A stretch of DNA of 64,000 nt from assembly GCF_009901955.1 (NCBI RefSeq), contig NZ_WUTS01000001.1, forward strand, positions 1,055,034 to 1,119,033, given 5' to 3'. The position numbers and the translations under genes were made by a program. Of this stretch, positions 1 to 64,000 are shown in pieces (position 1 is the first letter of the stretch; each line of letters begins with the position of its first letter). The notes below the pieces were generated by a model, which was not told where the DNA came from, ran no database searches, and saw only the letters and a list, made by a program, of their open reading frames with translations. The stretch is from Halomonas icarae (GTDB taxonomy: Bacteria > Pseudomonadota > Gammaproteobacteria > Pseudomonadales > Halomonadaceae).

Positions 1-223
1 ACCACACAGAGGGCCTCGCCGCGCTGGATCTCCAGGTCGACGCCGTTGATGGCGTGAACATGCTCCTGCTCGCGCACGAGCTTGCCACCCTTGAACTTGA
101 GCTGCTCGAGGAAGTCACCGGAGAGCGAGAAGCGCTTCTCCAGACCACGAATCTCGAGCAGTGGCTGCCCGCTGTCGGCGGGGGAGTTACTCGCCTCCGG
201 ACGGGGGCTGGATAGGGTATCGG

Positions 224-227
<4 letters not shown>
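1..227 (-). CDS. Peptide-type ABC transporter ATP-binding protein, DppF/OppF type (3' part outside window)
   Basis: This is the second ATPase of the peptide-type importer that occupies the left end. Only the first 75 codons lie in the window, so Walker A and everything after it are missing. The visible part has a variable N-terminal tail of about 22 residues, then LLEIRGLEKRF, the usual first beta strand of these ATPases, and ends around INGVDLEIQRGEALCV, just before the expected Walker A loop. Its ATG overlaps the TGA of the upstream ATPase gene by 4 bases (ATGA), which indicates translational coupling in one operon. DppF/OppF subunits pair with a D-type ATPase to power substrate import at the inner membrane. 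The family call rests on this short N-terminus and on operon position; the substrate is unknown. Confidence 0.85.
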
Positions 228-1246
<1,019 letters not shown>

Positions 1247-1265
1247 GGAAACTCCGTAGGCGTCA

Positions 1266-2222
1266 TCAGCCCTTGTAGAGGCGAGGGTTGAGCACGTCGC
1301 GCAGCCAGTCGCCGAGCAGGTTGATCACCAGTACCAGGACAACCAGCACGGCACCCGGAATCAGGGTGATCCACCAGGAGCCCGACTGGATGTAATCGAA
1401 GCCCGACTTGATCAGCGAACCCAGCGACGGGTGGGTCTCCGGCATGCCAAGCCCCAGAAAGGAGAGGGCGGCCTCGGAGATGATGGCGTTGGCCACCTGT
1501 ACCGTGGAGATGACGAAAATCGGTGACAGGGTGTTGGGCAAAATATGGCGGAACATGATGCGTCGACTGGGCAGTCCCATGGTGCGTGCGGCGTCCACGT
1601 ACTCCTTGCCCTTCTCGGCGAGCACCGAGGCGCGGACGGTGCGGGCATACTGCGGCCATTCGGCCAAGCCGATGATCAATACCAGCAAGGGGACGGCGTA
1701 GGTGCTGAAGGTGGCACCGCCGAAGATTGCCTTGACCAGGGCACCCACCACGATGGCCACCATCAGCGTGGAGAAGGAGAGCTGGATATCGGCCAGCCGC
1801 ATCAGAAAGGCATCGATCCGCCCGCCCAGGTAGCCGGCCAGCAGGCCGAACACCACACCCAGCAGGGCCTGTAGCGCCACGGCACCGAAACCGATGATCA
1901 GCGACACCCGGGCGCCGTACAGGATGGTGGAGAGCAGGTCGCGCCCCTGGGCATCAGTACCCATCACATAGGCGGGGTCACTGCCATCGATCCAGAAGGG
2001 CGGCAGCTCCGAGGCCAGGATATCGATCTGGGCCAGATCATAGGGGTTCATCGGTGCCAGCCACGGCGCCAGCACCGCACAGGCCACGAAGACGATGAAG
2101 ACCAGCAGGCTGACTTGGGCGATCGGATCGCGCTTGAAGCTGTAGAGCAGGTAGGAGTCGCGCAGGCGCTCCCAGCGGCTTGGCAGGGGTGGGGCTTGCA
2201 CGGGGGAGGTCTGGGTGGTCAT
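1266..2222 (-). CDS. Peptide-type ABC transporter permease, DppC/OppC type
   Basis: Inner-membrane permease of 318 residues. A cytoplasmic N-terminal stretch with the arm SFKRDPIAQ precedes the first membrane helix (VSLLVFIVFVACAVLAPWL), as in DppC/OppC. The EAA loop that contacts the ATPase is visible as DAARTMGLPSRRIMFRHILP, and the C-terminus ends with the usual hydrophobic helix and DWLRDVLNPRLYKG. Its start codon overlaps the stop of the B-type permease by 4 bases (ATGA), so the two membrane subunits are probably made in equal amounts. Confidence 0.93.
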   Translation of the reverse strand: MTTQTSPVQAPPLPSRWERLRDSYLLYSFKRDPIAQVSLLVFIVFVACAVLAPWLAPMNPYDLAQIDILASELPPFWIDGSDPAYVMGTDAQGRDLLSTILYGARVSLIIGFGAVALQALLGVVFGLLAGYLGGRIDAFLMRLADIQLSFSTLMVAIVVGALVKAIFGGATFSTYAVPLLVLIIGLAEWPQYARTVRASVLAEKGKEYVDAARTMGLPSRRIMFRHILPNTLSPIFVISTVQVANAIISEAALSFLGLGMPETHPSLGSLIKSGFDYIQSGSWWITLIPGAVLVVLVLVINLLGDWLRDVLNPRLYKG

Positions 2223-3265
2223 GCGGGCTTCCCTGTGAGCTTGACGGTGGGGTTGACCAGGCCATAGATCAGGTCGACCAGCGTATTGGTGATCACGAAG
2301 ATCAGGCCCACGATCATCAGGTAGGTGATGATCAGCGGGATATCAGAGCGGTTGATGGCATTGAGGAACATCAGCCCCATGCCGGGCCACTGGAACACGG
2401 TCTCGGTCAGGATGGTGTAGGCCACCAGGGTGCCGATCTGTACGCCGCCTACGGTGATCACCGGCAGCATGGTGTTCTTGAGCGCATGCAGGAAGTAGAT
2501 GCGCCGCAGGCTGATCCCCTTGGCCCGGGCGAACTTCACGTACTCCGACTGCAGGACCTCGAGCATCTCGGCACGAATCAGACGGATAAACAGCGGCAGC
2601 ATGATCGATGCCAGCGAGATGGACGGCAGCACCAGATAGACGAGGCCCTCGGTAGAGGCGAAGTTGGTGTACCAGGTGCCGACGACATGCACAGGGTCAC
2701 CACGGCCGTAGGCGGGCATCCCCCCCTCGGTGGAGACCAGACCGTTGAGCCAGCTGCCCCAGCCCGTCTCCCCGGGGAAGGGGGACCAGCTGACGCCGAT
2801 GGAGAACAGCTGAATCAGCACGATGGCGGTGAGAAAGACCGGTATGGAGATGCCGACGATCGAGGCCCCCATGAAGAATCGCGACAGCCAGGCGCGCGGT
2901 TTGATGGCGCTGTAGACCCCGATGGGGACCGACAGCAGCACGATCAGCAGCGTGGTCGCCGCCACCAGCTCCAGCGTAGCGGGCAGGTGGCGCAGTACCA
3001 CGTCGGTGGTCGGCTCGTTGAAGATGTAGGAGTAGCCGAAGTCCAGCTGAACGGCATTCCTCGCAAAGCGCAGGTACTGGACCAGGAAGGGGTCATTGAG
3101 CCCCAGCTCCTCGCGCAGGATCTCGCGCTCGCTCTCGGGCACCGACTGGCCGACCATCTGCTGAATGGGGTCGCCGAGGTTGTCCTGAATCGAGAAGGCG
3201 ATAAGGCTGATGACGAACATCACCAGCAGCGCATGGAAGAGGCGCTTGATCAGAAAGGCGATCAT
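2219..3265 (-). CDS. Peptide-type ABC transporter permease, DppB/OppB type
   Basis: Inner-membrane permease of 348 residues. I placed the start at 3265 (MIAFLIKRLFHALLVMF), because DppB-type proteins begin almost directly with the first membrane helix; an in-frame ATG ten codons upstream would add an atypical hydrophilic lead. The EAA loop reads KFARAKGISLRRIYFLHALK and is followed by NTMLPVITV, and a periplasmic loop of variable sequence lies in the middle. It is separated from the upstream binding-protein gene by about 110 bases containing a strong hairpin and is translationally coupled to the C-type permease downstream. Confidence 0.92.
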   Translation of the reverse strand: MIAFLIKRLFHALLVMFVISLIAFSIQDNLGDPIQQMVGQSVPESEREILREELGLNDPFLVQYLRFARNAVQLDFGYSYIFNEPTTDVVLRHLPATLELVAATTLLIVLLSVPIGVYSAIKPRAWLSRFFMGASIVGISIPVFLTAIVLIQLFSIGVSWSPFPGETGWGSWLNGLVSTEGGMPAYGRGDPVHVVGTWYTNFASTEGLVYLVLPSISLASIMLPLFIRLIRAEMLEVLQSEYVKFARAKGISLRRIYFLHALKNTMLPVITVGGVQIGTLVAYTILTETVFQWPGMGLMFLNAINRSDIPLIITYLMIVGLIFVITNTLVDLIYGLVNPTVKLTGKPA

Positions 3266-3347
3266 GAAGGTGTCCTGTGGGCATACAGGCAGCAACGGAT
3301 TCGCGGGCGATGGCCGTTGCTCGTTGGTTGGGGGAGTGACTGGGGGT

Positions 3348-3372
3348 GATGCCGGCCCGCCGGGCCGGCATC
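3348..3372 (-). promoter_or_regulatory. Intercistronic hairpin between binding protein and permease genes
   Basis: A perfect 11-bp GC-rich stem (GATGCCGGCCC pairing with GGGCCGGCATC) with a 3-base loop starts 4 bases after the binding-protein stop codon. There is no T tract, so it is more likely an mRNA-stabilising or partially terminating element than a full terminator. Such elements are known to let binding proteins outnumber their permeases. Confidence 0.6.
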
Positions 3373-3376
3373 AGGA

Positions 3377-4957
3377 TCACTCGTCCTCGTTGATGACCAG
3401 GTCCCCGAGGTAGGGGAAGTTCATCACATTGAGCACCGGCTCGATATCCACGTTGGCTGCCGAGGCCCAGGCCAGATCCTGCCAGTGCAGGGGCACGACG
3501 GCGGCCTCGTCGTAGAGGGTCTGCTCGACCTGTTTCAGCATCTCGGCGCGCTTCTCGAGGTCGACCTCGAGATTGGCCTCGGCCACCAGCTTGTCGAGCT
3601 CCGGGTTGCAGTAGTTGCCGGCGTTGTACTGGCCGGCACCGGTGTCGGCATCCGGACAGGCGGTCAGGTACTCATGGAAGTTGGCGCTGTCCTCGGTATC
3701 GGCATGCCAGCCAATCATCATCATATCGGCGGCGCGGTCATCAAACTCGCCCCAGTACTGCGCCTTGGGCAGGGTCTTGAGGTCCACGTCGACATTGATG
3801 CGCGCCAGCATGGTGGCCACGGCCTGGGCGATCTTGGCATCGTTCACATAGCGGTTGTTGGGCGCCATCATGGTGATCTCGAAGCCATCGGCGTAGCCGG
3901 CCTCCTCCATCAGGGCCTTGGCCTTCTCAAGGTCGTAGCGACGCTCCAGCGAGTCGATATGGCCGGCATACCCCTCGGGGGAAAACTGGGCCGCGGGGGT
4001 GGCAAAGCCCTTCATCAAGCGGTCGGCGATGGCGTCCTGGTTGACGGCATAGGCAAAGGCCTGACGAACCTTCGGATCCTTGAAGGCCTCGACACGCTCC
4101 TGATTCATATGGAAGAAGATGATACGGGTGCCGGAGAGGGTGACCAGCTGGACGTCCTCGCTCTGGCGCACGCGCTCGAGATCATTGGGCGGTACGGGGG
4201 CAATGAAGTCGACGTCACCGGAGAGCAGGGCGGCCACACGGGTCGCGTTTTCGCTGATCGGGGTCAGCACGATGGTATCGACATTGCCCGGTGACTCGCT
4301 ATCCCAGTAGTTGGGGTTACGTGCGAACTCCATGCGGGTGCCCTTGCGATGCTCGACGACCGTGTAGGGCCCGGTACCGGAAAGGTTCGAGGAGGCGAAG
4401 GAGTTGCCGTTCTTGACGATCTCGTCCTTGGGGTCGCCATCGTCATCGTTGCCGGAGTAGAACTCGCTATCCATCGGGAAGATGTAGGTGGCGAGATTGA
4501 GCAGCAGCGGGTAGGGCTCGGCGGTCTTGAATTCGACGGTGGTCTCGTCGATAGCAGTGACACTCTCGATGGGAGTGAAGATCGCCTTGAAATCGGGGCT
4601 CCGCTTGAGACGCTCCACGGTCCACACCACATCCTCGGCGGAGAAGGCGTTGCCGCTGTGGAACTCGACCCCGTCACGCAGGGACATGCGCATGGTGGTG
4701 TCGTCCACCTGCTCCCACTCCGTGGCCAGGCGTGGCTCGAACTCGAGATCCTTGGTCCAGCGAACCAGCGGGTCGTGTGTCATGTGCGAGAGTTGCAGGA
4801 TGCCACCGGAGAGCTGCTCGTGAATATCCAGCGAGACCGGGTCCGCATCATAGGCCATGCGCAGAGTGGTCTCGGCGCTGGCAACGGCGGGCAACATGGC
4901 GGCGCCGGTCATGGTGGCGCCAACGACGGCAGCCAGAAGGGTGCGCTTGAACATCAT
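3377..4957 (-). CDS. Periplasmic peptide-type substrate-binding protein (SBP family 5)
   Basis: First gene of the importer operon, 526 residues, typical for cluster C (DppA/OppA-like) binding proteins. A Sec signal peptide covers about residues 1-28 (basic start, hydrophobic core, AVASA before the likely cut). The mature part begins TTLRMAYDADPVSLDIHEQ, the usual first strand, and includes the family hallmark LRDGVEFHSGNAFSAEDVVW. Later motifs include AFAYAVNQDAIADRLMKGFATPA and WHADTEDSANFHEYLT. The product captures ligand in the periplasm and delivers it to the permeases. Peptides are the commonest ligand of the family, but the ligand cannot be fixed by reading. The mature protein is rich in Asp and Glu, as expected for an exported halophile protein. 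Confidence 0.93.
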   Translation of the reverse strand: MMFKRTLLAAVVGATMTGAAMLPAVASAETTLRMAYDADPVSLDIHEQLSGGILQLSHMTHDPLVRWTKDLEFEPRLATEWEQVDDTTMRMSLRDGVEFHSGNAFSAEDVVWTVERLKRSPDFKAIFTPIESVTAIDETTVEFKTAEPYPLLLNLATYIFPMDSEFYSGNDDDGDPKDEIVKNGNSFASSNLSGTGPYTVVEHRKGTRMEFARNPNYWDSESPGNVDTIVLTPISENATRVAALLSGDVDFIAPVPPNDLERVRQSEDVQLVTLSGTRIIFFHMNQERVEAFKDPKVRQAFAYAVNQDAIADRLMKGFATPAAQFSPEGYAGHIDSLERRYDLEKAKALMEEAGYADGFEITMMAPNNRYVNDAKIAQAVATMLARINVDVDLKTLPKAQYWGEFDDRAADMMMIGWHADTEDSANFHEYLTACPDADTGAGQYNAGNYCNPELDKLVAEANLEVDLEKRAEMLKQVEQTLYDEAAVVPLHWQDLAWASAANVDIEPVLNVMNFPYLGDLVINEDE

Positions 4958-5176
4958 GTCGGGTTCCCTTTACAAGGATTGTTGTTGGTGCGCGATCACC
5001 GCACACGGCTGTTGCACACCTCAACATAGAGACCCGACAGGGTGGGGTACAATCGAAATTCCGAGTGGCGTCATGCGCTGGATGAATTGACCACTCTTGT
5101 CTTATACGAAAGTAGAACATGGGTGCCGCCGCCTCCTGGCAACGGCACCATGCCCATTCAGACATCAGGTCAGGAA

Positions 5177-5824
5177 TCAGCCCACCGGGCTGGCACGCTT
5201 GATCCGATAGAGATCGGCCGCCTCGTCCAGGCCGGCGATGGTACAGTCGAGATCCTTGACGCGACCGTCGGACAGCCCATAGACCCAGCCGTGAATCCAG
5301 ATCTGCTGCCCACGCTGCCAGGCATGCTGGATGATCTTGGTACGACTCAGGCGCTGCACCTGGGAGCAGGCGTTGAGCTCGCACATGCGATTCACCCGCT
5401 CATCCGGAGAGAGCGGCTCCAGCTCGTCACGGTACTGGTGATAGAGCTCACGCACCGAGTGCAGCCAGTTGTCGACCATGCCATTGTCGCCGCCCTCGAT
5501 GGCCGCACGGATACCACCACAGCCATAGTGCCCCACGACCATGATATGGCGCACCTGAAGGACATCGACGGCGTACTGCAGCACCGACAGTGCATTGAGA
5601 TCATTATGGTGGATCAGGTTGGCGACGTTGCGGTGGACGAAGACCTCGCCGGGAGGCAGATCGATGATCTGGTTGGCGGGGACTCGACTGTCCGAACAGC
5701 CGATCCAGAGATAGTCGGGATTCTGCTGATTCGATAGCCGGGTAAAAAAGTCAGGGTCATTCCGGTTGACCTTGTCGGCCCAGGCACGGTTGTTCTCCAG
5801 CAGGGACTCGATTTCCTTTCTCAT
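5177..5824 (-). CDS. can: Beta-class carbonic anhydrase
   Basis: Cytoplasmic zinc enzyme of 215 residues that interconverts CO2 and bicarbonate and so supplies bicarbonate to carboxylases. The beta-class signatures are present: CSDSRVPANQ supplies the first zinc Cys and the Asp-Arg pair, and GHYGCGG supplies the zinc His and second Cys. The N-terminus (IESLLENNRAWADKVNRNDPDFF) and the segment EVFVHRNVANL match the E. coli Can-type subgroup. It is a single gene, divergent from glutathione reductase and separated from it by about 180 bases. Confidence 0.95.
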   Translation of the reverse strand: MRKEIESLLENNRAWADKVNRNDPDFFTRLSNQQNPDYLWIGCSDSRVPANQIIDLPPGEVFVHRNVANLIHHNDLNALSVLQYAVDVLQVRHIMVVGHYGCGGIRAAIEGGDNGMVDNWLHSVRELYHQYRDELEPLSPDERVNRMCELNACSQVQRLSRTKIIQHAWQRGQQIWIHGWVYGLSDGRVKDLDCTIAGLDEAADLYRIKRASPVG

Positions 5825-6004
5825 GAGATGACCTCAAGGCAGGTGGGCGTCATAGGGTGGCATTTTTTACTCCTCCCCGGCATGGCGGTCAACAATAAAA
5901 CGGGAAGGTCATCCAGACGACCGCGCCATCCCGCCACACTCCTATGGCTGCTATCATCGGCGCCTTGAATCCAGGGCCCAGTGCCCACGACAGGGAGCAG
6001 CATC

Positions 6005-7384
6005 GTGTCCGAACTCGATTCCACCACCCATGACTGGGACCTCTTCGTGATCGGCGCCGGCTCCGGCGGTGTGCGGGCGGCGCGTACCGCCGCGGCTGCC
6101 GGTGCCCGGGTCGCCGTCGCGGAGGATCGCTATCTCGGCGGTACCTGCGTCAATGTGGGCTGTGTGCCCAAGAAGCTTTACTCCTATGCCGCTCACTTCC
6201 ATGACGCCTTCGAGGATGCAGGGGGCTTCGGTTGGTACCTGCCCGAACCACCACGCTTCGACTGGCCGACGCTACGGGATAACAAGGTCGGCGAGATCAA
6301 GCGCCTGAACGGCATCTATGCCCGGCTGCTCGACGGGGCGGGAGTGAGCCTTATCAACGGCCGTGCTCGGGTGCTCGACGCCCACCATGTGGCAGTGGGT
6401 GATGAGATCTACAGCGCCGAGAAGATTCTGGTCGCCGTGGGCGGCTGGCCCTGGGTTCCTGAGTTCCCCGGTAGCGACCTGGCGCTCAACTCGAACGATA
6501 TCTTCGACCTGGCAGAGTTTCCGAAGCGCTTTCTGGTGCTGGGAGGCGGCTATATCGCGGTAGAGTTCGCCAGTATCTTCAATGGCCTGGGCAGCGAGAC
6601 TCACCTGATCTATCGAGGAGAGCTGTTCCTGCGTGGCTTCGACCAAGAGGTGCGCGAGTTCACCCGTGATCAGATGGCCGAGCGGGGCGTTCAGCTTCAT
6701 TTCGAGACCAATATCGAGCGAATCGACAAGAGCGAGGAGGGCCTGCGGGTCACCCTGACCGATGACCAGATCCTGGAAGTGGATGCGGTGCTCGCCGCTA
6801 CCGGACGGCGACCACACCTGGAAGGACTGGGGCTGGATACCCTGGGGGTGGCGCTGGATGACAGCGGCCATATCCGGGTCAACGAGCGATTCGAGACGTC
6901 GGTCTCCTCGATACTCGCCCTGGGCGATGTGACGGGTGGGCCGGAGCTGACGCCGGTGGCGCTCGCCGAGGCGATGCATCTGGTGCGCTGCCACTTCGAG
7001 GAGACTCCACCTGCCGCACCGCTGGACTACCGCCACATCCCCACGGCGGTATTCTGTCACCCCAATATCGGTACCGTCGGCCTCTCCGAGGAGCAGGCCC
7101 GCGAGCAGTGTGGCCAGATTCGCGTCTACACCGCCAACTTCCGCCCCATGAAGCACACCCTCTCGGGCAGCAGCGAGCGCTGCCTGATGAAGCTGATCAT
7201 CGACGATGCCAGCGACGTGGTGGTCGGTGCGCACATGGTGGGCGAGGAGGCCGGCGAAGTGATTCAGGGCATCGCCATCGCCGTCAAGGCGGGACTGACC
7301 AAGGCCGAGTTCGACGCCACCGTGGGCATTCACCCTACCGGCGCCGAGGAGTTCGTCACCATGCGCACGCCGACACGGCGCTAA
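6005..7384 (+). CDS. gor: Glutathione-disulfide reductase
   Basis: FAD enzyme that reduces glutathione disulfide with NADPH in the cytosol. A GTG start at 6005 is chosen because GGGAGC lies just upstream and the protein then begins directly before the FAD-binding strand (DLFVIGAGSGG); the length is 459 residues, as usual. The redox disulfide is CVNVGC (Cys48 and Cys53). The NADPH fold GGGYIAVEFASIF is followed by two arginines spaced as in E. coli Gor (R then R six residues on), which supports NADPH over NADH. The C-terminal GIHPTGAEE supplies the catalytic His-Glu pair from the partner subunit. A clear terminator follows. Confidence 0.95.
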   Translation: MSELDSTTHDWDLFVIGAGSGGVRAARTAAAAGARVAVAEDRYLGGTCVNVGCVPKKLYSYAAHFHDAFEDAGGFGWYLPEPPRFDWPTLRDNKVGEIKRLNGIYARLLDGAGVSLINGRARVLDAHHVAVGDEIYSAEKILVAVGGWPWVPEFPGSDLALNSNDIFDLAEFPKRFLVLGGGYIAVEFASIFNGLGSETHLIYRGELFLRGFDQEVREFTRDQMAERGVQLHFETNIERIDKSEEGLRVTLTDDQILEVDAVLAATGRRPHLEGLGLDTLGVALDDSGHIRVNERFETSVSSILALGDVTGGPELTPVALAEAMHLVRCHFEETPPAAPLDYRHIPTAVFCHPNIGTVGLSEEQAREQCGQIRVYTANFRPMKHTLSGSSERCLMKLIIDDASDVVVGAHMVGEEAGEVIQGIAIAVKAGLTKAEFDATVGIHPTGAEEFVTMRTPTRR

Positions 7385-7396
7385 ACCGGTTAACCA

Positions 7397-7420
7397 GGGC
7401 CGCCTTCGGGCGGCCCTTTT
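7397..7420 (+). terminator. Rho-independent terminator after gor
   Basis: GGGCCGCC, a TTCG tetraloop and GGCGGCCC form an 8-bp perfect stem followed by TTTT. It lies 12 bases after the gor stop codon. Confidence 0.92.
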
Positions 7421-7534
7421 CGTTGAGGCCGGTGCCGTCAGGCTGGTCTAGACTGGAGGTATGGGCAGGAGCGGTCGGTTGATATCACGGCTCTTGGAGC
7501 TGGCCACCATCGCCGGAAACCATATGGGAATATC

Positions 7535-7573
7535 GGCTGGTAGTCCTGCTAAGCACATTGGCTGGCAGTCCTG
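7535..7573 (+). repeat. 14-bp direct repeat pair upstream of ectABC
   Basis: GGCTGGTAGTCCTG (7535-7548) recurs as GGCTGGCAGTCCTG (7560-7573) with one mismatch and a 25-bp period. It lies about 130-165 bases before the likely ectA promoter, so it could be an upstream regulator site or simply a local duplication. Confidence 0.5.
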
Positions 7574-7699
7574 TATAGCTGAATTGGGTGGACCTTTCCA
7601 AGCATCGCTAGCGGGTTTTATCCAGCCATCGGTTAAGACTTCGGTATCGCCTCGCATAATTTTTTATTATGGATACTGCCCTATAAAATAATCGCAAAT

Positions 7700-7727
7700 T
7701 TGAGATTTGCCGAACGCTTGGTATACT
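7700..7727 (+). promoter_or_regulatory. Probable ectA promoter
   Basis: TTGAGA (7700-7705), 16 bases, then TATACT (7722-7727) gives a good sigma-70-like promoter about 30 bases before the ectA start. The same -10 could serve the general-stress sigma factor. Osmotically induced ectA promoters are known in Halomonas; assignment to a particular sigma factor here is inference. Confidence 0.55.
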
Positions 7728-7759
7728 TCCTGCCGACATCGCCGAAGCGAACACCGCCA

Positions 7760-9693
<1,934 letters not shown>

Positions 9694-9714
9694 GAGCGCG
9701 ATTAGTATGGTACG

Positions 9715-9738
9715 AGTGAGCCGCAATGTCGGCTCACT
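9715..9738 (+). promoter_or_regulatory. Hairpin between ectB and ectC (possible attenuator)
   Basis: AGTGAGCCG, a 6-base loop and CGGCTCACT form a perfect 9-bp stem, followed by TTATG. The T run is short, so partial termination or mRNA processing between ectB and ectC is more likely than full termination. Confidence 0.6.
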
Positions 9739-9812
9739 TTATGAATAGTCTATCGTTTCCCCAAGAGCGGAAAACAACCCATGCCAAGTAGCAACATTCA
9801 AGGAGAGAACCC

Positions 9813-10202
9813 ATGATCGTTCGTAATCTCGAGGAGTGCCGCAAGACGGATCGCCTGGTCAAGGCGGAGAACGGCAACTGGGACAGCACCCGGCTGTCAC
9901 TGGCCGACGATGGCGGCAACTGCTCGTTCCACATCACCCGCATCTACGAAGGCACCGAGACCCATATCCACTACAAGCACCACTTCGAAGCGGTCTACTG
10001 CATCGAAGGTGAAGGCGAGGTGGAGACCCTGGCCGACGGCAAGATCTGGCCGATCAAGCCGGGCGACATCTATATCCTCGACCAGCACGACGAACACCTG
10101 CTGCGTGCTACCAAGACCATGCATCTGGCCTGCGTCTTTACCCCTGGGCTAACCGGCAACGAAGTCCACCGGGAAGATGGCTCCTACGCACCGGCCGAGT
10201 AA
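9813..10202 (+). CDS. ectC: L-ectoine synthase
   Basis: Cupin enzyme of 129 residues that cyclises N-gamma-acetyl-diaminobutyrate to ectoine, the compatible solute. The protein begins [14 protein letters not shown] and carries the cupin strands [21 protein letters not shown] and [18 protein letters not shown] with the usual metal and active-site His, Glu and Tyr residues. AAGGAGAG lies at good distance before the ATG. It is separated from ectB by 119 bases that hold a hairpin, a longer gap than inside most ect operons, so ectC may have its own control. Confidence 0.97.
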
Positions 10203-10240
10203 TCGGCGGCGCTGAGTCATAAACGCTGCCGCAAGTTGTG

Positions 10241-10275
10241 TAACGGGCCCCGACAAGCATCGTCGGGGCCCGTTA
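10241..10275 (+). terminator. Strong hairpin downstream of ectC
   Basis: A 14-bp perfect stem beginning TAACGGGCCCCGAC with a 7-base loop, 38 bases after ectC. No T tract follows, so termination may need Rho, or the hairpin protects the 3' end of the ect mRNA. Confidence 0.65.
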
Positions 10276-10320
10276 TGTGTCGGGATGAGAAGCCATCGGC
10301 AGCGGCAATGCCGTAATTCG

Positions 10321-10336
10321 CATAATGTATATTATG
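10321..10336. promoter_or_regulatory. AT-rich inverted repeat upstream of the lipoprotein gene
   Basis: CATAAT-GTAT-ATTATG is a perfect 6+6 inverted repeat in an otherwise GC-rich gap, about 140 bases before the retropepsin-like lipoprotein gene. It could be an operator or part of a promoter; no regulator is identified. Confidence 0.4.
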
Positions 10337-10473
10337 TTAAATTGGATGATGCAAAACTCCCCAAAGCCTCCTGAAACTCATGTGCTTCGGCCTGGTGAGG
10401 CGTCTCCGAGTTGGACAAGATCCTCGGCGACTCCTTATCATCGCCAGACTATCCAAAGGAAGTGCCCTTCCCC

Positions 10474-11325
10474 ATGCTCCATCCTCTGCTGAGTGCGACG
10501 CTCGCAGCGTCTGCCATCGCGCTTTCCGGTTGTGTCGCGCTGACGGAAAAGCCGACGCCACCGCCCGTCCTGTCCTCGACCGACTTTCACCAGCGCATGA
10601 ATGCGCTGGAAGCGACGCTGCTTGCCAGCTGCGACAACACCCGGATTGATGCTGAACTATCGTCTGTTGCGAGCCGCCAGGATCTGCTGATCGGCGATAT
10701 GCGCGAGGTGGGTTCGCTGTTGCGCAGCACAAACACGCGCCTGGACCGAATCGCTGAGGACGAGTCCGAACCAGTGATTGTCAGGCGCGAGTGCGCGGCC
10801 GATGAACTGGGGATCGGCAACAAGGCGGTCCTGGGTAGCAGCGAATGGATCGGGCTGCCCGATGTCGGCACCTACCTCAAGGCGCGTATCGATACCGGCG
10901 CCAGTACCTCGTCGCTCTCCGCCCGCGAGATCACCCGTTTCGAACGTGACGGCGAAAATTGGGTCCGCTTCAAGCTGGGACTGGCGGAGGACGACGTCGT
11001 CGTCGAGGCGGTGCGGGATGAATGGATCGAAGCCCCTATCGAGCGTCGCGTGCGCATCATCCAGGCAACCGGTGAAGAGTCGCGCCCGGTGGTGACCCTG
11101 ATGATGACCCTGGGGCCGATTCAGGAGCCGGTAGAATTCACGCTGAGTGATCGTACCCATCTCGATTTTCCGGCCCTGCTGGGCAGGCGCTTCCTGCTCG
11201 ATATCGCCGTCATCGATGTGGCCGAGAGGTACCTTCACCCGCGGCCCGAATTTCCCGGCGGGCGTCCCGCAGAGGAAGCCGAACGCCATGAGAATGATGC
11301 CGACCTCGACAACGAAACGCACTGA
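10474..11325 (+). CDS. Retropepsin-like ('ATP-dependent zinc protease' family) lipoprotein
   Basis: The start at 10474 gives a lipoprotein signal (MLHPLLSATLAASAIALSGC, lipobox LSGC), 283 residues in all; an earlier ATG would spoil the signal. A helical linker follows (about residues 30-100), then a domain beginning GSSEWIGLPDVGTYLKARIDTGASTSS (written in part): the DTGA motif is the hallmark of retropepsin-like aspartic peptidases and is conserved in the family long labelled ATP-dependent zinc protease. It would act at the periplasmic face of a membrane. It is first in a cassette with a transglutaminase-like 7TM protein and an ATP-grasp ligase, 35 bases before the former. The substrate is unknown; the zinc-protease name is historical and I see no zinc motif. 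Confidence 0.85.
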   Translation: MLHPLLSATLAASAIALSGCVALTEKPTPPPVLSSTDFHQRMNALEATLLASCDNTRIDAELSSVASRQDLLIGDMREVGSLLRSTNTRLDRIAEDESEPVIVRRECAADELGIGNKAVLGSSEWIGLPDVGTYLKARIDTGASTSSLSAREITRFERDGENWVRFKLGLAEDDVVVEAVRDEWIEAPIERRVRIIQATGEESRPVVTLMMTLGPIQEPVEFTLSDRTHLDFPALLGRRFLLDIAVIDVAERYLHPRPEFPGGRPAEEAERHENDADLDNETH

Positions 11326-11360
11326 GCCGCGCATTAGTCGCTCTCTGCCAAGGAAGCCCC

Positions 11361-12866
11361 ATGTCAAGACTGCCTTTCTATCTGCTGGTTGGCGTGCTGT
11401 TCCTGGCCGGCACCGCCATGACCCTGCATCGTCACTATCAGCTCGAGGTGCCCTGGACACCGGGAGAACAGCGCCAGGTATGGGAGGTGGAGGCCCAGGT
11501 CAATTTCACGGCACTGGGTGATCCGGTACTGGTGGACATGGCGCTCCCCTCGACTCAGGAGGGCTTTCGCCTGCTTACCGAGCATACGGCCTCGCCCGGC
11601 TACGGCCTCTCCTTCGTGGAAGAGAATGGCGGCAGGCGGGCCCAGTGGTCGATCCGTGAAGCCACTGGCTCCCAGCAGCTCTACTACACCGCCCAGGTGC
11701 TGGTGGCACCGGACAGCCGCCCTCCTCGCCTGGACACCCCACCGCTTCGCCGCGATATCGTCTGGGAGCGACCCTATGATACGGCGGCTACCCAGATGAT
11801 CGAACGTGCCTGGGGCCGCAGTGCGGATCCTTTCACCTTCGCCCGTGAGCTGCTTCACGACTTCAATGAGGAGCGTCAGGGCGAGAATGCTCGGCTGTTG
11901 CTGACCCAGTTCGAGCGCACGCCTTTGCTCGTTCGGCTGCTCAACCAGGCCGGCGTCCCGGCCAGAGAGGTGAGCGGACTAATGCTCGAGGACGGTCGGC
12001 GGCGCCAGTCGCTCACCAGCTGGGTCCAGGTGTTTGACGGTCAGCACTGGGCACTCTTCGATCCGGCCACCGGTGCCCAGGGACGCCCCGACAACCTGTT
12101 GATCTGGGAAGGCAGCGGTCAGGCCGTGCTCGAGGTTCAGGGGGGCAGCAACTCAAGGGTCACTTTCTCGATGCTGGCTCGCAACCAGCCGGCGGCCGCG
12201 GCGGTCCGCAACCAGCTGGCCGAGGATACCCTGCTCAATTTCTCCATTCACAGCCTGCCGCTCGAGGAGCAGGCACTGTTCCAGACGATCCTGTTGATTC
12301 CTATCGGCGCGCTGGTAGTGGTGGTACTGCGCATCCTGGTAGGCATCAAGACCTCAGGCACCTTTATGCCGGTACTGATCGCTCTGGCCTTTATCCAGAC
12401 AAGCCTGGCTACCGGTCTGATCGGCTTCTTGCTGGTGGTCGCCGTCGGCCTGGTGATTCGCAGCTACCTGTCGCACCTCAATCTGTTGCTGGTGGCGCGA
12501 GTGACGGCGGTGATCATCACGGTGATCGGCATCATTTCGGTGTTTTCGGTGCTCGCCTACCGCTTCGGGCTTAATGCCGGCCTGACCATCACCTTCTTCC
12601 CGATGATTATCCTCTCCTGGACCATCGAGCGGATGTCGATCCTCTGGGAGGAGGAAGGTCCTAAGGAGGTCTTGATCCAGGGCGGTGGCAGCCTGTTCAC
12701 CGCGGTGCTGGCATATCTGGCCATGAACAACCCCTGGGTACGCCATATCACCTTCAACTTCCTGGGAATTCAGCTGATTCTGATGGCGTTGATCCTGATG
12801 ATCGGCAACTACACCGGCTATCGCCTGCTGGAGCTGCGTCGCTTCAAGCCGGTCACCGAGGATTGA
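11361..12866 (+). CDS. Inactive transglutaminase-like domain fused to 7TM domain
   Basis: Membrane protein of 501 residues. An N-terminal membrane segment (about residues 5-22) leads to a large extracytoplasmic part containing a transglutaminase-like core: LLNQAGVPAREVSGLML, SWVQVFDGQHWALFDPATG. In active enzymes the histidine lies where this protein has Ser (SWVQVF), and no Cys is found at the nucleophile position, so the domain is probably a binding or scaffold domain. From about residue 300 on, roughly seven helices follow, beginning ALFQTILLIPIGALVVVVL and ending NYTGYRLLELRRFK. It matches the inactive transglutaminase/7TM families found beside RimK-like ligases. Three bases separate it from the ligase gene. 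Confidence 0.88.
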   Translation: MSRLPFYLLVGVLFLAGTAMTLHRHYQLEVPWTPGEQRQVWEVEAQVNFTALGDPVLVDMALPSTQEGFRLLTEHTASPGYGLSFVEENGGRRAQWSIREATGSQQLYYTAQVLVAPDSRPPRLDTPPLRRDIVWERPYDTAATQMIERAWGRSADPFTFARELLHDFNEERQGENARLLLTQFERTPLLVRLLNQAGVPAREVSGLMLEDGRRRQSLTSWVQVFDGQHWALFDPATGAQGRPDNLLIWEGSGQAVLEVQGGSNSRVTFSMLARNQPAAAAVRNQLAEDTLLNFSIHSLPLEEQALFQTILLIPIGALVVVVLRILVGIKTSGTFMPVLIALAFIQTSLATGLIGFLLVVAVGLVIRSYLSHLNLLLVARVTAVIITVIGIISVFSVLAYRFGLNAGLTITFFPMIILSWTIERMSILWEEEGPKEVLIQGGGSLFTAVLAYLAMNNPWVRHITFNFLGIQLILMALILMIGNYTGYRLLELRRFKPVTED

Positions 12867-12869
12867 GCC

Positions 12870-13844
12870 ATGCGAGAATGGACGACGCCTGGCAAGTTGC
12901 GTGCCAAGGGCATCATCGGCATGAATCGCCGCAACATTCGCTATATCGGACGCTATAACAATCGCCGTCTCTATCCGCTGGTGGATGACAAGCTGCAGAC
13001 CAAGCTGCTCGCCGAGCGCTTTGGCATCACCACACCGGCACTGATTGGCACCGTTACCACCCAGTTCGGCGTCAAGCATATCGGTGAGCTGCTTGCCGGA
13101 CACCAGGGGTTCGTGATCAAGCCCGCCAAGGGCAGCGGCGGCAAGGGCATCCTGGTGGTGGAGCGTGTCGAAGGTAACGACTACATCAAGCCCAGCGGTG
13201 TTCGCATGAGCCTGTCGGATATCGAGCGTCACGTCTCCAATATCCTCTCCGGGCTCTACTCACTGGGGGGAGCTCCGGATGTGGCGCTGATCGAAGCACT
13301 GATCAACTTCGATGAGGGCCTCTCCGAGTACACCTACGAGGGGGTGCCGGATATCCGAGTCATCGTGTTCAAGGGCTACCCGGTCATGGCGATGATGCGC
13401 CTCTCCACCGCGGCCTCGGATGGCAAGGCCAACCTGCATCAGGGCGCCGTCGGCGTGGGACTGGATATTGCCTCAGGCACCGCCATCCGGGGAGTTCAGT
13501 TCGATCGCACGCGTCATGACCACCCCGATACCGGCCATGAACTGGCCAGCCTGACCATCCCCGACTGGCCTACCCTGCTGCTGCTGGCCGCCGGCTGCTA
13601 TGAGATGACCGGGCTCGGCTATCTGGGCACCGACATGGTGCTCGATCGCGATCAGGGCCCCATGCTGCTGGAGCTCAACGCCAGGCCCGGGCTGGCGATC
13701 CAGATGGCCAACGGCGAAGGATTGAGGCGTCGCCTCGATCTGGTCGAGAAGCAGCCGGAGGGAGTGGCTGCCCAGGCACGGGTGGACTTTGCGCGCCACC
13801 ATTTCGCCCGTCGAAGCGAGCTTGAGGCCACCGCCGAAGCCTGA
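12870..13844 (+). CDS. RimK-related alpha-L-glutamate ligase-like ATP-grasp protein
   Basis: Cytoplasmic ATP-grasp protein of 324 residues, of the 'alpha-L-glutamate ligase-like' family. The N-terminus (GMNRRNIRYIGRYNNRRLYPLVDDK) is characteristic. ATP-grasp elements are FVIKPAKGSGGKGILVV (ATP-binding loop), the acid-rich strand PDIRVIVFKGYPVMAMMR and the metal site MLLELNARPGLAIQMAN. Relatives of RimK join an amino acid (often glutamate) to a protein or small molecule; the acceptor of this family is not established to my knowledge. Its genetic coupling to the 7TM and retropepsin-like proteins suggests the modification serves an envelope process. Confidence 0.88.
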   Translation: MREWTTPGKLRAKGIIGMNRRNIRYIGRYNNRRLYPLVDDKLQTKLLAERFGITTPALIGTVTTQFGVKHIGELLAGHQGFVIKPAKGSGGKGILVVERVEGNDYIKPSGVRMSLSDIERHVSNILSGLYSLGGAPDVALIEALINFDEGLSEYTYEGVPDIRVIVFKGYPVMAMMRLSTAASDGKANLHQGAVGVGLDIASGTAIRGVQFDRTRHDHPDTGHELASLTIPDWPTLLLLAAGCYEMTGLGYLGTDMVLDRDQGPMLLELNARPGLAIQMANGEGLRRRLDLVEKQPEGVAAQARVDFARHHFARRSELEATAEA

Positions 13845-13909
13845 GGCACGCTGGCCCGCCCTCGCCCACCCGCGTAGAATGTCGCCAACTTCGACAGCCG
13901 ACGGGTGCC

Positions 13910-14356
13910 ATGACTGATTCCCGAAACCTGTTGCTCCAGGCGGAGCGGCAGTGCCAGCAGCGCGGGGCGCGCTTTACGCCGATACGACGCCGCGTGCTCG
14001 AGATGATTGCCGAGGCGTCCGGTGCCCTAAAGGCCTATGACCTTCTCGACCGCCTGGCCGACGAGCATGCCTCGGCTCGGCCACCCACGGTATACCGTGC
14101 CCTGGAGTTTCTGATCGATCAGGGCCTGGTGCACCGTATCGAGTCGCTCAACGCCTATGTTGCCTGTCCCTGCCCGGAGCATTCTCACGGCTTCCAGCTG
14201 CTGATCTGCCGCCTCTGCGGGCGAGTCGAGGAACTGCACCTGGAAGATGTCAATGCCCAGCTCGCCGACTGCGCCCAGCAGCTGGGCTTCCGGGTCGAGC
14301 GTCAGACGATCGAATTGCTGGGACGCTGCGATGCCTGCGGCGATACCGACGGTTGA
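13910..14356 (+). CDS. zur: Fur-family regulator, probable zinc uptake regulator Zur
   Basis: Winged-helix metalloregulator of 148 residues. The DNA-binding domain includes GARFTPIRRRVLEMI and PPTVYRALEFLIDQGLVHRIES, the recognition-helix block of Fur proteins. The dimerisation domain has CRLCG and a C-terminal CDAC pair, giving the structural zinc site, plus His residues in CPCPEHSHGFQ. The early HRIESLNAYVAC pattern and short C-terminus fit Zur better than Fur. Zur represses zinc import and zinc-sparing genes when zinc is plentiful. The hisI gene follows 21 bases later, which supports the zinc assignment by context. Confidence 0.8.
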   Translation: MTDSRNLLLQAERQCQQRGARFTPIRRRVLEMIAEASGALKAYDLLDRLADEHASARPPTVYRALEFLIDQGLVHRIESLNAYVACPCPEHSHGFQLLICRLCGRVEELHLEDVNAQLADCAQQLGFRVERQTIELLGRCDACGDTDG

Positions 14357-14377
14357 CCCTTTCTGCGGAGAATTGAG

Positions 14378-14818
14378 ATGTCCGATATCTTCAAGGCGCT
14401 CGAGCAGGCGCCCGCCGACAGCCAACACGATCTCGTCCCTGTGCTCGAATCCATCGGGTTCAACGACGATGGTCTGATTCCCGCCATCGCCCAGCAGCAC
14501 GATAGCGGCGAGGTGTTGATGATGGCCTGGATGAACCGGGAGGCGCTCATGGAGACCCTGCGCACCGGACGGGTCTGCTACTGGTCGCGCTCACGTGGCA
14601 AGCTGTGGCGTAAAGGCGAGAGCTCCGGCCAGCAGCAGCACCTCAGGGGAGCCGCGCTCGACTGTGACGGAGACACCCTGCTGCTGCAGGTGAACCAGAC
14701 GGGTCCCGCCTGTCACAGTGGACGCCGCAGCTGCTTCTATGTAGCGCTCGAGAAGGAGTCGGCACGCATCACCACTGCCCCGCTGATCGATCCCACCGCG
14801 CTCTACGGAAAGCCCTGA
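14378..14818 (+). CDS. hisI: Phosphoribosyl-AMP cyclohydrolase
   Basis: Stand-alone HisI of 146 residues, without the HisE domain; it opens the purine ring of PR-AMP in histidine synthesis. Motifs are EVLMMAWMNREALMETL, GRVCYWSRSRGKLWRKGESSG and the metal site DCDGD...QTGPACHSGRRSCFY, with all three zinc cysteines present. No other his genes are near. In several proteobacteria, extra HisI copies lie in zinc-regulated loci; the adjacency to the zur-like gene raises that possibility here, though the retained cysteines speak against a zinc-free variant. Its stop overlaps the yidD start by one base (TGATG). Confidence 0.93.
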   Translation: MSDIFKALEQAPADSQHDLVPVLESIGFNDDGLIPAIAQQHDSGEVLMMAWMNREALMETLRTGRVCYWSRSRGKLWRKGESSGQQQHLRGAALDCDGDTLLLQVNQTGPACHSGRRSCFYVALEKESARITTAPLIDPTALYGKP

Positions 14819-15183
14819 TGCCCTGCCTGGCCGCCTGCCTGGCCAAGCTGGCACGAGGCCTTCGCCGGGCCACGGCCTGGCTGATGATCGGGCTGGTCAG
14901 GCTCTATCAGGTAACCCTGAGCCCCCTGCTCGGGCCGCGCTGTCGCTACTGGCCCAGCTGTTCCCGCTATGCCGAGGAGGCGATTCGCGTGCATGGCCCC
15001 TTCGAGGGCGGGCTGCTGGCCGCTCGTCGCATCGCCCGCTGCCATCCTGGCTGTGAAGGCGGCATCGACCCGGTGCCGGGCGGCCCCAGCGAGACACTGT
15101 GCCGCGAGGATCCCGAGCTCGACGAGAACTTCCGTCCCCGCACGTCGGACCTCCCCGCGGAGCGTGACGGCCCAAGCTCCTGA
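14818..15183 (+). CDS. yidD: Membrane protein insertion efficiency factor YidD
   Basis: Small inner-membrane-associated protein of 121 residues that assists YidC-dependent insertion. Family motifs are RLYQVTLSPLLGPRCRYWPSCS (shown in part), SRYAEEAIRVHGPFEGG and RCHPGCEGGIDPVP. An amphipathic, membrane-associating helix lies at the N-terminus, and there is a hydrophilic C-terminal tail of about 25 residues beyond the core. yidD normally lies between rnpA and yidC; here it follows hisI, overlapped by one base, which is an uncommon location. Confidence 0.9.
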   Translation: MPCLAACLAKLARGLRRATAWLMIGLVRLYQVTLSPLLGPRCRYWPSCSRYAEEAIRVHGPFEGGLLAARRIARCHPGCEGGIDPVPGGPSETLCREDPELDENFRPRTSDLPAERDGPSS

Positions 15184-15200
15184 GCCGGTCGGGGCTCAGG
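15179..15200. terminator. Hairpin between convergent yidD and sufE
   Basis: CCTGAGCC, a 6-base loop and GGCTCAGG form a perfect 8-bp stem that includes both stop codons. There is no T tract on either strand; it may act as a weak bidirectional terminator. Confidence 0.5.
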
Positions 15201-15621
15201 CGGTATCCTGCTCCGCCACCTCGTAGATACGCTTGAGCATGGCGTTGAGGCCATTGCTGCGCGTGGGCGACAGGTGCTTGTCGAGCCCCAGGTCACCGAG
15301 AAAGTGTGGTGAGGTATCGCGGATCTCTGCGGCGGGCCGGTCGTTGTAGATGCGCAACAGCACGGCGATCAGCCCGGAGACGATGGCGGCATCGGAGATG
15401 GCGTCGAAGTGCAGAACACCTTCTCGACACTCGTGGCGCATCCAGACATTGGACTGGCAACCCTGAATCTTGAGCTCGTCACGCTTCCACTCCTCGGGAA
15501 ACTCCGGCAGCGACTTGCCCATATCGATGATGTACTGGTAGCGATCCATCCAGTTATCGAACAGCTCGAACTCCTCGATCAGTTCCTGTTGGGCCTGCTC
15601 GGCGGTTGCGTCAATCGTCAT
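15196..15621 (-). CDS. SufE-family Fe-S assembly sulfur acceptor
   Basis: Cytoplasmic protein of 141 residues that accepts persulfide sulfur from a SufS/CsdA-type cysteine desulfurase. The sulfur-accepting cysteine is in IQGCQSNVWM, and SDAAIVSGLIAVLLRIYNDR and LGLDKHLSPTRSNGLNAML are family hallmarks. No suf operon is adjacent, so it could be SufE or CsdE. It is convergent with yidD and lies 27 bases downstream of the recombinase gene on the same strand. Confidence 0.92.
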   Translation of the reverse strand: MTIDATAEQAQQELIEEFELFDNWMDRYQYIIDMGKSLPEFPEEWKRDELKIQGCQSNVWMRHECREGVLHFDAISDAAIVSGLIAVLLRIYNDRPAAEIRDTSPHFLGDLGLDKHLSPTRSNGLNAMLKRIYEVAEQDTA

Positions 15622-15648
15622 GGAGCCTCCTGTTGGTGAATGGGGTGA

Positions 15649-16842
15649 TTATACCGGCTCCTCCCCCACGCCGTCCGCCTCGGCCCGACCCTCTTCTCTC
15701 CCGCCGAGCCCGTGGCGAGCCTGCTGCCGGTGCCAGGCCTCGTCTTCGGCGTGCAGATAGCGGGCGGTGGTGTCCAGTCGCGAGTGCCGCGCCGTGGCCG
15801 CCAGGTAGCGCAGCTCGACCCCGGCCTGAGCCTGATGGGTCAGCGCCGTATGGCGTAGCCAGTGGGGTGTGGCCTGGCGCAGGCGTAGCGCCCAGTCGCG
15901 GGCGCCCTCCCCCTGCATTACCTCCAGGTCGTCTGCGGCCTGAGTAAAGGCCTGCCTGATCAGCCGATAGAGGCGGTTGTCGCCGATGCCTCGCCTGCCA
16001 TCCAGGGCGCGCAGCAGTGGCGTCGCCTCATCCGGCTGGGGTTCCGGACTCAGGCCCAGAACCTCTCGCCACTCCTTCAACAGCAAGAGCATGTCGGGTG
16101 GTACGGGAATGCTGGCGAACTTGCCCCCCTTGCCTATCACGCTCCACCACCAGCGCCCCTCGCGCCGCTGGAAATCCCCCATGCGGGCGGCACTCATCTC
16201 GGCGATACGCGGTGCCAGCAGGTAGGCGAAGCCGAAGATAAAGCGTCGGCGGGCCTCCTCGTAGCGCTCGCGCGATGACGCCCCCTCCTCCGCCTTCGAC
16301 CTGTTCGCGCCGTTCAACCAGCCCCAGAACCACTCCCACAGCGGCGCCTCCAGATAACGCTCGATACCGGCCCGGCGGTTATCGAGTCGCCGTCGCTTGT
16401 CGCGCATCAGTCGGAAAGGGTTGTGGCTCACCCACCCCGCCTCCACCAGCCAGGCATACATGCCCTGCAGGATCACCAGGCTCTGGCGACGGCTGGCCGG
16501 CGAGAGCGCTCCGCGGAAGGGTCGCCACTCCTCGGCGTGACGTGGACGCGGTGGCCCGACCCAGTGCGATCTCGGCTGGGGATCGGCGAGGAAGGCCTCG
16601 AAGGCCTCCAGGTGATCTCGTCTAACCTGGTCGAGGGTCATGTTGCGTTCGGCGAGCCATAACAATAGCCGCTCGGCCTCGCGACGATAGGCGCGCTGCG
16701 TCCTGGGGCTGGCGCGGTACTCCGCCAACCATTCGCCCACTGCCTCGGCATCGCTGCGCGCGGCGATATAGCCGCCCCGCTCCGCCATGGCTGGTAGCCG
16801 CGGCGACTCCTCGAACACTACTTCATTTGTCTGGCGCCCCAT
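15649..16842 (-). CDS. Tyrosine-type site-specific recombinase/integrase
   Basis: XerC/D-like recombinase of 397 residues. I chose the start at 16842 (MGRQTNEVVFEES), preceded by AAGGAGAGGG. An N-terminal SAM-like core-binding domain (EYRASPRTQRAYRREAERLL and YAWLVEAGWVSHNP) precedes the catalytic domain. All catalytic residues appear present: Arg in LLAPRIAEM, Lys in GKGGKFASIPV, HxxR in PHWLRHTALTH, His in ATARHSRLD and the nucleophile Tyr in TTARYLHAEDE. The C-terminal tail is rich in Gly, Arg and Glu. It is divergent from the KfrA-like gene, with which it shares a repeat-bearing AT-rich region. No attachment site, excisionase or phage gene is seen, so it may be a resident rather than a mobile-element integrase. 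Confidence 0.92.
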   Translation of the reverse strand: MGRQTNEVVFEESPRLPAMAERGGYIAARSDAEAVGEWLAEYRASPRTQRAYRREAERLLLWLAERNMTLDQVRRDHLEAFEAFLADPQPRSHWVGPPRPRHAEEWRPFRGALSPASRRQSLVILQGMYAWLVEAGWVSHNPFRLMRDKRRRLDNRRAGIERYLEAPLWEWFWGWLNGANRSKAEEGASSRERYEEARRRFIFGFAYLLAPRIAEMSAARMGDFQRREGRWWWSVIGKGGKFASIPVPPDMLLLLKEWREVLGLSPEPQPDEATPLLRALDGRRGIGDNRLYRLIRQAFTQAADDLEVMQGEGARDWALRLRQATPHWLRHTALTHQAQAGVELRYLAATARHSRLDTTARYLHAEDEAWHRQQARHGLGGREEGRAEADGVGEEPV

Positions 16843-16933
16843 CAATCCCTCTCCTTGCTCCTGCCGACCAGTTTCCCGTGGTCTGATAATAAAAATCAAG
16901 ATAAGGAGCGTAATCTTGCTTTTTTATTTTTAT

Positions 16934-16962
16934 CGTAACGTATTTTACGTATTACGTATAAT
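16934..16962. promoter_or_regulatory. ACGTAT repeat array and promoter between recombinase and KfrA-like genes
   Basis: Three ACGTAT units start at 16938, 16947 and 16954, two of them inside TACGTA palindromes, and a perfect -10 hexamer TATAAT covers 16957-16962, read towards the KfrA-like gene. The -35 is poor. The whole gap (16880-16980) is far more AT-rich than its surroundings. Plasmid KfrA proteins repress their own promoter through repeated sites, so this is a candidate operator for both divergent genes. Confidence 0.55.
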
Positions 16963-17041
16963 GTAATTACCTTCCATTCTCTTCTGAATACCGCTATGCT
17001 GCGCCGCATATCGATCCAAGAGGTGGCACAAGGAGAGCCTC

Positions 17042-18082
17042 ATGGCGCGCATCGGCGTGACCTACGAAGACGTGCAACGAGCCATCGATGCCTTGCTGGC
17101 CCAGGGCGATGCCCCCAGTGTGCAGAAGATTCGCGAGATACTGGGGACAGGGAGCTTTACGACGATCAGCGATCACCTGCGCACCTGGCGACAGCAGCGC
17201 GAGGAGAACCGTGACGTTCCTCCACCCCGCGGCATGCCGGCCGCCCTTCAGGAGCTGGCCGAGGCGCTCTGGCGCCAGGCCCAGGAGAGTGCCAACGAGG
17301 CGCTACGCCACTACCGCGAGGAGGCCGATCGCAAGGTGGAGGAGGCACAGGAGTCGGTGAGCGACGCTCGCCGACAGGCGGACGATGCCAGGCAGCGTGA
17401 AGCGGCCCTGGCCAGCCACCTGTCCGGCACCGAGCAGCGCCTGGAGGCACTCAGTGCGGGGCTGGCAACGAGTCAGGCGCAGTGTGAGACGCTGAAGGCA
17501 GCCGAGAACCGTGTCTCCACGCGTCTGGCCGAAGCGGAGTCGCTGCTGCAGCGTCATCGAGACGAGGCTAGCCGAGTGGCGCAGGAGCATCAGCAGGCCA
17601 TGCAGGCGTGTGAGGAGGCGCACCGCGAGAAGCTGACACAGGAGGAGCAACGCCACGAAAGCGCCGAGACACGCCTGATGACCCTGCTCGACCAGGCACG
17701 CCAGGAGCGACTGGCCAGTGAGAAGGCGGCGGCCGGAAGAGAGGAACAGCTGGAGAGGCGCCTCGAGCGTCAGGAGTCGCAGCTGCAGGAGTTGCGCGCG
17801 AGGCTTGCCAATGAGGAGAAGCACCATCGCGAGGTGGACTGGGCCCGCCGCCAGGCGGAGGCGCTGGCCGAGACTCGCCAGCGTGAGCAGTCAGTGCTGC
17901 AGGCACGCATCGACGAGCAGAAGCGACATCTGGAGGAACAGGCAGAGCGCGTGAGAAGCCTGGAGCAACAGCTCTATCGTTGCCTGTGGCAGGCGCCGAA
18001 GGGGGCCTCGGAAGAGGCGAGCGACTCAAATAAGTCGGCCGGTGATAACAGGCAAGGCGATCCGTCTGACCACCGTCTCTGA
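17042..18082 (+). CDS. KfrA-like DNA-binding protein with long coiled coil
   Basis: Protein of 346 residues. The first 60 residues (GVTYEDVQRAIDALLAQGDAPSVQKIREILGTGSFTTISDHLRTW, quoted in part) match the KfrA N-terminal DNA-binding domain. From about residue 75 to 315 the sequence is almost purely alpha-helical, rich in Glu, Arg, Gln and Ala with heptad spacing, so it should form an extended coiled coil. The C-terminal 30 residues are polar and disordered. KfrA is best known from broad-host-range plasmids as an autorepressor that forms filament-like multimers; chromosomal relatives beside recombinases are less studied. AAGGAGAG lies before the ATG. Its role here is unknown; a regulator or architectural partner of the recombinase is the simplest idea. 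Confidence 0.88.
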   Translation: MARIGVTYEDVQRAIDALLAQGDAPSVQKIREILGTGSFTTISDHLRTWRQQREENRDVPPPRGMPAALQELAEALWRQAQESANEALRHYREEADRKVEEAQESVSDARRQADDARQREAALASHLSGTEQRLEALSAGLATSQAQCETLKAAENRVSTRLAEAESLLQRHRDEASRVAQEHQQAMQACEEAHREKLTQEEQRHESAETRLMTLLDQARQERLASEKAAAGREEQLERRLERQESQLQELRARLANEEKHHREVDWARRQAEALAETRQREQSVLQARIDEQKRHLEEQAERVRSLEQQLYRCLWQAPKGASEEASDSNKSAGDNRQGDPSDHRL

Positions 18083-18109
18083 GGCAGTCTTCGCTGACCA
18101 TAAGCCATG

Positions 18110-18141
18110 AAAAAAAGAAGAGCCCCGCCTAAAGGCGGAGC
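18110..18141 (-). terminator. Rho-independent terminator after nfuA
   Basis: On the minus strand GCTCCGCC, a TTTA loop and GGCGGGGC (one G-U pair) are followed by a long T-rich run (TCTTCTTTTTTT). It lies about 70 bases after the nfuA stop and also separates it from the convergent KfrA-like gene. Confidence 0.88.
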
Positions 18142-18211
18142 CCAACGTGTGGCGCCAGATAGCCCTGCCGGTCGAGCCGTTGGTACGAGCCCTGCTGGGT
18201 TCGGGGGCAGC

Positions 18212-18802
18212 TTAGCGGTAGTAGGCGTTGGTGGTGTCGCTATGGTCGGTCACGTCACGGATGCCACCCAGCTCCGGAATACGCTCCAGCAGAGTGCGCT
18301 CGACACCGTCCTTGAGCGTCAGGTCAACCGCGGCACAGCCCTGGCAGCCACCACCGAAGGCCAGTATCGCCACGTTCTCGTCGGTCAGTTCGACCAGCTT
18401 GATCTCCCCGCCATGGGCCGCCAGACCGGGGTTGATCTCGCTGTAGAGCACGTAGTTGACGCGATCGGCGAGGGGGCTATCGGCATTGACCTTGGGCATC
18501 TTGGCGTTGGGCGCCTTGATGGTCAGCTGTCCCCCCATGCGATCGGCATTGAAATCGACGACCGCCTCCTCGAGGAACGGCAGGCTGTTCTTGTCCAGGA
18601 AGACACCCAGCTTGGGCAGCTCCAGCTTCTCGTCGGTGGGTTCCTCTTCGCCGGGGCGGCAGTAGGCCAGGCAGGTTTCGGCATAAGGAGTGCCTGGCTG
18701 GGTGATGAAGATGCGTACCGCGATCCCTTCGACGTTCTGCTTCTCGAGCAGCTCGGCGAGGTAGTCCTGGGCACTATCGGTAATCTGGATCGGTTCGCTC
18801 AT
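18212..18802 (-). CDS. nfuA: Fe-S biogenesis protein NfuA
   Basis: Carrier of 196 residues that receives [4Fe-4S] clusters and passes them to target enzymes under stress. The start at 18802 gives [19 protein letters not shown], an A-type-like N-terminal domain, as in E. coli NfuA. The C-terminal Nfu domain has the cluster-binding CxxC motif in [15 protein letters not shown]. The A-type domain keeps [17 protein letters not shown]. It is a single gene with its own terminator, divergent from metH. Confidence 0.95.
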
Positions 18803-19056
18803 GCTATTTCCCGCTGTCGGTGCGCGGCAGCGGCGAAATCGCCGCGTACCGGGTAAAGTGATGACGCTAATGGTAAGACACGGAACGCGGCGAAACAATC
18901 CCGAGTGAATTGGTGGGTTTTTAAACACTCACCTGCCCCCACGGCGAGCAGTTTGCTACCATGACCGGCTTGACAGAGGCCGCGACATAGAAGATGCCCC
19001 GAGGCACAACGGCGGTCATAAACACCGGACACCTTCGCTGGAGACAGATTCCCACC

Positions 19057-22776
<3,720 letters not shown>

Positions 22777-22830
22777 TTCACGGTGGGTCGCCAGCCAGGC
22801 GGCCCACCTCCTCCTCTATTGCGGATCACC

Positions 22831-24159
22831 ATGCTGCTTCACGCCACACGTCGTCGCACCATCCTGCGCCTCTCACTGCCGATCATCGCCGGCATGCTCT
22901 CCCAGAGCCTGATCAATCTGATCGATGCCGCCATGGTCGGCTCGCTAGGCGAAGTCCCGCTGGCGGGGGTGGGGATCGGCGGCTATGTGATGTTCATGGT
23001 CACCGCCCTGGTATTCGGACTCTCCTCCGGGGTGCAGGCCCAGACCGCACGACGCCATGGTGAGCAGGCCTGGACACGACTCGCCATGCCGCTCAATGCC
23101 GGCCTGCTGATCGCCACCGTGCTCTCACTGCCGATCACCCTGCTCTGCCTGTGGCAGGCGCCGACGCTGATGGCGCTGATCAATCAGGATCCCACGGTCA
23201 ATGCCGAGGCGGTGGCCTATTTCCGCTGGCGCGTCCTGTCGCTTGCCGCCGTGGCCATGATCTTCTGCTTTCGCGGCTACTGGAACGGCATTCAGCGGAC
23301 CGGCCTCTACCTGCGCATCATTCTGGTGATGCACGCCATCAACGTGGTCGCAAGCCTGGGACTGATCTTCGGATACCTGGGACTACCGGCCATGGGCGCT
23401 GCGGGCGCAGGGGCCGGCACCACCCTCTCGCTGTTCGTCGGAGCGGTGATCTGGGCCTTTGCCAGCCTACGTCATGCCAGGCCCGGTGGCCTGCTGGCGG
23501 CACTACCGCACCGTCTCACCCTGCTGACCACCCTGCGCCTGGCCGGGCCTCACTCCTTCCAGCAGCTGTGGTTTGCGGCCGGCTACGCGGTACTGTTCTG
23601 GATTCTGGGGCAGGTCAACACCGCCAGCGTGGCGGTGGGGCATGTGCTGGTCAATCTCTCGCTGCTGATGATCCTGCCCGGCGTAGGCCTGGGCATGGCG
23701 GCCATGAGCCTGGTAGGCCAGGCGCTCGGACGCGATGAGCTGGCCGATGCCCACCGTTGGGGCTGGGAGGTGGTGTACCTCGCCTGGCTGTGCCTGGCCC
23801 TTATCGCGCTGCCCATGGTGCTATTGCCCGACGCCGTCCTGGGCCTGTTTCTGCACGATCCAGCCCTGATCGAGCTGGCGCGCCTGCCGCTGCGGCTGAC
23901 GGCGCTGATGATCGTGCTCGATGCCGCGGCACTGGTTCTTGCCCAGGCACTGCTCGGGGCCGGTGCCAATCGCACGGTGATGACCACGACCCTGTCGCTG
24001 CAGTGGCTGCTTTTCCTTCCGCTGGCCTGGCTGGTAGGCGTCTGGCTCGAGCAGGGGCTGGTCGGCATCTGGTGGGTACAGCTCGTCTATCGTTCCCTGA
24101 ACTCCCTGTGGTTTGCGGGAATCTGGCAGCGCCGACGCTGGCAGCGACTCGTGGTATGA
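22831..24159 (+). CDS. MATE-family multidrug/Na+ efflux transporter
   Basis: Inner-membrane antiporter of 442 residues with about 12 hydrophobic helices in two MATE repeats. Each repeat shows the family pattern: SLPIIAGMLSQSLINLIDAAMVGSLG (in part) near the start and AGPHSFQQLWFAAGYAVLFW in the middle, with NTASVAVGHV after. The start at 22831 places the first repeat close to the N-terminus. It resembles the DinF/NorM group, which exports cations or drugs in exchange for H+ or Na+. It lies 54 bases after metH on the same strand; the substrate is unknown. Confidence 0.9.
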   Translation: MLLHATRRRTILRLSLPIIAGMLSQSLINLIDAAMVGSLGEVPLAGVGIGGYVMFMVTALVFGLSSGVQAQTARRHGEQAWTRLAMPLNAGLLIATVLSLPITLLCLWQAPTLMALINQDPTVNAEAVAYFRWRVLSLAAVAMIFCFRGYWNGIQRTGLYLRIILVMHAINVVASLGLIFGYLGLPAMGAAGAGAGTTLSLFVGAVIWAFASLRHARPGGLLAALPHRLTLLTTLRLAGPHSFQQLWFAAGYAVLFWILGQVNTASVAVGHVLVNLSLLMILPGVGLGMAAMSLVGQALGRDELADAHRWGWEVVYLAWLCLALIALPMVLLPDAVLGLFLHDPALIELARLPLRLTALMIVLDAAALVLAQALLGAGANRTVMTTTLSLQWLLFLPLAWLVGVWLEQGLVGIWWVQLVYRSLNSLWFAGIWQRRRWQRLVV

Positions 24160-24299
24160 GGGGGCGCCCAGGACGTTTCGAGGGCGGGTCTAATTACTTT
24201 AAGTATAAAAACTATGCCTTTTTATTCTTTTAAACAATAAGAGGGTGCGCGTATCGTACAGCCCATGCACTGCCACTTTCATCGCTGCAGGATGGCTGA

Positions 24300-25952
24300 A
24301 TGTACCGCTACGATTCCCACGACCAGACTCTCGTTAACGAACGCGTGGCCCAGTTTCGCGACCAGATGGAGCGTTACCTGGCCGGGCGCCTGAGCGAAGA
24401 GGAGTTCCTGCCGCTGCGTGTGCAGAACGGCCTGTATATCCAGCGCTATGCCCCCATGCTGCGCATCGCCATCCCCTACGGCATGCTCGCTTCCTATCAG
24501 CTGCGCAAGCTGGGCGATCTGGCGCGTGACTACGACCGCGGCTATGGCCACTTCACCACCCGTACCAACCTGCAGCTCAACTGGCCCAGATTGGAGAGCG
24601 TGCCGGACATGCTGGCGGAGCTTGCCAGCGTGCAGATGCATGCCATTCAGACCAGCGGCAATGATATCCGCAACACCACTACCGATCAGTTCGCGGGGGT
24701 GGCCGAGGATGAGGAGGTCGACCCGAGGCCCTGGTGCGAGCTGATTCGCCAGTGGTCCACCTTCCACCCGGAATTCGCCTATCTGCCGCGCAAGTTCAAG
24801 ATCGCCGTGACCGGTGCCCGCGAGGACCGCGCCGCGATTCAGGTTCACGATGTCGGCCTGCGGCTGTGGCGAGATGCCCAGGGTGAGGTGCGAGTCAGGG
24901 TGCTGGCCGGCGGTGGCCTGGGCCGCACGCCGATGATCGGCGAGGTGGTCCGTGACGATCTCCCCTGGCAACACTTGCTGACCTATCTCGAGGCACTGGT
25001 CCGGGTCTATAACCTGTTTGGTCGCCGTGACAACAAGTTCAAGGCGCGCATCAAGATTCTGGTCAAGGCACTCGGCGTCGAGGAGTTCCGACGGCGTGTC
25101 GACGAGGAGTGGGCGCACCTGAAGGATGGTCCCCAGACCCTCACCCGGGAGAGCCTCGAGCGGATGGCCTCGCATTTCGAGGATCCCGAGCGCCGCCCCG
25201 TCTCGGCGAAGGCCATTGACGAGGTAGAGGCCTTACGCAGCAGGGAGCGCGCCTTCGGCCGCTTCATGACCAACAATGTTCACGCCCACAAGATCTCCGG
25301 TTACAAGGCGGTAACCCTCTCCCTGAAACGCCGCGAGCACTCCCCTGGCGACGTCACCTGGAAGCAGATGCATCAGGTGGCAGACCTCGCCGACGAATAC
25401 AGCTTCGGCGAGATACGCGTCACCCATGAACAGAACCTGGTGCTTACCGACGTGCCCATGGATCGCCTGGAAGCGCTATGGCGCGAGCTGGAAACCCTCG
25501 GCATGGCCAACCCCACGGTGGGCACACTGGCGGACTTGATCTGCTGCCCCGGAGGAGACTACTGCGCCCTGGCCAACGCCAAGTCGATCCCGGTGGCCCA
25601 GGCCATTCAGGAGCGCTTCGAGGACCTGGATTTTCTCTATGACCTGGGGCCGCTCGACCTCAATATCTCCGGGTGCATGAACGCCTGCGGTCATCACCAT
25701 GTCGGTCATATCGGCATCCTCGGCGTCGACAAGAAGGGCGAGGAGTGGTACCAGATCTCGCTGGGCGGCACCCAGGGAAATGCGGCATCGCTGGGCAAGA
25801 TCCTAGGCCCCTCCTTCAGCCGCGACGCGGTACCCGATGTCATCGACACCCTGCTCAAGGTCTATGTCGGTGAGCGCAACGATGACGAGACCTTCCTCGA
25901 CACCTACCGTCGTATCGGACTCAAACCCTTCAAGGAGCGTGTCTATGCCTGA
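24300..25952 (+). CDS. cysI: Sulfite reductase hemoprotein (CysI-like, siroheme/4Fe-4S)
   Basis: Enzyme of 550 residues that reduces sulfite to sulfide for cysteine synthesis. The two ferredoxin-like half-domains and the cofactor ligands are plain: Cys416 and Cys422 (C-x5-C) plus Cys459 and Cys463 (C-x3-C), which bind the 4Fe-4S cluster and siroheme. Substrate-side Arg and Lys residues lie in GHFTTRTNLQLNW and VHAHKISGYKAVTLSLKRRE. No flavoprotein CysJ gene is adjacent; in Pseudomonas-type organisms this CysI class goes with the DUF934 protein and probably takes electrons from another donor. The 140 bases upstream are strikingly AT-rich (24190-24240), which fits a CysB-type regulated promoter. 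Confidence 0.92.
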   Translation: MYRYDSHDQTLVNERVAQFRDQMERYLAGRLSEEEFLPLRVQNGLYIQRYAPMLRIAIPYGMLASYQLRKLGDLARDYDRGYGHFTTRTNLQLNWPRLESVPDMLAELASVQMHAIQTSGNDIRNTTTDQFAGVAEDEEVDPRPWCELIRQWSTFHPEFAYLPRKFKIAVTGAREDRAAIQVHDVGLRLWRDAQGEVRVRVLAGGGLGRTPMIGEVVRDDLPWQHLLTYLEALVRVYNLFGRRDNKFKARIKILVKALGVEEFRRRVDEEWAHLKDGPQTLTRESLERMASHFEDPERRPVSAKAIDEVEALRSRERAFGRFMTNNVHAHKISGYKAVTLSLKRREHSPGDVTWKQMHQVADLADEYSFGEIRVTHEQNLVLTDVPMDRLEALWRELETLGMANPTVGTLADLICCPGGDYCALANAKSIPVAQAIQERFEDLDFLYDLGPLDLNISGCMNACGHHHVGHIGILGVDKKGEEWYQISLGGTQGNAASLGKILGPSFSRDAVPDVIDTLLKVYVGERNDDETFLDTYRRIGLKPFKERVYA

Positions 25953-26508
25953 TCATGCCCCCCACACCGCCCCCCTGCCTGCCACCCGGCGCCCCTATCT
26001 CTTCCGAGACCAGCCGGCCAGCGATGGCTGGCAGCTGGTCCGCGAGGGCCAGGCGACGACCGATACGCCCTGCATCGTGCCCCTGACCCAGTGGCTCGAG
26101 GAGGAGCGTAGCAACCTGCGTGCCCCCTGGCTGGCAGCCGATACCGAGCTCGACCAGCCCCTGACCGCCCGCCTCGCCGAGGCCCCCCTGGTGGCCATCG
26201 ACTTCCCCAAGTTCACCGACGGGCGGGGCTACAGCCTGGCTCGCCTGCTGCGCGAACGCCATGGCTATCGTGGCGAGATACGCGCCATCGGAGATGTGCT
26301 GGTCGACCAGCTCTTCTACATGCGCCGTTGCGGATTCGATGGTTTCTCACTGCGTGAAGACCAGTGGCTGGAAGATGCCCTGCGCAATCTGCATGTCTTC
26401 AGCCGCGCCTATCAGCCCGGAGTGGATCAGCCCGAACCGCTGTTTCGACTGCGCAGTCAGGCTCTTGAGTCAGTCCGCGACGAACTCCCTCTGGCTGCCT
26501 TTGCCTGA
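25945..26508 (+). CDS. DUF934 protein, sulfite reductase partner
   Basis: Cytoplasmic protein of 187 residues. The start at 25945 overlaps the end of cysI by 8 bases, so translation is coupled. The family signature is DFPKFTDGRGYSLARLLRER followed by YRGEIRAIGDVLVDQLFYM and RCGFDGFSLRE. DUF934 genes nearly always follow this type of cysI. The molecular role is not established; a role in reduction or electron supply to CysI is inference from neighbourhood. Confidence 0.9.
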   Translation: MPDHAPHTAPLPATRRPYLFRDQPASDGWQLVREGQATTDTPCIVPLTQWLEEERSNLRAPWLAADTELDQPLTARLAEAPLVAIDFPKFTDGRGYSLARLLRERHGYRGEIRAIGDVLVDQLFYMRRCGFDGFSLREDQWLEDALRNLHVFSRAYQPGVDQPEPLFRLRSQALESVRDELPLAAFA

Positions 26509-26552
26509 TCCCAATTGTCTGTCACCTGTCACCATGGGTATCGTATCTGCCC

Positions 26553-26993
26553 ATGCGCCCTCGCCCTCTACTGACCACGACCCTCCTCGGCCTCCCACTC
26601 ATGGTGGGAGGCTGGTTATGGCTGACCCTGCTCAGCCCCTTTCTCTATGAACGCCCCGAACACCTCGACCCCATTGCCGAGGGGCCCCATGCGGTGTATG
26701 TCTATGGCACCCTGCGCGTGCCCGTGGTGCGCTGGATCGTGATCGGTGATGAGGTCGAGACCCGCCCTGCCCGCCTCGAAGGCTGGCGCCGAACCGGACT
26801 CGATCTGGAGCCGGCCCCCGGTGAATGGGTACCGGGTGAGGTGTTGACCGTCGATGCCGAGGCGCTTGCCCGGCTCGACCGCTATGAGCGCCTGGGCATT
26901 CGCTACGAGCGGGTGCGCCACACGCTCGCCGACGGCAGCGAGGCCTGGGTCTATCGACGCCTGCCGGATGAGGCACGGACGTCCTCCCCGTGA
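26553..26993 (+). CDS. Membrane-anchored gamma-glutamylcyclotransferase-like protein
   Basis: Protein of 146 residues with one N-terminal membrane segment (about residues 7-30) and then a gamma-glutamylcyclotransferase-like fold: VYVYGTLRVPVVRWIV carries the YGTLR substrate loop, and GEVLTVDAEALARLDRYE carries the Asp-Arg-Tyr-Glu stretch with the expected general acid-base Glu. The anchored form is unusual among these normally soluble proteins. It might act on gamma-glutamyl compounds at the membrane; the substrate is unknown. Confidence 0.8.
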   Translation: MRPRPLLTTTLLGLPLMVGGWLWLTLLSPFLYERPEHLDPIAEGPHAVYVYGTLRVPVVRWIVIGDEVETRPARLEGWRRTGLDLEPAPGEWVPGEVLTVDAEALARLDRYERLGIRYERVRHTLADGSEAWVYRRLPDEARTSSP

Positions 26994-27062
26994 GACACAG
27001 CGCGGCACTTGCTACAATGCCGCGAGTCGCCGGCAATTGGCCACCACGTCCGCGGAGAGTCC

Positions 27063-28470
<1,408 letters not shown>

Positions 28471-28573
28471 CTCTCTTCCATGCTAGCCTTGTGAGGGTGG
28501 TGCCAGTCGAGCCAGTCGACTGACACCCAGCCAGCATTAGAAAACGAATCGAAAAGATCGAAAGGAGCTCGTG

Positions 28574-29047
28574 ATGACCGTAACGTTTCGCCCGCTGATC
28601 GCCCTTGGCCTCTCGGCTGCCCTGGCGCTGCCGACCATCGCTCAGGCCACCGAGCCCGAAGACGCCATCCGCTATCGCCAATCCGCCCTCAGCGTGATGG
28701 GTTGGCAGATGGGTCCCATGGGTGCCATGGCCAAGGGCGATATGGAGTATGACGAGGAGGCGTTTGCCACGCGTGCGAACAACCTGGCCGCCGTTGCCCA
28801 CCTGCCCTGGGAAGGCTTCATGGAAGGCACGCTGCGGGGTGACGGCCACGGTGTCGAGACCGGCGCTCTGGCCAAGATTGGCGACGACTGGGCAGGCTTT
28901 GAGGAGCGTCAGCAGACCTTCGAGCAGGAAGCTGCCACCCTGGCCCAGATGGTGAAGGATGGTGAAGCGTTCAGCGCCCTGCGCGCCCAGGTCGGTGCCG
29001 TCGGCAAGAGCTGCAAGGGCTGCCACGACGACTACCGCGCCGAGTGA
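28574..29047 (+). CDS. Cytochrome c' (periplasmic)
   Basis: Exported c-type cytochrome of 157 residues. The ATG at 28574 lies 6 bases after AAAGGAG; the GTG just before it is too close. A signal peptide covers about residues 1-24 (LAL PTIAQA before the cut). The mature four-helix protein ends in the heme-binding motif CKGCHDDYR, the position typical of cytochromes c', and starts EDAIRYRQSALSVMGWQMGPM. Cytochromes c' bind NO and protect against it. The convergent cytochrome b561 gene next door may be a redox partner. Confidence 0.9.
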   Translation: MTVTFRPLIALGLSAALALPTIAQATEPEDAIRYRQSALSVMGWQMGPMGAMAKGDMEYDEEAFATRANNLAAVAHLPWEGFMEGTLRGDGHGVETGALAKIGDDWAGFEERQQTFEQEAATLAQMVKDGEAFSALRAQVGAVGKSCKGCHDDYRAE

Positions 29048-29086
29048 GCCCCCCTGCCGTTTGAAATAACGAATGTAGATCGTAAA

Positions 29087-29121
29087 CCACGGGGCGGCCC
29101 GATGACCGCCCCGTGGCTTTT
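29087..29121 (+). terminator. Terminator between cytochrome c' and cytochrome b561
   Basis: CCACGGGGCGG pairs perfectly with CCGCCCCGTGG over an 8-base loop and is followed by CTTTT. It lies 40 bases after the cytochrome c' gene and also faces the convergent b561 gene, so it may work in both directions. Confidence 0.85.
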
Positions 29122-29136
29122 ACAGAACACCGCCGA

Positions 29137-29820
29137 TCACGCGTTCCAGAGCCAGATGACGGGCAAGGAAGAGAGCGCGAGCACCACCAGCACCAGGGAG
29201 AGAGACGCGACCCTGGGCTTTGGTCCCCCCACCGGCTCATCCTCCGGGCAATCATCGAGCGCCTTGCGGCCGGTGATCATGGCGCTCACCAGCCGCTCAC
29301 CCTTGAGACAATGGAACAGCAGCGCTATTAGATGCGCGGCGATCAACACCACCAGCAGGTCGGCATTCAGGGAGTGAAGCGAGGCGAGGATCTTGACGAT
29401 CTCGTTGCTTGCCCAGCCGTGGAGTGGTGCATCGAAGAAGATGTCGTCGGTCAGAAATAGACCACTTGCCGCCTGAAATGTCAGCGATACCAGCATGAAC
29501 AGCACCATGGCGCCCCCCAGCGGGTTGTGACCGGCATAGCGAGGTGCCGTGCCACGCAGCAGCCGACGACCATAGTCGATCATGCGGCCCGGCGGGTATA
29601 GAAAGCTTGTAAATCGCGCATGGGGACTGCCCAACAGGCCCCAGAGCCAACGAAACAGCAGAAGCCCCACCAGCAGATAGCCCGCCCGAGCATGAATCTC
29701 GATGGGAAAGACGAAGGGCGCCCCTTCCGTCTTCATGGTGTAGAAGGATAGTCCCACCAGGGCCACCAGAGACCAATGGAAGAGCCGTACGGGAATATCC
29801 CAGACCATCAGTCGCGTCAT
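29137..29820 (-). CDS. Cytochrome b561-type membrane protein
   Basis: Di-heme b-type cytochrome of 227 residues. The start at 29820 gives MVWDIPVRLFHWSLVALVGLS, a classic first helix with a heme His. Further ligands are HARAGYLLVGLLLFRWLWGL and LHSLNADLLVVLIAAHLIALLFH (in part), in four main helices, plus a last helix at the C-terminus. This family (prokaryotic cytochrome b561, CybB/Ni-hydrogenase-b-like) usually passes electrons between quinol and periplasmic c-type cytochromes. Its convergent neighbour is a cytochrome c'. Confidence 0.9.
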   Translation of the reverse strand: MTRLMVWDIPVRLFHWSLVALVGLSFYTMKTEGAPFVFPIEIHARAGYLLVGLLLFRWLWGLLGSPHARFTSFLYPPGRMIDYGRRLLRGTAPRYAGHNPLGGAMVLFMLVSLTFQAASGLFLTDDIFFDAPLHGWASNEIVKILASLHSLNADLLVVLIAAHLIALLFHCLKGERLVSAMITGRKALDDCPEDEPVGGPKPRVASLSLVLVVLALSSLPVIWLWNA

Positions 29821-29939
29821 CTCGCCTCCTTGCCAATATAAGTCGAATTTCTTGTCAAAAGCTGCCAAGCCGGTGGATCTACCTTAATATAGCTGGCATC
29901 ACTTACCCTCATCCATCAGCAGCAAGGGAGTTTATCACC

Positions 29940-30635
29940 GTGTCGCCAGCCCACGCCTGGAAGGAAGCCGGGAAGCTCACACTGCCGGTCATGTTCGGCT
30001 ACCTGCCACTGGGCGCCGCCTATGGCATCCTGGCCGTGGAGGTCGGCGTACCCTGGTGGGCGGCGGTACTGATGTCACTGATCATCTATGCCGGCGCAGG
30101 TCAGTTTCTCGCCGTGGCACTCCTCGCCGCCGGTGCCGGGCTGGTGGAGCTGGCAGTGGCCACGTTGATGCTCAACTCCCGCCACCTCTTCTATGGGCTA
30201 TCGCTGCTCAAGCGCTTTCAGGGTGCGGGCTGGCGCAAGCCCTACATGATCTTTGCCCTGACCGACGAGACCTATTCGTTGATCACCACCCTGCCTAACG
30301 TACACGGCAATGACCATCTCCTGGCCTTTCGCATCAGTCTGCTCAATCAGATCTGGTGGGTGCTCGGCTCCATTCTCGGGGTCCTGGCAGGCACCACGTT
30401 GACCTTCAACAGTCAGGGGATCGAGTTTGCCCTGACGGCGCTGTTTATCGTGCTCACCCTCGAGCAGGCACGCCGGCTGCGTCGCTGGCTACCCTTTGCC
30501 ATCGCCCTGCTGACCGGGCTCGTCGGGATATGGCTGGTGCCTGATCGCCATCTGCTGTTGAGCGCTATCGGCGCGGCCAGCCTGATCCTGCTGTTTCACT
30601 ACTCACTCGACCGCCACCGGGAGACTCGCACATGA
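29940..30635 (+). CDS. azlC: AzlC-family branched-chain amino acid exporter, large subunit
   Basis: Inner-membrane protein of 231 residues, GTG start at 29940. The family motifs are PVMFGYLPLGAAYGILA, YAGAGQFLAVALLAAGAG and NSRHLFYGLSLLKRF, then ALTDETYSLI. With AzlD it forms the two-subunit exporter of branched-chain (and related) amino acids known as BrnFE in Corynebacterium. It overlaps azlD by 4 bases. Confidence 0.92.
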   Translation: MSPAHAWKEAGKLTLPVMFGYLPLGAAYGILAVEVGVPWWAAVLMSLIIYAGAGQFLAVALLAAGAGLVELAVATLMLNSRHLFYGLSLLKRFQGAGWRKPYMIFALTDETYSLITTLPNVHGNDHLLAFRISLLNQIWWVLGSILGVLAGTTLTFNSQGIEFALTALFIVLTLEQARRLRRWLPFAIALLTGLVGIWLVPDRHLLLSAIGAASLILLFHYSLDRHRETRT

Positions 30636-30979
30636 GCACCTCAGCCTTGCTGATATTTATCATCGTCTGTGCGTTGGCGACCTTCGCCACCCGGGTCACC
30701 CCATTCGTGGCTCTCGCGCGACATGCTGACCATCCCCTTATCCTGCACCTTGGACGCTACCTGCCACCCACGGTGATGATGATCCTGGTGATCTATGCCT
30801 TGCGGGACTTCCGTCCCCTGCTCGACGGCCACCTCAATGCCGGCGCCAACGGTTGGCCGATGATCATCGCCTCGCTGATCGTCGCCCTGCTGCATCTGTG
30901 GCGGCGCAACGCGCTGCTGTCGATCATCGGTGGCACCGGGGGCTATATGGCGATGGTGCAGCTTGGCTGGGTGGTATAG
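30632..30979 (+). CDS. azlD: AzlD-family branched-chain amino acid exporter, small subunit
   Basis: Small membrane protein of 115 residues with about four helices: LIFIIVCALATFATRVTPFVAL, RYLPPTVMMILVIYALRDF, MIIASLIVALLHLWRRNALL and GTGGYMAMVQLGWVV (first shown in part). RYLPP and the short Gly-rich end are typical of AzlD. It is coupled to azlC (ATGA overlap). Confidence 0.92.
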   Translation: MSTSALLIFIIVCALATFATRVTPFVALARHADHPLILHLGRYLPPTVMMILVIYALRDFRPLLDGHLNAGANGWPMIIASLIVALLHLWRRNALLSIIGGTGGYMAMVQLGWVV

Positions 30980-31100
30980 GAGCGCCACTCTCTTTGCCCA
31001 TACCAAGTGCCAGGAATCCTGACTACGATCAAAATCAACGGTTGAGCTACGCCAGCGAAGCGGCGACCATGCACATCAGCTTCCAGGAGAGATAACCACG

Positions 31101-31742
31101 ATGACACGCAACATTTCCGACATCCGCCGCGACTATGAAGGGGGGCAGCTCGACGAGTCACAGGCGACCGATGACCCCATGCCACTCTTCGAGGAGTGGT
31201 TGACCCTGGCGCTGGAGAGTGAAGGCCTCGATGGCAATGCCATGACGCTGGCCACGGTGGACAGCCAGGGACGCCCCCATGCACGCGTAGTGCTGCTCAA
31301 GGGGCTCGATGACAACGGCTTCGTGTTCTACACCAACTACCACAGCCACAAGGGCAGCGAGCTGACCAATGTGCCGCGGGCCGCCCTGACCTTCTGGTGG
31401 CCATCGCTGTCTCGCCAGGTGCGTATCGAAGGGAGCGTCGAGCAGGTCAGCGAACAGGAGTCCGATGAGTACTTCGCCAGCCGCCCGCGGGCCAGCCAGC
31501 TGGGTGCCTGGATCGCGACCCAGAGCGTGGTGATTCCCGACCGTAGCTGGATCGAGGAGCGCAAGAGCCGGTTCGAGCAGGCCTACGAGGGGCAGGAGAT
31601 TCATCGCCCGGTCCACTGGGGCGGCTACCGCGTCATTCCCGAAATGATCGAGTTCTGGCAGGGTCAGCCCAGCCGTCTGCATGATCGCATCCGTTATGAG
31701 CAGCGTGAGGATGGCTGGCACCACTTCCGGCTGGCGCCCTAG
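31101..31742 (+). CDS. pdxH: Pyridoxamine 5'-phosphate oxidase
   Basis: FMN enzyme of 213 residues that oxidises PNP or PMP to pyridoxal phosphate, the cofactor used by ectB and many others. The split-barrel motifs are AMTLATVDSQGRPHARVVLL, GFVFYTNYHSHKGSEL and the C-terminal RIRYEQREDGWHHFRLAP. The N-terminus DIRRDYEGGQLDESQATDDP is typical. AGGAGA precedes the ATG. It is convergent with the acetyltransferase gene. Confidence 0.96.
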   Translation: MTRNISDIRRDYEGGQLDESQATDDPMPLFEEWLTLALESEGLDGNAMTLATVDSQGRPHARVVLLKGLDDNGFVFYTNYHSHKGSELTNVPRAALTFWWPSLSRQVRIEGSVEQVSEQESDEYFASRPRASQLGAWIATQSVVIPDRSWIEERKSRFEQAYEGQEIHRPVHWGGYRVIPEMIEFWQGQPSRLHDRIRYEQREDGWHHFRLAP

Positions 31743-31792
31743 CCCCTTTCAAGACAGACCTTTCGAGACAGACCCTCTCGAGTCAGCACCTA

Positions 31793-31826
31793 CCGGGACA
31801 GCCCCCAACACCGGGGAGTGTCCCGG
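31793..31826. terminator. Nested hairpin between convergent pdxH and acetyltransferase genes
   Basis: CCGGGACA (31793-31800) pairs with TGTCCCGG (31819-31826) around an inner CCCC/GGGG stem. No T tract is present, so it may be a Rho-dependent or mRNA-end structure for either gene. Confidence 0.5.
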
Positions 31827-31851
31827 ATGGCCTGGGTGCATTCCCTGGTGG

Positions 31852-34599
31852 TCAGTCCAGCGGGCTCTCCAGGCGGTGGCGTTGCCATTCGCTTTCGGGC
31901 TCGTTGAGGCGCAGCACGGCATCCACTACCTGCTCCTCCATGTTGTAGCGCTGCTTGAAGCCCAGGTGCTTCATCAGCGCCCGCATGGGGTGGTTGTCGA
32001 CCATGATCTTGCCGATCATCTCCAACGTGCCAACACTCCTGCAGTAGTTGATCATCTTGTTCATCAGCAGGCTGCCGATCCCCAAGCCCTGTAGATCATC
32101 GCGGATGATGACGGAAAACTCGGTACGAATGTTGTCGGGGTCGTTCCATACCCTGACCACGCCCAGCATCTCCTTGCGACCATCTTCCAGCAGGTGCTCG
32201 GCAATAAAGGCCATCTGTCGGTCGTAGTTGATATGCGAGAGCATCGACAGGTCGCGCTGGGTCAGGTCGGCCTTGTTGTGGAAGTAACGGAATCGAATGC
32301 TCTCTTCCGAGAGCTTGTCATGGAAGCTGGTAATCAGCGGGGCATCCTCTGCCCGGATCGGGCGGACCTCAACCTCCCAACCATTGTTCAGCGTGGTCCA
32401 CTCTCTCAGCTCCTCGGGATAGGGCATGATCGCGAAGCGTGCCGGACGCCCCAGGTCCATGGCGAAGTCTACCGCGACCACGCCATCTCGATTGAGCAGC
32501 AGCGGATTGATCTCCAGCCCCCGCAGCTCGAGAAGGTCGGTGGCCATCTGCGACAACTTGACCAGTAGCTGGCATAGCTGATCGATATCACGCTCGGGGT
32601 CGCTCGAGTGCTCGTGGATCAGACGTGCGACATGGGTGTGCTCCACCAGATCCTCGGCCAGCCGCATATTGAGCGGCGGCAGGGCGACCTGGCGGTCGGC
32701 CAGGATGTTGACCTTGTAACCGCCGATCCCGAATACCACCACGGGACCAAATACCGGGTCGCGGGTAATTCCCGCACACACCTGCATGGAGTGCTTGCCC
32801 CGTTGCATCGGCTGCAGGCAGTACTCGCGGACCTCGAAGGCGGGATAGTTCTCGGCGACCTTTTCTCGCAGCAGCTCGATGCCCTCTGCGACCTGCTGCG
32901 GCGTCTTCAGGTCCTGAAGCAGCCCCGCCGAGAGGCGGTGTGGGTGCTTGCGGTACCGGAATGGCCGACAGTTGCCCTCGTGAACCACCTTCAACGCCAA
33001 GCTGCCACCGAAGGCTTGTGCTGCCAGGGCGCCCTCTTCGGCCGTCGTGACATAACGGCTTGGCGCCACCGCAATGCCGTAGGCCTCGAGCACCCGAGCG
33101 GCCTCGGAATGGGTCAGGGTCTCGCGCCCTTCGGCCTTGACCGAGTCGATCAGCTTGCGGCACCGCACCCGAATCTCACGGTTCGTGGAAAATGGCAGGC
33201 TGGGTGGCGTCTCCTGCAGCAGTGACTGCACACGCTGATAGTCCACCATGTGCATGAAGGCCTTGATCGCCTGCTCGGGAGAGACATAGGTCGGAATGCC
33301 CGCCAGATTACACTCGTGCCGGGCGGAAAAGGCCTCCTCCAGCCCCATGAAGCTGGTCAAGAGGTTACGTCGAAAGCGTTTGCGATTGGCCACCAGCGCC
33401 TGGGCGGTGATCTTGGAAGGCGCCAGTCGAGTGGGGGCATGTACCACCAGCACCGCATCGACGTTGGGGTCCCCCGCCACCACTTCCAGGGCATCCACCA
33501 TCATCTCCGGGGTGGCGTTGCCCCCCAGGTCGACGGGGTTCTCTCCGGGCTTGCTGATATCCAGGCCACCGCTGCGCAGGGTTCGACGCGTCTCCTCGGT
33601 GAAGTCTGCCAGCTTGCCACCGGCAGTGATCAGCTTGTCGATGGCCAGCATCGCCGGCCCCAGACCGTTCGAGACGATGGCCAGGCGATCTCCGCGCAGA
33701 GGCTTCATCCGTGACAGGGTCATCAGGGCGTCGAACAGCTCGTCGGAGTCATGGACCCTTACCACACCGGCACGCGAGAAGGCGGCATCGAAGATCTGGT
33801 CGCGGTTGGCGATTCCCGGGGTCGGCGGCAGCTCCGTAAGGTCGGACTGGCGGGTGCGCCCACTCTTGATGGCCAGCACCAGGCGATTGCGCGACGCATC
33901 GCGCAGCGCCGTCATGAAGTGCTGGGCATCCATCACCTTCTCGAGATGCAGCAGGATGGCCTGGCTGGGCGAATACTGGTTGATGTAATCGAGCAGGTCG
34001 GGAAGCAGCACATCGACGCTGTCCCCCAGGGTGATCAGGTGAGAAAAGCCTACCCCCCGCCCCGCCGCCCAGTCGATCATCGCCGTGCCCAGCATACCCG
34101 ACTGCCCCAGGTAAGCGACCTTGCCCCGCTTGATGGTCTGGCTGGCGTAGGAGGCATTGAGCCGGCGGCCGGGAACGATCAGGCCCATGCATTCGGGGCC
34201 CAGCACACGGATACCCGAAGCCCGGGCGGCATCCAGCATGCGACTGCGAATCGAGGCCTTGCCATCGCGCTCCTCATCGAGGTGTGAACCGCCGGAGAGC
34301 ACCAGGGCGGCACGACAACCGAAGCTGCCCAGCCTGGCGATGCGCCCCGGTACCGTTTCGATCGGGGAACAGATCACCGCCAGGTCGGGCACCTCGGGAA
34401 GCTGAGACACCCGGGAGAAGCCCGGTTGACCATGTACGCTGCTGTAGCCCTTGGGGTTCACCGCCCAGATGGCGCCGGGATACTCCCCCTCGATGAGATT
34501 GCGGATGACGATCCCGCCCAGGGATTCCGGCTTTTCCGAGGCACCTATCACGGCGATGGTACCGGGTTCGAAGAAGTGGCGAAGGAAACGGGTACTCAC
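31852..34599 (-). CDS. Pat-type protein lysine acetyltransferase (acyl-CoA synthetase-like plus GNAT)
   Basis: Protein of 915 residues. Domains in order: CoA-binding fold (IAVIGASEKPESLGGIVIRNL, in part, about 12-130), succinyl-CoA-ligase-like alpha part (VAYLGQSGMLG, NPVDLGGNATPEMMVDAL), ATP-grasp beta part (AARVLEAYGIAVAPSRYV, about 495-720, LALKVVHEG), and a C-terminal GNAT domain (IRAEDAPLITSFHDKLSEES and the acetyl-CoA loop LQGLGIGSLLMNKMINY). This is the architecture of E. coli PatZ/YfiQ and Salmonella Pat, which acetylate acyl-CoA synthetases such as Acs and PrpE and switch them off. It is divergent from a histone-deacetylase-family gene, and a PrpE gene, a possible target, lies at 57088. 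Confidence 0.9.
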   Translation of the reverse strand: MSTRFLRHFFEPGTIAVIGASEKPESLGGIVIRNLIEGEYPGAIWAVNPKGYSSVHGQPGFSRVSQLPEVPDLAVICSPIETVPGRIARLGSFGCRAALVLSGGSHLDEERDGKASIRSRMLDAARASGIRVLGPECMGLIVPGRRLNASYASQTIKRGKVAYLGQSGMLGTAMIDWAAGRGVGFSHLITLGDSVDVLLPDLLDYINQYSPSQAILLHLEKVMDAQHFMTALRDASRNRLVLAIKSGRTRQSDLTELPPTPGIANRDQIFDAAFSRAGVVRVHDSDELFDALMTLSRMKPLRGDRLAIVSNGLGPAMLAIDKLITAGGKLADFTEETRRTLRSGGLDISKPGENPVDLGGNATPEMMVDALEVVAGDPNVDAVLVVHAPTRLAPSKITAQALVANRKRFRRNLLTSFMGLEEAFSARHECNLAGIPTYVSPEQAIKAFMHMVDYQRVQSLLQETPPSLPFSTNREIRVRCRKLIDSVKAEGRETLTHSEAARVLEAYGIAVAPSRYVTTAEEGALAAQAFGGSLALKVVHEGNCRPFRYRKHPHRLSAGLLQDLKTPQQVAEGIELLREKVAENYPAFEVREYCLQPMQRGKHSMQVCAGITRDPVFGPVVVFGIGGYKVNILADRQVALPPLNMRLAEDLVEHTHVARLIHEHSSDPERDIDQLCQLLVKLSQMATDLLELRGLEINPLLLNRDGVVAVDFAMDLGRPARFAIMPYPEELREWTTLNNGWEVEVRPIRAEDAPLITSFHDKLSEESIRFRYFHNKADLTQRDLSMLSHINYDRQMAFIAEHLLEDGRKEMLGVVRVWNDPDNIRTEFSVIIRDDLQGLGIGSLLMNKMINYCRSVGTLEMIGKIMVDNHPMRALMKHLGFKQRYNMEEQVVDAVLRLNEPESEWQRHRLESPLD

Positions 34600-34721
34600 G
34601 AAGATCTCCCGGCAGTTGGCGCATGGCGCTTGAGGTAGCTGCCTACTGTGTACGACCTATTGACACTGTCTGGCAAGGGCTGGAGACAAGTAAAGTGATC
34701 CAAGCCTGCATGGAGAGCCTC

Positions 34722-35681
34722 ATGATTACCGGATATATCACGCATCCCGACTGCCAGCTTCACCATATGGGGCCAGAGCACCCGGAAAGCCCTCTGAGGC
34801 TCGAGGCAATTCGTGCCCGCCTCTCCCTGACGGGAACCCTGCAGCAGACCATGCAGACAGAGGCGCACCCGGCGACCGAGGAGGAGCTCGCTCTGGTCCA
34901 CCCCCTGCGCCATCTTCGCGCCCTGGACAAGTGCGTACCGGAAGCGGGTATCGTCACCCTTGACAGTGACACCATGATGAATCCCGACAGCCTCAGGGCG
35001 GCACGCGTCGCCGCCGGTGCGGTGATCCGCGGTGTCGATCAGGTATTTCGCCGCCAGTCCGACAACGTATTCTGTGCGGTGCGCCCGCCAGGCCACCATG
35101 CCGAAGCCACCGACGCCATGGGCTTCTGTTTCTACAACAATATTGCGGTAGGTGCCGCCTACGCCCGAGAAAAATACGGTGCACGGCGCATCGCCATCCT
35201 CGATTTCGATGTCCACCAGTGCAACGGCACCATCGATATCTTCAAGGATGATCCCGAGGTGCTGGTCTGCACCAGCTTCCAGTTTCCCTTCTATCCCTGG
35301 CGCTACCTGCGTAGCGAGTGGCAGAACGTGATCAACACGCCGCTCTCCGCCGGCACCGACAGTGCAGGCTTTCGCCAGGCCATCGAGGATGACTGGCTGC
35401 CCGCGCTGCATCGTTTCAAGCCCGACCTGGTGCTGCTCTCCTCAGGCTTCGACGCCCATCGCGAGGATGATATGGCCGAGCTCTGCCTGGAGGATGACGA
35501 CTTTCACTGGGTCACACGGATGGCATTGGAAATTGCCGAGCTCTATGCCGACGGCCGCCTGGTGTCGGTACTCGAAGGGGGCTATCACCTGGCGTCACTG
35601 GGACGCAGCGTCGATGCCCACGTCAAGGCACTGCTCGGACTGCCTTTCGGTGATGAGGCTGGTGATGGTGAGGGCACCTGA
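34722..35681 (+). CDS. Histone deacetylase-family protein
   Basis: Zinc hydrolase of 319 residues from the start at 34722, which follows GGAGAG; upstream ATGs lack a ribosome binding site. Motifs: HPDCQLHHMGPEHPESPLRL, RPPGHHAEATDAMGFCFYNN, ILDFDVHQCNGTID and LVLLSSGFDAHREDDMAEL. The zinc Asp and His (DVH) and the later Asp (GFDAH) are present, as are the two His of the charge relay (GHH). The residues after the zinc His are Gln-Cys rather than the commoner His-Gly. Bacterial members deacetylate proteins, acetylpolyamines or other amides. Its 122-base divergent spacing from a Pat-type acetylase points to protein deacetylation, but polyamine use cannot be ruled out. Confidence 0.88.
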   Translation: MITGYITHPDCQLHHMGPEHPESPLRLEAIRARLSLTGTLQQTMQTEAHPATEEELALVHPLRHLRALDKCVPEAGIVTLDSDTMMNPDSLRAARVAAGAVIRGVDQVFRRQSDNVFCAVRPPGHHAEATDAMGFCFYNNIAVGAAYAREKYGARRIAILDFDVHQCNGTIDIFKDDPEVLVCTSFQFPFYPWRYLRSEWQNVINTPLSAGTDSAGFRQAIEDDWLPALHRFKPDLVLLSSGFDAHREDDMAELCLEDDDFHWVTRMALEIAELYADGRLVSVLEGGYHLASLGRSVDAHVKALLGLPFGDEAGDGEGT

Positions 35682-35726
35682 GGGTAACCGCAGATAGCCG
35701 ACACCCGGTGGCGGTGTGGTAAGCTG

Positions 35727-35743
35727 AGGAAAATCTGTTTCCT
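35727..35743. promoter_or_regulatory. Inverted repeat before the XRE-cupin gene
   Basis: AGGAAA-ATCTG-TTTCCT is a perfect 6+6 inverted repeat ending 17 bases before the start codon and running into TATAGT, a plausible -10 hexamer. It may be an autoregulatory site of the XRE-cupin protein. Confidence 0.4.
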
Positions 35744-35760
35744 ATAGTGAACAAAAGAAC

Positions 35761-36393
35761 ATGCCAGACACCACCGACCAGGATGCCGCCCTGCGCATCG
35801 CCTCCGGGCGCAAGCCCTTCGTGGAACCGCTGCGCCTCGGCGAGCGTCTCCGCGAGATACGTCTCTCCAACCAGTGGACGCTGGAGGATGTCAGTCAGCG
35901 TACGGGGCTTGCCCGCTCCACGCTGTCGAAGATCGAGAATGACCAGATCTCACCGACCTTCACCGCCGTTCAGAAGCTGATCGGTGGGCTGGACATCGAC
36001 CTGCCCCAGCTTCTCTCCCCGCCACGCCAGCAGACTCGCACCATGGGGCGCCGCGACCTGACACGACGTGGTCAGGGTGACCTGCACCCGACACCCACCT
36101 ATGAACATGAACTGCTGAGCTGCGAGCTGGCACAGAAGCGCATGATCCCCTTCAAGACCATTGTGCGGGCACGCGCCTTCGAGGACTTCAGCGAGTGGGT
36201 GCGACATGACGGCGAGGAGTTTCTGATGGTGCTGGAGGGCGAGATCCTGCTCTACTCGGAGTTCTACGAACCGCTACGCCTGGAGTGCGGCGACAGCATC
36301 TACTTCGACAGTGCCATGGGCCATGCTCTGGTCTCTACCAGCGAACAGGATGCCGTTGTCCTATCGGTCTGTACCCGCGGTGAGGCCGCCTGA
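35761..36393 (+). CDS. XRE-family transcriptional regulator with cupin domain
   Basis: DNA-binding protein of 210 residues. The helix-turn-helix lies at about 28-80 (LRLGERLREIRLSNQWTLEDVS, in part, and GLARSTLSKIENDQISPTFTAVQKL). A C-terminal cupin domain covers about 125-205 (WVRHDGEEFLMVLEGEILLYSEF, in part, and LECGDSIYFDSAMGHALVS), which usually senses a small ligand. It is tail-to-tail with fdhD with no base between the two stop codons. Its target may be itself or nearby fdh genes; no known regulon can be assigned. Confidence 0.9.
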   Translation: MPDTTDQDAALRIASGRKPFVEPLRLGERLREIRLSNQWTLEDVSQRTGLARSTLSKIENDQISPTFTAVQKLIGGLDIDLPQLLSPPRQQTRTMGRRDLTRRGQGDLHPTPTYEHELLSCELAQKRMIPFKTIVRARAFEDFSEWVRHDGEEFLMVLEGEILLYSEFYEPLRLECGDSIYFDSAMGHALVSTSEQDAVVLSVCTRGEAA

Positions 36394-37245
36394 TCAAGCC
36401 TTCTCGCGTCGCTTGTCCCCCGGGCGCCTGGCGGGGATGGCATCGAGTTCGAGGCGCCGGTCAGCATGGATCGCCTGGAAGTGGCGCCCCTTGGCGCGGG
36501 CGATCAGCATGACGCCGAACCGCTCCGCCAGCTCCACGCCCTTCTGGGTCACCCCGGAGCGTGAGACCAGCACCCCGATGCCCATCTGGGCCACCTTGAT
36601 CACCATCTCCGAGGTCAGGCGGCCGGTGGTATAGAAGATATCCGACGCTTCGACAGTCCCCTCTTCCAGCCACTGACGTCCCGCCAAGGTATCCACCGCA
36701 TTGTGGCGCCCCACATCCTCCACGAAGTCGAGCACCTCGGACTGACGGCAGAGGGCACAGCCATGCACCGCTCCGGCGCTGCGGTAGGTCTCGTTATAGG
36801 CGCCCAGATTCTCGAGTAGTGCATAGAGGACCGACTGGCGAACCGGTTCGACGGAAAGAGGCTGCTGAGGCACGGCATCCAGCAGCCTGCCGAAGACCGT
36901 GCCCTGGCCACACCCGGTGGTCACGGTGCGATGCCCGAGCCGCTCATCGAGATCCTCGGGAAGGTGGCGCGTGACCACCGCCGCGGCCTCTACCTCCCAG
37001 TCGACATGCACCGCCACCAGATCCTCGCGACGCTCTATCAGCCCCTGATTGCGCAGATAGCCCGCCACCAGCGCCTCGGGATCCGCCCCCAGGGTCATCA
37101 GGGTGACGATCTCTCGCTTGTTGAGATAGAGGGTCAGCGGACGCTCGGCGGCAATCGCCTGGCGACGGTGATCGCCATACTCATCGAGCACCTCGATCTC
37201 CAGGGTGGCGGGCAGGCGGGCGCGGCTAAGGCTGATCGGTGGCAT
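36394..37245 (-). CDS. fdhD: Formate dehydrogenase accessory sulfurtransferase FdhD
   Basis: Protein of 283 residues that transfers sulfur from a cysteine desulfurase to the molybdenum cofactor of formate dehydrogenase, which is needed for activity. The persulfide-carrying CxxC motif is in VHGCALCRQSE, and further signatures are VTTGCGQGTVF, FVEDVGRHNAVDTLAG, FYTTGRLTSEMVIKVAQMG and SRSGVTQKGVELAE. It is divergent from the fdh operon, separated by about 108 bases that likely hold both promoters. Confidence 0.95.
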   Translation of the reverse strand: MPPISLSRARLPATLEIEVLDEYGDHRRQAIAAERPLTLYLNKREIVTLMTLGADPEALVAGYLRNQGLIERREDLVAVHVDWEVEAAAVVTRHLPEDLDERLGHRTVTTGCGQGTVFGRLLDAVPQQPLSVEPVRQSVLYALLENLGAYNETYRSAGAVHGCALCRQSEVLDFVEDVGRHNAVDTLAGRQWLEEGTVEASDIFYTTGRLTSEMVIKVAQMGIGVLVSRSGVTQKGVELAERFGVMLIARAKGRHFQAIHADRRLELDAIPARRPGDKRREKA

Positions 37246-37353
37246 CCGTTACGAGCTCCCGGCAAACTATAACTGTAGGCAGGCCATGATGGCATTCCCG
37301 ATACAGAAAGTCTTCAATGTAGACAGCCACCCACGCTCGAGAATTCTTTCCCC

Positions 37354-37785
37354 ATGACAGCCTTCTCAAATCACCGCGCCGTAAGTCTCACGCTGGATGA
37401 GCAGACAACCCGCATCAAGGGCTTTGTCTCACGGCGCCACTTTATCCGTGAGCTGACCTTGGGTGACGACGGACCCTGGACACTGACGCTTCAGCTCACC
37501 ATGACCGAGCGAGCCGCCTACCGTTTCAATCTCACCTCCGAGACGCCGCGACTCTTCGTGCGTGGCGGCGATGCCGGCGAGCCTCCCGTCCCGTCGGCGA
37601 TCACCGCCAGCCAGGACGTCGCCGGCAGCTGGATGGACGGTGAGCAGGAAGTGCTGGAGGTGGCGATGCCCCTGGCGATTCAGGCCTGGATCGAAGCCTA
37701 CCTGGCCCGCCACGGCGAGGCGCCGCCGGAAGGACGCAAGAAGAAACGCAAGGGTGCGGGACGCGCCCGGGAGATCACGCCATGA
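37354..37785 (+). CDS. DUF3305 protein of formate dehydrogenase operon
   Basis: Small protein of 143 residues with Trp-rich beta strands (DDGPWTLTLQLTMTE and AAYRFNLTSETPRLFV) and a highly basic C-terminal tail (GRKKKRKGAGRARE). It matches DUF3305, a family confined to formate dehydrogenase clusters. First gene of the plus-strand fdh operon and coupled by a 4-base overlap to the DUF3306 gene. Biochemical role is unknown; assembly or maturation of the enzyme is inferred from context. Confidence 0.82.
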   Translation: MTAFSNHRAVSLTLDEQTTRIKGFVSRRHFIRELTLGDDGPWTLTLQLTMTERAAYRFNLTSETPRLFVRGGDAGEPPVPSAITASQDVAGSWMDGEQEVLEVAMPLAIQAWIEAYLARHGEAPPEGRKKKRKGAGRAREITP

Positions 37786-38405
37786 GCCGTTTCGAGCGCT
37801 GGTCGCGACGCAAGCTGGGTGAAGAGTCGCAGATGGCAGCGCCACTGCCCGATGGTGCGCCCTTAGACGAGCCAGACACTCACGCCACTCACGCGACTTC
37901 CAGTGACAACCAGACGAGTGACCACCAGGAGGGGGGGACGCGGGAGGCCGAGCCGCTTGCACCCGGCAGCCTCGATCACACACTGCCGGACCCCGACACC
38001 CTCCCGGCCGAGGCCGACTTCTCTGCCTACCTGCAGCAGGGGGTCAGCCGTCAGCTTCGCCGACGAGCGCTGCGCCGTCTCTGGTCGGCCGGCAATTACG
38101 GGATACGCGACGGCCTCGACGACTATGACGAGAACTATCATGAAGTGCTCAAGCCGTTGGCCCGGGACATGGCCGAGCAGTTGCGCCGCTGGACTCGTCC
38201 CAGTGAAGAGGCCCTCGAGGAGACCCCGCAGGAAGCGCAGCACGCGGACGATGATATCGATTGTAATACCCAAGCGTCACGCCCTGCCGAGCCGCCATGC
38301 GCCGCTCAGCGAGACGACGACGTCGAGGGCTTGTCGCGCCATGAGGAGTCAGCGCAGAGTCCATTAGACGAAGAGGCGACAGACGGCGATAATAAGCTTA
38401 TCTAA
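37782..38405 (+). CDS. DUF3306 protein of formate dehydrogenase operon
   Basis: Protein of 207 residues. The N-terminal MSRFERWSRRKLGEE and the central block FSAYLQQGVSRQLRRRALRRLW-SAG-NYGIRDGLDDYDENY are the DUF3306 core. The rest is acidic and probably disordered (long runs rich in Asp, Glu, Ser and Thr), more so than needed for the core, as often in halophile proteins. Start overlaps the DUF3305 gene. Function unknown, tied to fdh by neighbourhood. Confidence 0.85.
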   Translation: MSRFERWSRRKLGEESQMAAPLPDGAPLDEPDTHATHATSSDNQTSDHQEGGTREAEPLAPGSLDHTLPDPDTLPAEADFSAYLQQGVSRQLRRRALRRLWSAGNYGIRDGLDDYDENYHEVLKPLARDMAEQLRRWTRPSEEALEETPQEAQHADDDIDCNTQASRPAEPPCAAQRDDDVEGLSRHEESAQSPLDEEATDGDNKLI

Positions 38406-38466
38406 ATGTGATATTTTTATATTTCCTAAAATAAAAACAAGCGCGACACTACGACCGTGAGGCTGC

Positions 38467-40188
38467 ATGACACCATCCATTGACGCCATAACCGTGGACG
38501 ATGCGGCCAACCGCAGCGCCCGCGAGACGGCGAGACAGCGTGTTTCCTGGCCGGTCAACCTGACACCGGCCAGCGTCACCTATGAAAGTGCCGGGCATGC
38601 CCTGCTCCTCGGCGACGAGGTTAGCGTGCGTCAGGCGGCGGCACGCCTGCAGCGCAGTGGCCTTGCCGCCATGGCACTGCTGATCACCGAGCCGAGTGCC
38701 GATGATGCCAGGCTCGACGAGGATCAACTCGAGACGCTGCTGGAGAGCACCCGCCAGCTGCCCTCCCGAACGCTTACGCCCACCCAGCGTGGCCAGCTGC
38801 ATATCGAGGGCTATCTCGGGCAGTTCAGCATCGGCCTGCATGGCCCGGACGCCCCTCTGGATCTGGCACTGGCGTTGCTCGGCCGTCGCCACGCCGACCT
38901 GATTCTCGACCTGGGACGCTCCCCCGTGCTGGAGCTCGAGCTCCTCCCTCCCGGCTATCGGCACCTCTCCCCCCAGGATTCGGCATGTGACGTCGAGCTG
39001 AGCGAGTTTGCCGAGCTGGTTGGAGAGTTTGACAAGCCACGCTACTTTCAGATCAACGCCGACCTCTGTGCCCACTCCGCCTCCGGCAATGTCGGGTGCA
39101 CGCGTTGCCTTGAGGTCTGCCCCGCCGATGCCATCTCCAGTCACAAGGGCCGCATCGAGTCGCGCATCGAGATCGACCCCTACCTCTGCCAGGGCGTTGG
39201 CAGCTGCTCCAGCGCCTGCCCGACCGGCGCCATCCAGTTCCGCCTGCCCGAACCCGCTCGCCAGCAGGAGGCACTCATCAGCTGGCTGGAGGCCTATCGC
39301 CAGGCCGGCGGCAAGGCGCCGGTGATGCGCTTTGTCGAGGCTGCAGACCTGGAGGGTGAGGCAGATACCCCGGCGGGCCACCTGCTCGATGTACCGCTGG
39401 AGGAATTGGGCAATGCCGGGCACGACCAGTGGCTCACCGCCCTGGCCGCGGGTGCCGCCGAGGTGAGAATCCAGGTACATGCCGACCTGCCGGCCACGCT
39501 GAGCGCCTTTATCGATGACCAGATCGCCCAAGCCCAGGTGATGCTGGAGGCCCTGGGCCATGACCCGGGTCGGGTTCGTCGTATTCAGCGCGGTGACAGT
39601 GCCGCCCGTGACGCCCTGCCGCAGCGACTGCCCCTCGGCGAGGAGCCTCTTGTGCTCTCGGGGGATGGCAAGCGCGAGCGCTTCGAAGCAGTGTTGGCGC
39701 GGCTGATGGCTCTGGGTGAGAGCAGCGGTCAACGTCACCCCATGCCACCGGGGTCGGCGTATGGCGGCCTGGAGGTGAATCGTGACGCCTGCACGCTCTG
39801 CTTTGCCTGCGTCAGCAACTGTCCCACCCCGGCCCTGGCTACCGGCGATCAGACGCCGATGCTCAGCTATCGCGAGGCCGACTGCGTGCAGTGTGGCCTG
39901 TGCGTCGAGGCCTGTCCCGAGGATGCCATTCATCTGCTGCCTGGTTTCCTGGCCGACCCCAGTCGCACCGAGCGCCAGGTGCGTCACGAGGAAGCGCCCT
40001 TCTGCTGCATTCGCTGTGACAAGCCCTTCGCGACCGCCGCCACCATCGCTAACATCAAGGCGAAACTGGCCGATCACCCCTACTTTGCCGGTGATGCGGC
40101 CGCGCGTCTCGAGATGTGCGAGGACTGCCGCGTAAAGGATGTGTGGCAGTCCATGGCCCGCGACCCGGAATCACAACTCAAGGTATGA
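38467..40188 (+). CDS. 4Fe-4S polyferredoxin protein of formate dehydrogenase operon
   Basis: Cytoplasmic protein of 573 residues with several ferredoxin-like cysteine clusters: CTRCLEVCPADA, CQGVGSCSSACPTGAI, then after a cysteine-poor middle part CTLCFACVSNCPTPAL and CVQCGLCVEACPEDAI, and finally CCIRCDKPF and CEDCR near the end. It has no membrane segment or signal peptide. The family occurs in fdh operons of proteobacteria between DUF3306 and the TorD-like gene. It may pass electrons during enzyme maturation or link formate oxidation to a cytoplasmic carrier; neither is shown. An AT-rich 60-base gap before it may hold an internal promoter. Confidence 0.87.
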   Translation: MTPSIDAITVDDAANRSARETARQRVSWPVNLTPASVTYESAGHALLLGDEVSVRQAAARLQRSGLAAMALLITEPSADDARLDEDQLETLLESTRQLPSRTLTPTQRGQLHIEGYLGQFSIGLHGPDAPLDLALALLGRRHADLILDLGRSPVLELELLPPGYRHLSPQDSACDVELSEFAELVGEFDKPRYFQINADLCAHSASGNVGCTRCLEVCPADAISSHKGRIESRIEIDPYLCQGVGSCSSACPTGAIQFRLPEPARQQEALISWLEAYRQAGGKAPVMRFVEAADLEGEADTPAGHLLDVPLEELGNAGHDQWLTALAAGAAEVRIQVHADLPATLSAFIDDQIAQAQVMLEALGHDPGRVRRIQRGDSAARDALPQRLPLGEEPLVLSGDGKRERFEAVLARLMALGESSGQRHPMPPGSAYGGLEVNRDACTLCFACVSNCPTPALATGDQTPMLSYREADCVQCGLCVEACPEDAIHLLPGFLADPSRTERQVRHEEAPFCCIRCDKPFATAATIANIKAKLADHPYFAGDAAARLEMCEDCRVKDVWQSMARDPESQLKV

Positions 40189-40192
40189 CGCC

Positions 40193-40846
40193 ATGACTCG
40201 GGATATCGAATCGTCAGTGCCGGCCAGGGAGGATGAGGCAGCGATGGAGCAGGACGCACTGCGCGCCGACCTCTACCGTCTCCTGGCACGCCTGATACGC
40301 GAACCCGCCGACGCGCCTCTGCTTGCCTGGCTGGCCGACCACCAATCCGATGACGGCATCGCGACGCACCAGGACCCCGTCGTCTCGGCCCTGATAGCCC
40401 TGGCGCGGGCGGCGGCTGCCGCCAGCCCGGAAGAGCTGGAACGCGCCCACTTCCGTCACCTGGTGGGGGTGATTCAGGGAGAGGTCACCCCCTATGCCTC
40501 ATGGTATCGCCACGGCGAGCTGATGGAGCAGGCGCTGGTCGCACTACGCGCGGACCTGCGACGGCTCGGCTTCACGCGGAGTGACAACAGCCATGACCCC
40601 GAGGATCATCTGGCCGCCATGCTCGAGGTGATGGCCATGCTGGTCGAGGAGCAATCACCGGAGGCGGGAGGGTTCTTCATGTCCCACCTTGCTCCGTGGG
40701 CGGAGCGTTGCCTCGACGACCTGGCCCGGGTCGATACGCTCTTCTATGCTCGAACTGGAGAGCTGGGCAAAACCTTCATCGCCGAGGAGCACAGCCAGCT
40801 GGCGGCAGAGGCAGAGCGCTCCCCGGTCAGAATCATCGAACCCTGA
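40193..40846 (+). CDS. TorD/DmsD-family chaperone for formate dehydrogenase
   Basis: All-helical cytoplasmic chaperone of 217 residues from the start at 40193. Signatures are ALRADLYRLLARLIREPAD, EELERAHFRHLVGVIQGEV and TPYASWYRHG, then DNSHDPEDHLAAMLEVMAMLVEE (in part), as in TorD proteins. These chaperones bind Tat signal peptides and hold molybdoenzymes until the cofactor is inserted; the client here is presumably FdhA. It starts 4 bases after the polyferredoxin gene. Confidence 0.88.
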   Translation: MTRDIESSVPAREDEAAMEQDALRADLYRLLARLIREPADAPLLAWLADHQSDDGIATHQDPVVSALIALARAAAAASPEELERAHFRHLVGVIQGEVTPYASWYRHGELMEQALVALRADLRRLGFTRSDNSHDPEDHLAAMLEVMAMLVEEQSPEAGGFFMSHLAPWAERCLDDLARVDTLFYARTGELGKTFIAEEHSQLAAEAERSPVRIIEP

Positions 40847-40924
40847 CATTACCTCCCCGATGTCAGCCGTTGGCCATGACAGAGATGGCGAGAAGAAAAA
40901 TTGAGCATGAGAGAGGAGAAGACC

Positions 40925-41128
40925 ATGCGTGCGACAAGCAACCCCGAACGTAGGCGCTTCCTGAAGACACTCGGTGTGGGTACCGTCGCGGCGGGGACTG
41001 CTGCTGCAGTGGGACATGTGACCCTGGTTCAGGCAGACGCCGAGCAGAAGGCCGCTCCTCAAAAGGCCGACACCCACTATCGCGAAACGCCCCATATCCG
41101 CGCCTTCTACGCCACCCTGCGTGATTGA
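40925..41128 (+). CDS. Small twin-arginine signal protein of formate dehydrogenase operon
   Basis: Protein of only 67 residues with a twin-arginine leader (ERRRFLKTLGVGTVAAGTAA) and a short tail that ends in THYRETPHIRAFYATLRD. It matches the small Tat-motif protein family found next to fdhA. AGAGGAGA lies before the ATG at 40925. After export only about 30 residues would remain, or the leader could act as a membrane anchor. Function unknown; perhaps a subunit or export helper of FdhA. Confidence 0.82.
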   Translation: MRATSNPERRRFLKTLGVGTVAAGTAAAVGHVTLVQADAEQKAAPQKADTHYRETPHIRAFYATLRD

Positions 41129-41154
41129 CGGCTGCCAGCAAGGAGAGAAATGTC

Positions 41155-44007
41155 ATGCGTCTGACTCGTAAGGCACCGTCCCAGCAGCCTCAGGGCCTGG
41201 GAATGTCTCGTCGCCAGTTCCTCAAGCGAAGCGGTGCGACCACCGGTGGCCTCGCTGCCGCCGGCTTCATGGGAACTCCGATGATGCGGCGTGCCGAGGC
41301 CGCCGAGAAGACCGCGGTCTCCAACGCCCCGGTGGAAACCCGGCGTACCGTCTGCTCCCACTGTTCCGTGGGCTGTGGTGTCTATGCCGAGGTACAGGAG
41401 GGCGTCTGGACCAAGCAGGAGCCGGCCTTCGACCACCCCATCAACCGTGGTGCTCACTGTGCCAAGGGAGCCTCTCTCCGCCAGCACGGTCACTCCACCC
41501 GCCGCCTCAAGTACCCCATGAAGCTGGTAGGCGGCGAATGGCAGCGCCTGAGCTGGGATGATGCCATCGAGGAGATCGGCAGCAAGGTGCTGGAACTCAC
41601 CGACCAGCATGGTCCCGACAGTATCTACTGGCTGGGTTCGGCCAAGTTCAATAACGAACAGGCCTATCTGATGCGCAAGTTCGCCGCCCTGGCCGGTACC
41701 AACAATACCGACCACCAGGCGCGCATCTGTCACTCCACCACGGTGGCCGGCGTAGCCAACACCTGGGGCTATGGAGCGATGACCAACTCGCTCAACGATA
41801 TTCAGAACAGCAAGTCGATTCTGTTTATCGGCTCCAACCCCAGCGAAGCGCACCCGGTCGCCATGCAGCACATCCTGCTGGCCAAGGAGAAGAGCAACTG
41901 CGAGATCATCGTTGCCGATCCTCGCTTCACGCGGACTGCCGCCAAGGCCAACAAGTTCGTGCGCATTCGTCCCGGCTCCGACGTCGCCTTTATCTGGGGC
42001 CTGCTGTGGCACATCTTCGCCAACGGCTGGGAAGACCGCCAATATATCGAGCAGCGCGTCTATGCCATGGACGAGGTGCGCGCCGAAGTCGCCAACTTCC
42101 CTCCCGACGAGGTGGAGCGCATCACCGGCGTGCCCGAGGCGCAGATGCATGACACCGCCCGGCGACTCGCCGAAAACCGTCCCGGCTGCATCGTCTGGTG
42201 CATGGGGGGAACCCAGCACACCACCGGCAACAACAACACCCGCGCCTACTGCATTCTGGAGCTGGCACTCGGCAACGTCGGCAAGTCTGGCGGGGGCGCC
42301 AACATCTTCCGCGGCCACGACAACGTCCAGGGCGCCACGGATCTGGGGCTGATGTCCCACTCGCTACCCGGCTACTATGGCCTTTCCGAGGGGGCCTGGA
42401 AGCACTGGGCCCGAGTCTGGGATCTCGACTACGAGTGGCTGAAGAGCCGCTTCGACCAGACCGAGTATGCCGATGGCAAGCCCATGCACACCAACGGCAT
42501 CACGGTATCGCGCTGGATCGATGGCGTACTGGAAGATGACGAGAATATCTCCCAGCGAACCCAGCTCAAGGCGATGTTCTACTGGGGGCATGCGGTCAAC
42601 TCCCAGACCCGCGGCCCCGAGATGCAGAAGGCCATGCAGCAGCTGGAGATGATGGTCATCGTCGACCCCTACCCCACGGTGGCTGGCGTCATGCATGGGC
42701 GGCAGGACGGTGTCTACCTGCTGCCGGCGGCCACTCAGTTCGAGACCACCGGGAGTGTCACCGCGACCAACCGCTCGCTGCAGTGGCGCGACAAGGTCAT
42801 CGACCCGCTGTTCGAAGCCAAGCCTGACCACGAGATCATGTACCTGCTCTCGCGCAAGCTGGGCTTCGCCGAGGAGCTCTTCAAGAACATCACGGTGAAT
42901 GGCACCGAGCCACTTATCGAGGACATCACTCGCGAGTTCAATGCCGGCATGTGGACGGTGGGCTATACCGGCCAGAGCCCCGAGCGCCTCAAGCAGCATC
43001 AGAAGAACTGGCACACCTTCAGCTTCAGTGACCTCAAGGCCGAGGGTGGCCCCGCCGATGGCGACTACTACGGCCTGCCATGGCCGTGCTGGGGAACGGC
43101 GGAGATGGGTCACCCCGGTACACCGATCCTCTATGACACCAGCAAGAAGGTCTCCGAGGGTGGCCTGACCTTCCGCGCCCGCTTCGGCATCGAGCGTGAT
43201 GGTGAGAACATCCTCTCCGACGGCTCATACAGCCGGGGATCCGAGCTGGAGGATGGCTATCCGGAGTTCACCGCCCAGATGCTCAAGGATCTTGGCTGGT
43301 GGGACGACCTGACGGAGGAGGAGAAGGCCGAAGCCGAGGGCAAGAACTGGAAGACCGACCTCTCCGGCGGCATCCAGCGCGTGGCCATCGCCCACGAGTG
43401 CGCCCCGTTCGGCAACGCCAAGGCGCGCTGCAATGTCTGGACCTTCCCGGACCCCATTCCCAAGCACCGCGAGCCGCTCTACACCAGCCGCCGCGATCTG
43501 GTGAAGGACTATCCAACCTGGGATGACGTCGACTCCCACTATCGCCTGCCGACTCTCTATCGCAGCATTCAGGAGAAGGATGTCACCGACAGATATCCGA
43601 TCATCCTGACCTCCGGCCGCCTGGTGGAGTACGAGGGCGGTGGCGAAGAGACGCGCTCCATGTCGTGGCTGGCCGAGCTGCAGCAGGAGATGTTCGTCGA
43701 GATCAACCCGGCACTGGCGAACGACCTTGGCATCGCCGAGGGCGAGGATGTCTGGGTAGAAGGCGCCGAGGGGGGGCGCGTCAAGGTCAAGGCGCTGGTC
43801 ACTCCGCGCGTGGCGCGTGAGGTCGTGTTCATGCCCTTCCACTTCGGTGGCAAGTTTCAGGGCGAGAATCTGCATGACCGCTATCCGGAGGGGTCGGCCC
43901 CCTACGTTCAGGGCGAGGCGGCCAACACCGCCACGACCTACGGTTACGACTCGGTGACCCAGATGCAAGAAACCAAGTGCACCCTGTGCCGTATCGAGCG
44001 CGCCTGA
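41155..44007 (+). CDS. fdhA: Formate dehydrogenase catalytic (alpha) subunit, Cys type
   Basis: Molybdopterin enzyme of 950 residues that oxidises formate to CO2 in the periplasm. A twin-arginine signal (MSRRQFLKRSG) is followed by the 4Fe-4S motif CSHCSVGCGVYAEV plus GAHCAKG. The metal ligand is Cys192 in QARICHSTTVAG, where many homologues have selenocysteine, so this is a non-seleno enzyme. Bis-MGD contacts include CMGGTQHTTGNNNTRAYC and a C-terminal molydopterin-binding domain with ILTSGRLVEYEGGGEETRSM (in part). The start at 41155 follows AAGGAGAG. It is the core of an FdhABC complex feeding electrons to FdhB and then FdhC. Confidence 0.96.
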   Translation: MRLTRKAPSQQPQGLGMSRRQFLKRSGATTGGLAAAGFMGTPMMRRAEAAEKTAVSNAPVETRRTVCSHCSVGCGVYAEVQEGVWTKQEPAFDHPINRGAHCAKGASLRQHGHSTRRLKYPMKLVGGEWQRLSWDDAIEEIGSKVLELTDQHGPDSIYWLGSAKFNNEQAYLMRKFAALAGTNNTDHQARICHSTTVAGVANTWGYGAMTNSLNDIQNSKSILFIGSNPSEAHPVAMQHILLAKEKSNCEIIVADPRFTRTAAKANKFVRIRPGSDVAFIWGLLWHIFANGWEDRQYIEQRVYAMDEVRAEVANFPPDEVERITGVPEAQMHDTARRLAENRPGCIVWCMGGTQHTTGNNNTRAYCILELALGNVGKSGGGANIFRGHDNVQGATDLGLMSHSLPGYYGLSEGAWKHWARVWDLDYEWLKSRFDQTEYADGKPMHTNGITVSRWIDGVLEDDENISQRTQLKAMFYWGHAVNSQTRGPEMQKAMQQLEMMVIVDPYPTVAGVMHGRQDGVYLLPAATQFETTGSVTATNRSLQWRDKVIDPLFEAKPDHEIMYLLSRKLGFAEELFKNITVNGTEPLIEDITREFNAGMWTVGYTGQSPERLKQHQKNWHTFSFSDLKAEGGPADGDYYGLPWPCWGTAEMGHPGTPILYDTSKKVSEGGLTFRARFGIERDGENILSDGSYSRGSELEDGYPEFTAQMLKDLGWWDDLTEEEKAEAEGKNWKTDLSGGIQRVAIAHECAPFGNAKARCNVWTFPDPIPKHREPLYTSRRDLVKDYPTWDDVDSHYRLPTLYRSIQEKDVTDRYPIILTSGRLVEYEGGGEETRSMSWLAELQQEMFVEINPALANDLGIAEGEDVWVEGAEGGRVKVKALVTPRVAREVVFMPFHFGGKFQGENLHDRYPEGSAPYVQGEAANTATTYGYDSVTQMQETKCTLCRIERA

Positions 44008-44021
44008 CGCCTGACATGAAA

Positions 44022-44048
44022 CGCGGAGTGGCCAGGTTCCACTCCGCG
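44022..44048 (+). promoter_or_regulatory. Hairpin between fdhA and fdhB
   Basis: CGCGGAGTGG and CCACTCCGCG form a perfect 10-bp stem with a 7-base loop 14 bases after fdhA and just before the fdhB ribosome binding site. No T tract; probably affects mRNA stability or relative expression. Confidence 0.55.
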
Positions 44049-44062
44049 CCAAGGAGATTATC

Positions 44063-44716
44063 ATGGCCCAGATGAAGTTTATGTGTGACGCCGAGCGCTG
44101 CATCGAGTGCAACGGTTGCGTCACCGCCTGCAAGAACGCCAACGAAACCGATTGGGGGATCCAGCGCCGTCGTGTCGTGACACTCAACGACGGACAGCCC
44201 GAGGAGGTCTCCATCTCGGTCGCCTGCATGCACTGTGACGATGCCCCCTGCATGGCGGTCTGCCCCACGGACTGCTTCTACAAGACCGATGATGGCATCG
44301 TGCTCCACGACAAGGACCTCTGCATCGGTTGCGGTTACTGCCTCTATGCCTGCCCCTTCGGCGCCCCGCAGTTCCCCCAGCAGAACGCCTTTGGCGAGCG
44401 CGGCAAGATGGACAAGTGCACCTTCTGTGCCGGCGGCCCGGCGGAAACCAAGGAAGAGGAGTTCCAGAAGTACGGCGCCAACCGTATCGAGGAGGGCAAG
44501 TTGCCGCTGTGTGCCGAAATGTGCTCCACCAAGGCCCTGCTGGCCGGTGATGCCCAGGAAGTGGCGGATATCTTCCGCCAGCGGGTCGTGCGGCGCGGCC
44601 ACCCCGATGGGGGCTGGTCCGGTAACCAGCGTCGCGAAAGGCAGCAGACCAGGGCGGGCCAGCCTGATGTTTCCATGGCTGACTCTCTCGCTTACGACGC
44701 CGCACGCCAGGGCTGA
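44063..44716 (+). CDS. fdhB: Formate dehydrogenase iron-sulfur (beta) subunit
   Basis: Protein of 217 residues with four 4Fe-4S cysteine groups: CIECNGCVTACK, CMHCDDAPCMAVCPTDC, CIGCGYCLYACPFGAP and CTFCAGGP with CAEMCSTK. It relays electrons from FdhA to the cytochrome subunit. It has no signal peptide and is presumably exported with FdhA. AAGGAG precedes the ATG; fdhC follows 12 bases later. Confidence 0.95.
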   Translation: MAQMKFMCDAERCIECNGCVTACKNANETDWGIQRRRVVTLNDGQPEEVSISVACMHCDDAPCMAVCPTDCFYKTDDGIVLHDKDLCIGCGYCLYACPFGAPQFPQQNAFGERGKMDKCTFCAGGPAETKEEEFQKYGANRIEEGKLPLCAEMCSTKALLAGDAQEVADIFRQRVVRRGHPDGGWSGNQRRERQQTRAGQPDVSMADSLAYDAARQG

Positions 44717-44728
44717 GGAGGTGATGTC

Positions 44729-45787
44729 ATGAGTCACACCATCCATTGGCGGTCGCTATGGCGACTGCCTTTCCTGGCGCTGTTGCTGGTGGTTGGTCTC
44801 GCGCTGACCCAGGTCGCCGAGGCTCAATCGGACCCACAGGCGGAGGCGGCAACTGCCGTGCCCGCCCTGGATGCCGACACCTGGCGGCAGGTACGCAGCG
44901 GTGAGGTCGATGCCTACTACCGCGACAGCCGCTTCGACTCCACCTACAACCTGGTCAATGCCAGCGGCGAGAGCTGGCGCCAGTGGCGTAATCGCTGGGT
45001 ATCACCCTATGGCCTGATCGTCATGGGCGGCATGCTGGTGATGATCGTCATCTTCTACCTGGTCGCCGGTCGCAAACGGCTGGAAGAGCCACGCACGGGC
45101 AACAAGTTGCTTCGCTGGAGTGCACTCGAGCGGACGCTGCACTGGAGTGTCGCGACACTGTTTATCGTGCTGGCACTGACCGGCGTCACGCTGCTCTACG
45201 GCAAGCATGTCTTCTATCCACTGTTCGGGGCCGGTATCTGGGGCACCATGGTGTCGGGCTCCAAGCTACTGCACAACTATCTGGGGCCCCTCTTCGGCAT
45301 CCTGTTGATTGTGCTGCTGGCCAAGCTGTTCGTGCACAACCTGCCGAAGAAGCATGACCTCGAGTGGTTCCGCAAGGGCGGTGGCATGATCGGCAATGAG
45401 CATCCCGATGCCGGTTTCGCCAATGCCGGCGAGAAGGTCTGGTACTGGCTGCTGGCCACCGCCGGCATTGTGGTGATCATCAGCGGCCTGGTGCTCGACT
45501 TCCCCAACTATGGACAGGCACGGGACACCATGCAGTGGGCCAACCTGATCCATGCAGTGGGTGCCCTGGGCCTGACCGCCGTGGCCTTTGGCCATATCTA
45601 TATCGGCACCATTGGCACCGAGGGCTCCCTGGAGGGAATGACCACCGGCTATGTCGACGAGACCTGGGCCAAGGAGCACCACAACCTCTGGTACGAAGAG
45701 GTGAAGGGAGAGACGGTCCCGGAGGAACAGATTGCCTCGCGTGGCAAGAATGACACCGCCCAGGGACCCGCCCAGAGCTCCCCTTGA
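44729..45787 (+). CDS. fdhC: Formate dehydrogenase cytochrome b (gamma) subunit
   Basis: Inner-membrane di-heme subunit of 352 residues that passes electrons to the quinone pool. It has an N-terminal signal-like segment ending QVAEAQS, a periplasmic part of about 60 residues, and then the helices LIVMGGMLVMIVIFYLVAG, LHWSVATLFIVLALTGVTLL, LGPLFGILLIVLLAKLFVHN, WYWLLATAGIVVIISGLVLDF (in part) and LIHAVGALGLTAVAFGHIYIG, with heme His residues in LHWS, HNYLG, IHAVG and FGHIYIG. The N-terminal extension places it in the FDH-3-like group rather than with short FdnI. Confidence 0.93.
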   Translation: MSHTIHWRSLWRLPFLALLLVVGLALTQVAEAQSDPQAEAATAVPALDADTWRQVRSGEVDAYYRDSRFDSTYNLVNASGESWRQWRNRWVSPYGLIVMGGMLVMIVIFYLVAGRKRLEEPRTGNKLLRWSALERTLHWSVATLFIVLALTGVTLLYGKHVFYPLFGAGIWGTMVSGSKLLHNYLGPLFGILLIVLLAKLFVHNLPKKHDLEWFRKGGGMIGNEHPDAGFANAGEKVWYWLLATAGIVVIISGLVLDFPNYGQARDTMQWANLIHAVGALGLTAVAFGHIYIGTIGTEGSLEGMTTGYVDETWAKEHHNLWYEEVKGETVPEEQIASRGKNDTAQGPAQSSP

Positions 45788-45808
45788 ACCGCTCGTCACT
45801 CAACCATC

Positions 45809-45835
45809 GACACCGCCCGAGGGCGGTGTCTTTTT
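45809..45835 (+). terminator. Rho-independent terminator of the fdh operon
   Basis: GACACCGCC, a CGAG loop and GGCGGTGTC form a perfect 9-bp stem followed by TTTTT, 21 bases after the fdhC stop. Confidence 0.95.
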
Positions 45836-45873
45836 GTTATGCTGGACGAAAACCGCACAGAGGAGAGCGTCTT

Positions 45874-46209
45874 ATGCACCATCTCGACGAGACAACCCGT
45901 ACCGAGCTCGAAGCCGCGGCATTTCGCCACCTTCTGCGTCACCTCGATGAGCACAAGGAGGTACAGAATATCGATCTGATGATCCTTGCCGACTTCTGCC
46001 GCAACTGCCTGTCGAAGTGGCTGGTGGGCGCCGCCGAGGAACGCGGCGCCGAACTCGACTACGAGACGGCGCGCGAGTATGTCTACGGTATGCCCTATGG
46101 CGAATGGAAGGAGAAGTATCAGCTGGATGCCACGTCGGAGCAGCAGGCCGCCTTCCAGGCCCAGCAGGCGCGAAAACAGGGCCGCGAGGAGTCATCCCAG
46201 AATGGCTGA
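45874..46209 (+). CDS. DUF1244 family protein
   Basis: Small cytoplasmic protein of 111 residues. The start at 45874 follows AGAGGAGAG and lies after the fdh terminator; codons further upstream run through that terminator and are unlikely to be used. The core AAAFRHLLRHLDEHKEVQNIDLM (in part), LADFCRNCLSKW and YVYGMPYGEWKEKYQ matches DUF1244. The CRNC pair could bind metal. It overlaps moaB by 8 bases, so a link to molybdenum cofactor synthesis is possible, but function is unknown. Confidence 0.88.
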   Translation: MHHLDETTRTELEAAAFRHLLRHLDEHKEVQNIDLMILADFCRNCLSKWLVGAAEERGAELDYETAREYVYGMPYGEWKEKYQLDATSEQQAAFQAQQARKQGREESSQNG

Positions 46210-46723
46210 GCCGATGATTCCCCTCTCTGTCGCCGTATTGACGGTGTCCGATACCCGCACCGAAGAGACCGACCGCAGCGGGCAGGTACTGGTCGAACGC
46301 CTGGAGCGCACCGGGCACCGACTGGCCGACAAGCGTATTGTCCGCGATGATATCTATCAGATTCGCGCCGTCGTGGCGGCCTGGATCGCCGACCCCGACA
46401 TTCAGGTCGTGCTGACCACCGGAGGAACAGGCTTTACCGGACGCGACTCCACACCGGAGGCGGTCTCGGTGCTGTTCGATAAACGCATCGAGGGATTTGG
46501 TGAACTATTCCGCCATCTGAGTTGGCAGGAAATCGGCAGCTCCACCGTACAGAGCCGCTGCCTGGCCGGGCTCGCCAATGCGACCGTCATCTTCTGCCTG
46601 CCCGGCTCCACCGGCGCCTGCCGGACCGCCTGGGACGGCATCCTGGCCGAGCAGCTCGATAGCCGTCACAAGCCGTGCAATTTTGCCAACCTGGTGATTC
46701 CCGAGCGGGGTCAGCATGGATAG
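46202..46723 (+). CDS. moaB: Molybdenum cofactor protein MoaB/Mog family
   Basis: Protein of 173 residues that adenylylates molybdopterin or acts as its homologue. Motifs: VAVLTVSDTRTEETDRSGQVL, VLTTGGTGFTGRDSTPEA, and FCLPGSTGACRTAWDGIL. ATG at 46202 overlaps the DUF1244 gene and has GAGGAG 11 bases upstream; a second ATG at 46214 is possible. It overlaps moeA by 8 bases. Confidence 0.93.
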   Translation: MAEPMIPLSVAVLTVSDTRTEETDRSGQVLVERLERTGHRLADKRIVRDDIYQIRAVVAAWIADPDIQVVLTTGGTGFTGRDSTPEAVSVLFDKRIEGFGELFRHLSWQEIGSSTVQSRCLAGLANATVIFCLPGSTGACRTAWDGILAEQLDSRHKPCNFANLVIPERGQHG

Positions 46724-47930
46724 CCCACTCAAACCGGTGACGGCGGCTCTTGACGCGCTGCTCAAGGATGTCGGGGTGCTCGAGACCCAGCGCGTGGCGT
46801 GCGAGGAGGCCGCCGGCCGCGTGCTGGCCAATGACGTCATGGCGCGACTCGATGTGCCCTCCTTCGACAACAGCGCCATGGATGGCTATGCGCTGCACCA
46901 TGGCGATGCCGGCCAGGCACTGCCCATTCGCCAGCGGATCGCCGCCGGGACTACGGTGCAGCCACTGTCGCCCGGCAGCTGCGCGCGGATCTTCACCGGC
47001 GGAGAGATTCCGCCGGGAGCCGACTGCGTCGTGATGCAGGAGCGTGTCGAGGTAGCGGATGGCGTCGCCACCCTTCCCGGCGATATCCCGCAGGGTGACA
47101 ACATCCGTCGACGGGGCCGAGACGTTGCCTGCGGCTCGGTTCTGCTGGAGGCCGGCCGTCGCCTGGAGGCCGCCGCCCTGGGGCATCTTGCCGGCCAGGG
47201 CATCACCGAGGTGGAGGTACGCCGGCGTCCACGCGTCGCGCTGCTCTCCACCGGGGATGAGATCGTCGACCCCGGCACTCCTCTGGGGCCGGGACAACTC
47301 TATAACTCCAATCGCCCCATGCTGCGCCGCCTGCTGGAACGCTTCGGGGCAACGGTCGTCTCGATGACATCGATTCCCGACGACCCTTCCGCTACCCGCC
47401 GCATGCTCGCCGAGGCCGCCAGCCACGCCGACATCGTGGTGACTACTGGAGGTGTCAGCGTCGGCGAGGAGGATCACGTCAAGGCGGCGGTGGAAGCGTT
47501 GGGGGAGCTGGACCTGTGGCGTCTGGCGATCCGTCCAGGGAAACCGCTGGCCCTGGGCAGAATCGGCCGCGGCAACGGCGATGGTGAGGCGCGCTTCGTG
47601 GGACTTCCCGGTAACCCGGTCTCAAGCTTCGTCGGGACCTGGCTGTTCCTGAGGCCCCTGATAGGCCGCATGCTGGGCTGCCCGGCCCTTACCACGCTAC
47701 CCGAAATACCGGCGCGCAGTGGATTTGCGACCCGGACCGGGCCTCGCGCGCATTACATGCGTGTGAAGCTGCGCTTCGATGACCAGGGCGTGCATGCCGA
47801 GGCCTTTACCGACCAGAACTCGGCCGTCCTCTCCTCCTGCATCGAGGCCGACGCTTTGGCGGTCATTCCCGCGGAGACCTCGATCTCCCCCGGAGAGCCG
47901 ATCAACTGCCTGTGGCTCATGAGCGGTTAG
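46716..47930 (+). CDS. moeA: Molybdopterin molybdenumtransferase MoeA
   Basis: Protein of 404 residues that inserts molybdate into adenylylated molybdopterin. Signatures: DVPSFDNSAMDGYALH, ARIFTGGEIPPGADCVVMQE, RRRGRDVACGS, LLSTGDEIVDPG, VVTTGGVSVGEEDHVK and GLPGNPVSSFV. With moaB it supplies cofactor for the formate dehydrogenase just upstream. Its last 14 bases overlap the convergent acpH gene. Confidence 0.95.
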   Translation: MDSPLKPVTAALDALLKDVGVLETQRVACEEAAGRVLANDVMARLDVPSFDNSAMDGYALHHGDAGQALPIRQRIAAGTTVQPLSPGSCARIFTGGEIPPGADCVVMQERVEVADGVATLPGDIPQGDNIRRRGRDVACGSVLLEAGRRLEAAALGHLAGQGITEVEVRRRPRVALLSTGDEIVDPGTPLGPGQLYNSNRPMLRRLLERFGATVVSMTSIPDDPSATRRMLAEAASHADIVVTTGGVSVGEEDHVKAAVEALGELDLWRLAIRPGKPLALGRIGRGNGDGEARFVGLPGNPVSSFVGTWLFLRPLIGRMLGCPALTTLPEIPARSGFATRTGPRAHYMRVKLRFDDQGVHAEAFTDQNSAVLSSCIEADALAVIPAETSISPGEPINCLWLMSG

Positions 47931-48504
47931 TATCATAAGGAGCGACTTCCAGCGCTTCGCGCACATCGGACCAGAGGCGCTGAAACTCTTCCCCCAGTCT
48001 GGGATATTCGGCTTCCAGCCACGGCACCAGTTCCGCGAGCCGGTTGGGTCCCGAGAGGCGCTGACCAATGCCACGGATGGCTCGGCAGGTGAAGCTAAAG
48101 TCGGCATAGCGACGCAGCCAATCCTGCTCCACCAGCACGGGCACCATCGGTGCCAGCCGTGAGGGTGCCGAGCGGCGGCTCAGCAACCGATAACTGCGTG
48201 AGACGACCGACGACTCCTCATCCTGCGCCTCTTCGAGGTCCAGGGCCACAAAGTGGTCCCAGACCAGATCCAGGGCGATGCCCATATAGCGTCTGCCAGA
48301 GCGTGGCGAGCACGCCAGAATATCTCGGGTCACCGCGTGGCGATCCACGAAGGCATCGACCCGACGGTGGTGACGGATGCCGTGCGCCACGTCGGTGGAC
48401 CAGGCCTCCAGGTCGCTCCCCTTCACGCCATCGGCGATCAGATTGCCATACAGAAAATCGTCGCCTCCACCGCGGGCGAGCCAGGCATGGGCAAGGAAGT
48501 TCAT
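47917..48504 (-). CDS. acpH: Acyl carrier protein phosphodiesterase
   Basis: Cytoplasmic enzyme of 195 residues that removes the phosphopantetheine arm of acyl carrier protein. Family hallmarks are MNFLAHAWLARGGGDDFLYGNLIADG (in part), the HD-like segment GIRHHRRVDAFVDRH and ALDLVWDHFVALDLEE. It follows tusE by 7 bases on the same strand and overlaps moeA tail-to-tail. Confidence 0.92.
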   Translation of the reverse strand: MNFLAHAWLARGGGDDFLYGNLIADGVKGSDLEAWSTDVAHGIRHHRRVDAFVDRHAVTRDILACSPRSGRRYMGIALDLVWDHFVALDLEEAQDEESSVVSRSYRLLSRRSAPSRLAPMVPVLVEQDWLRRYADFSFTCRAIRGIGQRLSGPNRLAELVPWLEAEYPRLGEEFQRLWSDVREALEVAPYDTNRS

Positions 48505-48511
48505 AATGGCC

Positions 48512-48865
48512 TCATAGGCAGTTGGCGGGCTTGGGTAGCCCTGCCAGTCGTGCGCCTACCTTGGCGGGGCTGCCCGGGAACAGTTTCATCAGGTAGATCG
48601 AGCGTCCCTTGTCGGGCCCGAGGGCCTGGCCGACGGCCTTTACCAGTGGACGCATCGCCGGTGCCTGTTCGAAGCGGGCATAGAAGTCCCGCAGCACCTG
48701 GATGACCTCCCAATGCTCTGCGGTCATCGCGATGCCCTCCTCCTCCGCGAGCTGCTCACAGACGTGTATCGACCAGTCGTTCATGTTGACGAGATAGCCT
48801 TCGGGATCGAGCGGGATATTTTGATTATAGACACGTAGATAACGGTATATTTCTGTGCTTGCCAT
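48512..48865 (-). CDS. tusE: Sulfurtransferase TusE (DsrC family)
   Basis: Protein of 117 residues, last carrier in the Tus relay that brings sulfur to MnmA for 2-thiouridine in tRNA. The start at 48865 gives MASTEIYRYLRVY. The core is DPEGYLVNMNDWSIHVCEQLA and HWEVIQVLRDFYARFEQAPAMRPLVK (in part), and the single conserved penultimate Cys is in KPANCL; the second Cys of true dissimilatory DsrC is missing. Its start overlaps the tusB stop by one base. Confidence 0.93.
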   Translation of the reverse strand: MASTEIYRYLRVYNQNIPLDPEGYLVNMNDWSIHVCEQLAEEEGIAMTAEHWEVIQVLRDFYARFEQAPAMRPLVKAVGQALGPDKGRSIYLMKLFPGSPAKVGARLAGLPKPANCL

Positions 48866-49152
48866 CAGTACCAGCTCACCGTGCGCTCGCACGTTTCGGT
48901 CATGGAAATGAAGCCTTCGACGTCGACAACCCTCACCGCTTGGTCCCGGAGCGGGAGGAGTCCACGGGACTCGAGGTCTTCCTGCAGGGCATAGAGGCGC
49001 CCCGCCACCCGGTTGAAATGCTCCCGGTGTGCCGGCAAGGCACCGATGACACCATCTTCGATCAACAGCAGCTTGTCATCCGGCCCCATTCCCGCCAAGG
49101 CCTGGGCAAGAACCTGGGATGTCGGGGGCCTGTTCAGGGTATGCAGCAACAT
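48865..49152 (-). CDS. tusB: Sulfurtransferase complex subunit TusB (DsrH-like)
   Basis: Small protein of 95 residues: MLLHTLNRPPTSQVLAQAL, LLLIEDGVIGAL and VRVVDVEGFISMTETCERTVSWY (in part). It forms the TusBCD hexamer that takes sulfur from TusA to TusE. It lies 11 bases after tusC. Confidence 0.9.
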   Translation of the reverse strand: MLLHTLNRPPTSQVLAQALAGMGPDDKLLLIEDGVIGALPAHREHFNRVAGRLYALQEDLESRGLLPLRDQAVRVVDVEGFISMTETCERTVSWY

Positions 49153-49163
49153 GGCGTGCCTCG

Positions 49164-49538
49164 TCAGAAATTCAGTACCAGGGCATGTGATGCCACCAGG
49201 CGGGAGATCTCGGCGTCGTCCACCCCCGTGACAGGGAGCATCAGCTGATCGCTGGTCAAACCGAGCTCATCCATGCCCCGCTGCTCCACCAGCAGGTTGT
49301 CGATGTCGTACATCTCGAGCATGGCGAGTGTCGGGGCCGTACCCTTCTGCCCCAGCGGGCCTGCCTGTTGCCCCTCAAGCAGCGCCGTAATGCCCTCGCC
49401 CATGAACAGCAGCGTGACTCGCCGATCGAAGGCCGCAGCGACCAGGGCGACATCGAGTCCCTCCTTGAGCCAGCTGGAGCCATGAGGGGCATGGCGCAGG
49501 ATCACCATCAGCTCGGCCTGAGATGTTGCATCTTGCAT
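49164..49538 (-). CDS. tusC: Sulfurtransferase complex subunit TusC (DsrF-like)
   Basis: Protein of 124 residues of the DsrE/F fold: MVILRHAPHGSSWLKEGLDVALVAAAFD (in part), VTLLFMGEGITALLEGQ and a C-terminal EISRLVASHALVLNF. Structural subunit of the TusBCD complex, 12 bases after tusD. Confidence 0.9.
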   Translation of the reverse strand: MQDATSQAELMVILRHAPHGSSWLKEGLDVALVAAAFDRRVTLLFMGEGITALLEGQQAGPLGQKGTAPTLAMLEMYDIDNLLVEQRGMDELGLTSDQLMLPVTGVDDAEISRLVASHALVLNF

Positions 49539-49550
49539 CGGAAACTCTCC

Positions 49551-49943
49551 TCAGGGGCCGAAGGTGATCAGGCGATCGCAGCGCAGACCCAGGTCGACGA
49601 GCTGCCCCAGCCCCGTCAGCTCGAAGGGTGGTGCAACGCTGGCCCCCAGCTTGCCATGCCGTGCGGCCTCCTGTTCATCGAGCAGGCCACGCCTCAGGGC
49701 GGCGGCAATGCACACCTGGAGGGGAACGGAGTGCTCCCGCGCCAGCTCGGCCCAGCTATCGACCAGATGTGGCTCATCCTGTGGCGGCGCGGCAAGCCTG
49801 GCCGCGTTATGCACGCCGTCATGGTAGAAGAACACTCCTTCGACATCATGCCCCCGCGCCAGCAGCGCGCGGGTAAAACGCAAGGCGGAGTGGGATGCCT
49901 GGCTGGTGTAGGGCGCATCGAGTAGAAGGATGGCGTAGCGCAT
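49551..49943 (-). CDS. tusD: Sulfurtransferase complex subunit TusD (DsrE-like)
   Basis: Protein of 130 residues from the start at 49943 (MRYAILLLDAPYTSQASHSA). VFFYHDGVHNA and VPLQVCIAAALRRGLLDE hold the active cysteine of the relay (Cys in LQVCIAAAL). The C-terminal segment GLGQLVDLGLRCDRLITFG is typical. First gene of tusDCBE-acpH on the minus strand. Confidence 0.92.
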   Translation of the reverse strand: MRYAILLLDAPYTSQASHSALRFTRALLARGHDVEGVFFYHDGVHNAARLAAPPQDEPHLVDSWAELAREHSVPLQVCIAAALRRGLLDEQEAARHGKLGASVAPPFELTGLGQLVDLGLRCDRLITFGP

Positions 49944-49971
49944 CCGGGGACTCCTGAAACTGGCCTGCAAA

Positions 49972-49998
49972 CAGACTGGCCCCGCCGAAGCGGGGCCA
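49972..49998 (-). terminator. Terminator hairpin after the YccA-like gene
   Basis: On the minus strand TGGCCCCGC, a TTCG loop and GCGGGGCCA form a perfect 9-bp stem followed by GTCTGTTTG, a moderate T-rich tail. It separates the YccA-like gene from tusDCBE. Confidence 0.7.
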
Positions 49999-50023
49999 GC
50001 CCTGTCTCGCGTGACTCGCGCTG

Positions 50024-50698
50024 TCAGTCGCTGCTCATGATGCCCAGCAGGGAGAGCAGGCTGACGAAGAGGTTGTAGATCGACACATAGAGCGTGATGG
50101 TGGCCAGAATGTAGTTGGTCTCACCGGCGCGATGAACGATCTCACTGGTCTGATAGAGGATCGCCGCGGAAGAGAACAGCACGAAGCCGGCGGATACCAT
50201 CAGCATCAGCGCGGGGATCTGGAAGAACAGCCCGGCGACCATGGCCAGCACCAGCACGATGGCACCCGCCATCATGAAGTTGCCCAGGAAGCTGAAGTCC
50301 TTCTTGGTGATCAGCGCCACGGCGGAGAGGCCGATGAAGGTCAGCCCGGTCATCGCCAGGGCATTCATCACCAGGGCGGCGCCGTTGGGCATCGCCAGAT
50401 AGGCGTTTAGGATCGGCCCCAGGGTGAAGCCCATAAAGCCGGTGAAGGCGAAGGTGGCCAGCAGCCCCATCGCGGAGTTTGCCGTCTTGTGGACCAGGAA
50501 CATCAGTCCATAGGCACCGATGAAGAACACCAGAATGTTCATGCGCTCGATACCCATCGCCATGGCGGCGCCCGCCGTCACGGCGGAGAAGAGCAGCGTC
50601 ATGGCCAGCAGGCCATAGGTGTTGCGCAATACCTTGCTGGTATTGCTGACTCCCACCTGACTCTGCTGGCGGCTAATCTGTGACTCTTGGTAGGCCAT
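50024..50698 (-). CDS. yccA: Bax inhibitor-1/YccA family membrane protein
   Basis: Inner-membrane protein of 224 residues with seven hydrophobic segments. The start at 50698 gives MAYQESQISRQQSQVGVSNT; a longer open frame upstream is only read-through of another gene in a wrong frame. Motifs: VLRNTYGLLAMTLLFSAVTAG (in part), GFTLGPILNAYLA, FSFLGNFMMAG and FSSAAILYQTSEIVHRAGETNYILATITLY (in part). E. coli YccA modulates the FtsH protease; other BI-1 proteins leak Ca2+. It lies next to the tus genes and near tRNA-Ser, the same order as E. coli tusE-yccA-serT. Confidence 0.93.
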   Translation of the reverse strand: MAYQESQISRQQSQVGVSNTSKVLRNTYGLLAMTLLFSAVTAGAAMAMGIERMNILVFFIGAYGLMFLVHKTANSAMGLLATFAFTGFMGFTLGPILNAYLAMPNGAALVMNALAMTGLTFIGLSAVALITKKDFSFLGNFMMAGAIVLVLAMVAGLFFQIPALMLMVSAGFVLFSSAAILYQTSEIVHRAGETNYILATITLYVSIYNLFVSLLSLLGIMSSD

Positions 50699-50789
50699 TG
50701 ATCCTGTGCTCCCTAACGTCAGTTGATCTTGCCAATCGACTAGCATGCCGGCTGGAAGTTCCTCGCGCAAGAGCTTGATGCACTGGACC

Positions 50790-51242
50790 TCAACGCTGTT
50801 TCTGCTGGTCTCCTGCCGCCAATAGCGCGCCAGCGACCCTGGCCGCACTGCTGCAGACATCGGGCCCCGCCTTTTCCAGTGCATCCCGATCGAGCCAGAC
50901 CAGCTCCCTGGCGTCGCTTGCCGCAGCCTCTTCCCCGCCCTGCCACGCCATGCGCAGCACGACCACCACATGATGTGAGCGTAGATGGTCCATGGGGTCA
51001 TGGTCGAGCACATCGATGGCGGCAAGCACCTCACCCGCATTGGCCAGCACCCCGGTTTCTTCGCGCAGCTCACGCTCGGCGGCGGCCTTGAGCGTCTCGC
51101 CAGGCTCCACCTTGCCCCCGGGCAGAGCCAACCTCCCGGCGTTCGGGGCATGGGCACGGCGAACCATCAGGATCCGCTCGTTGCGGATCACGGCAGCGGC
51201 AACCGCGAGTGTCGGGCGGGGCAAGGTGTCAGGCGTCGACAT
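50790..51242 (-). CDS. Nudix hydrolase
   Basis: Protein of 150 residues with a complete Nudix box, G-x5-E-x7-RELREETGV, beginning GGKVEPGETLKAAAEREL. The N-terminal strand TLAVAAAVIRNERILMVRRA is typical. It resembles ADP-ribose or MutT-like pyrophosphatases, but the substrate cannot be read. It lies about 90 bases upstream of the YccA-like gene. Confidence 0.9.
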   Translation of the reverse strand: MSTPDTLPRPTLAVAAAVIRNERILMVRRAHAPNAGRLALPGGKVEPGETLKAAAERELREETGVLANAGEVLAAIDVLDHDPMDHLRSHHVVVVLRMAWQGGEEAAASDARELVWLDRDALEKAGPDVCSSAARVAGALLAAGDQQKQR

Positions 51243-51358
51243 GGGGTGTCTCGCAGCAGCGGGCGTCCCACTACTTTGCGAGCTCCTCCCCCTGCCCGCA
51301 AGGGGGCTTTGCCAGCGGAGCGGCTGACGGGTCAGCTTCCCGAAGCACGGTCTGCCAA

Positions 51359-51913
51359 CTACCGCCGCGTGTCGGCTTCCTGGCGTACCTCGACGCCAAC
51401 CTCCAATGCCGCCTCGGCACTGGCCAGCCAGATGGCGCCATCCTGGATGGTGATATTGAACTCCATGCCGCGCTGCACCAACTGCACCAGCGCTGCCATG
51501 GTCTCCGGCGAGATGTCATAGACGGAGAGATTGCCCAGGTTGGCCAGCTTGCTGCCGAGCTGCTCCCACCAGATGCCCGCTCCTTGACCGCTGTAGGTAT
51601 AGAGCACCACCTGGCGGGCGCGGCCGCAGGCACGGCGTATCTCGCGTTCATCCGGCTGTCCCAGCTGAATCCACAGCTCAATCTCGTCGGTCAGGCTCCG
51701 CACCCAGAGATCGGGCTCATTGTCGGTGCTGACACCGCGACCGAAGGCGAGATCTTCATGGGCATGTCGGGCGAAGGCCACCACGCGCAGCATCATGCGC
51801 TCGTCGGTCTCCGAGGGGTGACGAGCAAGGGTAAGAACATGGTCACCGTAGTAGTGGCGGTCCAGATCGGCAATCTGGAGCCTTGCCTTGTAGATCGTGG
51901 CTTTCAATGCCAT
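51359..51913 (-). CDS. yaeQ: YaeQ family protein
   Basis: Cytoplasmic protein of 184 residues with a PD-(D/E)XK nuclease-like fold. It begins MALKATIYKARLQIADLDRH and includes HPSETDERMMLRVVAFA, DEPDLW-type segment NEPDLWVRSLTDEIELWI and QLGQPDEREIRRACGRA, all YaeQ signatures. Function is poorly known; E. coli YaeQ was once reported to suppress loss of RfaH. Confidence 0.94.
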   Translation of the reverse strand: MALKATIYKARLQIADLDRHYYGDHVLTLARHPSETDERMMLRVVAFARHAHEDLAFGRGVSTDNEPDLWVRSLTDEIELWIQLGQPDEREIRRACGRARQVVLYTYSGQGAGIWWEQLGSKLANLGNLSVYDISPETMAALVQLVQRGMEFNITIQDGAIWLASAEAALEVGVEVRQEADTRR

Positions 51914-52085
51914 TCGGGTGGCCTCGAGGAAAGGATGCTATGGCAGAAGGTAGGTAAGGGTAGCCAACCTGGTGGCGACAAGACGTGGCGAGATAGTCGC
52001 AAGGCGGGCGACCCAGGAGTAACCCGTCGCCTCCAGGCAGTCGCCGAGGTCAGGGGATGAACCACATGGGCCAGGAGAGAGGCTT

Positions 52086-52120
52086 AAAAAAAGAAAAAGC
52101 CACTGAGAACAGTGGCTTTT
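52086..52120 (-). terminator. Rho-independent terminator after tRNA-Ser
   Basis: On the minus strand AAAAGCCACTG, a 4-base loop and CAGTGGCTTTT form an 11-bp stem followed by TTCTTTTTTT. It lies 10 bases beyond the tRNA 3' end. Confidence 0.95.
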
Positions 52121-52130
52121 CCTAGTGTAG

Positions 52131-52220
52131 TGGCGGAGGGACAGGGATTCGAACCCTGGGTAGGCTCTCACCTACGCCGGTTTTCAAGACCGGTGCATTC
52201 AACCGCTCTGCCATCCCTCC
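52131..52220 (-). tRNA. serT: tRNA-Ser (anticodon UGA)
   Basis: A 90-base tRNA with CCA encoded. The acceptor GGAGGGA pairs with TCCCTCC, the T arm holds GGTTCGAATCC, the long variable arm GTAGGTGAGAGCCTAC marks a class II (serine) tRNA, and the anticodon arm CCGGT-CTTGAAA-ACCGG gives anticodon TGA. It has its own promoter and terminator. Confidence 0.98.
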
Positions 52221-52235
52221 GGCTTACGGCGGTGA

Positions 52236-52263
52236 ATATTACCAGCTTTCTCTCTCAGGTCAA
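52236..52263 (-). promoter_or_regulatory. tRNA-Ser promoter
   Basis: On the minus strand TTGACC (52263-52258), 16 bases, then TATT-rich TAATAT (52241-52236), ending 15 bases before the tRNA 5' end. Near-consensus sigma-70 promoter. Confidence 0.8.
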
Positions 52264-52306
52264 GAGCCAATGGCGATCAATGCCTTAGCGGATATATCGG
52301 CGATGG

Positions 52307-54013
52307 CTAGTAAAGCCGCAGACCGACCCGGGTGACGCGGTTGCCATCCATCTCGCTGACGACCCAGTGGATGCCGTGCCAGTCCACATCATCGCCGACC
52401 ACCGGGTGGCCACCGACACGCAACGAGACAAACTCGCTGAGGCTCATCTCCCGCTCACCGGGACTCAGGGTCAGCCCGTAGGCATCGGCGATATCCTGCA
52501 TCCTGGCCTCCCCTTCGAAGGTGAACGTGCCGAAGAAGGCGCGTTCCTGCTTGAGCTTCGCCTCTCCATTGAAGAGCCGATTCAGCGCCGGCAGATCCTC
52601 GCTGCGACCGATCACGCAAAGCACATCCTCCAGCTGCAATCGCGTACTCCCCTTGGGGTGTAGCATGGCGTGCTCACGAAAGAGGGCCGAGATCAGGGCG
52701 CCGGAGGGAAAGCGCAGCAGGCGAATGGGGACGTCGGCGAGATCCTCGTTCTCGACCCGGTAGACGAACATCTCGTAATCGTTCTCGGGCAGAATTCCCA
52801 GAGGGCCGCGATGGTTGGGGCTGACCGGTGTCGGTATCAGCACCCGGGTCCACCGCGCCATCAGCGACAGCGTGCCGCCCTGCAGCAACAGGGATAACAG
52901 TACCACCGCGAAGGCCACATTGAAGTAGAGCTCCGCCCCCTCCACGCCACCGATCACCGGGAAGATCGCCAGTACGATCGGCACGGCTCCACGCAGGCCG
53001 ACCCAGGAGATGAAGCCGAGCTCGCGCCAGCGAAACTTGAAGAAGGGCTTGAGCGAGACCAGTACCGCCAGGGGGCGCGCCACAAAGATCAGCATCAGCC
53101 CCACCAGGGTCGCAGGCAGCGCATAGTGCAGCAGGTCCGATGGCGATACCAGCAGGCCCAACACCAGGAAGAGCCCTATCTGACTGAGCCAGGCCAGGCC
53201 ATCATGGACCGGCAGGATGTAGTTGAGGTGGCGTCCCTTCTGGTTGCCGATCATCAGGCCGGCCAGATAGATCGCCAGGAAGCCGCTGCCACCGAGAAAG
53301 CTGGTCAGGCCAAAGATACAGAACCCCAGCGACAGGGCGAGCAGAGAGTAGAGCCCGGGCGCCAGATCGACCCAGCGCAGCAGACGGCCACTTAACCAGC
53401 CGGCACCCACCCCGATCACCAGGCCGAGGCCGAACTGCTCGATCAGCATCAGCCCGGTCTCCATGGGCCCACCGATGTCGCCGACCAGGATCTCCACCAG
53501 CACCAGGGTCAGGAAAATCGCCATGGGATCGTTGGTGCCGGACTCGATCTCCAGGGTCGCCCCGACCCGCTCGTTGAGATTCAGGCCTCGCCCGCTGAGC
53601 ATCGAGAACACCGCGGCCGCATCGGTCGAGCCCACGATGGCTCCTACCAGCAGGCCTTCGACCAGACCGAGGTCGAATATCCACATCGCAAACAGGCCGA
53701 CCAGCCCCCCGGTGATAAAGACACCGGCAGACGCCAGGGTCAAAGCTGGCTTGAAGGCGACGCGGAAAGTCTTCAGGCGTGTCCGCAGTCCGCCATCGAG
53801 GAGAATCATGGCCAGGGCCAGATGGCTGATCAGAAAGGCCAGGGGGTAGTTATCGAACTCGATCCCAAGCACTCCCTCCTCGCCGGCCAGCATGCCCAGA
53901 CCAAGGAAGATCAGCAGGAGAGGAAGGCCAATCATTGAGGAGACTCGGCTACCGAGCACGCTCAGGGCGATAAGCAGCCCGGTGAAGAAGAACAGGGTGT
54001 TGATGACGTCCAT
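52307..54013 (-). CDS. cvrA: K+/H+ antiporter of the CvrA/NhaP2 type
   Basis: Inner-membrane antiporter of 568 residues. About 12 helices (residues 5-390) carry CPA1/2 motifs: GLPLLLIFLGLGMLAGEEG, LAMILLDGGLRTRL, GAIVGSTDAAAVFSMLSGRGLNL (in part) and LEIESGTNDPMAIFLTLVLV, whose Asp pair is the ion site. A cytoplasmic RCK_C-like domain (about 405-485: VENEDLADVPIRLL and RLQLEDVLCVIGRSEDL) and a second C-terminal domain follow. It expels K+ (or Na+) for H+ and so helps with volume or osmotic control, relevant in a halophile. Confidence 0.92.
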   Translation of the reverse strand: MDVINTLFFFTGLLIALSVLGSRVSSMIGLPLLLIFLGLGMLAGEEGVLGIEFDNYPLAFLISHLALAMILLDGGLRTRLKTFRVAFKPALTLASAGVFITGGLVGLFAMWIFDLGLVEGLLVGAIVGSTDAAAVFSMLSGRGLNLNERVGATLEIESGTNDPMAIFLTLVLVEILVGDIGGPMETGLMLIEQFGLGLVIGVGAGWLSGRLLRWVDLAPGLYSLLALSLGFCIFGLTSFLGGSGFLAIYLAGLMIGNQKGRHLNYILPVHDGLAWLSQIGLFLVLGLLVSPSDLLHYALPATLVGLMLIFVARPLAVLVSLKPFFKFRWRELGFISWVGLRGAVPIVLAIFPVIGGVEGAELYFNVAFAVVLLSLLLQGGTLSLMARWTRVLIPTPVSPNHRGPLGILPENDYEMFVYRVENEDLADVPIRLLRFPSGALISALFREHAMLHPKGSTRLQLEDVLCVIGRSEDLPALNRLFNGEAKLKQERAFFGTFTFEGEARMQDIADAYGLTLSPGEREMSLSEFVSLRVGGHPVVGDDVDWHGIHWVVSEMDGNRVTRVGLRLY

Positions 54014-54030
54014 GGCATCCTCTCAAGAGC

Positions 54031-54055
54031 GGGCCATGCATTATTGCATGTGCCC
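54031..54055 (-). promoter_or_regulatory. Hairpin in the leader of the CvrA-type antiporter gene
   Basis: GGGC-CATGCA-TTAT-TGCATG-T-GCCC forms a 10-bp stem with one bulge, 18 bases before the start codon and just 5' of the ribosome binding site AGAGGA. It may affect translation. Confidence 0.35.
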
Positions 54056-54168
54056 GGAAAGCGCGCGACAGGCCTGGGTGAGAGCTCCCGACACCAACTG
54101 GCGGGGTAGCCGGAGATCCGGATACACTGGCCTGCGGCCGCACACCCCATCAGCCGCGGAGCTCATGA

Positions 54169-55365
54169 ATGCCCAAGCAGCATGCCTCTCCCTACTGGCG
54201 TCACCGATGCCTCGCTCTCAGCTTGCTGGTACTCCAGACACTCACGCCCCCCCTGACCTGGGCCGCGGAGAGCCTCGAGGCACCTCCCCCGCCGCTGACC
54301 CTGGAGGGCGATGTGATGGTGCCGAATATTGAGCCCTTGCCAAAAGCTGCCTCGGAGTCCAGGAAAGGGGGCGAGTCAGAGGAGATCCCCCTTGGCGACC
54401 AGGCAGAACTCGTCGAACCTGCCATTCCTGTACCCAGCGTTATTCATTCGCCCCCTGAGCCATTGGCGCCGCCGCCGCTGGAGGCGTTGACCATCATGCT
54501 CGACTGGTACCCCAGCCTGCACCACGCCGCGCTGATCCTGGCGGCGAGCAACGGGCTGCCCCAGCGCGAAGGCCTCGAGCTGGAGATTCGGACACCGGCC
54601 GACCCAGGCGCGCCGCTTCGCCTCCTCGATGCCAGACTCATCGACCTGGCGCTCACCCACCAGCTGCAACTGCATCTGCAGGTCGACCGTGGCAAGGCTC
54701 CCCTCCGCGTCGCGACGCTGGTCGACACTCCGCTGACCGGTGTGGTGACACGCGAGTCCGCCGGTGTCGAGGGGCCGGAGGGGTTCGCCGGACTCAGCCT
54801 CGGGCACGCGACCGACGTGGCCCGAGATATACTATTACCGGCACTTATCGAGCCTCACGGCATCAGCACCGACGAGGTTCAGCTAGTCGAGACCGGCTTT
54901 GCCCTGGCCACCGCCATGACCGAGCAGACCCTGGACGGGCTGGTGACGCCCCTGCGCCTGACACTGCCTCGTCAGCTGGCGAACCGAGGCGTGGCAAACC
55001 GACTGCTCAAGGTAGAGGAGTACGGCATCCCTCATCATGACGGCCTGATACTCGTGGCGCACCGCGACCAGTTCCCTCGCTTGCGAGAGCCAATCAACGA
55101 GCTGCTCGACATCCTGCGCGAGACCACCCTCTGGATAATCGAGCACCCCAACGCGGCCTGGGAAGCCCTGATCGAGCAGGAGCCTACGCTTGACACCTCC
55201 GCGAACCGGGCAAGCTGGAATGCCAACCTGCTGCGCATGAGCGCCCAGCCGGCAGCACTGGACAGCAGGCGCTACCGCCGTGTCGAGGCCTACCTACATG
55301 AAAACGGGCTGATCGATACGATCAGCCCACTGGAGAAATTGGCGGTGGACCCTGGTGCTCAGTAG
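54169..55365 (+). CDS. SsuA/ThiY-like (NMT1) periplasmic binding protein with Pro-rich linker
   Basis: Exported protein of 398 residues. A signal peptide covers about 1-32 (LALSLLVLQTLTPPLTWAAE). Residues 35-105 form a proline- and acid-rich low-complexity linker not usual in the family. The binding domain begins LTIMLDWYPSLHHAALILAA and resembles ThiY/SsuA/NMT1-type proteins for pyrimidines, sulfonates or nitrate. No ATPase or permease gene is near, so it is an orphan and may work with a distant transporter or as a sensor. Ligand unknown. Confidence 0.82.
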   Translation: MPKQHASPYWRHRCLALSLLVLQTLTPPLTWAAESLEAPPPPLTLEGDVMVPNIEPLPKAASESRKGGESEEIPLGDQAELVEPAIPVPSVIHSPPEPLAPPPLEALTIMLDWYPSLHHAALILAASNGLPQREGLELEIRTPADPGAPLRLLDARLIDLALTHQLQLHLQVDRGKAPLRVATLVDTPLTGVVTRESAGVEGPEGFAGLSLGHATDVARDILLPALIEPHGISTDEVQLVETGFALATAMTEQTLDGLVTPLRLTLPRQLANRGVANRLLKVEEYGIPHHDGLILVAHRDQFPRLREPINELLDILRETTLWIIEHPNAAWEALIEQEPTLDTSANRASWNANLLRMSAQPAALDSRRYRRVEAYLHENGLIDTISPLEKLAVDPGAQ

Positions 55366-55395
55366 CCTCCAGGAACAGCGCCTGGGTAAAGGGCG

Positions 55396-56169
55396 CTACA
55401 GCGCGTCGATAAAGGTATCGATGGCCCCACGAAATGCCTCTGGCTGTTCGGCATGTAGCCAATGCCCGGCGTCCAGCGTCACCAGCTGTGCCTCCGGCAA
55501 TACCTTGCGCAGTGCCGGAAGGTGTTCGTCGGCGACATAGTGGGAGGCACTGCCTCGCAGCACCAGGGTGGGCCCGGTAAAGGGCTTGCTTCCCGCCGGC
55601 TCGGCCATGATCGACTCATAGTCTGACTGAATCTGGTCCAGCCCGAGGCGTAGCACCAGTCCCTCGTCTTCACCACGCATCAGATTGGTGGCCAGGAACA
55701 GGCGCACCGCCCGCTCCTTCACATGCTCCGCCAGCAGCGCATCGGCCTCGCGGCGATTCGCGGGGCGACCCTCCTTCACTCGGCGCAGTCCCGCCATGAC
55801 ACTGTCGTGATCGTGCCCATAGGCCACCGGCGCGATATCTCCGATGATCAGCGATGCGACCCGCTCAGGGGCCTGACGCGCCAGGGTGATCGCCACCTTA
55901 CCGCCCATGGAGTGTCCGAGAAGGTGGGCACGGGAGATCGAAAGACTATCGAGCAGGGCCAGGATATCGTCGGCCATTGCCGTGTAACCCATGCCCTCCA
56001 CATGCGGGGAGCGACCGTGGTTGCGCAAATCCACCGCCACCACCCGATGACGCTGCTCCCAGGCCTTGATATGGGAGCGCCAGTTATCGGCACTGCCGAA
56101 CAGGCCGTGGATCACCACCAGTGGCGTGCCATCGCCACCGGTATCCAGGTAGTTGAGCTCGATCGACAT
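55396..56169 (-). CDS. Alpha/beta-fold hydrolase (YbfF-like esterase)
   Basis: Cytoplasmic hydrolase of 257 residues from the start at 56169 (MSIELNYLDTGGDGTPLVVI). The oxyanion HG is in VIHGLFGSADNW, the nucleophile elbow is GHSMGG, an acid Asp is in SLIIGDIAP or after the cap, and the catalytic His is in LDAGHWLHAEQPE. DLRNHGRSPH and the overall length match E. coli YbfF, a thioesterase/esterase. It lies 58 bases downstream of yhhQ on the same strand. Confidence 0.9.
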   Translation of the reverse strand: MSIELNYLDTGGDGTPLVVIHGLFGSADNWRSHIKAWEQRHRVVAVDLRNHGRSPHVEGMGYTAMADDILALLDSLSISRAHLLGHSMGGKVAITLARQAPERVASLIIGDIAPVAYGHDHDSVMAGLRRVKEGRPANRREADALLAEHVKERAVRLFLATNLMRGEDEGLVLRLGLDQIQSDYESIMAEPAGSKPFTGPTLVLRGSASHYVADEHLPALRKVLPEAQLVTLDAGHWLHAEQPEAFRGAIDTFIDAL

Positions 56170-56227
56170 AAAAGGGTCCTCGTCCGGGGGGAGGCGGGAA
56201 ACAGGGGGCGAAAAAAGAAACCGACAA

Positions 56228-56911
56228 TCAGTAGCGAGCACGCACCGCGTCGGGTGCCATATCATCACTCCCGGTAACACTCACCAGGCGGCGGCTTAGC
56301 CAGGCCAGCAGCACGCCATAGAGGGGTAGGAAAAACACCACACTGATCAGCAGCTTGACCGCGTAGTCCACCAGGGCGATCTCCAACCAGTTGGCTGCCA
56401 TGAAGGCATCGGGGCTGTTATAGAAGGCAATCGAGAAGAATGCCAGGGTGTCGGCCAAATTGCCCAGTACCGTGGAGATCGCCGGTGCCACCCACCAGGC
56501 GCGCAGTCGACGCAGGCGATCGAAGACATGAACATCGAGCAGCTGTCCCAGCACATAGGCCATGAAGCTGGCCACAGCAATGCGCGCGACAAACAGGTCC
56601 CACTCGCCAAGCGCCTGGAGCCCCGCAAAGCTGCCACGGGGAAATACCACCGAGACGGTATAGGAGATCACCAGCGCCGGAAGCATCACCCGCATGATGA
56701 TCGCCCGAGCAGGCCCCTTGCCAAACAGACGCACGGTCAGGTCGGTCGCCAGAAAGATGAAGGGAAAGCTAAATGCCCCCCAGGTAGTATGCAGGCCGAA
56801 CATCGTAAATGGCAGCTGTACCAGATAGTTGCTGGCGGCGATAACGGCAATGTGGAAGGTCACCAGCAGCGCCAGGCAGCGGCGATACTGTAGATCAGAC
56901 AACACAAACAT
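56228..56911 (-). CDS. yhhQ: Queuosine precursor transporter YhhQ
   Basis: Inner-membrane protein of 227 residues that imports the queuosine precursors preQ0/preQ1. The start at 56911 gives MFVLSDLQYRRCLALLVTFH. Six or seven helices; typical segments are AASNYLVQLPF, FSFPFIFLATDLTVRLFGKG and VLGQLLDVHVFDRLRR, then LGNLADTLAFFSIAFY. The ribosome binding site AAGGA is embedded in a probable preQ1 riboswitch, which fits the substrate. Confidence 0.93.
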   Translation of the reverse strand: MFVLSDLQYRRCLALLVTFHIAVIAASNYLVQLPFTMFGLHTTWGAFSFPFIFLATDLTVRLFGKGPARAIIMRVMLPALVISYTVSVVFPRGSFAGLQALGEWDLFVARIAVASFMAYVLGQLLDVHVFDRLRRLRAWWVAPAISTVLGNLADTLAFFSIAFYNSPDAFMAANWLEIALVDYAVKLLISVVFFLPLYGVLLAWLSRRLVSVTGSDDMAPDAVRARY

Positions 56912-56917
56912 CTTGAG

Positions 56918-56948
56918 TCCTTTTTTGGGGAGGGGTGAGGGAACCCTC
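56918..56948 (-). promoter_or_regulatory. Probable preQ1-I riboswitch in the yhhQ leader
   Basis: On the minus strand GAGGG (56948-56944) pairs with CCCTC (56934-56930) around a loop TTCCCTCAC, followed by CCC, AAAAAA (56926-56921) and GGA (56920-56918). UCC in the loop (56942-56940) can pair with GGA to form the pseudoknot of a class-I preQ1 aptamer, whose consensus also has GAGGUUC, a CAC-CCUC 3' strand and an A6 tail. The pseudoknot would hide the AAGGA ribosome binding site, giving repression of translation when preQ1 is bound. yhhQ (COG1738) is a known preQ1-I target family. Confidence 0.65.
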
Positions 56949-56985
56949 ATGCAAGAATGCGTCAGTAGCGACGCGGCGCGGGCGC

Positions 56986-57014
56986 ATTATACGGCGTGAG
57001 GGGCCGACTGGCCA
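56986..57014 (-). promoter_or_regulatory. Probable yhhQ promoter
   Basis: On the minus strand TGGCCA, 17 bases, then a perfect TATAAT (56991-56986). Transcription would start near 56979, giving a leader of about 70 bases that includes the whole riboswitch candidate. Confidence 0.55.
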
Positions 57015-57032
57015 TGCGCCCTGCCCGAAACG

Positions 57033-57062
57033 CCGCACGCCGCCCCATGGGGCGGCGTGCGG
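57033..57062 (-). terminator. Perfect 30-bp palindrome after prpE
   Basis: A 14-bp arm starting CCGCACGCCGCCCC is mirrored perfectly around AT. It lies 26 bases downstream of the prpE stop and upstream of the yhhQ promoter. On the minus strand the tail is GCGTTTCGG, with only three Ts, so termination may be imperfect. Confidence 0.6.
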
Positions 57063-57087
57063 ATCGTGTCATATCACCCAGGGAGGC

Positions 57088-58998
57088 CTATACCTGGCGC
57101 GCTTCACTGGCGGCACCGACGTCATGGGCCTGCATGGCCTCATGAATCTCCTCGAGACTCGCCGGGTCATCGATGGTGGAGGGAATCGAGTATTCCTTGC
57201 CATCGGCGATATTGCGCAACAGCTTGCGCAGGATCTTGCCCGAACGCGTCTTGGGCAGGCGATCCACCACCAGCACCTGCTTGAAGCAGGCAATCGGTCC
57301 GATCTTCTGCCGCACCAGGGCGATCAGCTCCGTCTCCAGCTCAACCTCCCGCCCATCGAAGCCATCCTTCGGAATGACCAGACCCACCGGCAGTTGCCCC
57401 TTGAGCGCATCATGGATACCGATGACGGCACACTCTGCCACGGCGGGGTGGTCGCCGACGACCTCCTCCATCTCGCCGGTGGAGAGGCGATGGCCGGCCA
57501 CATTGATGACATCATCGGTGCGCCCCATGATGAACAGATAGCCGTCCTCATCGATATAGCCGCCATCCCCGGTCAAATAGTAACCCGGGTAGGCTGCCAT
57601 ATAGGCCGTGTGAAAACGCTGGGGATCCCCCCACACCCCCGTCAGGCAGCCCGGCGGCAGGGGCTGTTTGATCACCACGCTGCCCTGGGCCATGGGCGCC
57701 ATGGACTCCCCTTCACGGTCGAGGATCTGCACGTTGTAGCCTGGTACCGGCACGGTGGCACTGCCCGCCTTGGTGGGCATGGGCTCGAGGCCATGGAGGT
57801 TGGCGGCGATGGGCCAGCCGCTCTCGGTCTGCCACCAGTGATCGATGACCGGCACGTCGAGCAGATCATCCAGCCAGTGGAAGGTCGGCGGGTCGAGGCG
57901 CTCCCCCGCCAGGAACAGCGCCTTGAGACTCGAGATATCGTGCTGCGCCAGCAGCTTGCCGTCCGGATCCTCCTTCTTGACGGCACGGAAGGCCGTCGGC
58001 GCGGTGAAGAAGCTCTTCACCCGATACTCCTCGATGATCCGCCAGAACGCCCCGGCATCCGGGGTCTTTACCGGTTTCCCCTCATACACGACGGTGGTCG
58101 CCCCGCGCAGCAGCGGCGCGTACACGATGTAGGAGTGACCGACCACCCAGCCCACATCCGACGCCGAGAAGAATACCTCGCCCGGTGCCACGTCATAGAT
58201 CACGTCCATGGAGTAGTTCAGCGCGACCGCATAGCCACCGGTATCGCGCACTACCCCCTTGGGCTTGCCCGTAGTACCCGAGGTGTACAGAACATAGAGG
58301 GGATCGGTACCCTTCACCGGCACACAGTCGGCGGGCGTCGAGGTCTCGATGAGCGTCGCCCAGTCATGGTCGCGCTCACCCAGCTCGGCGAGATGCTGCT
58401 CGCGCTGAAAGATCACGCAGGCATCGGGCTTGTGGGCACTCTGCTCGATGGCCGTGTCGACGATGGGCTTGTAGGGCAGGACCTTGCCTACCTCGACGCC
58501 ACAGGAAGCGGCCACCACCACCTTGGGCGTGGCATCTTCGATACGCACCGCCAGCTCGTGGGGCGCGAAGCCACCGAACACGACCGAGTGCACGGCACCC
58601 AGCCTGGCACAGGCATACATGGCGATCAGAGCCTCGGGCACCATGGGCATGTAGATCACCACCCGGTCGCCCTTCTCGACCCCCATCGCCTTGAGGGCGC
58701 CGGCGAACCGCGCCACCTGGTCACGCATCTGGCGATACGTCAGCGTGCGCTTGCTGTCGGTCACCGGCGAGTCCCATAACAGGGCCGGCTGATCCCCCCT
58801 ACCCTGCTCGACATGATGGTCGAGTGCGGCATACGCAATATTCAGCTCGCCATCACCAAACCAGCGGGCATGACTGGCCTCATCGTACTCGAGGATCCTC
58901 TCAGGCTTCTTGAACCAGGGAATGCGGCGAGCCTGCTCGGCCCAGAAGGTTTCAGGTTGCTCGATCGAACGACGAAATTCATTGGCGTAGGTATTCAT
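57088..58998 (-). CDS. prpE: Propionyl-CoA synthetase
   Basis: AMP-forming acyl-CoA synthetase of 636 residues. Adenylation motifs: LYTSGTTGKPKGVVRDTGGY (core), WWQTESGWPI, YYLTGDGGYIDEDGYLFIMGRTDDVINVAGHRLST (in part) and the C-terminal PKTRSGKILRKLLR with the lysine that Pat enzymes acetylate. Length and the sequence SDVGWVVGHSYIVYAPLLRGATTVVYEGKPVKTPD (in part) fit PrpE better than acetyl-CoA synthetase. No prpBCD genes are near. The start at 58998 follows ACAGGAG. Confidence 0.9.
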   Translation of the reverse strand: MNTYANEFRRSIEQPETFWAEQARRIPWFKKPERILEYDEASHARWFGDGELNIAYAALDHHVEQGRGDQPALLWDSPVTDSKRTLTYRQMRDQVARFAGALKAMGVEKGDRVVIYMPMVPEALIAMYACARLGAVHSVVFGGFAPHELAVRIEDATPKVVVAASCGVEVGKVLPYKPIVDTAIEQSAHKPDACVIFQREQHLAELGERDHDWATLIETSTPADCVPVKGTDPLYVLYTSGTTGKPKGVVRDTGGYAVALNYSMDVIYDVAPGEVFFSASDVGWVVGHSYIVYAPLLRGATTVVYEGKPVKTPDAGAFWRIIEEYRVKSFFTAPTAFRAVKKEDPDGKLLAQHDISSLKALFLAGERLDPPTFHWLDDLLDVPVIDHWWQTESGWPIAANLHGLEPMPTKAGSATVPVPGYNVQILDREGESMAPMAQGSVVIKQPLPPGCLTGVWGDPQRFHTAYMAAYPGYYLTGDGGYIDEDGYLFIMGRTDDVINVAGHRLSTGEMEEVVGDHPAVAECAVIGIHDALKGQLPVGLVIPKDGFDGREVELETELIALVRQKIGPIACFKQVLVVDRLPKTRSGKILRKLLRNIADGKEYSIPSTIDDPASLEEIHEAMQAHDVGAASEARQV

Positions 58999-59284
58999 GG
59001 CGCTCCTGTCACGATTCAGTGCAAATGATTGTTGACACTGTAATGCACAGGCTTCCAGGATCCCTCATACAATAGGCTAACTTTCGACGAAAGACGCAGG
59101 AGATGGAGTTCTATTGTCAACAACTTCCCACAATACGCGGATGGTGATCCGTGAAAAAACGCTGTCTCAACGCCCACAGGCGACAAGAAGTAGTCTATGC
59201 TTGAGCAAAGCATGATATACCGTCACGGCGCTTGTCAGCGCTCGATACACTCTCTCCACTTAACATGCAGCGCGGGGACATGCC

Positions 59285-59611
59285 ATGAAAACTCCCAGCC
59301 GCGAGGCAGCAAGACTCATCGAAGCGGGGAGTGGCGCCATTGATCGCGCCACCGCCCTGCTCAAGGCGATGGCCAACGACAATCGGCTTCGCATCCTCTG
59401 TCTGCTCGACGCGGGTGAAATGTCGGTGACCGAGCTCAACGGGCATCTGGCATTGAGCCAGTCGGCGCTCTCACAGCACCTCGCCATCCTGCGTCGCGAG
59501 GAGCTGGTCTCGACCCGACGCAGCTCTCAGACCATCTACTACTCGCTGCAGGGTGACAGCGTCAGGTCGATCATCGCCACTCTCGTTGACCTAGGCCTGG
59601 CAGATCGCTGA
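59285..59611 (+). CDS. ArsR-family winged-helix regulator
   Basis: DNA-binding protein of 108 residues. ALLKAMANDNRLRILCLLDAGEMSVTEL (in part) and the recognition helix SQSALSQHLAILRREELVSTRR are typical of the ArsR/SmtB fold. It lacks the CxC/ELCVCD metal motif and has only one Cys (in RILCLL), so it may sense redox, sulfide or nothing metal-like; BigR/YgaV-type sensors usually have a second Cys that is missing here. The 286-base gap upstream separates it from divergent prpE and holds no gene. Confidence 0.9.
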   Translation: MKTPSREAARLIEAGSGAIDRATALLKAMANDNRLRILCLLDAGEMSVTELNGHLALSQSALSQHLAILRREELVSTRRSSQTIYYSLQGDSVRSIIATLVDLGLADR

Positions 59612-59638
59612 TATCCAAGGATCAGGCACTGCGTCTTT

Positions 59639-59664
59639 AGGCCGGAGGGGCAAGCCTCTGGCCT
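59639..59664. terminator. Hairpin between convergent arsR-type gene and sohB
   Basis: AGGCCGGAGG and CCTCTGGCCT pair over 10 bp (one G-U on the plus-strand RNA) with a 6-base loop. No T tract on either strand. Confidence 0.5.
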
Positions 59665-59673
59665 GGGGCTCAA

Positions 59674-60723
59674 TCAGCGCTTCTGCCAGAGGCTGGCATC
59701 CAGCGCCTGGGCACCACGCAGCAGCGTCTGTTCTACACCGGCGGATACCGCCGCACCAAGCCGTTCGGCCAGCCGGCGTGAAGGCTCCAGCTTGACCCGT
59801 ATCACCCTGGCCTCCTGCATGCGCTCTGCCAGATAGGCCTCGCTGGTGCCCAGAGCATCGACCAACCCCCTGTCGAGGGCCTCACTGCCGTACCAGATCT
59901 CGCCGGTGGCGATCGCCTCGATATCAAGCTCGGGCCGGCGCTCTGCCACATGGCGCTTGAACAGCTCGTGGGTCCTCTCCAGATCATCGATGAACTTCTC
60001 GCGCCCCTCATTGGTATTCTCACCGAGCACCGTCAGGGTGCGCTTGTAGCGTCCGGCGGTCAGCACCTCGACATCGATATCGTGGCGCTTGAGCAGACGG
60101 TGCACATTGGGCACCTGGGCCACCACACCGATCGAGCCCACCACTGCCAGTGGTGCTGCCCTCACGCTGTCTGCCCCACACGCCATCAGGTAACCACCGC
60201 TTGCGGCCACCTTGTCGATACAGACCGTCGTGGCCAGTCCCGCGTCACGCAGGCGGTCGAGCTCGGCGGCGGCCAGACCATAGGCATGCACCAGGCCACC
60301 CGCAGACTCGAGGCGCACCACCACTTCGTCTCCCGACTCGGCTGCCGCGATGATCGCCGAAATCTCTTCGGCGAAGCGGTCGGTCCCGCTGGCTCGAATA
60401 TCCCCATGGAAGTCGATCAGCCAGACCGTCGACCGGCGCTCCTCTCCCTCATGCTTATGAGACTTGCCGGCCTTGGCCTGCTGCTTGTCCTCGCGACGAA
60501 AGGCCTTGAGCAGGCGCTTGCGGGCCCCCGGCTCGCTGGCCGCCAGCCGCAATCGCCGCTTCCTTTCGTCACGCCCCCGATTGAGTTCCACGAGCTTGAG
60601 CCGTGAGTCGCTGCCCGCCTCCTGTCGCAATCTGGCCACCACCGCGACTGCGAGCCCGACCACCAGCACCACACTCAGCAACTGGACCAGAAACAGTCCG
60701 ACGTCCGCCAGCCACTCTCCCAT
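59674..60723 (-). CDS. sohB: Inner-membrane peptidase SohB (S49 family)
   Basis: Membrane-anchored protease of 349 residues. The start at 60723 gives MGEWLADVGLFLVQLLSVVL, one signal-anchor helix. After a basic helical linker come the S49 motifs WLIDFHGDIRASGTDRFAEE, VVVRLESAGGLVHAYGLAA, DKVAASGGYLMACGAD with the serine nucleophile, and VGSIGVVAQVPN; LTAGRYKRTLTVLGENT holds the general-base lysine region. SohB cleaves membrane or signal-peptide remnants near the periplasm. The upstream region carries an unusual 18-bp repeat. Confidence 0.93.
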   Translation of the reverse strand: MGEWLADVGLFLVQLLSVVLVVGLAVAVVARLRQEAGSDSRLKLVELNRGRDERKRRLRLAASEPGARKRLLKAFRREDKQQAKAGKSHKHEGEERRSTVWLIDFHGDIRASGTDRFAEEISAIIAAAESGDEVVVRLESAGGLVHAYGLAAAELDRLRDAGLATTVCIDKVAASGGYLMACGADSVRAAPLAVVGSIGVVAQVPNVHRLLKRHDIDVEVLTAGRYKRTLTVLGENTNEGREKFIDDLERTHELFKRHVAERRPELDIEAIATGEIWYGSEALDRGLVDALGTSEAYLAERMQEARVIRVKLEPSRRLAERLGAAVSAGVEQTLLRGAQALDASLWQKR

Positions 60724-60758
60724 CAATGCCTCCCTAGCGACCCGGAGCCCTGTACACG

Positions 60759-60803
60759 ACAACAGCTCTGTAAATAACAACAGCTCTGCGCATCACAACA
60801 GCT
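60759..60803. repeat. Three ACAACAGCT repeats with exact 18-bp period
   Basis: ACAACAGCT occurs at 60759-60767, 60777-60785 and 60795-60803, each start 18 bases from the last; the first two copies also share the next CTG. They lie 36-80 bases upstream of sohB and 70 bases before the SCP2 gene, in a gap between divergent genes. Confidence 0.85.
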
Positions 60804-60872
60804 AAGGCCCGCTTGATTAAAACAGTTGTTTGAAATACGCTCACGCCATCCCCCAACCCGCAGGAGTCTCAC

Positions 60873-61184
60873 TTGAGCCAGTCTACCCTCGACACCCTGA
60901 CGTCTCGCTTCGACCCCCAGGCCGCCAGCGGCATGGATGAGGTCTTCCAGTTCCATTTCGACGATGCCGAGAGCCACTACCTGGTCATCCAGGATGAGTC
61001 GCTGAGCGTCGAGCAGGGGGAACACGACGCCCCCTCCGTCAGCTTGACCATGAGCACCGCGACACTCAAGGGCCTGATGACCGGCGAGGTCAACGGCATG
61101 ACGGCCTTCATGACCGGCAAGCTCAAGGCCACCGGCAACGTCATGCTGGCCACCAAGCTGACCAGCCTGTTTCCCGGCGAATAA
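60873..61184 (+). CDS. SCP2 sterol-transfer-domain protein
   Basis: Small cytoplasmic protein of 103 residues that is entirely an SCP2 lipid-binding domain: DEVFQFHFDDAESHYLVIQD, SVSLTMSTATLKGLMTGEVNGMTAFMTGKLKATGN (in part) and a C-terminal LFPGE. The start is TTG at 60873, with CAGGAG six bases upstream and no in-frame ATG that would fit, so this seems a true TTG start. Such proteins probably bind lipids or acyl-CoA; the ligand is unknown. Confidence 0.88.
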   Translation: MSQSTLDTLTSRFDPQAASGMDEVFQFHFDDAESHYLVIQDESLSVEQGEHDAPSVSLTMSTATLKGLMTGEVNGMTAFMTGKLKATGNVMLATKLTSLFPGE

Positions 61185-61221
61185 CCGCAACTCTCCGTCC
61201 CAGTCGAGCCCGTCGCTGAAC

Positions 61222-61992
61222 TTAGCGGGCCGCCACCTCGGCCAGATGTGTCTCGATCAGGGCCCGTGAGATCGAGTAGAGCGGAGGCAGCTGAGGTAGC
61301 TGGCGTGGAGAGAACCAGGCGGCATCGGCGATCTCCACGCCATCGATGCGGATGCGTCGACTGGCCGCCTCGGCGAAGAAGCCGAGCATCAGGGCGTGGG
61401 GAAACGGCCAGGCCTGGCTGCGAAAGTAGCGAATCCTGCCTACGCTCACCCCCACTTCCTCGAAGATCTCGCGGCGCACCGCCTCCTCTGCCGACTCCCC
61501 GGGCTCGATAAAGCCTGCCAGGGTCGAGTAACGCCGTGGTGGAAAGCGCGGACTGCGCGCCAGCAACAGCGACTCCCCATGCGTCACCAGAGTGATGATA
61601 CAGGGCGAGATGCGAGGATAGTTGCGGTGCCCGCAACCGTGGCAATGCATGGCAAACTCGGCATCGAGACGGGCCGCCGGAGCGCCGCATCGACCGCAGA
61701 AGCGATGGTTGCGTAGCCAGGCGGCCACCTGCAGCGAGGTCGAGACCAGCCCGAAGCGCGACTCCGGCAGCCGCGCCAGCCACTCACGCCCGCTTGGCCA
61801 GTCATCGCCCGCCTCGGCCTCGAGAGAGAGCGCCACCGGCACGTCATGCCAATAGCCCAGCGGCTGCATCTGCTCCGTCCAGGGAATGACCGGCTGCAGG
61901 ACCCCGCCGTCGGGCGCTGGCGCGATGCACCCTTCGGCAAGTCGAATCACATGGCCTTCTCGCGCCTCGAGGGGGAGTTCGCGACGCAGCAT
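61222..61992 (-). CDS. nudC: NAD+ diphosphatase NudC
   Basis: Nudix enzyme of 256 residues that hydrolyses NADH and removes NAD caps from RNA. A zinc ribbon is formed by CGRCG and CHGCG; the Nudix box is GFIEPGESAEEAVRREIFEE (start) VGV; and the NudC-specific SQAWPFPHALMLGF (SQPWPFPxS type, with Ala and Ala/Leu changes) follows. The start at 61992 overlaps the dnaQ stop by one base (TGATG). Confidence 0.93.
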   Translation of the reverse strand: MLRRELPLEAREGHVIRLAEGCIAPAPDGGVLQPVIPWTEQMQPLGYWHDVPVALSLEAEAGDDWPSGREWLARLPESRFGLVSTSLQVAAWLRNHRFCGRCGAPAARLDAEFAMHCHGCGHRNYPRISPCIITLVTHGESLLLARSPRFPPRRYSTLAGFIEPGESAEEAVRREIFEEVGVSVGRIRYFRSQAWPFPHALMLGFFAEAASRRIRIDGVEIADAAWFSPRQLPQLPPLYSISRALIETHLAEVAAR

Positions 61993-62732
61993 CAGTGCAC
62001 AATCCCTTTCACGCCATCCCACAGGCACTCACCCGCCGCCTCGCGGATGCTTGCCAGCTTCTTGCGATGGGCGGCCAGCTCCTGGTCGCTTGGCGTCGAC
62101 ACGCGCAGCTGCCCCGCCGCTATCGATACGGGGCGATGCTGGATGCCGGCCTTTCTGCCCCCCTCCGCATTCATGGAGGCGTCCAGAAGCAGGGCGGTCT
62201 GGCCACCGGTCATCGCCAGATAGACCTCAGCGAGGATCTCGGCATCAAGCAGGGCGCCGTGGAGGACCCGGTGACCGTTATCGATCTCGTAGCGCTTGCA
62301 CAGCGCATCCAGGTTGTTGCGCTGGCCTGGATGCTTGTCGCGTGCCAGCTGCAGGGTATCGAGAATGCGACAATGCTCCGCCACCGGCCCCAGCCGTGGC
62401 TCGCCGCGCGAGGCGTTGAGCATGGTCAGCTCATGGTCGATAAACCCCACATCGAAGGGAGCGTTATGGATGACCAGCTCGCCACCCTCGATAAAGGCCC
62501 AGAACTCATCCGCGATCTCCGCGAACAGTGGCTCACCGGCAACCCGTTCATTGGTGATGCCATGCACCGAGATCGCCTCCTCCTCGATCTCGCGCTCGGG
62601 GTTGATGAACTGGTGGTAGGTACGCCCGGTCAGTCGGCGATTGACCATCTCCACCGCGCCGATCTCGATCAGGCGGTGGCCTTCCCTGGGGTCAATGCCC
62701 GTGGTCTCGGTGTCCAGAATTATCTGACGCAT
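61992..62732 (-). CDS. dnaQ: DNA polymerase III epsilon subunit
   Basis: Proofreading 3'-5' exonuclease of 246 residues. Exo motifs: ILDTETTGIDPREGHRLIEIGAVE (in part), HNAPFDVGFIDHEL and the HxD motif HGALLDAEILAEVYL. After the exonuclease, QTALLLD sits where E. coli epsilon has its clamp-binding segment. It follows rnhA by 10 bases in the same direction, unlike the divergent arrangement in E. coli. Confidence 0.95.
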   Translation of the reverse strand: MRQIILDTETTGIDPREGHRLIEIGAVEMVNRRLTGRTYHQFINPEREIEEEAISVHGITNERVAGEPLFAEIADEFWAFIEGGELVIHNAPFDVGFIDHELTMLNASRGEPRLGPVAEHCRILDTLQLARDKHPGQRNNLDALCKRYEIDNGHRVLHGALLDAEILAEVYLAMTGGQTALLLDASMNAEGGRKAGIQHRPVSIAAGQLRVSTPSDQELAAHRKKLASIREAAGECLWDGVKGIVH

Positions 62733-62742
62733 CACATCTCCC

Positions 62743-63210
62743 TCACGTCTGCTGGCGGTGGCTGTCGATGGCCTCATTGGCAAGCGCATCGGCGCGCTCA
62801 TTCCCCGGATGACCGCTATGCCCCTTGACCCAGTGCCACTCGATCTCGTGGCGGTGGGTCTCCTCGAGCAGCTCCTTCCACAGCTCGGCATTCTTGACCG
62901 GCTGTCGACCGGCCGTCTTCCAGCCCCGCTTGACCCAGCCATGGATCCACTCGGTGATGCCGCGGCGCAGATACTCTGAATCGGTCCATAGCGCCACACG
63001 ACAGGAGCGCTTGAGCTCGCGCAGTGCCATGATCGCCGCCATCAGCTCCATGCGATTATTGGTGGTGCGCGCCTCGTAGCCATTCAGCGTTTTCTCATGC
63101 GGTCCGCTGATCAGCAGCGACCCCCAGCCACCGGGTCCCGGATTGCCACGACAGGCACCATCGGTATAGATAGTCACCGACGGCGTACCGCCGGCCTCTG
63201 AGTCACTCAC
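62743..63210 (-). CDS. rnhA: Ribonuclease HI
   Basis: Enzyme of 155 residues that cleaves RNA in RNA-DNA hybrids. The acidic active site is visible in [49 protein letters not shown] and [17 protein letters not shown]. It overlaps the upstream methyltransferase gene by 8 bases. Confidence 0.96.
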
Positions 63211-64000
63211 TCTCTGTCATCCCTCTCTCTTGAACCGTCAGCTGTCGAGCCACCCTGTGGTCGGGCTCCAGACGGGCCGCCCCAAATGCCGCCCCTCCCA
63301 GCGGAGCAGTAAAACGTAATCCACTTCTTCGGGTCTCGATCAGCTGCGGACGGCGCTGAGCCTGGATCATGTAACTGTCACCCAATGGCAGGTTGTAGCG
63401 ACGTCCCAGCGTTTCGAAGAGCGCATTACGGGGCAGGCGTCCCGGCAGGTGAAAAGCGCAGTAGTCTACCCGTTCGATCTCGAAGTCGACAAACGCCAAC
63501 CAGTCGCGCAATCGGTTGGGAGAGCGCCACTGACCACGCCAGGGAAGTCGCTGGCGACGCGCGGGTGATAGCCGTCCCATGGCCATGGGAGACAACGGCA
63601 TCCAGCCGAAGAGAATGAGCCGCCCCTCATCGGCGGTGATGCGTGCGGCCTCCTGCAGCATGTGATGCGGATCGGGCGCCACCTCGAGCAGGTGATGGAC
63701 AACCACCAGGCTCAGGCTGTCGTCGGGCAGTGGCAGGGCATCGGGCGAGCAGACCAGCGTCGAGGCCCCCTGGGCCAGCTCTCGCGTGGGCGCCCACTGC
63801 ATCGCGTGGCGTACCGGACACATGTCGGCCAACACGCTGCCAAATCCCAGCTCGAGACTGTGCATGCCGAAGAGCCGCTCACAGACCGGCCCCAGGCAGG
63901 CCCTTTCGGCACACCGTATGGCTTCACCCGTCGGTGTGGACCAGAAGCGCTGGCCTTCGCGATACAGTGCCGCCAGCCGCTGGGCACCCCTGTCGGTTGA
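63203..64000 (-). CDS. SAM-dependent methyltransferase (5' end outside window)
   Basis: The open frame runs without a stop to the right edge, so the start lies beyond it; an internal Met at 63865 would cut off the SAM-binding loop and is not the start. Visible motifs: [12 protein letters not shown] (SAM loop), [40 protein letters not shown] and [31 protein letters not shown] (in part). This is the class-I methyltransferase often encoded between gloB and rnhA in gammaproteobacteria; its substrate is unknown. First visible gene of a methyltransferase-rnhA-dnaQ-nudC operon. Confidence 0.85.

Follow-up and report, generated by a model that had tools for sequence, protein, structure and literature searches.

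A predicted rloABC operon of Halomonas icarae with a lipoprotein RloA, and a distant RloB clade that retains its transglutaminase triad

Introduction

Growth of Pseudomonas aeruginosa under hypo-osmotic conditions requires its secreted RloA proteases, which belong to a system named in 2025 (PMC12239564). Loss of these proteases is harmful only when rloB and rloC are present, and when all three secreted ones are missing, deleting either rloB or rloC rescues the strain; mutants in the system also have cell-shape and ampicillin phenotypes (PMC12239564). In vitro, RloA cleaves poly-glutamate, cutting runs of at least 8 glutamates and leaving runs of 6 or fewer uncut, and free poly-glutamate is among the possibilities discussed for the system (PMC12239564).

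RimB-RimK similarly pairs a retropepsin with an ATP-grasp glutamate ligase, but it is cytoplasmic and has neither a membrane protein nor a signal peptide. The poly-gamma-glutamate synthase PgsBC/CapBC follows a logic of ligase, membrane protein and hydrolase. Here we describe a cassette related to these systems in a window of 64,000 nucleotides of Halomonas icarae DNA.

Results

Three complete genes occupy 10474-13844 on the + strand (Table 1): a retropepsin gene comes first, followed by one for an inactive transglutaminase-membrane protein and one for an ATP-grasp protein, with intergenic gaps of 35 bases (rloA-rloB) and 3 bases (rloB-rloC). They match Pfam and TIGR families with scores that rule out chance. 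A sequence-only reading had described three tightly spaced genes here. As judged from its sequence, the cassette is an rloABC operon of a halophile. It resembles the RloABC of P. aeruginosa and P. fluorescens in its gene order, secreted retropepsin-like protease and RimK-like ATP-grasp protein, in the fusion of an inactive transglutaminase with a membrane domain, and in its basic glutamate-contact residues (K46, R92, R114 and R137 in the published numbering), so that both the kind of system and its phenotype are already known (PMC12239564). A single promoter-like site was found in 9650-14450, against 1.1 expected by chance.

Table 1. Features of the cassette and its upstream flank, in window positions.
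Feature	Position	Strand	Basis
15-pair hairpin between ectC and rloA	10240..10276	+	-30.9 kcal/mol, fold z -5.5
Promoter-like site before rloA	10412-10441		number found is at chance level
rloA, secreted lipoprotein with retropepsin-like aspartic peptidase domain	10474..11325	+	PF05618 E 3e-37; start ATG 10474, stop 11325; 283 aa
RloA signal peptide and lipobox LSGC, ending at Cys20, Val at +2	10474..10533	+	sequence reading
RloA catalytic motif D140-T-G-A	10891..10902	+	sequence and alignment
rloB	11361..12866	+	PF14400 E 1e-55, PF14402 E 7e-110; 501 aa
RloB membrane domain	12261..12863	+	invariant-column count
rloC, predicted cytoplasmic RimK-like ATP-grasp ligase	12870..13844	+	TIGR02291, PF14397; 324 aa

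RloA is a retropepsin-like lipoprotein with a DTGA motif, as had been proposed, its catalytic domain spans residues about 119-257, and its sequence relatives include the solved structures 9g59, 9g58 and 2pma. A lipobox is present in 34 of 35 same-genus loci, none of which has Asp at +2, and the window RloA is probably lipid-tethered at the outer membrane. The lipoprotein form sets it apart from the RloA described in PMC12239564, as do a spacer of about 100 residues between Cys20 and the catalytic domain, two cysteines within that spacer, and the absence of the catalytic-domain cysteine at position 122. Thr occupies this position in the window RloA, Cys is found there in 0 of 32 same-genus domains, and the window protein lacks the catalytic-domain disulfide described for periplasmic RloA orthologs. 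We call the window cassette a variant because this cysteine is absent. The named NCBIfam models have narrow cut-offs, and both the window RloA (best 111 of 210 bits among RloA1, RloA2 and RloA3) and the window RloB (355 of 900 bits) fall below them.

The glutamate-contact positions 46, 92, 114 and 137 are all Arg in the window RloA (R138, R191, R204 and R227), and remain so in a larger alignment. Position 46 is basic in all 51 catalytic domains compared and position 92 in 50 of them, while R114 and R137 are each present in 51 of 51; these counts leave aside seven cassette RloA proteins without a literal D[TS]GA (L035, L038, L039, L050, L085, L090 and L093) and three loci at which no rloA was found (L076, L077 and L080). 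At two same-genus loci, L085 and L090, the catalytic Asp is Ala and the cassette RloA would therefore be dispensable as an enzyme; each of these genomes holds three further PF05618 genes. Identification of the window RloA as the RimB of a RimB-RimK pair was rejected from its lipobox and from the presence of a true rimB-rimK pair in the same genome (L034), whose RimB has Asp at position 92 where the window RloA has Arg.

RloB comprises one N-terminal helix, a periplasmic degenerate transglutaminase fold and a C-terminal multi-helix membrane domain (model pLDDT 82), and its model aligns with 3isr over 214 residues (Z 14.0, rmsd 4.0). The protein contains no cysteine, and the Cys-His-Asp triad of active transglutaminases is absent from it: the Cys position is a gap, the His position is Thr, and Asp is retained, which upholds the loss of Cys and His claimed earlier. 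Of 42 columns invariant across 40 RloB sequences, 34 correspond to residue 299 or later, including R324, R367, R380, E423, R424, E431, E491 and R494, and this concentration suggests that the membrane domain may be more than an anchor. It has no confident solved relative; the best match, RnfA (Z 8.3, rmsd 3.5, 125 aligned), is too weak to assign an RnfA-like fold, since at this level a shared layout of helices may be enough for two bundles to align, and an internal repeat is unsupported by sequence comparison (E 0.27-0.47). Rlo and PgsBC/CapBC share a similar logic of ligase, membrane protein and hydrolase and have a short motif that looks alike by eye, but profile comparison gave no significant support for a common origin of the RloB membrane domain and CapC: hhalign of 113 RloB and 81 CapC-type sequences gave E values of 0.18-0.52 (0.06-0.27 in an earlier, shallow profile comparison), while the two CapC halves compared with each other gave 5e-4 as a control, and PF14102 gave no match to the RloB membrane part at E 10.

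RloC scores 447 bits against TIGR02291 (cut-off 314) and E 2e-93 against PF14397. Its model (pLDDT 91) has a RimK-like fold, the nearest folds being ArgX (Z 17.2), RimK (Z 16.7) and cyanophycin synthetase (Z 16.2), in agreement with the ligase assignment made from the letters alone.

Linkage of the three genes is strong across genomes, with the order rloA-rloB-rloC kept in 101 of the 116 RloB rows compared, the window's row included; row L032, which repeats the window's RloB with a truncated flank, is extra to this count. Among 106 genomes sampled across the class, a PF05618 gene lies directly upstream of all 12 RloB matches above 300 bits (window excluded) and of none of five weaker matches; a 20-bit match in G175 was below the cut-off. 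RloB-type membrane domains with rloC and without a secreted RloA occur at L166 and L167, and the "rloA upstream" of L166 in the RloB-row table is a rimB adjoining rimK. PF05618 genes occur in 32 genomes of the class sample that lack rloB; in 31 of these one lies near rimK, and in the remaining genome, G203, no rimK was seen. Confinement of secreted RloA to genomes with rloB is not absolute, as three of the 32 (G127, G182 and G218) also encode a PF05618 protein that carries either a signal peptide or a membrane anchor. The PF05618 gene of G183, whose frame extends upstream into a hydrophobic stretch, has rimK alongside and is read as RimB.

An intact Cys-His-Asp triad is found in seven of the 113 RloB rows with a transglutaminase part (L163, L164, L165, L168, L169, L259 and L260), and these form one distant clade with support of 100/100 in a tree of 76 of the 116 RloB rows. 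This clade shares the membrane domain family and RloC with the window cassette but differs in its intact triad and in lacking rloA: rloC is present in 7/7, an adjacent rloA in 0/7, and five of the seven genomes have no RloA-family gene anywhere. By comparison, rloA is adjacent in 101 of 105 triad-less rows (102 of 106 before removal of L032, the duplicate of the window's RloB). Downstream of the active-triad genes lie a TPR membrane protein (7/7) and an outer-membrane-barrel-like protein (6/7), the seventh locus ending before the position of the latter. A Fisher p of 9e-9 for active against inactive RloB (7 vs 106 rows) ignores kinship and is not usable, and we count the pattern as one event because the active rows form one clade.

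Discussion

The existence of an active-triad clade without rloA is a new observation and suggests, on the basis of this one clade, that the active site of RloB gave way to the retropepsin RloA. Tentatively, and at somewhat less than an even chance for the two proposals taken jointly, RloB would once have acted on the product of RloC through a working papain-fold site of transglutaminase type, which decayed upon recruitment of a secreted RloA; in the triad clade, active RloB, RloC, the TPR protein and the barrel-like protein would form a relay of four genes leading from the cytoplasm to the outer membrane. Our literature searches found no description of such an active-RloB relay. If true, the enzyme swap would explain why an inactive transglutaminase stands beside a retropepsin, and the live-site clade, with its attached outer-membrane route, is a natural comparison for the question of what RloC makes and RloA cuts.

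For the window cassette, the mechanism we favour, at even odds, is one in which cytoplasmic RloC would use ATP to chain glutamates, free or on some acceptor, and RloB would bring the product to the periplasmic side or display it there, with the dead transglutaminase domain binding it or passing it on. Lipid-tethered RloA would then cleave the chain, and uncut product would damage the envelope when salt drops. We infer glutamate as the RloC substrate, transport by RloB, the localisation and the function in H. icarae. The sequence-only reading had proposed that an amino-acid product is added and removed across the membrane, which is borne out in part, in that it agrees with the P. aeruginosa genetics and poly-glutamate cleavage; its statement that acceptor and role were unsettled still holds for the acceptor and is partly outdated for the role (PMC12239564).

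It is unlikely that the Rlo proteins instead control peptidoglycan enzymes, with RloB-RloC activating them (e.g. by glutamylation) and RloA-type proteases inactivating them, although the published cell-shape and ampicillin phenotypes would fit (PMC12239564). The window genome has three PF05618 genes (RloA, RloA3 and RimB), where P. aeruginosa has RimB and three secreted proteases (PMC12239564), and its rloA3 (244 bits, cut-off 210), encoding the second secreted protease, starts 36 bases past a lytic murein transglycosylase gene. That gene lies upstream, and rsmE downstream, at nine of 13 same-genus secreted-paralog loci (L033, L095-L098, L100, L102, L104 and L267), but the other four (L099, L101, L103 and L268) have neither neighbour, only L033 was scored as RloA3, and the pairing, seen within the genus only, may reflect nothing more than gene order. 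It is similarly improbable that RloC makes a small metabolite or osmolyte peptide for export, with RloA as a scavenging peptidase: the RloC fold is about equally near ArgX, RimK and cyanophycin synthetase and free poly-glutamate has also been considered, but RloA spares the shorter glutamate runs and its loss does harm only in the presence of RloB and RloC (PMC12239564).

Least probable, and in our view very improbable, is a functional role of the cassette in the ectoine-based osmotic response, at which its position after ectABC had hinted. In the window, ectC ends 271 bases upstream of rloA, and ectC is on the same contig for 66 of 69 same-genus cassettes (two fragments of genome G083 not counted), upstream and on the same strand in all 66, at gaps of up to 49 kb. 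The linkage holds within the genus but not elsewhere, where one of 12 genomes with both has rlo within 10 kb of ectC, on the opposite strand. Among 44 same-order genomes, rloB and ectC show no association (ectC in 13/25 with rloB vs 7/19 without; Fisher p 0.37, hand-made table). Ectoine has a hyperosmotic role. The published Rlo phenotype is hypo-osmotic, the opposite direction (PMC12239564). We rejected the ectoine link as functional evidence from the genus-only gene order, the changing gap and the lack of co-occurrence, and the survey takes away a tempting but unsupported connection. A strong hairpin also separates ectABC from rloABC and is likely the end of the ectABC transcript; it has no T-run and was not listed by a consensus scan. 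The gap is not conserved, exceeding that of the window by 18-49 kb in five and by 5-15 kb in ten of the 66 same-genus copies, and the ect-rlo-zur order is specific to the genus and distinguishes the cassette from the published RloABC (PMC12239564). At 34 same-genus loci the insertions are mostly on the ect side, and zur and hisI mostly remain near, after rloC.

The rloABC cassette and its published counterpart

Three genes fill 10474-13844 on the plus strand, separated by gaps of 35 and then 3 bases. The three-gene cassette proposed here by the sequence-only reading is borne out by PF05618, PF14400/PF14402 and TIGR02291/PF14397, and it is rloABC, the Rlo names being already in NCBIfam. Upstream are ectABC and then a 15-pair hairpin, and downstream are a Zur-like Fur-family gene and hisI. 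In the paper that named the Rlo system in Pseudomonas aeruginosa (PMC12239564), low-osmolarity growth depends redundantly on three secreted proteases, the triple protease mutant is rescued by deletion of rloB or rloC, and RloA cuts runs of at least eight glutamates in vitro. Transposon hits are recorded in PA1766-PA1768, by description the rloABC operon. For Halomonas icarae itself, we infer the Rlo function.

Features of the window and of compared loci (L-handles are loci fetched from the genomes compared, which carry G-handles)
Feature	Position	Strand	Description
Gene 1 (rloA)	10474-11325	+	283-residue lipoprotein, retropepsin-like domain PF05618, motif D140-T-G-A
Gene 2 (rloB)	11361-12866	+	501 residues: N-terminal helix, degenerate transglutaminase fold, C-terminal membrane domain (PF14400, PF14402)
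Gene 3 (rloC)	12870-13844	+	324-residue ATP-grasp protein (TIGR02291, PF14397)
Zur-like Fur-family gene, then hisI	13910-14818		Adjoin rloC in most same-genus loci
Active operon	L163, L164, L165, L168, L169, L263, L264		Active-triad transglutaminase-membrane protein, ATP-grasp, TPR protein, outer-membrane-barrel-like protein
RloB-type membrane domain without transglutaminase part	L166:5089-6234; L167:4900-6018		RloC-type gene downstream
RLAN and ATP-grasp protein	L001:1318-2916		Elsewhere in the genome; 532 aa; GNAT-like frame (by eye) adjoins on the opposite strand
Two tandem CapC-type membrane domains	L123-L126, L176-L255		About 1085 aa in L123-L126
RloA3 gene	L033:1438-3294		Directly 3' of a lytic murein transglycosylase gene (peptidoglycan-binding domain); rsmE next

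RloB proteins with an intact triad lack an adjacent rloA

The transglutaminase Cys, His and Asp are intact in 7 of 116 RloB-type rows (motifs ASCNGK, SHQWVE and FD in L169 and its kin), and three rows (L080, L166 and L167) have no transglutaminase part. In the 106 triad-less rows that do have this part, Cys is never found in the Cys column and His just once in the His column (L171), and the residue in the Asp column is Asn in 51 rows and Asp in 41. Each of the seven active-triad rows has rloC downstream and no adjacent rloA, whereas rloA is adjacent in 101 of 105 triad-less rows, counted with the window's double entry dropped. A PF05618 gene is absent altogether from five of the seven active-triad genomes (G169, G274, G411, G346 and G381). 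Completeness is only 88% for G346 and G381, and the contamination listed for G411 is 9%. The two remaining genomes each have one RimB-type PF05618 gene, which adjoins rimK in G308 and encodes no signal peptide in G192, where no rimK was seen within the stretch fetched. As to the triad-less rows without adjacent rloA, the genome of L076 encodes a secreted RloA-type protein at an unlinked locus (L265), a second cassette in the L077 genome includes rloA, and rloC too is missing near L170 and L171. L170 and L171 have partly decayed triads (T-Y-D and A-H-D respectively), with an RloA-type gene nearby on the opposite strand.

Further along, the active operon encodes a TPR membrane protein in all seven loci and an outer-membrane-barrel-like protein in six, the seventh locus ending early; the barrel assignment comes from weak Pfam matches that miss the curated cut-offs (E 0.009 and 6e-5). 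The seven rows form one clade (support 100/100) that spans three families, one apparently of Mariprofundaceae type, so that active versus triad-less is a single contrast and not a repeated one; because the tree is unrooted, the direction of the triad change is not proven.

In the mechanism that we propose, RloC would make a glutamate-rich product, RloB would bring the product to the periplasm, and cutting by a protease must then follow. RloA would be the cutter in most lineages seen, where the RloB site is dead, and in one clade the RloB site is alive and RloA is missing. An enzyme swap between the RloB site and RloA is the simplest account of the active and dead triads, although a live RloB site might rather serve to join the product to an acceptor.

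Linkage of RloA with RloB

Across a class-wide sample of 106 genomes, with the window excluded, PF05618 lies directly upstream in 12 of 12 RloB matches above 300 bits. Five weaker matches in this sample, without PF05618 directly upstream, belong to the active clade (G169 and G192), are divergent (G217 and G186) or fall under the cut-off (G175). Two same-genus genomes, G011 (99% complete) and G002 (79%), are without rloB, and since the sole PF05618 gene of each is RimB, with no signal peptide and beside rimK, they lack RloA and the other secreted paralogs as well. In G031 and G035, which gave no rloB match in the genome search, the rloA-bearing contig ends in part of rloB. Outside the genus, the pairing of secreted RloA with rloB is strong but not absolute. 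Among 32 rloB-less class-sample genomes with PF05618, 29 have only RimB-like genes (28 of these with rimK close by), and the proposition that secreted RloA occurs only with rloB is weakened by the other three, which encode in addition an RloA-type protein that is secreted or membrane-anchored (L293 in G182, L274 in G127 and L304 in G218).

RloB and RloC

The expected loss of the transglutaminase Cys is confirmed in the window RloB, which has no cysteine in the whole protein; its modeled periplasmic domain has a transglutaminase-like fold (3isr, Z 14.0, rmsd 4.0, 214 aligned). Across 40 sequences, 34 of 42 invariant RloB columns fall in the membrane domain, for which we found no confident relative among solved structures. 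The window RloC model (pLDDT 91) is nearest to ArgX (Z 17.2), RimK (16.7) and cyanophycin synthetase (16.2), and the invariant residues include E268 and N270, which we take to be the ATP-grasp metal ligands. Two-domain CapC-type proteins occur in many Pseudomonadota, including named Halomonas contigs.

The ectoine neighborhood

Among the genomes compared, close linkage to ect is all but confined to the genus: of 117 genomes searched, 69 are same-genus with PF14402 (the window's included), and ectC is on the same contig in 66, always upstream and on the same strand. In 28 of the 66, the ectC gap exceeds that of the window by less than 0.6 kb; the excess is 0.6-1.5 kb for 14 genomes, 1.5-5 kb for 9, 5-15 kb for 10 and 18-49 kb for 5. 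In G044, the RloB membrane domain and ectC are about 49 kb apart. Outside the genus, rlo and ect occur together in 12 genomes (G083 fragments excluded) and lie less than 10 kb apart in just one, where their strands are opposite. A hand count at order level gives no association (13 genomes with both, 12 with rlo only, 7 with ect only and 12 with neither; p 0.37), which does not bear out the proposal that the position beside ectABC hints at function. The block gor-ectABC-rloABC-zur-hisI-yidD-sufE-nfuA-metH is common to 34 fetched same-genus loci, as far as each extends, with most insertions on the ect side and, in a few loci, an insertion before zur or no zur match.

RloA features

RloA positions follow a numbering inferred on PDB 9g58, with the Asp of its DTG taken as D48. 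In the window RloA, residues 46, 92, 114 and 137 are all Arg; in 51 cassette domains (7 more, lacking a literal D[TS]GA, left out), position 46 is basic in 51 and 92 in 50, and Arg is present at both 114 and 137 in all 51. Position 122, a catalytic-domain cysteine, is Thr in the window, and Cys is found there in none of 32 same-genus and 4 of 19 order-level domains.

A lipobox is present in 34 of 35 same-genus rloA loci, and in each of the 34 the segment that links the lipid-bearing Cys to the catalytic motif holds exactly two cysteines; a disulfide between the two is a guess. In E. coli, lipoproteins without Asp at +2 go to the outer membrane, and the lack of this Asp in all 34 therefore points to a probable outer membrane placement. 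In the one locus without a lipobox (L084, in G044), the catalytic domain carries an in-frame fusion to a sequence that by eye resembles LysR, and the lipobox region is lost. L043 has two RloA-type domains in tandem within the cassette, in a single open frame that spans at least 383 aa.

Ala replaces the catalytic Asp in two same-genus cassettes, L085 (G029; VASGA) and L090 (G070; IASGA), whose RloA proteins are, as judged from this motif, natural dead proteases beside rloB and rloC. Both genomes have three further PF05618 genes, and two secreted paralogs in that of L090 keep the Asp; these substitutions fit the protease redundancy of P. aeruginosa. Transglycosylase and rsmE neighbors occur in 9 of 13 same-genus secreted-paralog loci examined, with wider spacing in L095 and L096.
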